From Lysobacterales bacterium RIFOXYA1_FULL_69_10 (GTDB lineage Bacteria > Pseudomonadota > Gammaproteobacteria > Xanthomonadales > Xanthomonadaceae), in NCBI GenBank assembly GCA_001830245.1, contig MIDV01000028.1, positions 73,275 to 113,096 of the forward strand: a stretch of 39,822 bases of DNA. The letters run 5' to 3'. This document shows positions 1 through 39,822 of this stretch, one piece after another; the first letter of the stretch is position 1; every line of letters starts with the position of its first letter. A program made the translations under genes and the position numbers. The notes beneath the pieces were generated by a model, which searched no databases, was not told the DNA's origin, and worked only from the letters and a program-made list of their open reading frames with translations.

Positions 1-7
1 GCGCAGC

Positions 8-1054
8 GTGTTCGGCGCGCGCTTCCGGCCGCGCGACCTCGCATTGTTCACCCGGCAGCTGTCGACGCTGGTAGCGGCCGCGCCGCTGGAAGAGGCATTG
101 CGCACCATCGGCGCGCAGTCCGACCGGCCCGCCGTGCGCCGCGTGGTCGGCGCCACGCACGCGCAGGTGCTGGAGGGCCTGCGCCTGTCGGACGCGATGG
201 CGCGCCAAGGCAAGGCGTTCCCGCCGCTGTACCGCGCGATGGTCGCCGCCGGCGAAGGCACCGGCGCGCTGCCCGACATCCTCGAACGGCTCGCCGACCT
301 GCTCGAACGCGAGCAGCAGGTGCGCGGAAAACTCATCACCGCGCTGGTCTATCCCGCGTCGCTGGCGGTGGTGGCCGTCGCCGTGGTCATTGCGCTGATG
401 GCGTTCGTCGTGCCCAAGGTCGTCGAACAATTCGACTCGATGGGCCGCACGCTGCCGCTGCTGACGCGCGTGGTGATCGCGGTGTCCGACGCGATGGCGA
501 CCTGGGGCCTGCCACTGCTGGTCGTGCTGGCGCTGGCGGCGGCCGGCTTCGTACGGGCGTTGCGCCACCCCGGGTTCCGGCTCCGGTTCGATGGCCTGCT
601 GCTGCGGCTGCCGGTGATCGGACGCCTGACGCGCGACCTGCATGCCGCGCAGCTGGCACGCACGCTGTCGATCATGGTCAACAGCGGCCTGCCGCTGATG
701 GAAGGCCTGGCGATCACCGCACGCACCGTGCACAACCGCGTGCTGCGATCGGCCACCGACACCATGGTGGCGTCCATCCGCGAGGGCGGCAGCCTTTCGG
801 CGGCAATGCGCCGCGCCGGCGTGTTCCCGCCGACGCTGCTGTACATGGCCTCCAGCGGCGAGAACAGCGGCCGCCTGGCGCCAATGCTCGAGCGCGCCGC
901 CGACTACCTGGAGCGCGAGTTCAACACCTTCACCTCGGTGGCGATGAGCCTGCTCGAGCCGCTGATCATCGTCGTGCTCGGCGGCGTGGTCGCGGTGATC
1001 GTGCTCGCCATCCTGCTGCCGATCCTCCAGTTCAACTCACTCGCCATCGGCTGA
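8..1054 (+). CDS. gspF: Type II secretion system inner membrane protein GspF (5' end may extend upstream of the window)
   Basis: Duplicated GspF-type membrane domains (LTRQLSTLVAAAPLEEALRTI; LARTLSIMVNSGLPLMEGL), first gene of a gspF-N run; the listed start is a GTG at the window edge. Confidence 0.93.
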   Translation: MFGARFRPRDLALFTRQLSTLVAAAPLEEALRTIGAQSDRPAVRRVVGATHAQVLEGLRLSDAMARQGKAFPPLYRAMVAAGEGTGALPDILERLADLLEREQQVRGKLITALVYPASLAVVAVAVVIALMAFVVPKVVEQFDSMGRTLPLLTRVVIAVSDAMATWGLPLLVVLALAAAGFVRALRHPGFRLRFDGLLLRLPVIGRLTRDLHAAQLARTLSIMVNSGLPLMEGLAITARTVHNRVLRSATDTMVASIREGGSLSAAMRRAGVFPPTLLYMASSGENSGRLAPMLERAADYLEREFNTFTSVAMSLLEPLIIVVLGGVVAVIVLAILLPILQFNSLAIG

Positions 1055-1788
1055 TGGAGCTTGCGATGCCCCGTTCCGAATCACTGCGTGAATCGTTTCC
1101 CCAAGCCGGCTGCACCCCGCATGCGGCGGTGCTCCTGGACGCCGGCGCTACTCCCACCCCGTCATCCCGGCGTACGCCAGGATCCATCTTGACGTTGGCG
1201 GCGTCCTTGCCTGCCCCGGATGGGGATGGCGTCGACGTCGACAACAACGGCGACGTCAACGGCAACGGCAACGGCAAGTTCAACAGCAAGATCAAGATGG
1301 ATCCCGGCGTACGCCGGGATGACGGTGGTGAGGGGACGAAGCGAGCTGCGAGCGCGCGAGTCGGCATACAGTCCCACGCCGCCGGCTTCACCCTGGTCGA
1401 ACTCATGGTCGTGATCGTCATCATCGGCCTGCTGGCGACGATGGTGATGATCAACGTCATGCCCAGCCAGGACCGCGCGATGGTCGAGAAGGCGCGCGCG
1501 GACGTGTCGGTTCTGGAGCAGGCGATGGAGACGTACCGCCTCGACAACCTGGTGTATCCCACGACCGAGCAGGGACTGGCGGCGCTGGTGCAGGCGCCGG
1601 CCGGCCTGTCGCGCCCGGAGCGCTACCGCCAGGGCGGCTACGTACGCCGCCTGCCCGACGACCCGTGGGGCAACGCCTACCAGTACCACCGCCCCGGCCG
1701 CCAGGCCGCCTTCGATGTGTACTCGTTCGGTGCCGACGGGGCCGAGGGCGGCGAAGGCGAGAACGCGGACATCGGCAATTGGCAGTGA
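1054..1788 (+). CDS. gspG: Type II secretion major pseudopilin GspG, with unusually long leader containing a palindromic repeat
   Basis: Prepilin motif GFTLVELMVVIVIIG and PTTEQGL...DPWGNAYQY hallmarks of GspG; overlaps gspF stop (ATGA); ATG at 1297 is an alternative in-frame start. Confidence 0.9.
   Translation: MELAMPRSESLRESFPQAGCTPHAAVLLDAGATPTPSSRRTPGSILTLAASLPAPDGDGVDVDNNGDVNGNGNGKFNSKIKMDPGVRRDDGGEGTKRAASARVGIQSHAAGFTLVELMVVIVIIGLLATMVMINVMPSQDRAMVEKARADVSVLEQAMETYRLDNLVYPTTEQGLAALVQAPAGLSRPERYRQGGYVRRLPDDPWGNAYQYHRPGRQAAFDVYSFGADGAEGGEGENADIGNWQ
1161..1323. repeat. Palindromic 'VIPAYAGI/MDPGVRRDDG' type interspersed repeat inside the gspG leader region
   Basis: Left arm GTCATCCCGGCGTACGCCAGGATCCATCTTGA (1161-1192) is a near-perfect inverted copy of the right arm TCAAGATGGATCCCGGCGTACGCCGGGATGAC (1292-1323); low-complexity GGCAACGGCAACGGCAA between them. 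Confidence 0.85.
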
Positions 1789-1791
1789 TCC

Positions 1792-2283
1792 ATGCACGGC
1801 GTCGACCGAACCGCCACCGTTGTACATCCGCGCATGTGCGGCTTCACGCTGGTGGAGCTGATGGTGGTGCTGTTCATCGTCGGCCTGATGGGCGCTGCGG
1901 TGATGCTGACCGCGCCGGGCGAAGGCGACGTGCTCGCGCGTGACGCCGATACCCTGGCCACGCAGCTGGTGCGCGCGCAGGAAGAGGCGATCCTCGGCAC
2001 ACGCGCCATCCAGGTGGTGGTCGATGCCGCGGGGCACCGCGTGGAGCGTCAGGATTTCGACCGGTGGGATGCACTGGACGACGCGCCGTTCCGTTCGGTC
2101 GAGTGGACACCGGGCACGACCCCGGCGTTCGAAGGCGCGGCCGATCGGGTGACGTTCCGCTTCGATGAATCCGGTGGCGCGCGCGTGGCCTCGGTGGCGC
2201 TGCAACGGGACGGCCGCCGCGTCCGCATCGGCGTCGGCGACGACGCCCGCATCCACGTCGGGGGCGAGGCCGGTGCGCACTGA
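1792..2283 (+). CDS. gspH: Type II secretion minor pseudopilin GspH
   Basis: GFTLVELMVVLFIVGLMGAAVML prepilin motif; position in operon. Confidence 0.85.
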   Translation: MHGVDRTATVVHPRMCGFTLVELMVVLFIVGLMGAAVMLTAPGEGDVLARDADTLATQLVRAQEEAILGTRAIQVVVDAAGHRVERQDFDRWDALDDAPFRSVEWTPGTTPAFEGAADRVTFRFDESGGARVASVALQRDGRRVRIGVGDDARIHVGGEAGAH

Positions 2284-2650
2284 ACCGCGCATCCACCAGG
2301 CGGGCTTCTCGCTGATCGAGATGCTGGTCGCGCTCGCGGTGTTCAGCCTGGCCGTGATCGCCCTGCTCCACCTGGCCGGCCAGAACACGCGTGCTGCATC
2401 GGTGATCGAAGAGCGCGTGCTCGCCGGCGTGGTGGCCGACAACCGTGCCGTCGAAGCCGTGCTGGCGGGGCCGGGCGAACTGGCCACCGAAGAGACCGGC
2501 GCGGAGACGTGCGGCGATCGCGCGTGGCAGTGGACCCGCAGCGTGCAGGCCACCGACGACAGCGGCATCGTGCGCGTGCTGATCGCGGTCTCGCCTGCCG
2601 GCACCGGCGGCGTGTCGGCCGAGGCCAGCGTGTTCCGGGGCATGCCATGA
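2273..2650 (+). CDS. gspI: Type II secretion minor pseudopilin GspI (GTG start)
   Basis: GFSLIEMLVALAVFSLAVIALL prepilin motif; GTG at 2273 in frame and overlapping gspH. Confidence 0.82.
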   Translation: MRTEPRIHQAGFSLIEMLVALAVFSLAVIALLHLAGQNTRAASVIEERVLAGVVADNRAVEAVLAGPGELATEETGAETCGDRAWQWTRSVQATDDSGIVRVLIAVSPAGTGGVSAEASVFRGMP

Positions 2651-3243
2651 CGCCTCGCCCAGCCCGCGGTTTCACTCTGGTCGAAATGCTGGTCGCGCTG
2701 GTCGTTTTCGGCCTGCTGTCGGCCGCCACCGTCGGTGTGCTGGTTCATGCGGCGGACAACCGCGAGGTGGTCGGCGCACGGATGGACCGGCTGGGCGAAT
2801 TCCAGCGCGCGCGTGCCCTGATCAAGGCCGACCTCGGCCAGGCCGCACCACGCCGCGTCCGCCGCGGTGATGGCAGCGCGGCACGCACCGCCTTCATCGG
2901 CCAGCGACCTGGTGACGCGCCGCTGTGGGGGTTCGTCCGGCGCGGCTGGTCCAATCCTGACGGTGCCGCCCGGGCCTCGATGCAGTACGTCGAATACCGC
3001 ATCGCCGGCCGCCAGCTGGAACGCACCGCGCACGCCGCGCTGGACGGCGCGCGCGCGCCAACACCGCAGGTGGTGCTGACCGGCGTGGAGGCCACCGCCA
3101 TCGGCTACCGCTACCGCGGCCAGTGGAACGATGGTTGGCCCGGCGGCGCCGACGAGATTCCCGAGGCGATCCGCCTGACGCTGGAGGTTGACGGCCTGGG
3201 CACCATCGAACAGCTGTTCCTGTTGCCGGGCGGTGGCGCGTGA
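2647..3243 (+). CDS. gspJ: Type II secretion minor pseudopilin GspJ
   Basis: MTPRPARGFTLVEMLVALVVFGLL; ATGA overlap with gspI; internal start of the listed ORF. Confidence 0.87.
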   Translation: MTPRPARGFTLVEMLVALVVFGLLSAATVGVLVHAADNREVVGARMDRLGEFQRARALIKADLGQAAPRRVRRGDGSAARTAFIGQRPGDAPLWGFVRRGWSNPDGAARASMQYVEYRIAGRQLERTAHAALDGARAPTPQVVLTGVEATAIGYRYRGQWNDGWPGGADEIPEAIRLTLEVDGLGTIEQLFLLPGGGA

Positions 3244-4235
3244 AGCGGCAGCGCGGGGTGGCCCTGCTCACCGTGCTGCTGCTGGTGGCGGTGATGACCG
3301 CGCTGGTGGTCGCGATGCTCGACGACATCCGCTTCGGCCTGCGCCGCGCCGGCAACGCACAGGCGGTGGCGCAGGCGCAGTACTACGCGTTGGGCGCGGA
3401 GACGCTCGCGCGGCTGCAGATCGACCGCCTGGCCCGGCGCGACGCCACCCGCACCACGCTGGAGGGCAACTGGAACGACCGGCCGTTCGTGTTCCCGGTC
3501 GGCGGCGAGGGCACCGGCGAGCCGCCGGGCGTCATCAGCGCGCGGGTGTCGGACGCGTCCAACTGCTTCAACCTCAACAGCGTGGTCGCGGGCGTGCCGG
3601 GCCAGTGGCAGCGGCGCGAGCTTGGTGTCGCCCAGTACGTGGCGTTGCTGCGGGCACTCGAGTTCCCGCCAAGGGACGCCACGGCCCTGGCCGATGCGCT
3701 GGCCGACTGGATCGACAGCGACCAGGAGCGCGCACCGACCGGCGCGGAGGATGCGGAGTACACCCTGCGCGGCGACGGCTACCGCACCGGCGCGACCCTG
3801 CTGGCCGAAACCAGCGAGCTGCGCGCGGTGCGCGGCCACGACGCCGCGGCGTACACGCGCATCCGGCCGCATGTGTGCGCGCTGCCCGAGGCCACGCTTT
3901 CGCCCATCAACCTCAATACGCTGCAAGGCGACGATGCGGTGCTGCTGACGATGCTGACCGACGGCGCGCTGGCCCCGGCACGTGCGCGCGCGGTCATCGC
4001 CGCCCGGCCCGACGCGGGCTGGCAGGACCACGTCGCGTTCTGGGCGCAACCGGCGCTGGCCGGCATCGCCGTGCCCAACGCGGTGCTGTCGCAGGTCGCG
4101 CTGCGCACCCGCTTCTTCGACTTGCATGCCGAAGTCGAATACGACGGCGCGCAGGTCGTGCTGACCGCCCTCTTCGACCACCGCGGCCCCGGCGACACCC
4201 GCCTGGCCGCCCGCCGCTGGACGCCCGACGAATGA
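3240..4235 (+). CDS. gspK: Type II secretion minor pseudopilin GspK
   Basis: MKRQRGVALLTVLLLVAVMTALV and DASNCFNLNS motif; 4-bp overlap with gspJ. Confidence 0.9.
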   Translation: MKRQRGVALLTVLLLVAVMTALVVAMLDDIRFGLRRAGNAQAVAQAQYYALGAETLARLQIDRLARRDATRTTLEGNWNDRPFVFPVGGEGTGEPPGVISARVSDASNCFNLNSVVAGVPGQWQRRELGVAQYVALLRALEFPPRDATALADALADWIDSDQERAPTGAEDAEYTLRGDGYRTGATLLAETSELRAVRGHDAAAYTRIRPHVCALPEATLSPINLNTLQGDDAVLLTMLTDGALAPARARAVIAARPDAGWQDHVAFWAQPALAGIAVPNAVLSQVALRTRFFDLHAEVEYDGAQVVLTALFDHRGPGDTRLAARRWTPDE

Positions 4236-5347
4236 CCACGCGCCTTCTCTTGTTGCCCACCGATCCCCGGGCCGATGCGACCTGGCTGGAGATCGAGCCG
4301 CCGGGCAGCATCGCCCGCCGCGCGACGCTGCCGCCCGGCGAGCACGCACCGCCCCACCACGGCGACGGGCGCACGTGGGTCGTGGTGCCGGCATCCGGAC
4401 TCGGGCTGCTCTGGACCGCACTGCCTGCCCGCCAGCACACGCAGGCACTGGCCGCGGCGCGGCTGCTGCTGGACGACCACGCGGCGTCCCCCGTCAATGC
4501 GCTGCACGTCGCCGTTTCCCCCCACGCTGGCACCGCGCCGCGCCTGGTGGCCTGGACCGATCCGTCCTCCATGCAGGGCTGGCTGGCGCGGGCTGCCGCG
4601 CACGGCGTAGGGCCCGATGCACTGGTGCCCGACGTCCTGCTGCTGCCGCACGATGAAGGCGCGACGGATCACCTGAGGGTTGTGAAGCACGACGGGCGCT
4701 GGCTGGTGCGCGGCGGCGCTATGGCCTTCAGCGCCGAGCCCGAGCTCGCGATGCAGGTGCTGGGCGACGCAGCCGTGCATGTCGAGGCATCCGGCGCCTT
4801 CCTCGATGCCTGCGCACGCAGCGCCGGGCTGGAGGCACCGCCGCTGGACCTGCTGCAGGGCGCGTTCGCACCGCGCGTCCGGCGCGGTTCCAACGACGGG
4901 TGGCGTCGCGCCGCGGTGCTGGCCGGCGTGCTGGTGCTGTCGCCGTGGGTGTTGCTGGCCGCCGACGCGATCCGCCATGAATTGGCCTCGCGCCGGTTGC
5001 AGGCGGAGGCACATGACATGGCGGTACGCGCGGCGCCGGGTATCCAGGCGGGCAATCCGCTCGACGCGACCGCCGCGCGGCTGTCGCGGTTGCGGGCGGT
5101 CGACGCGCTGGCACGCGACGCCGGTGCGCTGTTCGGGGCACTCGAAACCGTGCCCGCCGCCCACCTGGACGGTCTGCGTTATTCGACCGCCGACGGCCTG
5201 CGCGCCCAGATCGTGCACCCGCGCGAGGCCGACCTGGACACCCTCGCCGCCGCACTGGGTGAACGCGGCCTCCCCCTGCAACGCACGGGCCGCCAGCCGG
5301 TCGGCGATGCCGTTCGGAGCGACGTGACCCTGGGGCCGGGCGCATGA
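4232..5347 (+). CDS. gspL: Type II secretion protein GspL
   Basis: MTTRLLLLPTD...; cytoplasmic domain, TM (WRRAAVLAGVLVLSPWVLLAA) and periplasmic domain; internal start of ORF 3188..5347. Confidence 0.85.
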   Translation: MTTRLLLLPTDPRADATWLEIEPPGSIARRATLPPGEHAPPHHGDGRTWVVVPASGLGLLWTALPARQHTQALAAARLLLDDHAASPVNALHVAVSPHAGTAPRLVAWTDPSSMQGWLARAAAHGVGPDALVPDVLLLPHDEGATDHLRVVKHDGRWLVRGGAMAFSAEPELAMQVLGDAAVHVEASGAFLDACARSAGLEAPPLDLLQGAFAPRVRRGSNDGWRRAAVLAGVLVLSPWVLLAADAIRHELASRRLQAEAHDMAVRAAPGIQAGNPLDATAARLSRLRAVDALARDAGALFGALETVPAAHLDGLRYSTADGLRAQIVHPREADLDTLAAALGERGLPLQRTGRQPVGDAVRSDVTLGPGA

Positions 5348-5841
5348 GCGGGCTCGTCGAACGCGGTCTGGGCTGGTGGCAGGCACGAGACCTGCGCGAG
5401 CGCCGGATGTTGGCGGCGATGTTCCTCGCACTGGGGGCGTTCATCGCGTGGTACGGCATCACCGTGCCGCTGCAGGGGTTGCGCGACGACGCCCGTGCGC
5501 GGCACGAACGGGCCGCCTCGGAACTCCTCGCCACGCAGACAGCCGCCAGCGAGATCGAGGCGCTCGGCAAAACGCGGCCGTCGCCCGGCGACGTGCAACA
5601 GCTCGAGTCGGCGGTGCTCGACGCGGCTCGCGCCGCCGGCGTCGCCATCAGCCGCCACCGCGCCGACGGGCCCGCGGCGCTGCAGGTCGACATCGAATCG
5701 GTCGCCACGCCAGCACTGCTGTCGTGGCTGGACGCGCTGCGCATCGAACACGGCATCGCGCCCGACACCCTCGACATCACCGAATCCAGCGGCGCGCTGC
5801 GGGTCGGCGCGCGCTTCGTCCTCGTGGAGGCCGGCGCGTGA
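5344..5841 (+). CDS. gspM: Type II secretion protein GspM
   Basis: GWWQARDLRERRMLAAMFLALGAFIAWYGI N-terminal TM; operon position. Confidence 0.82.
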   Translation: MSGLVERGLGWWQARDLRERRMLAAMFLALGAFIAWYGITVPLQGLRDDARARHERAASELLATQTAASEIEALGKTRPSPGDVQQLESAVLDAARAAGVAISRHRADGPAALQVDIESVATPALLSWLDALRIEHGIAPDTLDITESSGALRVGARFVLVEAGA

Positions 5842-6548
5842 GCCGCGCCCACCTGCTGCTGGCCTTCGCGTTGTCGGTTGCCGTGTCGCTGGTGGCGTTC
5901 GCCCCGCTCGGGCTGGCCGCCCGCATCGGCACGTGGCCGGACGGCCTGAGCGTTCGGCAAGTCGAGGGCCCACTGTGGGCCGGCCGGCTCACGGGCGTGC
6001 GCTGGCAGGGGCAGGCGTTCGACACCGTCGACGCGGCGCTGCATCCGCTGTCGTGGACGTGGGGCATCCCGCGACTGGCGCTGCACGCGGACGGGCTCGA
6101 CATCGCGTGGTCGGCGGGACGCGTGCAGGGCGTGCATCACGCCGATGGCGAAGTCGAACTCGCGCCGTCGTCATCGTGGAGCGGCCTGGCGCTGACAGCC
6201 CGGGCGGACGGGTTGCAGGTGCTGTTCGCCGACGGCCGCTGCCTGCGGGCGGGCGGAGCGCTGCAGGTCCAGGCCGGCGGCGGGGCGATTCCCGGCGACC
6301 CGGTGCGGCTGGCCGGCCCGGCCCGCTGCGAGGGGGAGGAGGCGCGCATCGACCTCATGCCCGTTCAGCCGGCGCCCGGCCAGCCCGATATCCGCGCCGA
6401 CCTCCGGATCGCGGCCGATGGCGGGTACCGCGCGACGGTCCGCGTCGTGTCGCAGGACCCGCAAGTCATCGCCGCGCTGGCGCTGGTGGAGTTCCAGGCG
6501 GGCCCCGGCGGCGCCAGCCGCGTGGTCGAAGGCCGGCTGGGCGACTGA
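5838..6548 (+). CDS. gspN: Type II secretion protein GspN (GTG start)
   Basis: VSRAHLLLAFALSVAVSLVAFAPLGLAAR...VEGPLWAGRLTGVRWQG typical of GspN; 4-bp overlap with gspM. Confidence 0.82.
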   Translation: MSRAHLLLAFALSVAVSLVAFAPLGLAARIGTWPDGLSVRQVEGPLWAGRLTGVRWQGQAFDTVDAALHPLSWTWGIPRLALHADGLDIAWSAGRVQGVHHADGEVELAPSSSWSGLALTARADGLQVLFADGRCLRAGGALQVQAGGGAIPGDPVRLAGPARCEGEEARIDLMPVQPAPGQPDIRADLRIAADGGYRATVRVVSQDPQVIAALALVEFQAGPGGASRVVEGRLGD

Positions 6549-6648
6549 CCGCGAGCGGGCCGGCGACAGGCGCCCGGTCACACGGGCGTCAACCGGGAGT
6601 CACGCAGGGGACAACCCACGGTCACGGTCGCGCAACAAAAGCGTAAAA

Positions 6649-6666
6649 GTGTCACATGACTGTCAT
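6649..6666 (+). promoter_or_regulatory. Candidate PHO box upstream of OprP-like porin
   Basis: GTGTCAC-atga-CTGTCAT: two 7-mers with 4-bp spacer, matching PhoB-box architecture, 54 bp before the porin ATG. Confidence 0.7.
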
Positions 6667-6719
6667 GGCGCGTGCCTAGCCTGCGCGCCAATCCCGCCCC
6701 AATGTGACCTTTCCAAGTC

Positions 6720-7847
6720 ATGAACATTGCATCTTCGCGACTCTTCATCGGCCTCGCTCTGGCCATCGCCGCGCCTCTGGCGCATGCCGAGATCAAGCTC
6801 GACGAGATCGGCGGCATGGAGATCGGCTTCGAGGGCCTGGTCCAGGCCGATGCCACCTGGTTCGACAGCGACCGCGTCGAACTGGCCGACGGCGACCGCG
6901 CCAACGACCTGCGCCGCGCCGAGCTCGTCCTGAAGGGCGGCATCGGCGAGTTCGACTGGGTGGTGGGTTATGACGCCGCCTCCGACAAGTGGCTGGACGT
7001 CAACGGCAAGTTCGGCCTGGGCGGCGGCCACTACCTGCAGGCCGGCCAGTACAAGCAGCCCCACAGCATGGAAGAGTTGTCGTCGACCAAGAACAACGAC
7101 TTCATCTCCAAGGCCGCCATCACCAACACCTTCGGCACCGCGCGCCGGCTAGGCGTGGCCTATGGCTACGGCAACGACGCGTGGAGCTTCACCGCCAGCG
7201 CCTTCGGCCGCGAGCTGACCGACGACGGCAACCGCGGCGCCGGCCACGCACTGCGCGGCACCTTCGCCCCGATCAACGAGGACGGCCGCATCCTGCACCT
7301 CGGCCTGTCCTACGTGAACCGCGACACCGAGGCCGACACCCTGCGCCTGCGTGCCAAGCCGCAGGCCGACCTGGCGGAGGTGCGCGTGGTCGACACCGGC
7401 AACTTCTTCGACGCCGACCGCCTCACCACCGTCGGCCTGGAGAGCTTCTGGGTCGCCGGCCCGCTCAAGCTGCAAGGCGAGTACATGACCGTCGAGGCCG
7501 ACCGCTACGGCGCCGGCAACGACGACTATCGCGGCGACGGTGCCTACGTCAGCGCGGTCTACAACCTGACCGGCGAGACCTGGGGCTACAAGGGCGGCGT
7601 GCCGACCACCGGCAAGCCCGCCGAGCCCGGACGCGGCATGTGGCAGGTGGGCCTGCGCTACGACACGCTAGACCTGGACGACGGCGCGGTCGGCGGCGGC
7701 GAGATGGACGCCATTACCGCCGGCGTGAACTGGTACTGGCGCAAGAACTTCAAGCTGATGCTGGACTACGTCAGCGTCGACTCCGAGCGCGCGGGCCTGG
7801 CCGACGACCCCAGCAGCGTGCAGGCGCGCGTGCAGCTGAGCTGGTAA
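6720..7847 (+). CDS. oprP: Phosphate-selective porin, OprP/OprO family
   Basis: Signal peptide then IGGMEIGFEGLVQADATWF, DLRRAELVLKGGIGEFDWVVGYD, ends ...ARVQLSW; directly upstream of pstS. Confidence 0.87.
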   Translation: MNIASSRLFIGLALAIAAPLAHAEIKLDEIGGMEIGFEGLVQADATWFDSDRVELADGDRANDLRRAELVLKGGIGEFDWVVGYDAASDKWLDVNGKFGLGGGHYLQAGQYKQPHSMEELSSTKNNDFISKAAITNTFGTARRLGVAYGYGNDAWSFTASAFGRELTDDGNRGAGHALRGTFAPINEDGRILHLGLSYVNRDTEADTLRLRAKPQADLAEVRVVDTGNFFDADRLTTVGLESFWVAGPLKLQGEYMTVEADRYGAGNDDYRGDGAYVSAVYNLTGETWGYKGGVPTTGKPAEPGRGMWQVGLRYDTLDLDDGAVGGGEMDAITAGVNWYWRKNFKLMLDYVSVDSERAGLADDPSSVQARVQLSW

Positions 7848-8010
7848 CGCGGCGCGCGGCACCCGACGCCAACACCCTGACGCCTGTCACGGGACTGACA
7901 CCGAAGCCACATCGCGGCGTCATGCCATGGGTGTCCAATACCGCCGAGCCCGCCACCGGACGGCGGGCGACCCATAGAACCACGAGCCCTCTCTCCCTCG
8001 TCGTTCCCGG

Positions 8011-8040
8011 CGCGGGCCCTTCACGGGGCCCGCGTTTTTT
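8011..8040 (+). terminator. Rho-independent terminator after the porin
   Basis: CGCGGGCCC ttcacg GGGCCCGCG TTTTTT. Confidence 0.9.
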
Positions 8041-8108
8041 GTTTTCCGGCCCCGCCAAACCACTGATCCAGCTCGGGTTTCCGGAAAAAGACACAAATGT
8101 GGCAGCCC

Positions 8109-8126
8109 ATGTCACATGCATGTAAC
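8109..8126 (+). promoter_or_regulatory. Candidate PHO box upstream of pstS
   Basis: ATGTCAC-atgc-ATGTAAC, same 7-4-7 layout as the box upstream of the porin. Confidence 0.65.
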
Positions 8127-8192
8127 AAAAACATCATTCCATTGTCGGGTCCCACCGGCAGTCCTGCCGGCCTATCACCCTGGAGCACTTCG

Positions 8193-9287
8193 ATGACCGT
8201 TTCCTCGGCCCGTACCGCCCTCCTCTCCCTGGCCATCGCCCTGGCCGTGGCCGCCTGCGGCGGCAACGACGGCGCGCCTGCCGCCGACGCCGGCGGCCCG
8301 CTGCCCGGCCAGGCCGCGTCCAACAACGACCAGGTCGCCGCGCAGATCACTGGCGCCGGCGCCACCTTCATCTACCCGCTGCTGTCGAAGTGGTCCGACG
8401 AGTACAACAAGGCCACCGGCGCGCGCATCAACTACCAGTCGATCGGCTCGGGCGGCGGCATCGCCCAGATCAAGGCGGCGACGGTGGACTTCGGCTCCTC
8501 CGACAAGCCGCTGGCGCCGGAAGAGCTGGCCGAGGCCGGCCTGGCGCAGTTCCCGTCCGCCATCGGCGGCGTGGTGCCGGTGGTCAACATCGACGGCGTC
8601 GAGCCGGGCCAGCTGCGCCTGACCGGCGAGCTGATCGCCGACATCTACCTGGGCAAGGTCACCACCTGGAACGACCCGGCGATCACCTCGCTCAACCCGG
8701 GCGTGACCCTGCCCGACGGCAAGATCAACGTCATCCACCGCTCCGACGGTTCCGGCACCACCTTCAACTGGGTGAACTACCTGTCCAAGGTCAGCCCGGA
8801 GTGGAAGGATTCGGTGGGCGAAGGCACCTCGGTGAGCTGGCCGACCGGCGTGGGCGGCAAGGGCAACGAGGGCGTGGCCGCCTACGTCAAGCAGATCAAG
8901 GGTTCGATCGGCTACGTCGAGCTGGCCTACGCCACCCAGAACGGCATGAGCTACACCTCGATGCGCAACGCCGCCGGCAACTGGATCGAGCCCAGCGCCG
9001 AGTCGTTCCAGGCCGCCGCCGCCAGCGCCGACTGGGCGGGCTCGCAGGACTTCAGCCTGGTCATCACCAACGCCCCGGGCGCGGACGCCTGGCCGGTGGC
9101 GGCGACCAACTTCATCCTGATGTACAAGCAGCCCAAGGACGTGCAGCGCTCGCAGGCCGCCATCGACTTCTTCACCTGGGCCTTCGAGAATGGCCAGGCG
9201 CAGGCCAACGAGCTGCACTTCGTGCCGCTGCCGGCCCCGCTGGTGGAGCAGGTCGAGGCCTACTGGGCCGAGCAGATCAAGCTCTGA
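8193..9287 (+). CDS. pstS: Phosphate ABC transporter substrate-binding lipoprotein PstS
   Basis: Lipobox LAVAACG; GAGATFIYPLLSKWSDEYNKATGARINYQSIGSGGG and HRSDGSGTTF. Confidence 0.96.
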   Translation: MTVSSARTALLSLAIALAVAACGGNDGAPAADAGGPLPGQAASNNDQVAAQITGAGATFIYPLLSKWSDEYNKATGARINYQSIGSGGGIAQIKAATVDFGSSDKPLAPEELAEAGLAQFPSAIGGVVPVVNIDGVEPGQLRLTGELIADIYLGKVTTWNDPAITSLNPGVTLPDGKINVIHRSDGSGTTFNWVNYLSKVSPEWKDSVGEGTSVSWPTGVGGKGNEGVAAYVKQIKGSIGYVELAYATQNGMSYTSMRNAAGNWIEPSAESFQAAAASADWAGSQDFSLVITNAPGADAWPVAATNFILMYKQPKDVQRSQAAIDFFTWAFENGQAQANELHFVPLPAPLVEQVEAYWAEQIKL

Positions 9288-9310
9288 TTAAAATGCGTTG
9301 ACCGAAGCCA

Positions 9311-9346
9311 TGCGGAAGGCCGGCACCTCGTCGCCGGCCTTCCGCA
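9311..9346 (+). other. 14-bp perfect stem-loop in pstS-pstC intergenic region
   Basis: TGCGGAAGGCCGGC acctcgtc GCCGGCCTTCCGCA without following U-tract. Confidence 0.85.
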
Positions 9347-9437
9347 CGCTTCAACCCGGGGGCGATCCGTATCGCCCCTGTCGCTTTTCCGGGGTCTTGC
9401 CTGGCCCCACCCGATCCCGACGCTCGACGGACACCCG

Positions 9438-10406
9438 ATGAACGCCACCACCCTGCCCTCCGCCCCGGCCTCGCGCGACGTCAAGGATTCGCGTGCCGAT
9501 GCCGGCTTCCGCTGGCTGGTCACCGGGGCCGGCATCCTGGTGCTGCTGTCGCTGGCGGCGGCCGCCATGTCGATGCTGTGGGGCGGGCGCGCGGCGTTCG
9601 AGAAATTCGGCATCCAGTTCCTGTGGCGCGATGCATGGAACCCGGTGCTGCAGGATTTCGGTGCGCTGGTGCCGATCTACGGCACGCTGGTCACCGCTGC
9701 CATCGCCATGCTGATCGCGGTGCCGGTGAGTTTCGGCATCGCCATGTTCCTGACCGAAATCGCGCCCAAGTGGCTGCGCGGCCCCGTGGGCGCGGCAATC
9801 GAATTGCTGGCCGGCATCCCCTCGATCATCTACGGCATGTGGGGCCTGTTCGTGCTGGTGCCGTTCCTGGCGGAGCACGTGTACCCGTGGGTGGACGAGC
9901 ACATGGGCGGGTTGCCGCTGGTGGGCGCGCTGTTCTCCGGCCCGCCGCTGGGCCTGGGCATGGGCACCGCCGGCCTGGTGCTGGCGATCATGGTCATTCC
10001 CTTCATTTCCTCGGTCATGCGCGAGGTGTTCCTGACCGTCCCCGGGCGGCTGAAGGAGTCGGCGTACGCGCTGGGTTCGACCACCACCGAAGTGGTGTGG
10101 GACGTGGTGCTGCCGTACACGCGCTCGGCGGTGATCGGCGGCATCTTCCTGGGCCTGGGCCGGGCGCTGGGCGAGACGATGGCGGTGACCTTCGTGCTCG
10201 GCAACGCGCACCGCCTGACCACCTCGCTGCTTGAGCCCGGCAACTCGATCGCCGCGACGATCGCCAACGAGTTCGCCGAGGCCGACTCGCCGATGTACCT
10301 GTCCTCCTTGATAGCACTCGGCTTCGTGCTGTTCCTGGTGACCTTCATCGTGCTGACCATCGCGCGGCTGATGCTGCGCCAGCTGGCCCGCAAGGAGGGC
10401 AACTGA
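9438..10406 (+). CDS. pstC: Phosphate ABC transporter permease PstC
   Basis: [10 protein letters not shown]-type region, [40 protein letters not shown]. Confidence 0.95.
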
Positions 10407-11266
10407 TGAGCGCCTCCCTCTACCGCGCCCGCCGCATCAAGGACGTCGTCGCACGCACGCTGGCGTTCGCGGCCACCGTGTTCGGCCTGTTCTGGCTGGT
10501 GTGGATCCTGTGGACCACGCTCAGCAAGGGCCTGGGTTCGCTCAACGTTGAACTGTTCACGCAGATGACGCCGCCGCCCGGCAACGAGGGCGGCCTGCTC
10601 AACGCCTTCTTCGGCAGCGCGGTGATGAGCCTGCTGGGCATCGCCATCGGCGCGCCGGTGGGCGTGCTGGCCGGCACGTTCCTGGCCGAGTACTCGCAGA
10701 AGACCTGGATGAACCGCCTCGGCGAGACCGTCCGCTTCGTCAACGACATCCTGCTGTCGGCGCCGTCGATCGTGCTCGGCCTGTTCGTCTACACCCTGGT
10801 GGTGGCGCAGATGGGCCACTTCTCGGCGCTGGCAGGCGCTATCGCACTGGCCTTCATCGTGCTGCCGGTGGTGGTGCGCACCACCGACGAGATGTTGCGC
10901 CTGGTGCCCAGCCAGATGCGCGAGGCTGCGCTGAGCCTCGGCGTGCCGCAGTGGAAGGTGATCGTGCAGGTGCTGTACCGCTCGTCGATGCCCGGCATCG
11001 TGACCGGCATCCTGCTGGCGCTGGCGCGCATCTCCGGCGAGACCGCGCCGCTGCTGTTCACCGCGCTCAACAACCAGTACTGGTCCAGCAACATCCTGGC
11101 GCCGATGGCCAACGTGCCGGTGGTGATCTTCCAGTACGCGATGAGCCCCTACGAAAACTGGCATACCCTCGCCTGGGCCGGCGCGTTCATCCTGACCATG
11201 TTCGTGCTGGCCGTGAGCATCATCGCGCGGCTCATCGTCGCCCGCGGCAGGATCTCCCATGACTGA
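10406..11266 (+). CDS. pstA: Phosphate ABC transporter permease PstA
   Basis: [37 protein letters not shown]. Confidence 0.95.
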
Positions 11267-12125
11267 CCTCGCCACGCCTTCCCGCCCCCGCCCACACGCC
11301 CGGACCCCGTCCATGAACGACGCCCGCCTCAACCTCGCCACGCGCGATCGCGCCGCCCCGGTGGATGCCGCGCCGGTCAAGCTCGCCGCGCGCGGCCTCG
11401 ATTTCCACTACGGCGACTTCAAGGCGCTGAACTCCATCAACCTGGAGATCCCCGAGAAGCAGGTCACCGCGCTGATCGGGCCCTCGGGCTGCGGCAAGTC
11501 GACGCTGCTGCGCGTGTTCAACCGCATCTACGCGCTGTACCCGAAGATGCGCGCAAGCGGCGAGGTGCTGCTCGACGGCGAGAACATCCTCGACCCGAAG
11601 TACCCGATGAACCGGCTGCGCAGCAAGGTCGGCATGGTGTTCCAGAAGCCGGTGCCGTTCCCGATGACGATCTTCGAGAACGTGGCGTACGGCATCCGCC
11701 ACCACGAGAAGCTGTCCAAGTCCGAGATGAACGACCGCGTCGAGCACGCGTTGCGCCAGGGCGCGCTGTGGGACGAGGTCAAGGACAAACTGGGCCAGAG
11801 CGCGCTGGGCCTGTCGGGCGGCCAGCAGCAGCGCCTGTGCATCGCCCGCGCGGTCGCGCTCAAGCCCGATGTGCTGCTGCTGGACGAGCCGACCTCGGCG
11901 CTGGACCCGATTTCCACCAGCCGCATCGAGCAGCTGGTCGAGGAGCTGAAGAAGGACTACACGATCGCGATCGTGACCCACAACATGCAGCAGGCCGCGC
12001 GCGTCTCGGACTTCACCGCCTTCATGTACCTGGGTGACCTCATCGAGCACGGCGAGACCGGCACCATCTTCTCCAACCCGTCCAAGCAGCAGACCGAGGA
12101 CTACATCACCGGGCGGTTCGGGTGA
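11259..12125 (+). CDS. pstB: Phosphate ABC transporter ATP-binding protein PstB (ATG at 11313 is an alternative start)
   Basis: Walker [41 protein letters not shown]. Confidence 0.96.
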
Positions 12126-12135
12126 CGGATTGAAT

Positions 12136-12250
12136 CCTTCTCCCCCCGGGAGAAGGTGCCCGCAGGGCGGATGAGGGTCCGGGGCCGCGGCGAACGCCAC
12201 GCACGCACCGAACCCTCACCCCAACCCCTCTCCCGCGGGGAGAAGGGGCT
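12136..12250. repeat. REP-like inverted repeat pair between pstB and phoU
   Basis: ccttctccccccgggagaaggtgcccgcagggcggatgagggt ... accctcaccccaacccctctcccgcggggagaagggg. Confidence 0.75.
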
Positions 12251-12265
12251 AAACAGGACACCGAC

Positions 12266-12973
12266 ATGGGTACCAACATGCACGACCATATCGTCAAGAG
12301 CTACGACGAAGAGCAGAAGCGACTGCTCGCCGAGACCCTGCGCATGGGCGAGATGGCCGCGGCGCAGCTGGAGGCCGCGCTGGACGTGGTCAAGCGCCGC
12401 GACGACAAGGCGGCCGAGCGCATCGTCGCCAACGACGACGCACTGGACGCGCTGGAGCAGGAGATCAGCCACGACGTCATGAAGCTGGCGCTGCGCGGCC
12501 CGATGGCGCGCGACCTGCGCGAGATCCTGGCCGCCATCCGCGTGGCCTCCGACATCGAGCGCATCGGTGACTACGCCGCCAACGTCGCCAAGCGCTCGAC
12601 CGCGCTGAACCTGGCGCCGCCACTGCCGCAGGTCAGCGGCCTGCACGCGATCGGCACCCTGGCCGTGCAGCAGCTGCGCGACGTACTGACTGCCTACCGC
12701 GACAGCGACGTCGAGGCCGCCCAGCGCATCCGCGACCGCGATGCCGAGATCGACACCGCCTACACCGCGCTGTTCCGCGAGCTGCTGACCTACATGATGG
12801 AGGATGCGCGCGCGATCACCCCCTGCACGCACCTGCTGTTCATGGCCAAGAACATCGAGCGCGTCGGCGACCACGCCACCAACATCGCCGAGAACGTGTG
12901 GTTCCTGGTCAAGGGCGAGGAGCAGCTGCCGCCGCGCGACAAGCGCGACGAGAGCAACACCGTGGCGCCCTGA
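12266..12973 (+). CDS. phoU: Phosphate signaling regulator PhoU
   Basis: HIVKSYDEEQKRLLAETLRMGEMAAAQLE, duplicated helical PhoU domains, ERVGDHATNIAENVWFLVKG. Confidence 0.95.
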   Translation: MGTNMHDHIVKSYDEEQKRLLAETLRMGEMAAAQLEAALDVVKRRDDKAAERIVANDDALDALEQEISHDVMKLALRGPMARDLREILAAIRVASDIERIGDYAANVAKRSTALNLAPPLPQVSGLHAIGTLAVQQLRDVLTAYRDSDVEAAQRIRDRDAEIDTAYTALFRELLTYMMEDARAITPCTHLLFMAKNIERVGDHATNIAENVWFLVKGEEQLPPRDKRDESNTVAP

Positions 12974-12998
12974 GGCTTGGGGCAGTCGAACCACGAAG

Positions 12999-13027
12999 GG
13001 CGGACCGGCAGCGGTCCGCCTTTTTTG
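12999..13027 (+). terminator. Rho-independent terminator after phoU
   Basis: GGCGGACC ggcagc GGTCCGCC TTTTTT. Confidence 0.92.
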
Positions 13028-13213
13028 TTGCGTGCAATCCCCTGCTGGTCGCCTGCATCCGCACGCGCCCGCCGCGCGAACCTGTCCAGGCCGGCGCGCC
13101 TGAACCCCGGGGTCCCGGCTAACGCTTTGCTAACGAGCCGTTCGGCCGCGCGGGTGTCTAATACCCGGCGCGGTGGCCCGCCACCGACTCCAACCAATCA
13201 AAAGGATCTGCCC

Positions 13214-13612
13214 ATGTCCAGCAACAGCAACAAGCCCGTCGCCCTGACCGCCGCCCTGCTGGGTGGCCTGGCCCTGTCGGCCTCTGCCTTCGCCATGAGC
13301 GACCTGGCCGGCGGTTACCTGCTCGGCGCGCAGGAAGCCGGCGCGCAGAAGGACGCCGAGGGCAAGTGCGGTGAAGGCAAGTGCGGCGGCCACACCATGG
13401 AAGCCATGGACACCGACGGCAACGGCAGCATCTCGCAGGCCGAGTTCGCCGCCGCCCACGAAGGCAAGGCCGACCGCTTCGCCAAGTACGACGCCAACAG
13501 CGACGGCATGATCGACGCCGCCGAGCTGGACGCCGCGCACGCCGACAAGGGCGATGCGAAGGCCGACATGGAAGGCAAGTGCGGCGAGGGCAAGTGCGGC
13601 GGCTCGATGTAA
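13214..13612 (+). CDS. BufA/HvfA-like MNIO-modified metallophore/bufferin precursor with EF-hand pair and EGKCG motifs
   Basis: Signal-peptide-like N terminus; [13 protein letters not shown] and [14 protein letters not shown] flank EF-hand loops [12 protein letters not shown] and [12 protein letters not shown]; directly upstream of a DUF692 gene. Confidence 0.85.
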
Positions 13613-13637
13613 GCCAACGTATCGCTACGACCCGGCC

Positions 13638-14537
13638 GTGAGCGGTTTGCGCACTCCGCCACCGAACGCGGCCGGGCTCGGCCTGCGGCGGGCCCTTCTG
13701 GGCCCGCTGCGCGTTGCGCCATCGCACGATGCGCCGACGCGTGATTTCGATTTCCTCGAATGCGCGCCGGAGAACTGGATCGGCGTCGGCGGTGCGATCG
13801 GCGAGGCGCTCGAGGATCTGTCCGCCCGCCACCCACTCACCTGCCACGGGCTTTCGCTGTCGCTGGGCGGGTTCGCGCCCTTGGACGAAACGTTCCTTGC
13901 GCGTGTGCGAAAGTTCCTCGACCGCCACCGCGTGGCGCTCTACAGCGAACATCTGAGCTACTGCGCCGATGACGGCCAGCTCTACGACCTGCTGCCGATC
14001 CCGTTTACCGAGGAAGCCGTGCACCACGTCGCCGCGCGCATCCGCCAGACCCAGGACATCGTCGGCCGCCGCATCGCAGTGGAAAACGTCTCCTATTACG
14101 CGGTGCACCCGCTGGGTGACGCCGCGTCGCCAATGTCCGAGCTGGAGTTCACCAACGCGGTCCTGTCCGAAGCCGACTGCGACCTGTTGCTGGACGTCAA
14201 CAACGTCTACGTCAATTCGATCAACCACGGCTACGACGCGGCCGCCTTCATGGCCGGTCTGCCGGGCGAGCGCATCGCCAGCCTCCACGTGGCCGGGCAT
14301 TTCGACGAGGCCGACAACCTCAAGATCGACACCCACGGCGCGCCGGTGAAGGACGCGGTGTGGGGCCTGCTCGCCGCGGCCTATGCGCGCTTCGGCGCGC
14401 GCCCCACTTTGCTGGAGCGCGACTTCAACTTCCCGCCGTACGGGGAGCTGGTGTCGGAGCTGCAGACGGTGCGCCGCCTGCAGGCCGAAGCGCCAAGCGC
14501 AGTCCCGGCCGCCCATGCCGCCCATGCCGCCCGCTGA
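13638..14537 (+). CDS. DUF692 multinuclear non-heme iron-dependent oxidase (MNIO; BufB/HvfB-like)
   Basis: Hallmarks [71 protein letters not shown] start. Confidence 0.92.
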
Positions 14538-15303
14538 CGCTCCGGCGACGCTGCGCGAGCAGCAGCTGCGGCTGACCCGCCACCTGCGCGATCCCGATGG
14601 CCAGCCCGCGCCGGGCGGCATCGAAGACCGCCGCCTGCAGGTCTACCGCGACCTCCTGTTCAACAACCTCGCCTCGTTGCTGGCGGGCAATTTCCCGGTC
14701 ATCCGCAAAGTACTGGGCGACGACGGATGGACGGCGCTGGTGCGCGCGTTCTACCGGGACCACCGCTGCCAGACCCCGTTGTTCCCGGAAGTGCCGCGGG
14801 AGTTCCTGCGCTACCTCGAAACGACGCCCGGCATCACGCCCGCGTTCCTGCCGGAACTGGCGCACTACGAGTGGGTGGAGCTGGCGCTGCAGATCCATGA
14901 GGCGCGCGCGCCGGCCACCGTCGACTCGATGGACGACGAGGCATCCCTGCTCGATCGTCCGCTCACGGTGTCGCCGCTGGCATGGCCGCTGGCCTACCGC
15001 TGGCCGGTGCACCGCATCGGGCCCGCCTTCCAGCCCGACGTGCCGCCGCCCGAGCCCACGCTGCTGCTGCTTCGACGCGAGCCCGACGGCACCGTGCGTT
15101 TCTCCGAACTCAGCCCGCTGGCGTGGCGCCTGCTGGAGCGGATCGGCGCGGAACCCGCGTTGAGCGGCCGCGACCACCTGCTCGCCCTGGCCGACGAAGC
15201 GCAGGCCAGCGGCCGCGACGGCTTCCTCGCCCAGGGTGCCGCACTGTTGCGGCAGATGCTGGCGGCGAGCGTCATCCACACCGGGCCGGCCAGCCGCGCC
15301 TGA
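14515..15303 (+). CDS. DUF2063 putative DNA-binding/partner protein (BufC/HvfC-like)
   Basis: [64 protein letters not shown]; overlaps the DUF692 gene. Confidence 0.9.
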
Positions 15304-15348
15304 GCCACGTGCCGGGGCCGGGACGCCCCGGTCTGCTAGGCTTTCCCG

Positions 15349-16014
15349 ATGCCCGTCCCCACGCCCGCACCGGCCGCCGCCCCGCCGCCGGCCCCGAAGT
15401 CGTCGCCGTCGCCCATGGCCGCCCGTTTCCGCGGCTACCTGCCGGTGGTGGTGGACGTGGAGACCGGCGGCTTCGACTGGAACCGCCACGCCCTGCTGGA
15501 AATCGCCTGCGTGCCGCTGGACCTGGACGACGCCGGGCAACTGGTGCTGGGCGAGACCGCGTGCGCGCACCTGGACCCGGCGCCGGGTACGGAGATCGAT
15601 CCGAAATCCCTGGAGGTCACCGGCATCCGCTTGGACCACCCGTTCCGCTTCGCCAAGCCCGAGCGCGCCGCGCTGGAGCACGTGTTCGCGCCCGTGCGCG
15701 CCGCGGTCAAGAGGCACGGCTGCCAGCGCGCGATCCTGGTCGGCCACAACGCGCACTTCGACCTGAACTTCCTCAACGCCGCGGTGACCCGTTGCGGCCA
15801 CAAGCGCAACCCGTTCCACCCCTTCAGCGTGTTCGACACGGTGACGCTGGCCGGCGTCGCCCTCGGGCAGACCGTGCTGGCGCGTGCCGTGGCGGCTGCC
15901 GGGCTTGCATGGAATGCGGACGAAGCGCACTCGGCCGTCTACGACGCCGAACGTACCGCCGAACTGTTCTGCCGGATCGTCAACGGCTGGCAGGCCGGGC
16001 CCGCCCAGTCCTGA
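15349..16014 (+). CDS. rnt: Ribonuclease T (start may be ATG at 15415)
   Basis: [57 protein letters not shown] (DEDDh exonuclease). Confidence 0.94.
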
Positions 16015-16040
16015 GGCAGCCCGGGGCTGATCGCGCGGCC

Positions 16041-16358
16041 CTACGGCGTCGCCAGCTTCAGCCCGACCAGTCCCGCGACGATCAACACCACGCTGCCGAT
16101 GCGCAGCGCATTGACCGGCTCGTCGAACAGCACGATGCCCAGGATCACGGTGCCGACAGCACCCACCCCGACCCAGATCGCATAGGCGGTGCCCACCGGC
16201 AGCGACTTCATCGCGATGCCGAGCAGCCCGAGGCTGACGACCATGGCCGCTACCGTGCCGACCGTTGGCCAGAGCCGGGTAAAGCCTTCGGTGTACTTGA
16301 GGCCGATCGCCCAACCGACTTCGAACAGGCCGGCGAGCACGAGGATGATCCAGGACAT
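16041..16358 (-). CDS. gdx: SMR-family guanidinium exporter, SugE/Gdx subtype
   Basis: [78 protein letters not shown] closely resembles SugE; internal start at 16358. Confidence 0.9.
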
Positions 16359-16377
16359 GGCAGGACTCGTGACAGAT

Positions 16378-16425
16378 TCGGGGTCGTCCCCGATGACGGG
16401 ATGGCCGCCGGGTCGTCCCGTCGGC
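16378..16425 (-). ncRNA. Candidate guanidine-II (mini-ykkC) riboswitch upstream of gdx
   Basis: Minus-strand RNA has two hairpins with ACGA loops: GCCG-A-CGGG-ACGA-CCCG-G-CGGC (16425-16404) and UCGGGG-ACGA-CCCCGA (16393-16378), 10-nt linker, 19 nt before the gdx ATG. Confidence 0.85.
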
Positions 16426-16465
16426 TTTGCTGCAGATGCGGCCAGAGCCAAACTCCCACAAGCCC

Positions 16466-16626
16466 TTGTAGGAGCGGCTTCAGCCGCGATCACAATCCCT
16501 CGAGGCCGCAATTGTAGGAGCGACGTGAGTCGCGACCGCGCAACTCCACCGATTGTCGTGGTCGCGACTTACGTCGCTCCTGCAGGAAGCCCGGAAAGGC
16601 ATCGCGGCTGAAGCCGCTCCTACAGG
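16466..16626. repeat. Nested composite REP (outer TGTAGGAGCGGCTTCAGCCGCGA pair, inner TGTAGGAGCGACGTGAGTCGCGAC pair)
   Basis: A (16466-16490), B (16512-16537), B' (16559-16584), A' (16601-16625) inverted arrangement. Confidence 0.9.
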
Positions 16627-16641
16627 GGATGCGCCTGCAGG

Positions 16642-17394
16642 TTACGACTGCCGCTGACGCACCGCTTCGAACAGCGTCACGCCGGCAGCCACCGATACGT
16701 TGAGGCTCTCCACGCCCGCGCCGACGCCGGGCATCGGGATCGACACCAGGCCGTCGCAGTTCTCACGCGTGAGGCGGCGCAGGCCGTCGGCCTCGCCCCC
16801 CAGCACCAGGCCGACATTGCCGCGCAGGTCCACCGAATACAACGACGCGTCCGCTTCGCCGGCCAGGCCGTACAGCCACACGCCCAGCTTCTGCAGCTCG
16901 CGCATGGTGCGTGCCAGGTTGGTGACCGACACCACTGGGACCGTGTCGGCGGCGCCCGCAGACGTCTTGCGCACGGTGGCGTTGACCTGCACCGACTTGT
17001 CCTTGGGGATGACCACGGCCGTGGCGCCCGCGGCCGCCGCGCTGCGCAGGCAGGCGCCGAGGTTGTGCGGGTCCTGCACGCCGTCGAGCACCAGCAACAG
17101 CGCGCGTCCTTCCGCGGCCTCGACCAGACCCTGCAGGTCGCCCTCGCCAAAGGTCTTGGCCGCGGCGTAGCGCGCCACCACGCCCTGGTGGCGCAGGTTG
17201 CCGGTCACGCCATCCAGTGCCTGGGTCGCGACGCGGCGCACGTCGATATCGCGGCGGCGGGCGTTTTCCTCGATCTCCACCAGCCGCGGGTTCTTCGCCC
17301 CGGCCTCGATCATCACCTCGCGCACGTTGCCGGCATCGTGCTCGATGGCGGCGGCGACGGCGTTGATGCCGGCGATCCACTGTTTCTGGCTCAT
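16642..17394 (-). CDS. rlmB: 23S rRNA (guanosine(2251)-2'-O)-methyltransferase RlmB
   Basis: MSQKQWIAGINAVAAAIEHD; LDGVQDPHNLGACLRSAAAAGA; LVLGGEADGLRRLTRENCD; SPOUT motif GVESLNVSVAAG. Confidence 0.95.
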   Translation of the reverse strand: MSQKQWIAGINAVAAAIEHDAGNVREVMIEAGAKNPRLVEIEENARRRDIDVRRVATQALDGVTGNLRHQGVVARYAAAKTFGEGDLQGLVEAAEGRALLLVLDGVQDPHNLGACLRSAAAAGATAVVIPKDKSVQVNATVRKTSAGAADTVPVVSVTNLARTMRELQKLGVWLYGLAGEADASLYSVDLRGNVGLVLGGEADGLRRLTRENCDGLVSIPMPGVGAGVESLNVSVAAGVTLFEAVRQRQS

Positions 17395-17548
17395 TCGGGG
17401 TGCGGGGGCTGGGAACGGGGCGGCGATTGTCGCACCGCTGCCCCCGGCGGGCACGCCCGGACGGCCAAAGCGCCGCGGGGGCGACCTAGCACAGCTTTAC
17501 CTGTTGTTGCGTGACAACCCTTGGGGCACCATTCGCGCCCCAAATCCC

Positions 17549-19828
17549 ATGCTGGAGTCCGCCATGTCGGGCCTGTCCCACGCGCCTGTGCAGTGCCTGC
17601 TTGCCCTCGCCGTCGCCGCCGCGCTGCCGATGGCCGCATCCGCGCAAACCAGCGGCCAGGACGCCGACTCCGACGCACCCTCCGCTACCACGCTCGACGC
17701 GGTGCAGGTCACCGCGCAGCGCCGCGTCGAGAACGTGCAGGACGTGCCGATGGCAATCACCGCGATCAGTGGCGAGAAGCTGGACGTGCTGACCTCCGGC
17801 GGCGAGGACATCCGCCTGTTGTCGGGCCGGCTGCCGAGCCTGAACATCGAATCCTCGTTCGGCCGCGCGTTCCCGCGCTTCTACGTGCGCGGCCTGGGCA
17901 ACACCGATTTCGACCTCAACGCTTCACAGCCCGTGTCGCTGGTCTACGACGATGTCGTGCAGGAGAACCCGATCCTCAAGGGCTTCCCGATGTTCGACAT
18001 GGCCCAGGTCGAGATGGCACGCGGTCCGCAGGGCACGCTGTTCGGCCGCAACTCGCCGGCGGGCGTGATCAAGTTCGACTCGGCCCGGCCCGAGGACGTG
18101 TTCGGTGGCTACGGCCGCCTGTCGTGGGGCCGGTTCAACACGATCAACGCCGAGGGCGCGGTGACCGGCCCGGTCGCCGACGGCGTGTCCGCGCGCGTCT
18201 CGGCCCTGCACCAGCGCCGCGACGACTACGTCGACAACGTCCGCAACGGCGAGGGCGAGGACCTCGAGGGCTACCGCGAGTCCGCGGTGCGGGCGCAGCT
18301 TCTGGTGCAGCCCAGTGAGACCTTCGAGGCGCTGGCCAACGTGCACGCTCGCAAGCTGGACGGCACCGCGCGCCTGTTCCGCGCCAGCATCATCGAAGCC
18401 GGCAGCAACAACCTCGAACCCGCCCACCGCCGCGAGTTCGTGTCGCTCGACGGGCGCAACGAGCAGGAACTCGACCAGTTCGGCGGCAACCTGCGCATGC
18501 GCTGGGACTTCGGCCGCACGTCGCTGTACTCCATCAGTGGCTACGAGAGCGTCGAGGCCTACAGCCGCGGCGACATCGACGGCGGCTCGGTCTACACCTT
18601 CCCGCCGGACGAGCCCGGCGAGGCCCTCTTCCCCGCCGAATCCGCGGACGGCCTGCCGGACCATCGCCAGCTGAGCCAGGAGCTGCGTCTGGTCTCAAAC
18701 GACTGGGGCCGCTTCGACTGGCAGGTCGGCGCGTTCTGGTTCGACGAATCCATCGACGTCGACAGCTTTTCGTATGACGGCTTCGGCGGCGCGGAGAACG
18801 GCTATGCCACGCAGCGCCAGGACAACACCGCGTGGGCGGTGTACGCCTCGGGTGACTTCGACCTGACCGATGCGCTGACGCTGCGCGGCGGCCTGCGCTA
18901 CACCGACGACGAGAAGACCTTCACCGCCGAGCGCGTGACCGGCCCGTTCGGCCCGCCGATCGCGCCGATCACGGTGCGCCCCAGCGACGACGACGTGAGC
19001 TGGGACCTGAGCGCCGTCTACGCACTCAGCGATGCGACCAACGTCTACACCCGCGTCGCCAAGGGCTTCCGCGCGCCCAGCGTGCAGGGCCGCCTGATGT
19101 TCGCCGACGCGACGCTGCCGGCGGACGAGCTGGTGACCGTCGCCGACACCGAAACGGTGCTGTCGGTGGAAGCCGGCATCAAGACGCAGCTGTGGGACAA
19201 CCGCCTCCGGCTCGGCTTCGCGCTCTATCACTACACGGTCGACGACCAGCAGCTCACGGCGGTGGGCGGCGATGCCAACGTCGCGCGCCTGGTCAACGCC
19301 GACAAGAGCGTCGGACAAGGTGCCGAACTCGACCTGGAGGCCTGGCTGACCGATGGCCTGCTGGTGACGCTGGGCGCGAGCTACAACGACACCGAGATCC
19401 AGGACGGCGACCTCAGCGTGTTCCAGTGCGCGGTGTGCACGGTCACCGACCCGGCCGACCCGGCGCGCCCGGGCGCGGTCCTGATCGACGGCAACTCGCT
19501 GCCGCAGGCGCCGCGCCACGTCTACAACATGACCGCGCGCTACGGCCTGCCGCTGGGCGATGGCGAGGCGTTCGTGTTCACCGACTGGGCCTACCGCAGC
19601 GAGGTCAACTTCTTCCTGTACGAGTCGGTCGAGTTCACCGGCCGCTCGCTGCTCGAAGGCGGCCTGCGCGTGGGCTACACTTGGCAGGACGGCGACCGCG
19701 AGGTGGCCCTGTTCGGCCGCAACATCACCGGCACCGAGCGCGTGGTCGGCGCCATCGACTTCAACAACCTCACCGGCTTCCTCAACGAACCGCGGACATG
19801 GGGCGTGCAGTTCAGCGCGCGCTTCTGA
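17549..19828 (+). CDS. TonB-dependent outer membrane receptor
   Basis: Signal peptide, plug region DAVQVTAQRRVENVQDVPMAITAISGEKL, RGPQGTLFGRNSPAGVI, C-terminal ...FLNEPRTWGVQFSARF. Confidence 0.93.
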   Translation: MLESAMSGLSHAPVQCLLALAVAAALPMAASAQTSGQDADSDAPSATTLDAVQVTAQRRVENVQDVPMAITAISGEKLDVLTSGGEDIRLLSGRLPSLNIESSFGRAFPRFYVRGLGNTDFDLNASQPVSLVYDDVVQENPILKGFPMFDMAQVEMARGPQGTLFGRNSPAGVIKFDSARPEDVFGGYGRLSWGRFNTINAEGAVTGPVADGVSARVSALHQRRDDYVDNVRNGEGEDLEGYRESAVRAQLLVQPSETFEALANVHARKLDGTARLFRASIIEAGSNNLEPAHRREFVSLDGRNEQELDQFGGNLRMRWDFGRTSLYSISGYESVEAYSRGDIDGGSVYTFPPDEPGEALFPAESADGLPDHRQLSQELRLVSNDWGRFDWQVGAFWFDESIDVDSFSYDGFGGAENGYATQRQDNTAWAVYASGDFDLTDALTLRGGLRYTDDEKTFTAERVTGPFGPPIAPITVRPSDDDVSWDLSAVYALSDATNVYTRVAKGFRAPSVQGRLMFADATLPADELVTVADTETVLSVEAGIKTQLWDNRLRLGFALYHYTVDDQQLTAVGGDANVARLVNADKSVGQGAELDLEAWLTDGLLVTLGASYNDTEIQDGDLSVFQCAVCTVTDPADPARPGAVLIDGNSLPQAPRHVYNMTARYGLPLGDGEAFVFTDWAYRSEVNFFLYESVEFTGRSLLEGGLRVGYTWQDGDREVALFGRNITGTERVVGAIDFNNLTGFLNEPRTWGVQFSARF

Positions 19829-19850
19829 CGGCGGACACTCGGTAAAGAAA

Positions 19851-19878
19851 AACGGCGCGAAAGCGCCGTTCTTCTTTT
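19851..19878. terminator. GAAA-tetraloop terminator shared by the convergent TonB receptor and rnr genes
   Basis: AACGGCGC GAAA GCGCCGTT cttctttt, A-rich on the other side. Confidence 0.85.
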
Positions 19879-19907
19879 GCGGGCCCGGCACGCGTTGCCG
19901 GGCTCGA

Positions 19908-22361
19908 TCAGTACGGCTTCTTCGACCGCCTGGCCGGCTGGCCGCGCGGCGGCGGCGCCTTTGCGTCGCGACTCTCGGCCAGCTTGAAGTCGATCTTGCG
20001 CTCCTCCACGGAGGCCTTCATCACGATGATCGACACCCGGTCGCCGAGGCGGAATTCGCGCCCGGTGCGTTCGCCGGTGAGCGTCTTCCGGATCGGGTCG
20101 AAGTGGTAATAGTCGTTGGGCAACTGGGTGACGTGCACCAGGCCGTTGACCTTGGAGTTGTCCAGCTCGATGAACAGCCCGAAGCTGGTGACGCCGCTGA
20201 TCACGCCGTCAAACTCGCCACCCACGTGCTGTTCCATCCACGCGGCGCGGTAGCGCTCGTCGACCTCGCGCTCGGCTTCTTCGGCCCGGCGCGAACGCTC
20301 CGAGCACTGCAGCGCCAGCTGTGCCATCGCGCTGGGCGAGTACTTGAACTTCTCCGGCTTGACGCCCGACAGCGCGTGCTTGATCGCGCGGTGCACCAGC
20401 AGGTCCGGGTAACGTCGGATCGGCGAGGTGAAGTGCGCGTACGCCTCCAGCGCCAGGCCGAAGTGGCCGACATTCTCGGGCTGGTACACCGCCAGGCTCT
20501 GGCTGCGCAGCAGCACCGACTCCAGCAAGGCGGCGTCGGGCCTCTCGCGGATGGTCCTGAGCAGCTGGGTGAAGTCGCGCGGCTGCACCTTCGGCCACGG
20601 CGGCATGCGCAGCTTGAACTCCTTCAGGAACTCCAGCAGGTCGGCGTACTTCTGCTCCGGCGGCCGGTCGTGGATGCGGTACGGCGCCGGCACCTCGGCA
20701 TCGATCAGGAACAGCGCCGCCTGCACGTTGGCGGCGATCATGCATTCCTCGATCAGCTTGTGCGCGTCGTTGCGCTGGATCATGCCGGCCTGGGTGACCT
20801 CGCCCTTGGGCCCCAGCACGAAGCGCACTTCGCTGGACTCGAACTCGATGGCACCGCGCTTGGCGCGCGCCTTGGCGAGCACCTGGAAGAGCTGGTGCAG
20901 GCGCTGGATCTGCGGCAGCAGGCCACCGATGCGGCCCAATGCATCCTCGCGGTCCTCGTCGCTGGCGTCGTCGCCCACTGCGTTCCAGACCTGCGTGTAG
21001 GTCAGGCGCGCGTGCGAATGCATCACCGCCTCGTAGAATTTCGACGAGGTGACCTCGCCCTTGCGGTCGATCTGCATGTCGCAGACGAAGCACAGGCGGT
21101 CGACCTTGGGCTTGAGCGAGCAGATGCCGTTGGACAGCGTCTCCGGCAGCATCGGCACGACGAAGCCGGGGAAGTAGACCGACGTCGCGCGGCGCGTGGC
21201 TTCGTCGTCCAGCGGCGTGCCGGGCCGCACGTAATGGGACACGTCGGCAATGGCGACGACCAGCCGGAAGCCGTCCCGGTTGGGCTCGCAGTAGACGGCG
21301 TCGTCGAAGTCCTTGGCGTCCTCGCCGTCGATGGTGACCAGCGGCAGGTCGCGGATATCCACGCGACCCTTGGTATCGGCCGGCTGCACTTCCAGCGGCA
21401 CGGCGGCAGCCTGGTCGAGGACGGCCTGCGGGAACTCGTGCGGGATGTCGTGGCCGTGGATGGCAGCCTGCACCGCCAGCGACGCGGTCAGGCGCTCGCC
21501 CAGCACGGTGAGGATGCGGCCCATCGGCGGTCGGCGGCCGTCGGGCGCGCGCGTGATCTCGCACACCACCAGCTGGCCGGCCTGCGCTTCACCACGCGCC
21601 TCGGGCGGGATCAGGATGTTGCGCTGGATGCGGCGGTCGTCGGGCTCGACGTAGCTCACGCCGTCCTCCAGCACGAAGCGGCCGATCATCCGGTTGAGGC
21701 GGCGTTCGAGCACTTCGACTATCGCGCCTTCGCGGCGGCCGCGGCGGTCCACGCCGGTAACGCTGGCCAGCACACGGTCGCCGTGCATCACCTTGCGCAT
21801 CTCCGCCGGCGGCAGGAACAGGTCGTCGCCCGTGCCCGCATCCGGTCGGAGGAAGCCGAAGCCGTCGGGGTTGGCGATCACGCTGCCGGGGATCAGGTCG
21901 GCCTGCGCGGCCGGCACGAACGCGCCACGGCGGTTCTGCAGCAGCTGGCCGTCGCGCACCATCGCGCGCAGGCGTGCGCTCAATGCATCGAAACGTTCGG
22001 GGTCGGTCAGCGCCAGCTTCGCAGCCAGCGCGTCGGCCTCCATCGGGCCTTCGGCGGCCGACAGCAGACCCAGGATCATTTCCCGGCTGGCGATCGGCTG
22101 CTCGTAGCGTGCGGCTTCGCGCTCGGCGTAGGGGTCGTGCAGGCCGCCCTTGCCGTGGACAGGCGCCAGCGACGGCTTGCGGGTGCCGCGCGGCGGCGGC
22201 TCGGGCAACCAGCCCGGAGCCTTCTTCGCGGGGCCCTTGCCGGTGCCCGGCGCGCCACCTTTCCGATGCCCGCCGCGCGATGGCGACGCACCTTGGCCTG
22301 CCTTGCCTGCGGGACCGCCGGACGAGCGCCGGGACGACTTGCTGGGGGTTTTCTTGGTCAT
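19908..22361 (-). CDS. rnr: Ribonuclease R
   Basis: DLPLVTIDGEDAKDFDDAVYCE, YFPGFVVPMLPETLSNGICSLKPKVDRLCFVCDM, HFTSPIRRYPDLLVHR, C-terminal S1 domain. Confidence 0.96.
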   Translation of the reverse strand: MTKKTPSKSSRRSSGGPAGKAGQGASPSRGGHRKGGAPGTGKGPAKKAPGWLPEPPPRGTRKPSLAPVHGKGGLHDPYAEREAARYEQPIASREMILGLLSAAEGPMEADALAAKLALTDPERFDALSARLRAMVRDGQLLQNRRGAFVPAAQADLIPGSVIANPDGFGFLRPDAGTGDDLFLPPAEMRKVMHGDRVLASVTGVDRRGRREGAIVEVLERRLNRMIGRFVLEDGVSYVEPDDRRIQRNILIPPEARGEAQAGQLVVCEITRAPDGRRPPMGRILTVLGERLTASLAVQAAIHGHDIPHEFPQAVLDQAAAVPLEVQPADTKGRVDIRDLPLVTIDGEDAKDFDDAVYCEPNRDGFRLVVAIADVSHYVRPGTPLDDEATRRATSVYFPGFVVPMLPETLSNGICSLKPKVDRLCFVCDMQIDRKGEVTSSKFYEAVMHSHARLTYTQVWNAVGDDASDEDREDALGRIGGLLPQIQRLHQLFQVLAKARAKRGAIEFESSEVRFVLGPKGEVTQAGMIQRNDAHKLIEECMIAANVQAALFLIDAEVPAPYRIHDRPPEQKYADLLEFLKEFKLRMPPWPKVQPRDFTQLLRTIRERPDAALLESVLLRSQSLAVYQPENVGHFGLALEAYAHFTSPIRRYPDLLVHRAIKHALSGVKPEKFKYSPSAMAQLALQCSERSRRAEEAEREVDERYRAAWMEQHVGGEFDGVISGVTSFGLFIELDNSKVNGLVHVTQLPNDYYHFDPIRKTLTGERTGREFRLGDRVSIIVMKASVEERKIDFKLAESRDAKAPPPRGQPARRSKKPY

Positions 22362-22485
22362 CCGGGCATGGTCGCACAGCGCCATCAAGACGGCGTCTTG
22401 GCCCGCACCGCGGGTCCATGCGGACTGCACGAGCCATGGCAGCGGAACACGCATCCCCCACGGACGGCCGCACCCCGCCGCGGTG

Positions 22486-22734
22486 TCAGTCGCGCAGCTT
22501 GAGCGCCGGGGTCTCGTCGATCGTGCCGTCGCCGTTGAGCACGACGTAGCGGCCATCGGGCGCGAACAGCACCGGGACGGGGTCTTGGAACAGGGGGCGG
22601 CGGACGAACCGCAGCGACCAGCGGAACTGCTCCATGGTCGCCAGGGTCTTGAGCTGCGCGGGCGTCAGCCCGGCACGCAGCGCGGCGGTTTCAGGCTCGC
22701 TGCCATTGGTTTTCCTGCGCTCGCGTTCGGTCAT
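22486..22734 (-). CDS. Conserved small protein of unknown function (82 aa)
   Basis: MTERERRKTNGSEPETAALRAGLTPAQLKTLATMEQFRWSLRFVRRPLFQDPVPVLFAPDGRYVVLNGDGTIDETPALKLRD; coding-like composition and isolated from competing ORFs. Confidence 0.6.
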   Translation of the reverse strand: MTERERRKTNGSEPETAALRAGLTPAQLKTLATMEQFRWSLRFVRRPLFQDPVPVLFAPDGRYVVLNGDGTIDETPALKLRD

Positions 22735-22858
22735 CCCCGGCCCGGATGCATGCTCCATGCCAGTGTCGCGACGAAATCCTTCAAGCCGCGTGAACTTCCT
22801 GGATCCGGCCGGACCCGCCATGCGGGCGAACCGCATCGGCAAAGTGGCCGGGACTGAA

Positions 22859-22890
22859 ACGAAAAACCCCCGCGTGAGCGGGGGTTTCTC
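22859..22890 (-). terminator. Terminator downstream of tRNA-Leu
   Basis: Minus strand GAAACCCCCGC-tcac-GCGGGGGTTTTTCGTTT. Confidence 0.85.
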
Positions 22891-22898
22891 GTTGGATA

Positions 22899-22985
22899 TG
22901 GTGCCCAGGAGAGGACTCGAACCTCCACGGAGTTGCCCCCGCTAGCACCTGAAGCTAGTGCGTCTACCAATTCCGCCACCTGGGC
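22899..22985 (-). tRNA. tRNA-Leu (anticodon CAG), CCA encoded
   Basis: GCCCAGGTGGCGGAATTGGTAGACGCACTAGCTTCAGGTGCTAGCGGGGGCAACTCCGTGGAGGTTCGAGTCCTCTCCTGGGCACCA with matched acceptor, anticodon and T stems and class II variable arm. Confidence 0.97.
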
Positions 22986-23098
22986 AAACCCGCACGGCTT
23001 GCGGCTGTGCGGGGCGCGTATGTTGCGTTGCGGCGATAGGGTTGTCAACACCAATATGCAGGCCTCGCGCCAACGGTCGCCCCGAGGTCGCCTTGACG

Positions 23099-24178
23099 TC
23101 ACTCGGGCCGCACGAACCGGTAGTGCCCCACGCCCCACTCCTGCCCGCCGCGCAGGCCGAACATCTCCGCACAGGCCATCCAGAACATCCGCCAGCGCTG
23201 GAACCACAGCGCCGCGCCGGCCTCGCCGTAGGCCTGCCGCAGCACCGCCATGACCGCCTCGCGCTGGCTGTCCTGGCGCTCCAGCCAGTGGTTGGCCGTG
23301 CGCTGGTAGTGCGTGCCGTCGACCACCCACCGCCGGTCGATGAGCAGGTCGCGCTGGAACCACGGCAGCGTGTCGGCCGCCGGCATCAGGCCGCCGGTGA
23401 AGAAGTGCCGGCCCATCCAGTTGCCCTCGCCCTCCGTCTCGAACGGATACATCAGCGTCCTGTGCATGAAGATGTGCACGAACAGTGCGCCACCCGGTTT
23501 GAGCCAGCCGGCGATGCGGCCCAGCAGCGTTTCGTAGTTGCGCATGTGTTCGAACATCTCGATCGACACGCATCGATCGAACCGGCCGGCCTCCAGCTCC
23601 AGCGTGTTGACGTCGCAGGTGATCACCTGGACGTTGAACAGCGCGCGCTGCCGGCACTGCGCCAGGATGTGCTCGCGCTGCAGGGCGGAGTTGGACACCG
23701 CGGTGATCGTCGCGTTCGGGTAGCGCTCGGCCATCCAAAGCGTCAGCGAGCCCCAGCCGCAACCCAGCTCGAGGATCGCTTGGCCGTCGCGCAGCCCGGC
23801 GCGCTCGCCGTACAGCCTGAGCATCGCCTCCTCGGCCTGCTCGAGCGTCTCGTTGCCGGTCGGGTAGTAGCAGCTCGAGTACTTCAGGCGCTTGCCCAGG
23901 CAATGCTGGAAGAACGCCGGCGGCAGTTCGTAATGCTGCGCGTTGGCGGCGTCGGTGTGGATCGCGACGGGGCTGGTACGCAGCGACTCGATGCGGCGCG
24001 CGAAACGCTCGGCCTGGGCCTCCAGTCCGCCTTCGGACTCCTCGCGCAGACGCTGGTCGCACATGCGCCGGATGCCCATGCGCAGCAGCGCGTCGGGCAC
24101 GTGGCCTCGCTCGGCCAGGCCAAGCAGGCCGGGGCCGGGGCGGTCGTGCGGCAGTTCTGAATCGACCATCGCGTTCAT
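23099..24178 (-). CDS. SAM-dependent methyltransferase, cyclopropane-fatty-acid synthase-like family (second paralog)
   Basis: HYELPPAFFQHCLGKRLKYSSCYYPTGNETLEQAEEAML; AILELGCGWGSLTLWMAERYPNATITAVSNS; FDRCVSIEMFEHMRNYE. Confidence 0.9.
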   Translation of the reverse strand: MNAMVDSELPHDRPGPGLLGLAERGHVPDALLRMGIRRMCDQRLREESEGGLEAQAERFARRIESLRTSPVAIHTDAANAQHYELPPAFFQHCLGKRLKYSSCYYPTGNETLEQAEEAMLRLYGERAGLRDGQAILELGCGWGSLTLWMAERYPNATITAVSNSALQREHILAQCRQRALFNVQVITCDVNTLELEAGRFDRCVSIEMFEHMRNYETLLGRIAGWLKPGGALFVHIFMHRTLMYPFETEGEGNWMGRHFFTGGLMPAADTLPWFQRDLLIDRRWVVDGTHYQRTANHWLERQDSQREAVMAVLRQAYGEAGAALWFQRWRMFWMACAEMFGLRGGQEWGVGHYRFVRPE

Positions 24179-24987
24179 TCGGAATCCTTTGTCGTGTCGG
24201 AGGCGTGGCCGCCGGCTTTGGGGCACCACGGGATCAACATGGGCGTGGTGCGCTGGTACTCGCGGTAGTCGTCGCCGCGCGTGCGCAGCGCCTGCGCCTC
24301 GGTGTAGGGGATGCCGCTGATCCAGCGCAGGAAGACGTACATCACCACCGGCCCGGCCCACGCCAGCCATGCGATGGGCGAGCCGACCGCCAGGCACACG
24401 TAGGCGAACCAGTGGGTCCACTCGAAGAAATAGTTGGGATGCCGCGAGTAGCGCCACAGCCCGGCGCGGCAGGTCCTGCCGCGGTTCGCGGGGTCGGCCC
24501 GGAACCGCGCCAGCTGGCGGTCGGCGATGCCCTCGCCCACCACGCTGCCGATCCAGATCGCCACGCCCGCCAGCCACCACCCGGTGACCCCGTCCACCGG
24601 ATTGCGGGCCACGGCGAGGAACGGCAGCGAGAACAGCACGATGAGCAGCGCCTGTGCCTGGAAGAACAGGAAGAACTTGCCCTGGTGCCCGTGCCAGTGG
24701 GTGCGCAGGTGCCGGTAGCGGCCGTCTTCGTCTTCGCCCCGCACGCGCACCCACAGGTGCCGCGCCAAGCGGAGGCCCCACAGGCCGCCGAGCAGCGCGA
24801 GCGTCGCGCGCGGCCACGTCGCGCCGTCGCCCAGCAGGCCGTACAGCACCGCGCTGCCGCCGACGCCCGCGGCCCAGATGACGTCGACGATCCCCGCGTT
24901 GTCGCGGCGACGCTGCCACAGCCAGCCGACCGTCATCGCCAGCGCGGCGGCAGCCCATGCCAGTCCGATCAATGCGAACGCACTCAT
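24175..24987 (-). CDS. DUF1295 (steroid 5-alpha-reductase-like) membrane protein
   Basis: FRADPANRGRTCRAGLWRYSRHPNYFFEWTHWFAYV; multi-TM; 4-bp overlaps with neighbours. Confidence 0.9.
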   Translation of the reverse strand: MSAFALIGLAWAAAALAMTVGWLWQRRRDNAGIVDVIWAAGVGGSAVLYGLLGDGATWPRATLALLGGLWGLRLARHLWVRVRGEDEDGRYRHLRTHWHGHQGKFFLFFQAQALLIVLFSLPFLAVARNPVDGVTGWWLAGVAIWIGSVVGEGIADRQLARFRADPANRGRTCRAGLWRYSRHPNYFFEWTHWFAYVCLAVGSPIAWLAWAGPVVMYVFLRWISGIPYTEAQALRTRGDDYREYQRTTPMLIPWCPKAGGHASDTTKDSE

Positions 24988-25547
24988 GTCGGCACACCCT
25001 CCCTTGCGACTGGTTGCGGTGCCGGAGCGGACGCGCGACCCGCCACCGCCATCAGGACAGCGACCGCCGCGCCCCAGGCCAGCGCGAGGACCGTCCAGGT
25101 CGCGGCCACCGGACCGGTAAGCGCCACCGCGTCGAATCCACGCGCCGCGGCCAGGTACGCCAACGGGCCACCGATGGCGCCGAACGCGAACGCGGCGAGC
25201 GGCCGGTGCCGCAGCCATGCCAGCCCGTGCATGGGCAGCATCGCGAACGCAGCCCACAACGCGAGGATCCACGCCGGTGCGAAATCCACTGCCGGCCATG
25301 AAGCGGCGTAGTCCAGCCAGCCGGCGGCGGCGAGCGCGCCGTCGACCACACAGCCCAACGCCAGGGCGACGGCCACCAACCGGAGATCGACCGCACGCGT
25401 CGTCGACCCCCGCAGCTGCCACGTGCAGTACAGCAGCGCGGCGACGACTGCGGGCCATGCCACCCCGCGCCCCGCGCCGGCCACCGCACACAGCCACACC
25501 GCCTGGTTGCCCAGCACGTTGCCGACGAGATCGGCGCGGGTGCTCAT
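24984..25547 (-). CDS. DUF2878-like membrane protein
   Basis: MSTRADLVGNVLGNQAVWLCAVAGAG..., multi-TM; 4-bp overlaps with neighbours. Confidence 0.75.
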   Translation of the reverse strand: MSTRADLVGNVLGNQAVWLCAVAGAGRGVAWPAVVAALLYCTWQLRGSTTRAVDLRLVAVALALGCVVDGALAAAGWLDYAASWPAVDFAPAWILALWAAFAMLPMHGLAWLRHRPLAAFAFGAIGGPLAYLAAARGFDAVALTGPVAATWTVLALAWGAAVAVLMAVAGRASAPAPQPVAREGVPT

Positions 25548-26872
25548 GCCTCCATCCCCATTGCGGGCAACGGCGGCAGCAGCGACGGCCGACGATTGCC
25601 CGGCTTGGCCAGCAGCAGGTGGGCCACGCCGATGGAGCGCTCGCGAAAGCCGCCTTCGCAGTACGCCAGATAGAACAACCACATCCGGATGAAGCGCTCG
25701 TCGAATCCCTGCGCGCGAACCTCCGGGAGCATTGCCATGAAGCGGTTCCGCCACGCCTGCAGCGTCAGGGCGTACGAGCCGCCGAAATCCTCCAGGTGCG
25801 TCAGCGCCAGGTCGCTGGCGCGGGTCTTGGCCGCCAGCATCGCGTGGATCGATGGGATAAAGCTGCCGGGGAATACGTAGCGCTTGATGAAGTCGACCGA
25901 CGCCAGCGCCTGCTCGTAGCGGTGGTCCTCGATGGTGATCGCCTGCACCAGCGCCAGGCCGTCGGGCTCGAGCAGCTCGCCCAGCTTGCCGAAGTACGTG
26001 TCCAGGTAATCGGCGCCGATCGCCTCGATCATCTCGATCGACACCAGCTTGTCGTAGCGGCCGGTCAGGTCGCGGTAATCCTCCAGCAGCAGCGTGACGC
26101 GGTCCTGCAGGCCGGCCTCGGCGACGCGTCGCGAGGCCAGCGCATGCTGCTCGCGCGAGATCGTGGTGGTGGTGACGTGGCAGCCGTACTCGCGCGCGGC
26201 ATGCAGGGCGAACCCGCCCCAGCCGGTGCCGATCTCCACCACGCGGTCGCCGCGACTGAGGTCGAGCTTGCGGCAGATGCGGTCCAGCTTTCGCGTCGAG
26301 GCCGCCTCCAGCGTGTCGCCCGCGCCGGTGTCGGCGTCGCCCGCCCAGACCGCCGAGGAATACATGAGGTCCGGCGACAGGAACAGCGAAAACAGTTCGT
26401 TGCCCAGGTCGTAGTGCGCGGCGATGTTGCGGCGGCTGCCATCGCGCGTGTTGCGCCGCAAGCGGTGCCAGGCGCGCATCGCCCAGCCGCCCAGCCGCGC
26501 CGGACCCGATTCCATGCCGTCGAGCAGGTCGCGGTTACACACCAGCAACCGGACGAGGCGCACCAGTCCGTCGCCCGCCGCGCCGCCGCCGTCATCGCAT
26601 TGCCACCAGCCCTGGATGAAGGCCTCGCCCGCACCCACGCTGCCGTTGGCCGCCACCGCGCGGTAGAAGCGCATGTCGTGGACGTGGATGCGCACCTGCA
26701 ACGCGCCGTCGTCGACCTCGCCCAGCACCGCCTCGCCCAGCGGGTCGATCAGCGTCAACCGGCCGCCGCGCAAGGCACCCATCTTCGACAGCAGCTGCCC
26801 GCGCAGCCATCGGTCCACCGCCCCCGGCGCGGCGATGGAGGGTGGAGCGTCGCTACGCACACGTTCGTTCAT
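25544..26872 (-). CDS. cfa: Cyclopropane-fatty-acyl-phospholipid synthase family protein (Cfa/UfaA1-like)
   Basis: IAAHYDLGNELFSLFLSPDLMYSSAVWAG; VEIGTGWGGFALHAAREYGCHVTTTTISREQ; LVSIEMIEAIGADYLDTYF. Confidence 0.94.
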   Translation of the reverse strand: MNERVRSDAPPSIAAPGAVDRWLRGQLLSKMGALRGGRLTLIDPLGEAVLGEVDDGALQVRIHVHDMRFYRAVAANGSVGAGEAFIQGWWQCDDGGGAAGDGLVRLVRLLVCNRDLLDGMESGPARLGGWAMRAWHRLRRNTRDGSRRNIAAHYDLGNELFSLFLSPDLMYSSAVWAGDADTGAGDTLEAASTRKLDRICRKLDLSRGDRVVEIGTGWGGFALHAAREYGCHVTTTTISREQHALASRRVAEAGLQDRVTLLLEDYRDLTGRYDKLVSIEMIEAIGADYLDTYFGKLGELLEPDGLALVQAITIEDHRYEQALASVDFIKRYVFPGSFIPSIHAMLAAKTRASDLALTHLEDFGGSYALTLQAWRNRFMAMLPEVRAQGFDERFIRMWLFYLAYCEGGFRERSIGVAHLLLAKPGNRRPSLLPPLPAMGMEA

Positions 26873-27642
26873 CGGGACTCCCGGAGTTTCGGATGGTCAT
26901 GCACGGGGTTGCCTTTCAGCCACAGGCGCAGTGCGTGCCAGTGGATCGCGCCCACGACCTGCAGCGTCATCAGCGGGTAGCCCCACAACACGCGTGCGAG
27001 TGCAGCGCGGTCCAACGGGCGACGGTGCAGTGCCAGCGAGGCGTCGAACTCGCCGCGCCCCTCGTCCGACACCTCCATGTGCACGTGCAGGGACTCGCCG
27101 GGCACGGTGAAGCGCCACGCGTACTCGCGGGCCATCGGCATGAAGGGCGAGACGTGGAAGGCCTTGGGGAAGCGCCACTCCAGCGCGCGGCCGTGCGGGC
27201 GCGCCTGCTCGACGGGCAGCACGTAGACGTGGCGCTCCTTCCATGGCGTGTTGGTGATCTCCGCGACGATGCAGTCCAGCCGGACGCCGTCGGCGTGGAA
27301 GCAGTAGTAGAAGCTGACCGGATTGAAGACGTGGCCGAAGTAGCGCAGGTGCGTCAGCAACCGGATCGGCCCCGCCGGGCGCCGGCCGATCGCGGCCTGG
27401 ACACGCTGGCGCACCGCGTCGTCCAGCGGCAGTTCCGGCGGGTCGAGATAGTCGCTGCGGCGGAACTCGCCCAGGTTGCGGCGCCCGACCGACCAGAGTC
27501 GGTGGCGGTCGAACAGCGTATCCAGCTCGGCCAGGTCGATGTACAGCTGCGCCATCGAGTACCCGAAAGCGTGCGCCTGCGGGGCATGGCGCCGGTGCCG
27601 GACCCGGCCCTCGTACACGGCGCTGGCGAGCGGAGCGGTCAC
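26869..27642 (-). CDS. DUF1365 protein
   Basis: YEGRVRHRRHAPQAHAFGYSMAQLYIDLAELD; LTHLRYFGHVFNPVSFYYCFHADG; FHVSPFMPMAREYAWRF. Confidence 0.93.
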   Translation of the reverse strand: MTAPLASAVYEGRVRHRRHAPQAHAFGYSMAQLYIDLAELDTLFDRHRLWSVGRRNLGEFRRSDYLDPPELPLDDAVRQRVQAAIGRRPAGPIRLLTHLRYFGHVFNPVSFYYCFHADGVRLDCIVAEITNTPWKERHVYVLPVEQARPHGRALEWRFPKAFHVSPFMPMAREYAWRFTVPGESLHVHMEVSDEGRGEFDASLALHRRPLDRAALARVLWGYPLMTLQVVGAIHWHALRLWLKGNPVHDHPKLRESR

Positions 27643-28940
27643 GCCGGCACCGCATCGACTGCGCCGCGCGCGTCACGGTCGGATGCCCGCGGTTCCGCGC
27701 TCCACGGCACGCCCAGGGCCCCCGCCACCTCCACCGCGCTGCGCATGCCGTCCTCGTGGAATCCCCAGCCCCAGTACGCACCGGCGAACCACGTTCGCCG
27801 CCGGCCCTGGATCTCCGCCTTGCGCGCCTGCGCGGCAACCGACGCGTGCGAGTACAGCGGGTGGTGGTACTCCATGCGCCGCAACACGCGGGTCGGGTCG
27901 ATGGCGTCGGTGCGGTTGAGCGTGACCACCAGCGGCTCGGGCGCGTCCAGCCCCTGCAGCAGGTTCATGCAGTAGCTGACGGTGCAGGCCGCGGCGGGTT
28001 CGCGCGGCAGCAGCGCGTTCCACGCCGCCCACGCCTTGCGGTTGCGCGGCAGCAGGCGCGCATCGGTATGCAGCACGGTGTCGTTGGGCTGATAGCGCAT
28101 CGCACCGAGGATGTCGCGCTCGCGCGGGTCGGCATCGGCCAGCAGGCCCAGCGCCTGGTCGCTGTGGCAGGCGAGCACCGCGTGGTCGAAGCGCTCGCGG
28201 CCGATGATCGACTCGACCTCCACCCCGTCGGCATCACGGCGCACGCGATGCACCGGGCAGGCGATGCGCTCGTGCACGCGCCAGCCGGCGCGCATCGCTT
28301 CGATGTAACTCGAGGAACCGCCAACCACCACGCGCCATTCCGGCCGGCCCGACACCTGCAGCATCTGGTGGTTGGCCATGAACTGCACCAGGTATTTCGC
28401 CGGGAACGACAGGATGTCGTCGCATGACGACGACCACAGCGCCGAGGCCATCGGAACTAGGTGCTCCTCGCGGAAGGCCGCGCCATAGCGGTGCTCGCGC
28501 AGGTAGTCGCCCAGGCCGGGGCCGGGGCCGTCGTCGTCCAGCAAAGCGGGCGCCTCGCGGTAGAACCGGCGCAGGTCCAGCAGCATCCCCCAGAACCGCG
28601 TCGACACTAGGTTGCGTCGCTGGCAGAACAGCCCGTCCAGGTCGGTGGCGTTGTACTCCAGCCCGGTGGCCTCGTTGCGCACCGAGAAGCTCATGGTCGT
28701 CGGCTGCGAGGCCACGCCGAGTTCCGTGAACATCCGGGTGAGCAGCGGATAGTGAGTAGGGTTGAACACGATGAAGCCGGTGTCCACGCGGTACGGCCGG
28801 CCGTGGAGGTCCACATCGTGCGTGTGCGTGTGCCCGCCCAGGCGCGGCTCGGCTTCGAACAGGGTGACGTCGTGCCGGCGCGAGAGCAGCCACGCCGATG
28901 CCAGGCCGGCGATGCCGCTGCCGATGACCGCGATGCGCAT
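27639..28940 (-). CDS. NAD/FAD-dependent oxidoreductase (amine-oxidase-like)
   Basis: MRIAVIGSGIAGLASAWLLSRRHDVTLFEAEPRLGGHTHTHDV dinucleotide fold; WFAGAYWGWGFHEDGMRSAVEVA. Confidence 0.93.
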   Translation of the reverse strand: MRIAVIGSGIAGLASAWLLSRRHDVTLFEAEPRLGGHTHTHDVDLHGRPYRVDTGFIVFNPTHYPLLTRMFTELGVASQPTTMSFSVRNEATGLEYNATDLDGLFCQRRNLVSTRFWGMLLDLRRFYREAPALLDDDGPGPGLGDYLREHRYGAAFREEHLVPMASALWSSSCDDILSFPAKYLVQFMANHQMLQVSGRPEWRVVVGGSSSYIEAMRAGWRVHERIACPVHRVRRDADGVEVESIIGRERFDHAVLACHSDQALGLLADADPRERDILGAMRYQPNDTVLHTDARLLPRNRKAWAAWNALLPREPAAACTVSYCMNLLQGLDAPEPLVVTLNRTDAIDPTRVLRRMEYHHPLYSHASVAAQARKAEIQGRRRTWFAGAYWGWGFHEDGMRSAVEVAGALGVPWSAEPRASDRDARGAVDAVPA

Positions 28941-28943
28941 CGC

Positions 28944-29996
28944 TCAGGCCCTCGCCTTGGCCAGTACCCACGCGGGGATCGGCTTGAGGTCGCGCACCAG
29001 GCCGAGCGCCGCCATCGCGCGCAGGCCGTACCAGGTGAGGTCGACCTCCCACCAGCGAAAGCCCTGGCGCACCGTGCCGGGGAAGAAGTGGTGGTTGTTG
29101 TGCCAGCCCTCGCCAAAGGTGATCAGCGCCAGCCACAGGTTGTTGCGGCTGTCGTCCTTCGTGTCGAACCGGCGCGACCCGTAGACGTGGGCCAGCGAGT
29201 TGATCGTGACCGTGGCGTGGAACAGCACCACGGTCGACACGACGAAGCCCCAGACCAGCATCTGCGGACCACTGGTGCCCAGCTGCGGCGCGGTGGATTC
29301 CAGCAGGACACCCACTCCGTACAGCGCGGCGGCGAGCAGCACCGGCACCAGCGTGTCGTAGCGGTCGAGCCAGCGCAGCTCGGGATACTTCGCCAGGTCC
29401 GGGATCCGCTCCCAGTGCGTGCGGAAGCCGCGCGGCGTCAGGAACCACAGCACGTGGCTGCGCCAGAATCCATGCACCGTCGGCGAATGGGGATCGAGCC
29501 CGGTCTCGGTGTGGCGGTGGTGGTTGCGGTGGTGCGCGGCCCACCACAGCGGCCCGCGCTGGACGCTGGACGCGCCGATCAGCGCGAACACGAACTGCAT
29601 CACGCGCGAGGTGCGGAAGGTCCGGTGCGAGAAGTAGCGATGGTAGAAGCCGGTCAGCGCGAACATCCGCACCGCGTACAGCGACACCGCCACGGCGACG
29701 GCGATGGGTGAGACGCCGACCCAGAACACCGCAAGGCACGCCAGGTGCAGGCCAATGAAGGGCACGGCGCGCAGCCAGTCGATGCGGTCCGCATCGGGCC
29801 CCTCGCCGACTTCACCGCTGGTGTCGAACCAGCGACGGATGCGGGCAAGCACGCCGGTCGACTTCGCGACTGACGCGGCCGGCGGCGTGCCTGTTTCGAA
29901 TCCAACGCCCAAGGAGGCGTCGGCGTCGGAGTCTTTCGGGGAGTTCGGCGGGGCTGCAGGCGAGTCCATGCCTGCACATACGGACCGGCCATTCAT
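28944..29996 (-). CDS. Fatty acid desaturase (delta-9 acyl-CoA desaturase-like; alternative start 29969)
   Basis: Histidine boxes HRYFSH, HRNHH, HNNHHFFPG. Confidence 0.93.
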   Translation of the reverse strand: MNGRSVCAGMDSPAAPPNSPKDSDADASLGVGFETGTPPAASVAKSTGVLARIRRWFDTSGEVGEGPDADRIDWLRAVPFIGLHLACLAVFWVGVSPIAVAVAVSLYAVRMFALTGFYHRYFSHRTFRTSRVMQFVFALIGASSVQRGPLWWAAHHRNHHRHTETGLDPHSPTVHGFWRSHVLWFLTPRGFRTHWERIPDLAKYPELRWLDRYDTLVPVLLAAALYGVGVLLESTAPQLGTSGPQMLVWGFVVSTVVLFHATVTINSLAHVYGSRRFDTKDDSRNNLWLALITFGEGWHNNHHFFPGTVRQGFRWWEVDLTWYGLRAMAALGLVRDLKPIPAWVLAKARA

Positions 29997-29999
29997 CCG

Positions 30000-30021
30000 G
30001 ATGCAGGCCGATGCCTGCATC
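30000..30021 (-). other. Perfect 9-bp inverted repeat at the desaturase translation-initiation region
   Basis: GATGCAGGC-ATCG-GCCTGCATC on the minus strand, extendable with one bulge to 29996-30026. Confidence 0.75.
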
Positions 30022-30057
30022 CCGGACATCGGCACTGCCCGCAGGCAGCGCCCCGCC

Positions 30058-30840
30058 TCAGATCGTCTGGATGCTGCCCTGCGCGACGACCGGGCCGCTC
30101 GGCGCGGCATGCGGCATGCCCGCTTCCGGCTCCAGCGTGATCGCCAGCGTCGAACCGACCGCCAGGTGCGCACGCATCGCGTCCGGCACGTCCACCGTGT
30201 GCGCCCGCTCGTTGGACACGAAGCCCAGCGAAAGCGGCGCGCCGCCTTCGGGGATCAGCCACAGCTCACCCACGCGGCCACCTGGATCGGCCGGCGACGG
30301 CACCGGGGTCATCGTGACGGCGCCTGCACCGGCGTCGACCGCCGCCAGCCAGCCGGTCTGGCCGTCGTCGCGCGTGAGCACGACGACCGGTTTCGGCTGT
30401 TCGGATGGCGGCTCGACCGGCTCCGGCGCGACCACGACGGGCGGTGCGACCGGGGCGGGCTCCGGCATCGGGCGCAACACCGCAACGACCGCCAGCACGG
30501 CCGCGGTCGCCAGGGCGGCGGCCGTGGCACCGCGCCAGAACGACACGCGCTGCGTCAGCGGCGCACGCGCGCCTTCAACCGCCAGCCATCCCAAGCGCGT
30601 GCGCAGGCGCGGCCACAGGTGCGCGGGCACCGGCACGGGGGCGATCTCGGCGATCAGCGCGGCGAAGCGCTGCTCCCATGCAGTGACCAGGCCGGCGAAG
30701 GCGGGTTCGGCCGCGATCCGCGCCTCGCTGCGCCGGCGCTCGTCCGCCGGCTGTACGCCCAGCACGTACTCGGCCGCCTGCAGGTCGTCGCCCGGCGGGT
30801 CCTGGTCGAACTGTTCGAAATCGCGCTCGTGCATGTTCAT
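30058..30840 (-). CDS. RskA-like anti-sigma factor
   Basis: AAEYVLGVQPADERRRSEARIAAEPAFAGLVTAWEQRFAALI, single TM, periplasmic domain; ATGA overlap with sigma gene. Confidence 0.88.
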   Translation of the reverse strand: MNMHERDFEQFDQDPPGDDLQAAEYVLGVQPADERRRSEARIAAEPAFAGLVTAWEQRFAALIAEIAPVPVPAHLWPRLRTRLGWLAVEGARAPLTQRVSFWRGATAAALATAAVLAVVAVLRPMPEPAPVAPPVVVAPEPVEPPSEQPKPVVVLTRDDGQTGWLAAVDAGAGAVTMTPVPSPADPGGRVGELWLIPEGGAPLSLGFVSNERAHTVDVPDAMRAHLAVGSTLAITLEPEAGMPHAAPSGPVVAQGSIQTI

Positions 30841-31409
30841 TGCTCCAGGCACGCACGCAGCTGCATCAGGCCGCGCCTGATCCAGCTCTTGACGGAACCG
30901 ATCGGCGAGCCGATGCGGCGCGCCAGCTCTTCATACGTCGCGCCTTCGAAGAAGGCGGTACGGATCAGCGAGCGGCGGCGCGCTTCCAGTTGCTCCATGC
31001 AGTGCCCCAGGCGTGCGTTCTCGACGGCGGCCTCGGCTTCCGACACCGGCGAGGCGGTCGGGTCGGCCACGGTCTCGGCCAGTTCGATGGGCGCGGTCCG
31101 CGCGGCGGCCGGCGTGGCGCGCAGGCGGTCGATGGCCTTGTTGCGGGCGATCATGGCAAGCCACGTGATCGGGCTGGCGCGGCTGGCATCGAACTGCCCG
31201 GCCTTGCGCCAGACGGTCGCGTACACCTCCTGCAGCACGTCCTCGGCCTCGTCGCGGTCCGGCAGCACCCGTAGGCACACGCCGAACAGCTTGGCCGAGG
31301 TGGCGGTGTAGACCCGCTCGAACGCGCCGCGGTCGCCGCCGGCGACGGCGGCCAGCGCCTGCGCCAGGTCCGCGGTGGTGGTGCCCTGAACTGCCTGTGT
31401 CTCGCCCAT
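30837..31409 (-). CDS. ECF RNA polymerase sigma factor (SigK-like)
   Basis: VLPDRDEAEDVLQEVYATVWRKAGQFDASRASPITWLAMIARNKAIDRLRA; ATYEELARRIGSPIGSVKSWIRRGLMQLRACL. Confidence 0.93.
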   Translation of the reverse strand: MGETQAVQGTTTADLAQALAAVAGGDRGAFERVYTATSAKLFGVCLRVLPDRDEAEDVLQEVYATVWRKAGQFDASRASPITWLAMIARNKAIDRLRATPAAARTAPIELAETVADPTASPVSEAEAAVENARLGHCMEQLEARRRSLIRTAFFEGATYEELARRIGSPIGSVKSWIRRGLMQLRACLEQ

Positions 31410-31656
31410 TCCCGTCCTGGCCCCGGTTCCATTGCTGATCGCCGGCGAGTGTAGCCAAGACCGGCGCGTCGCGGTGGCCCGATGCGTCGTGCGGCGCGGC
31501 GTGCGCCCCAACAAGCCCGGTGGCAACTCGATGGACAGGTACGACACGCGCGAGTCCTTTACCTGGAGGTCAAGCGAGATACGCCAGGGCGCGATGGCCG
31601 GATTCATGCGTGCGGCAGCTGCGGGGTGGCCGCCGCGGCCGGTACGGAGCGCTTGA

Positions 31657-31736
31657 AGCGACGTGGTATCGGGGCTAACGTCGCTGCACCCACCGACCGG
31701 GCGACGCCTCTGCGTGTCGCCCGTTTACTTTTTACG
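31657..31736 (+). promoter_or_regulatory. Structured leader / small-RNA-like element with terminator upstream of rnk
   Basis: Hairpin AGCGACGT...ACGTCGCT (31657-31685), then GGGCGAC...GTCGCCC (31699-31722) followed by GTTTACTTTTT. Confidence 0.55.
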
Positions 31737-31753
31737 GCCTTTGGAGTCATGCC

Positions 31754-32170
31754 ATGCCTGCCGCCCCGTTGCCGTCCCTCGTGGTTTCGCGCCTGGATTT
31801 CGACCGCATCGAAGCACTGCTGGAGGCGCCCCTGCCCCCCGGCGTGGATACCGCCGGGCTGCGGGCCGAACTGGACCGCGCCGAGGTCCGTGAACCGGCC
31901 GACATGCCGCCGGACGTGATCACGATGAATTCCACGGCCCGCTTCAAGGACGAGGCCGATGGCACCGAGCATGAGATGACGCTGGTCTACCCGCGCGAGG
32001 CGGACGGCAGCGCCGGGCGTGTCTCGATCCTGGCACCGGTGGGCAGTGCACTGCTGGGCCTGCGCGTCGGCGACACCATCGAATGGCCGCTCCCCAGCGG
32101 CCGGAACGTGCGCCTGCGCGCGCTCTCGATCGCCTACCAGCCTGAAGCCGCCGGCGACCTGCACCGCTGA
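31754..32170 (+). CDS. rnk: Nucleoside diphosphate kinase regulator Rnk (GreA/GreB C-terminal-like)
   Basis: VVSRLDFDRIEALLE...MNSTARFKDEADGTEHEMTLVYPREADGSAGRVSILAPVGSALLGLRVGDTIEWPLPSG. Confidence 0.92.
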   Translation: MPAAPLPSLVVSRLDFDRIEALLEAPLPPGVDTAGLRAELDRAEVREPADMPPDVITMNSTARFKDEADGTEHEMTLVYPREADGSAGRVSILAPVGSALLGLRVGDTIEWPLPSGRNVRLRALSIAYQPEAAGDLHR

Positions 32171-32226
32171 GCCACCGCCCCCGTCGCTAGAATCACGCGG
32201 CAACCGACCGGAATTCCCCGCACCCC

Positions 32227-34470
32227 ATGACCGACCCCGTACGACCCGCCTTCCACGGCTTCGAGACCATCCCGCTGCGCGAGTACGCCGAGCGCGCCTA
32301 CCTCGACTACTCGATGTACGTGGTGCTCGACCGCGCCCTGCCCTTCCTCGGCGACGGCCTCAAGCCCGTGCAGCGCCGCATCATCTACGCGATGAGCGAG
32401 CTGGGGCTCAACGCCACGGCCAAGCCCAAGAAGTCCGCGCGCACCATCGGCGACGTCATCGGCAAGTTCCACCCGCACGGGGACAGCGCCTGCTACGAGG
32501 CGATGGTGCTGATGGCGCAGCCGTTCTCGTACCGCTACCCGCTGGTCGAGGGCCAGGGCAACTTCGGCTCGTCGGATGACCCCAAGTCGTTCGCGGCGAT
32601 GCGCTACACCGAGTCGCGCCTGACGCCGATCGCCGAGGTGCTGCTGGGCGAGCTGGCACACGGCACGGTCGACTGGGACCCCAACTTCGACGGCACGCTG
32701 GAAGAGCCGTCGTGGATGCCGGCGCGGCTGCCGCACCTGCTGCTCAACGGCACTACGGGCATCGCCGTCGGCATGGCGACCGACGTCCCGCCGCACAACC
32801 TTAACGAGGTCGTCAGCGCCTGCGTGCGGCTGCTGGAGGACCCGGACGCGACCACCCGCGACCTGTGCGAGCACGTGCTCGGTCCCGACTACCCGACCGC
32901 CGCTGAGATCATCACCCCGCGCGCCGACCTGCTGCAGATGTACGAGACCGGCCACGGCAGCGTCCGCGCCCGGGCCATCTATGAAAAAGACGGCACCAAC
33001 ATCGTCATCACCGCGCTGCCGCACCAGGCCTCGCCGGGCAAGGTGATCGAACAGATCGCCAGCCAGATGCGGGCCAAGAAGCTGCCGTGGCTGGAGGACA
33101 TCCGCGACGAGTCCGACCACGCCAACCCGACCCGCATCGTGCTGGTGCCGCGCAGCAACCGCGTCGACATCGACCAGCTGATGGGCCACCTGTTCGCGAC
33201 CACCGACCTGGAGAAGAGCTACCGGGTCAACTTCAACGTGATCGGGCTGGACGGCCGCCCGCAGGTGAAGGGGCTCAAGGCGTTCCTGGCCGAGTGGCTG
33301 ACCTTCCGCAGCGACACCGTCACCCGGCGCCTGAAGCACCGGCTCGACAAGGTCGAGCGGCGCATGCACCTCCTGGAAGGCCTGCTGGTCGCCTTCCTCA
33401 ACCTGGACGAGGTCATCCGCATCATCCGCAGCGAGGACGAGCCGCGTCCGGTGCTGCAGGCGCGCTTCAAGCTGTCCGACGAGCAGGTCGACTACATCCT
33501 CGAGACCCGCCTGCGCCAGTTGGCGCGGCTGGAGGAGATGAAGATCCGCGGCGAGCAGGACGAGCTGGCCACCGAGCGGGACCGCCTGGTCGCCACGCTC
33601 GGCAGCAAGGCCAAGCTCAAGAAGCTGATCAAGGACGAACTGCTGGCCGATGCCAAGAAGTTCGGCGACGCGCGCCGATCGCCGCTGGTCGCGCGCGGCG
33701 CGGCGCAGGCGCTGAGCGAAACCGAGCTGGTGCCGAGCGAACCGATGACCGTGGTGCTCAGCGAAAAGGGCTGGGTGCGCGCGGCCAAGGGCGGCGACGT
33801 CGATGCCGCCGGCCTCAGCTACCGCGATGGCGATGCGCTGCTGGCGTTCGCACGCGCGCGCAGCACGCAGCAGGTGGCGTTCCTGGATTCGACCGGCCGC
33901 GCCTACTCGACCCTGGTGCACGGCCTGCCCTCGGCGCGCGGCAATGGCGAACCGTTGACCGGCCGCTTCTCGCCGGCACCGGGCGCGTCGTTCCAGGCCG
34001 TCGCCAGTGGCGAGCCCGGCACCCGCTTCGTCCTGGCCAGCAGCCACGGCTACGGCTTCGTGACCCGCTTCGAGAACCTGGTCGGCCGCAACAAGGCCGG
34101 CAAGGCGATGCTGTCGCTGACGCCGAACGCCAAGGTCGTGCAGCCCGCCCCCGTCGCCGACGTCGACACCGACCGCGTGGTGGTTGCGACCAGCGCCGGC
34201 CACCTGCTGGCCTTCCCGGTGGCGGAGCTGCCGGAACTCGACAAGGGCAAGGGCAACAAGCTGATCGACATCCCCAAGGCCAAGCTCGGCACCGAGCGCG
34301 TGGTGGCCGTGGCCGTGGTGTCGCCGGGCGCAACCCTGTCGGTGAAGTCGGGCGCGCGGACAATGACCCTGTCGTGGAAGGACCTGGATGCCTATGTCGG
34401 CAGCCGCGCGACGCGCGGCGGGCTGTTGCCGAGGGGATGGCAGAAGGTGGAAGGGCTTGGTGTCGAATGA
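32227..34470 (+). CDS. parC: DNA topoisomerase IV subunit A
   Basis: [96 protein letters not shown]. Confidence 0.97.
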
Positions 34471-34650
34471 GAAGCGCGTGGCTTCGCGCGCGGCGGCGCG
34501 TTGGACATACTCCGCAAGCGGAGTGCTTCCCTGCGCGGCAGAAAGTGGAGGGCCTGACCGTCGAATGACGGCAGGAGACTTCGCGAAGCTTCGCACCTAC
34601 ACGGGAATGCCCAATTCGCGGGACTACAAGCAGGAGGCCGAGACCACGCC

Positions 34651-35307
34651 ATGCACCCTGACTTCTGGCTCCAGCGCTGGTCCGAGAACCGCATCGGCTT
34701 CCACCAGGACGCCCCTACCCCGCTGCTGATGGAACATTGGCCGGGGCTCGGGCTGCCCGGCGGCGCCCGTATCTTCGTTCCGTTGGCCGGGAAGTCGCTG
34801 GACATGCTCTGGCTGGCGGCGCAGGGGTACCAGGTGCTGGGCGTGGAGTTGTCGCGCCAGGCCGTCGAGGCGTTCTTCGACGAGCACGGCTTAAAGCCCG
34901 AACGTCGCGAGTCGCGCTATGGGATGCATTACACGGCGGGTCCGATCGAACTCATCCAGGGCGATGCATTCGACCTGGACGTGGAGGCATTGGCCGGATG
35001 CGAAGGCGTGTTCGACCGGGCGGCACTGATCGCCCTGCCGCCCGACCTGCGGCGCCGCTATGTCCGCGACTTGTACGCACGGCTGCCGTCGGGTTGTCGC
35101 GGCCTGCTGGTCACGCTGGAGTACCCGCCACACGAGAAAGCCGGCCCGCCGTTTCCCGTCGACGGGGACGAGGTACGTGAGCTGTACGGCCGAGACTGGA
35201 CCGTCGAGGTGCTGGAACGCCGCGACATCCTGGCCACGCAGCCGGGGTTCCTGGCGGACGGCGTCAACTCGCTCGAGACCGTGGCCTACCGCCTGCAGCG
35301 CCGCTGA
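34651..35307 (+). CDS. tpm: Thiopurine S-methyltransferase
   Basis: MHPDFWLQRWSENRIGFHQDAPTPLLMEHWPGL; IFVPLAGKSLDMLWLAAQGYQVLGVELS. Confidence 0.95.
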   Translation: MHPDFWLQRWSENRIGFHQDAPTPLLMEHWPGLGLPGGARIFVPLAGKSLDMLWLAAQGYQVLGVELSRQAVEAFFDEHGLKPERRESRYGMHYTAGPIELIQGDAFDLDVEALAGCEGVFDRAALIALPPDLRRRYVRDLYARLPSGCRGLLVTLEYPPHEKAGPPFPVDGDEVRELYGRDWTVEVLERRDILATQPGFLADGVNSLETVAYRLQRR

Positions 35308-35318
35308 GCGTGACGCAT

Positions 35319-35483
35319 TTGTAGGAGCGGCTTCAGCCGCGATTACCCACGACATCCCTCGGTAGGAGCGACGTAAGTCGCAACCGAAACACGCTTGCGT
35401 CGCACCGTGGTGCAGGTCGCGACTTATGTCGCTCCTACAACGATTCCAAGGCTGCGCGGTCGCGGCTGAAGCCGCTCCTACAG
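35319..35483. repeat. Nested composite REP, second copy of the A-B-B'-A' arrangement
   Basis: TTGTAGGAGCGGCTTCAGCCGCGAT ... GGTAGGAGCGACGTAAGTCGCAACC ... GGTCGCGACTTATGTCGCTCCTACAA ... CGCGGCTGAAGCCGCTCCTACAG. Confidence 0.9.
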
Positions 35484-35514
35484 GGTGCAGATACGATGGG
35501 CCGTGCGGCTCGCC

Positions 35515-36435
35515 TCAATGCGGCGCTTCCACCTTGTCACCGCCACGCATCTTCTTGACGGCCGTGACCACGGCGACCACCAGTGCGCCCACGACGATTC
35601 CGACCACCGCGTTGGCCAGGGCAGCAAGCAACGTGCCGGCGATGCCCTGGGGCACGATGTCCTCCACCCAATGCGCCAGCGCGGGGATGGCATGCACGAG
35701 GATGCCGCCGCCCACCAGGAACATCGCCGCGGTGCCGGCGACCGACAGGAACTTCATCAACCACGGCGCCGTGTAGAGCATGCCGCGGCCGAGCGCCGCG
35801 GTCGCCCCGCCCTTCTCGGCCAGGTGCATGCCGGCGTCGTCGAGCTTCACGATGCCCGCCACCAGGCCGTACACGCCCACCGTCATGCCCAGCGCGATTA
35901 GCACCAGCACCAGCGCCTGCTGGGTGAACGGCTGCGCCTCCACCACGCCCAGCGACAGCACGATGATCTCCGCCGACAGGATGAAGTCGGTGCGGATGGC
36001 GCCCTTGATCTTGTCCTTCTCGAACGCGACCAGATCGACCTTCTCGTCGGCGACCGCCTTGACGAGATCGTCGTGGTGCCTGGCATCCTCCTCGCGCGAG
36101 TGCAGGAAGCGATGCACCAGCTTCTCCGCGCCCTCGTACACCAGGTACGTGCCGCCGATCATCATCAGCGGCGTGATGAGTACTGGGAGCCACGCACTGA
36201 TCGCCAACGCGGCGGGCACCAGGATCGCCTTGTTCTTGAACGAGCCCTTGGCGACCGCCCACACCACCGGCAGCTCCCGCGCCGCCTTGACCCCGGTGAC
36301 CTGCTGCGCGTTGAGCGCCAGGTCGTCGCCCAGCACGCCGGCGGTCTTCTTGGTGGCCAGCTTGGTCAGGATCGCGACGTCGTCCATCACGGTGGCGATG
36401 TCGTCGAGCAGGGTCAACAGGCTGGCACCGGCCAT
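35515..36435 (-). CDS. DUF808 (YedI-like) inner membrane protein
   Basis: [48 protein letters not shown]...[15 protein letters not shown]. Confidence 0.93.
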
Positions 36436-36526
36436 GGGCGTTCCGTCAGCAGAAGAAGGGGCGCGCATTGTCACCCAAGCGGTGTGCACGGGCGTAGACA
36501 GCGGGATCGCCGGCGGGTGGAGGCCT

Positions 36527-36596
36527 TGTAGGAGCGACGTGAGTCGCGACCGGATTGCCCGGTGCAGCGCGGGTCGCGACTCACGTCGCTCCTCCA
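36527..36596. repeat. REP hairpin (inner B-B' type only)
   Basis: TGTAGGAGCGACGTGAGTCGCGACC ... GGTCGCGACTCACGTCGCTCCTCCA. Confidence 0.88.
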
Positions 36597-36615
36597 GGGG
36601 GCTTCGTGGCCGAGG

Positions 36616-36708
36616 GTCGTAGCCCGGGTAAGGCCCAGGGCCGCACCCGGGGTGGCACATCCACCAAGGGACCCGGATGCGCTTCGCTTATCCGGGCTAC
36701 GGTTTAGG
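36616..36708. repeat. Second REP-like family, GTAGCCCGGGTAAGG / CCGGATGCGCTTCGCTTATCCGGGCTAC
   Basis: Inverted GTAGCCCGG arms with GCGCTTCGCTTATCC hairpin. Confidence 0.7.
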
Positions 36709-38404
36709 CCAACGCAGCCTGGTGGACACCTGCCACGGCGCGGCCCGAGGGATCGGCGGCGTTGGCGAACGCCGCGTCCCATGCGATCGCCGCCGGCGAC
36801 GAGCACGCGATCGACTTGCCGCCCGGCACCGTCTGCGCGCAGGCCTCGCCGGGGAAGCTGCGTTCGAAGATGCGACGGTAGAAGTACGCCTCCTTCGTCT
36901 GCGGCGTGTTGACCGGGAACCGGCTGGCCGCGGCGGCGAACTCGCGGTCGCTGACGTGTTCGGCCGCGTGCGCCTTCAGCCCGTCGATCCAGCCATAGCC
37001 GACGCCGTCGCTGAACTGCTCCTTCTGCCGCCAAAGGATCGAGTCGGGCAGGTAGCCTTCGAACGCCTCGCGCAACACCGCCTTCTCGATGCGCCGCCGG
37101 CCTGCCGCGTCCACGCCGGCCATCTTGGCCTGTGCGTCCATGCGCATCGCCACGTCCAGGAACTCCACGTCCAGGAACGGCACGCGCGGCTCCACCCCCC
37201 AGGCCATCATCGACTTGTTGGCGCGCAGGCAGTCGTAGAAGTGCAGCGCGTCGAGCTTGCGCACCAGCTCGTCATGGAACTCGCGGGCGTTGGGTGCCTT
37301 GTGGAAGTACAGGTAGCCGCCGAAGATCTCGTCGGAGCCCTCGCCCGACAGCACCATCTTCACGCCCATCGCCTTGATCCGCCGCGCCAGCAGGAACATC
37401 GGCGTGGACGCGCGGATAGTGGTCACGTCGTAGGTTTCGATGTGGCGGATGACGTCGGGCAGCGCGTCGACGCCCTCCTCGAAGGTGTAGGTGAAGCCGT
37501 GGTGCACCGTGCCCAGCGCCTCGGCGGCGACCTCGGCCGCGGCCAGGTCGGGCGAGCCCTCCAGCCCGATGGCGAAGGAGTGCAGCCGCGGCCACCACGC
37601 CTCGGAGTTGTCGTTGTCCTCGATGCGACGCCGGGCATAGCGCGCGGCCACGGCCGCCACCAGCGACGAGTCCAGACCGCCCGACAGCAGCACGCCGTAC
37701 GGCACGTCGCTCATCATCTGCCGGTGCACCGCGCGCTCGAAGGCCGCGCGCAGGTCGGCCGGCGTGACGGTCACGCCCTGCACCGCGTCGTACTCGCGCC
37801 AGTCGCGCGTGTACCAGCGCCGAAGTTCGCCCGTCGCGCTGTCGAACACGTGGCCGGGTGGGAACGGCGCGACGTCGCCGCAGGTGCCGACGAGCGCCTT
37901 CATCTCGGACGCCACCCACAGCCGCCCGCTGCCGTCGTGGCCCCAGTACAGCGGAACCACGCCCATGGGATCGCGCGCGATGAGGTAGCGGCCGCGGGCG
38001 CGATCCCACAACGCGAAGGCGAAGATGCCGTTGAGCCGGTCCAGCCACTCGGCCGGGTCGCCGTCGCGGTGCTGGGCGTAGAGCGCGTTGATCACCTCGC
38101 AGTCCGAGCCGGTCTGGAATTCGTACGGCGTCGAAAGGCCCTGCTCCAGCTCGCGGTGGTTGTAGATCTCGCCGTTGACCGCCAGCACCAGCGCGCCATC
38201 GCTGGAGCGCAGCGGCTGCGACCCGCCTGCCGGGTCGACGATCGCCAGGCGCTCGTGGACGAGGATCGCGCCGTCGTCGGCATGCACGCCGCTCCAGTCC
38301 GGGCCACGGTGGCGCTGGCGTTGCGAGAGTTCCAGCGCGTGCCGGCGCAGGCGTGGCAGGTCGTCGCCGGGTTGCAGGTCGAACAGGCCGAGGATCGAGC
38401 ACAT
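36704..38404 (-). CDS. asnB: Asparagine synthase B (glutamine-hydrolysing)
   Basis: MCSILGLFDL Cys2 nucleophile; RHRGPDWSG; VNGEIYNHREL; LLSGGLDSSLVAA; LSGEGSDEIFGGYLYFHKAPN. Confidence 0.97.
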   Translation of the reverse strand: MCSILGLFDLQPGDDLPRLRRHALELSQRQRHRGPDWSGVHADDGAILVHERLAIVDPAGGSQPLRSSDGALVLAVNGEIYNHRELEQGLSTPYEFQTGSDCEVINALYAQHRDGDPAEWLDRLNGIFAFALWDRARGRYLIARDPMGVVPLYWGHDGSGRLWVASEMKALVGTCGDVAPFPPGHVFDSATGELRRWYTRDWREYDAVQGVTVTPADLRAAFERAVHRQMMSDVPYGVLLSGGLDSSLVAAVAARYARRRIEDNDNSEAWWPRLHSFAIGLEGSPDLAAAEVAAEALGTVHHGFTYTFEEGVDALPDVIRHIETYDVTTIRASTPMFLLARRIKAMGVKMVLSGEGSDEIFGGYLYFHKAPNAREFHDELVRKLDALHFYDCLRANKSMMAWGVEPRVPFLDVEFLDVAMRMDAQAKMAGVDAAGRRRIEKAVLREAFEGYLPDSILWRQKEQFSDGVGYGWIDGLKAHAAEHVSDREFAAAASRFPVNTPQTKEAYFYRRIFERSFPGEACAQTVPGGKSIACSSPAAIAWDAAFANAADPSGRAVAGVHQAALA

Positions 38405-38460
38405 GGGACGGGTCCTTGAGTGGATGCGGAGATCGGATGGGAGGCGGGACGGTCGACCAA

Positions 38461-38491
38461 CAAAAAGGCCCGCACTTCGCAGTGCAGGCCT
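38461..38491 (-). terminator. Intrinsic terminator (candidate attenuator) in the asnB leader
   Basis: Minus strand AGGCCTGCACT-GCGA-AGTGCGGGCCT-TTTTGTTGG: 11-bp stem with one U-G wobble, GNRA loop and U-tract, minus-strand specific, 57 nt before the asnB ATG. Confidence 0.9.
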
Positions 38492-38518
38492 GGGAGAGCG
38501 ATGAGCGTGGAGCGTGTG

Positions 38519-38653
38519 CTAATCGCCGGCCTGCGGGAGGCGGGCGTTGTTATTGAGGTTGTTGTTGGACGCGGCCTGGCGCGAGCGGCCACGCGCGGCC
38601 ATCGCGCCGGGGGCGGCGGCGTGGCGTGTGCGGCGGGCGCGGGCTGCGGGCAT
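38519..38653 (-). CDS. Candidate asparagine-rich leader peptide upstream of asnB (44 aa; shorter start 38602 gives 27 aa)
   Basis: MPAARARRTRHAAAPGAMAARGRSRQAASNNNLNNNARLPQAGD*; AGGA Shine-Dalgarno-like sequence before ATG 38653; Asn codons at 38546-38554 and 38558-38566. Confidence 0.8.
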   Translation of the reverse strand: MPAARARRTRHAAAPGAMAARGRSRQAASNNNLNNNARLPQAGD

Positions 38654-38765
38654 GGCTGGATCCTGTGGCAACGGGGGCCGCGCTTGCAAGCGGGCGGTTG
38701 CATGGGTGAACGTGCCATGCGGCCGGCACCGGCCATGGCGCGGCATCACCAGGGGGAGCAGTCGG

Positions 38766-39822
38766 ATGACACGTTGGATCAGGCGCGGTGCGCTGGCGCT
38801 TCTCGGGTTCGTCCTGCTGGCATCGCTTTCGGGTTGGCTGGCCCTGCGCGAGAGCCTGCCGCGGCTCGACGGTGAGCAGCCCGTCGCCGGACTTGCGGGT
38901 GCCGCCACCGTGCAACGCGATGCGCTCGGCGTGGTCACCATCGACGCCGGCAACCGGGTCGACGCCATGCGGGCGCTGGGCTGGGTCCACGCGCAGGAGC
39001 GCTATTTCGAGATGGACCTGCTGCGTCGGACCGCGGCGGGCGAGCTGGCGGCGTTGTTCGGCCCGCGCGCGGTCGACCACGACCGCGGCACGCGCGTGCA
39101 TAGGATGCGCGCGCGGGTGGACGCACGCCTCGACGCGATGCTTGTCCTACACCGCGCCGAGGCCGAGGCGTATGCCGCCGGCGTCAATGCCGGGTTGGCG
39201 AGCCTTGATGCGCGGCCGTGGCCGTACCTGTTGCTGCGCCAGGCACCCGAGCCGTGGCAGCTGGCGGACTCCGCGCTGGTCGGCTACGCCATGTATTTCG
39301 ACCTGCAGGACGCCGGCAACGCGCGCGAACTGGGGCTGTTGCGTGTTCGTCCCCATCTGCCGCCGGCGCTCTACACGCTGCTCACCCACGACGGCAGCGA
39401 GTGGGATGCCCCCGTGCAGGGCGAGGCGCGCGGCCCCGCAGCGCTCCCGGGGCCGGCCGAGGTCGACCTGCGCGCACTGGCCTCGCCGGACGCGCCGCGT
39501 ACCGCCACCGCCGAGCCGCCCTTCGCGCGCGGCAGCAACAACTTCGCGGTGTCCGGCGCGCTGACCGACCACGGCGGCGCACTGGTCGCCGATGACATGC
39601 ACCTGGCCCTGCGCGCACCCAACATCTGGTTCCGCGTGCGCCTGCGCTATCCGGACCCGGCCGCACCCGGCGGGCGGGTCGACATCACCGGCTTCAGCCT
39701 GCCCGGCCTGCCCGGTGTTGTGGTCGGCAGCAACGGGCATGTCGCATGGGGCTTCACCAACAGCTACGGCGACTGGGCGGACTGGCGGCGCGAGACGGGC
39801 TGCGCCGCCGACTGCGCGGCCG
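38766..39822 (+). CDS. Penicillin acylase family Ntn hydrolase (truncated at window end)
   Basis: MTRWIRRGALALLGFVLLASLSGWLALRESLPRLDG...VTIDAGNRVDAMRALGWVHAQERYFEMDLLRRTAAGELAALFG...FARGSNNFAVSG autoproteolytic site; open to the window edge so absent from the ORF track. Confidence 0.92.
   Translation, partial: MTRWIRRGALALLGFVLLASLSGWLALRESLPRLDGEQPVAGLAGAATVQRDALGVVTIDAGNRVDAMRALGWVHAQERYFEMDLLRRTAAGELAALFGPRAVDHDRGTRVHRMRARVDARLDAMLVLHRAEAEAYAAGVNAGLASLDARPWPYLLLRQAPEPWQLADSALVGYAMYFDLQDAGNARELGLLRVRPHLPPALYTLLTHDGSEWDAPVQGEARGPAALPGPAEVDLRALASPDAPRTATAEPPFARGSNNFAVSGALTDHGGALVADDMHLALRAPNIWFRVRLRYPDPAAPGGRVDITGFSLPGLPGVVVGSNGHVAWGFTNSYGDWADWRRETGCAADCAA

Follow-up and report, generated by a model that had tools for sequence, protein, structure and literature searches.

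A candidate asparagine-responsive leader-peptide attenuator, probably leaderless, upstream of asnB in Lysobacterales

The proteobacterial attenuators of the trp, his, thr, leu, ilv and phe operons have in common a short open reading frame (ORF) enriched in codons for the end product, an antiterminator and a terminator that exclude each other, and a stop codon that lets a terminating ribosome block the antiterminator. A comparative survey of proteobacterial attenuators from 2004 reportedly covered branched-chain, His, Thr, Trp and Phe operons and no Asn operon. Asn-specific T-boxes of Firmicutes sense uncharged tRNA-Asn and attenuate transcription of asparagine genes, and in Escherichia coli asnA is regulated by AsnC, a DNA-binding protein. 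A leaderless precedent is known from Sinorhizobium meliloti, where the 5' end of the rnTrpL transcript is the ATG of trpL (PMC7298713).

The element described here lies upstream of asnB in the window (the whole stretch of 39,822 nucleotides that was analysed, from Lysobacterales bacterium RIFOXYA1_FULL_69_10). It is very probably a transcription attenuator of asnB that works through the ribosome and senses asparaginyl-tRNA, a reading that draws on the anatomy, conservation, covariation and promoter spacing of the locus. From the other proteobacterial amino-acid attenuators it differs in its Asn codons, its asnB target, a probably leaderless transcript and a stop codon inside the antiterminator stem. 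With the Firmicutes Asn T-box it would share tRNA-Asn sensing and transcription attenuation, but a T-box binds the tRNA directly and involves no translation. Asparagine-responsive control of synthesis is likewise the point of contact with E. coli AsnC/asnA, which differs in its protein regulator and in the enzyme controlled; asnA is absent here. As in the S. meliloti trpLE(G) attenuator (rnTrpL/peTrpL; PMC7298713), the transcript is predicted to start at the leader ATG; that system has Trp codons, trpE(G) and reported trans functions, whereas here the codons are for Asn and the gene is asnB.

Rfam 15 was searched with the window and 16 relatives, at a relaxed E-value as well, and held no Asn leader and no family matching the element. 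A T-box was rejected as a candidate, with no Rfam match at the gathering score in the window and 16 loci or at E <= 5 in 38300-38760. A literature search returned leader-peptide studies and no Asn leader or asnB attenuator; subscription journals were thinly covered, and a description there is possible. The earlier note on this DNA, made by a model from the sequence, named T-boxes and AsnC-type regulation as known examples, and no such attenuator for asnB in this group. The mechanism is a known one, and it is the predicted amino-acid specificity (Asn) that is new.

On the minus strand, a leader ORF with an Asn run comes first, overlapped by an antiterminator strand, and is followed by an intrinsic terminator of 11 bp and then by asnB (Table 1). 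The identity of asnB is unambiguous (NF006949, asparagine synthase B, 859 bits versus a cut-off of 499). A base-by-base check of the window bore out the earlier note, which had described a short minus-strand ORF before asnB ending with six Asn codons in seven, a GCGA-capped 11-bp terminator with a U-tract (38491-38461) and a GCAGGCC in the leader complementary to the terminator 5' arm; its coordinates and complementarities were all right. The terminator folds with -20.9 kcal/mol (z = -5.1; 0.0 terminators expected in shuffles), and GCAGGCC (38534-38528) is perfectly complementary to GGCCTGC (38490-38484). As an antiterminator this pairing is supported, but the note had drawn it too short. The predicted stem is longer: its distal half GGCGAUUAGC, which includes the leader stop codon, pairs with GCUCAUCGCU, and the duplex of the leader strand with 38506-38484 has -26.6 kcal/mol (z = -6.2, dinucleotide shuffles). 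The divergent gene opposite encodes a penicillin-amidase family protein. A DUF808 family gene (35515-36660, minus strand) starts about 44 nt downstream of asnB if an upstream ATG is used, and is possibly co-transcribed.

Table 1. Features of the asnB upstream region, in window coordinates.
Feature	Position	Strand	Remarks
-35 element TTGCAA (predicted)	38684..38689	minus	TTGC-type -35 recurrent in related leaders
-10 element CAGGAT (predicted)	38660..38665	minus	6 nt before leader ATG; spacing conserved across loci
Leader peptide ORF	38519..38653	minus	44 codons and TAG, MPAARARRTRHAAAPGAMAARGRSRQAASNNNLNNNARLPQAGD then stop; A of ATG is the predicted transcription start
Regulatory codons AAC AAC AAC CTC AAT AAC AAC (NNNLNNN)	38546..38566	minus	Asn codons at 38566-38558 (AAC AAC AAC) and 38554-38546 (AAT AAC AAC); base check, conservation, cluster scan
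1:2 hairpin that would sequester the antiterminator strand	38524..38546	minus	-11.8 kcal/mol, z = -2.0
Antiterminator strand 2 (GCAGGCC GGCGATTAG C)	38518..38534	minus	Overlaps leader stop codon
Spacer segment GCTCATCGCT	38497..38506	minus	Partner of antiterminator distal half
Intrinsic terminator stem-loop	38466..38491	minus	11 pairs, GCGA loop, AGGCCTGCACT-GCGA-AGTGCGGGCCT, then TTTTG; 5' arm 38490-38484 is antiterminator strand 3
U-tract TTTTG	38461..38465	minus	Base check
AAGGA ribosome site of asnB	38413..38417	minus	
asnB, glutamine-hydrolysing asparagine synthetase, 566 aa	36704..38404	minus	NF006949; Pfam Asn_synthase and GATase_7

The predicted promoter of the window reads TTGCAA-18 nt-CAGGAT-6 nt-ATG and was not called in a generic consensus promoter scan. 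For the related leaders, promoters were searched for 0-69 nt upstream of the in-frame ATG and the best one per locus was kept. Its -10 box lies 6 or 7 nt before an in-frame Asn-proximal ATG in 75 of 93 loci, and in most related leaders a TTGC-type -35 element is found 16-19 nt (mostly 17-18 nt) upstream of that box. With a conserved -10 box 6-7 nt ahead of this leader ATG, transcription probably starts on or next to the A of the codon, giving a leaderless mRNA. One locus of family f7 (L103) has an Asn leader and a terminator, but its promoter (TTGACA/GATAGT) lies about 25 nt ahead of the ATG, so that it is not leaderless.

Conservation in relatives, which had been proposed as a test in the earlier note, was found for the Asn-run leader, and compensatory changes for the terminator and the antiterminator pairing. 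A contig scan for AsnB gave 80 loci. An Asn-rich leader ORF with a terminator lies upstream of asnB in all 40 Lysobacterales loci from close relatives (39 of L001-L042, plus L051), with 78-280 nt between the ORF end and asnB and 19-36 nt between the stop codon and the terminator. Further asnB upstream regions were taken from two large families, one of them that of the window, and 57 of 59 carry the element (the exceptions are L151 and L164); this sample partly overlaps the 40 loci, some species being common to both. Outside the Asn run and the segment that overlaps the antiterminator, the leader peptide is unconserved in sequence and length (mostly 20-48 aa). Compensatory changes occur at four pairs of the terminator stem. 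Some terminators have weak U-tracts. The antiterminator duplex beats shuffles at p < 0.05 in 34 of 41 loci, the other seven being individually no better than shuffles, and the longest perfect antiterminator complement averages 7.6 nt versus 5.3 nt in shuffles. Among 25 aligned leaders of the Lysobacter type, columns 53 and 107, which pair in the antiterminator, are G-C in 17, A-U in eight (the window among them) and unpaired in none. In six of the eight A-U leaders this U also stays paired in the terminator, as U-G, and the change in the leader strand therefore compensates the antiterminator specifically; as few as one or two events in evolution may lie behind the switch from G-C to A-U.

The geometry of the leaders was analysed in a set of 95 distinct sequences. 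From the first Asn codon to the start of the core antiterminator the median distance is 37 nt, and from the end of the core to the stop codon it is 8 nt; the core is free with a ribosome at the first Asn codon in all 95 leaders, and in 75 it is no more than 14 nt away from the stop codon. Of the 553 Asn codons of these leaders 259 are AAT, versus 52 of 329 in the coding sequences of asnB in relatives (Fisher p = 7e-22), with one AAT among the six Asn codons of the window leader itself. Such an excess could reflect a stall site kept free of structure, or slower decoding.

One rival reading sees no regulation at all: an ordinary terminator, constitutive or processed, or else the place where some unrelated short transcript ends, would lie beside a frame that is Asn-rich by chance. 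Terminators before genes are common, and the weaker matches of our RNA model elsewhere are ordinary gene-end terminators. The Asn-rich frame is nevertheless hard to ascribe to chance, which was estimated from the window and 39 related loci. At least five Asn in eight codons occur at one place only in the six frames of the window, namely the leader; in the six frames of the 39 loci (250,761 bases), all 120 windows of this kind lie no more than 450 nt upstream of asnB and on its strand. Moreover, the promoter-linked ATG, picked regardless of frame, shares the reading frame of the Asn codons in 93 of 93 leaders. Together with the nearly constant distance from stop codon to antiterminator and the compensatory pairing, these observations make an unregulated terminator very improbable.

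For the attenuator itself we infer leader translation, stalling, readthrough and a leaderless start. A 70S ribosome would begin at the RNA 5' end, on the leader ATG, and trail RNA polymerase. When Asn-tRNA is plentiful, it would clear the Asn codons and arrive at the stop codon inside the antiterminator stem; by masking the antiterminator strand there, it would allow the terminator to fold and transcription to end before asnB. When Asn-tRNA is scarce, the ribosome would stall on the Asn run. The core antiterminator strand, 26-32 nt downstream of the first codons of this run, would then be left free to capture the nascent terminator 5' arm, and polymerase would read into asnB.

These states were modelled by folding the 95 leaders, with the ribosome represented by a mask over all RNA as far as 12 nt beyond the first base of the A-site codon. 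At the stage when transcription had reached no further than the terminator 5' arm, the antiterminator had a probability above 0.5 in 93 of 95 leaders for a stall at the first Asn codon and in 94 of 95 for a stall at the second. With the ribosome at the stop codon the count was 4 of 95, a drop that is partly built in since this state masks the upstream strand. Mean antitermination was 0.69 in real leaders versus 0.49 in shuffled ones, and the real leader exceeded the shuffled one in 87 of 95 cases. The stall/stop logic set out in the earlier note is reproduced in the model, in which the two ribosome positions give the predicted switch. Equilibrium folding of the full-length RNA was uninformative as a switch test, the terminator dominating most states and usually winning even when the ribosome was stalled (mean P 0.80). 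The switch must therefore be kinetic; known attenuators are likewise understood to be kinetic.

The earlier note had drawn a competing hairpin as the structure that sequesters the antiterminator strand. This 1:2 hairpin folds as drawn and is paired in 94% of cells in the Lysobacter group, but its covariation there is not above that of shuffles, and other clades have different hairpins at this place. It is possible as the main OFF structure, yet covariation gives it no support. For these reasons, masking of the antiterminator strand by a ribosome on the stop codon is the better-supported OFF step.

A fuller reading, in which an Asn-specific leaderless attenuator of single origin is the standard asnB control in Lysobacterales and its terminated 5'-AUG transcript may have a trans role too, as small RNA or micro-mRNA like rnTrpL, is considered unlikely in this complete form. 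A mainly trans-acting product, be it the leader peptide as a micro-protein or the terminated leader RNA as a small RNA (compare peTrpL and rnTrpL of Sinorhizobium), with attenuation secondary, is a good deal more doubtful still: a predicted leaderless transcript ending at the terminator does resemble rnTrpL, whose 5' end is the trpL ATG (PMC7298713), but the lack of peptide conservation outside the Asn run and the antiterminator overlap speaks against a peptide function, and the leader always precedes asnB. Translational control, with the ribosome position in the leader altering access to the asnB ribosome-binding site, would suit those leaders that stop only about 80-100 nt short of asnB, but is extremely improbable given distances to asnB of 78 to 341 nt, unrelated repeats in between in Rhodanobacter, a stop-to-terminator spacing held at 19-36 nt and a conserved alternative structure that ends at the terminator.

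An asnB-like match is present in 349 of 399 whole genomes of the order. Beyond the two large families, the element is found in a third family (L087-L089) and once in family f7 (L103, above). No element was seen before asnB in most sampled members of families f4, f5, f7, f9 and f10, before the more distant asnB copies L097, L098 and L101, or before asnB of Alteromonadales or Aeromonas. A covariance model of the element (R1) was searched over 369 genomes of the class; its strong matches lie only before asnB and only in the window's family. A wider regulon was rejected after inspection of ten of the next-best R1 matches and three weaker ones in the genome of the window, which with one exception were gene-end terminators without Asn runs. 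The exception, in a relative (L209; G023:C136:88454-88589, minus strand), is a branched-chain-type leader (SILVLVLITQPTGAGRASV then stop) with a terminator before an ilvC-like gene. In a Rubrivirga metagenome-assembled genome (L054, 65% AsnB identity), asnB is preceded by a frame with NLTNANRN and by a terminator, on a short contig that may be misbinned. Three records labelled Holophagales, Rhodococcus and Deltaproteobacteria (L008, L036 and L039) hold an asnB 74-84% identical to that of the window, with no Asn leader within 450 nt upstream.

In the genome of the window (assembly about 95% complete), asnS (636 bits) and a single asnB were found, and gatA and asnA were not. As far as this assembly shows, Asn-tRNA is sourced only from free asparagine, either made by AsnB or taken up. 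Since asnS is present without gatA or asnA, charging of tRNA-Asn should track the AsnB product, and the path from AsnB product to Asn-tRNA is, to the same extent, the closed loop that such an attenuator needs. GatCAB transamidation was rejected as a second route to Asn-tRNA, gatA being absent or below the cut-off in this and 24 related genomes, 22 of which have asnS. With gatA missing and asnS common among relatives, AsnS/GatCAB content fails to explain the families that lack the leader.

Asparagine appears to be missing among the amino acids with a described leader-peptide attenuator, and the Lysobacterales element would add it order-wide, in a group to which Xanthomonas, Stenotrophomonas, Lysobacter, Rhodanobacter and Dyella belong. 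The element would explain how asparagine synthesis is tied to Asn-tRNA charging where AsnB and AsnS form the only route. It is a candidate Rfam family, and over 90 natural versions of a single, probably leaderless attenuator offer material on ribosome position versus termination. In three Rhodanobacter loci (L014, L021 and L029), repeated GC-rich palindromes (GCGCGGTTCCATCCGCGC and CGGCCATCCATGGCCG) are inserted between the terminator and asnB. Elsewhere in the window, a Guanidine-II riboswitch (mini-ykkC) was found at 16380-16424 on the minus strand (40.6 bits).
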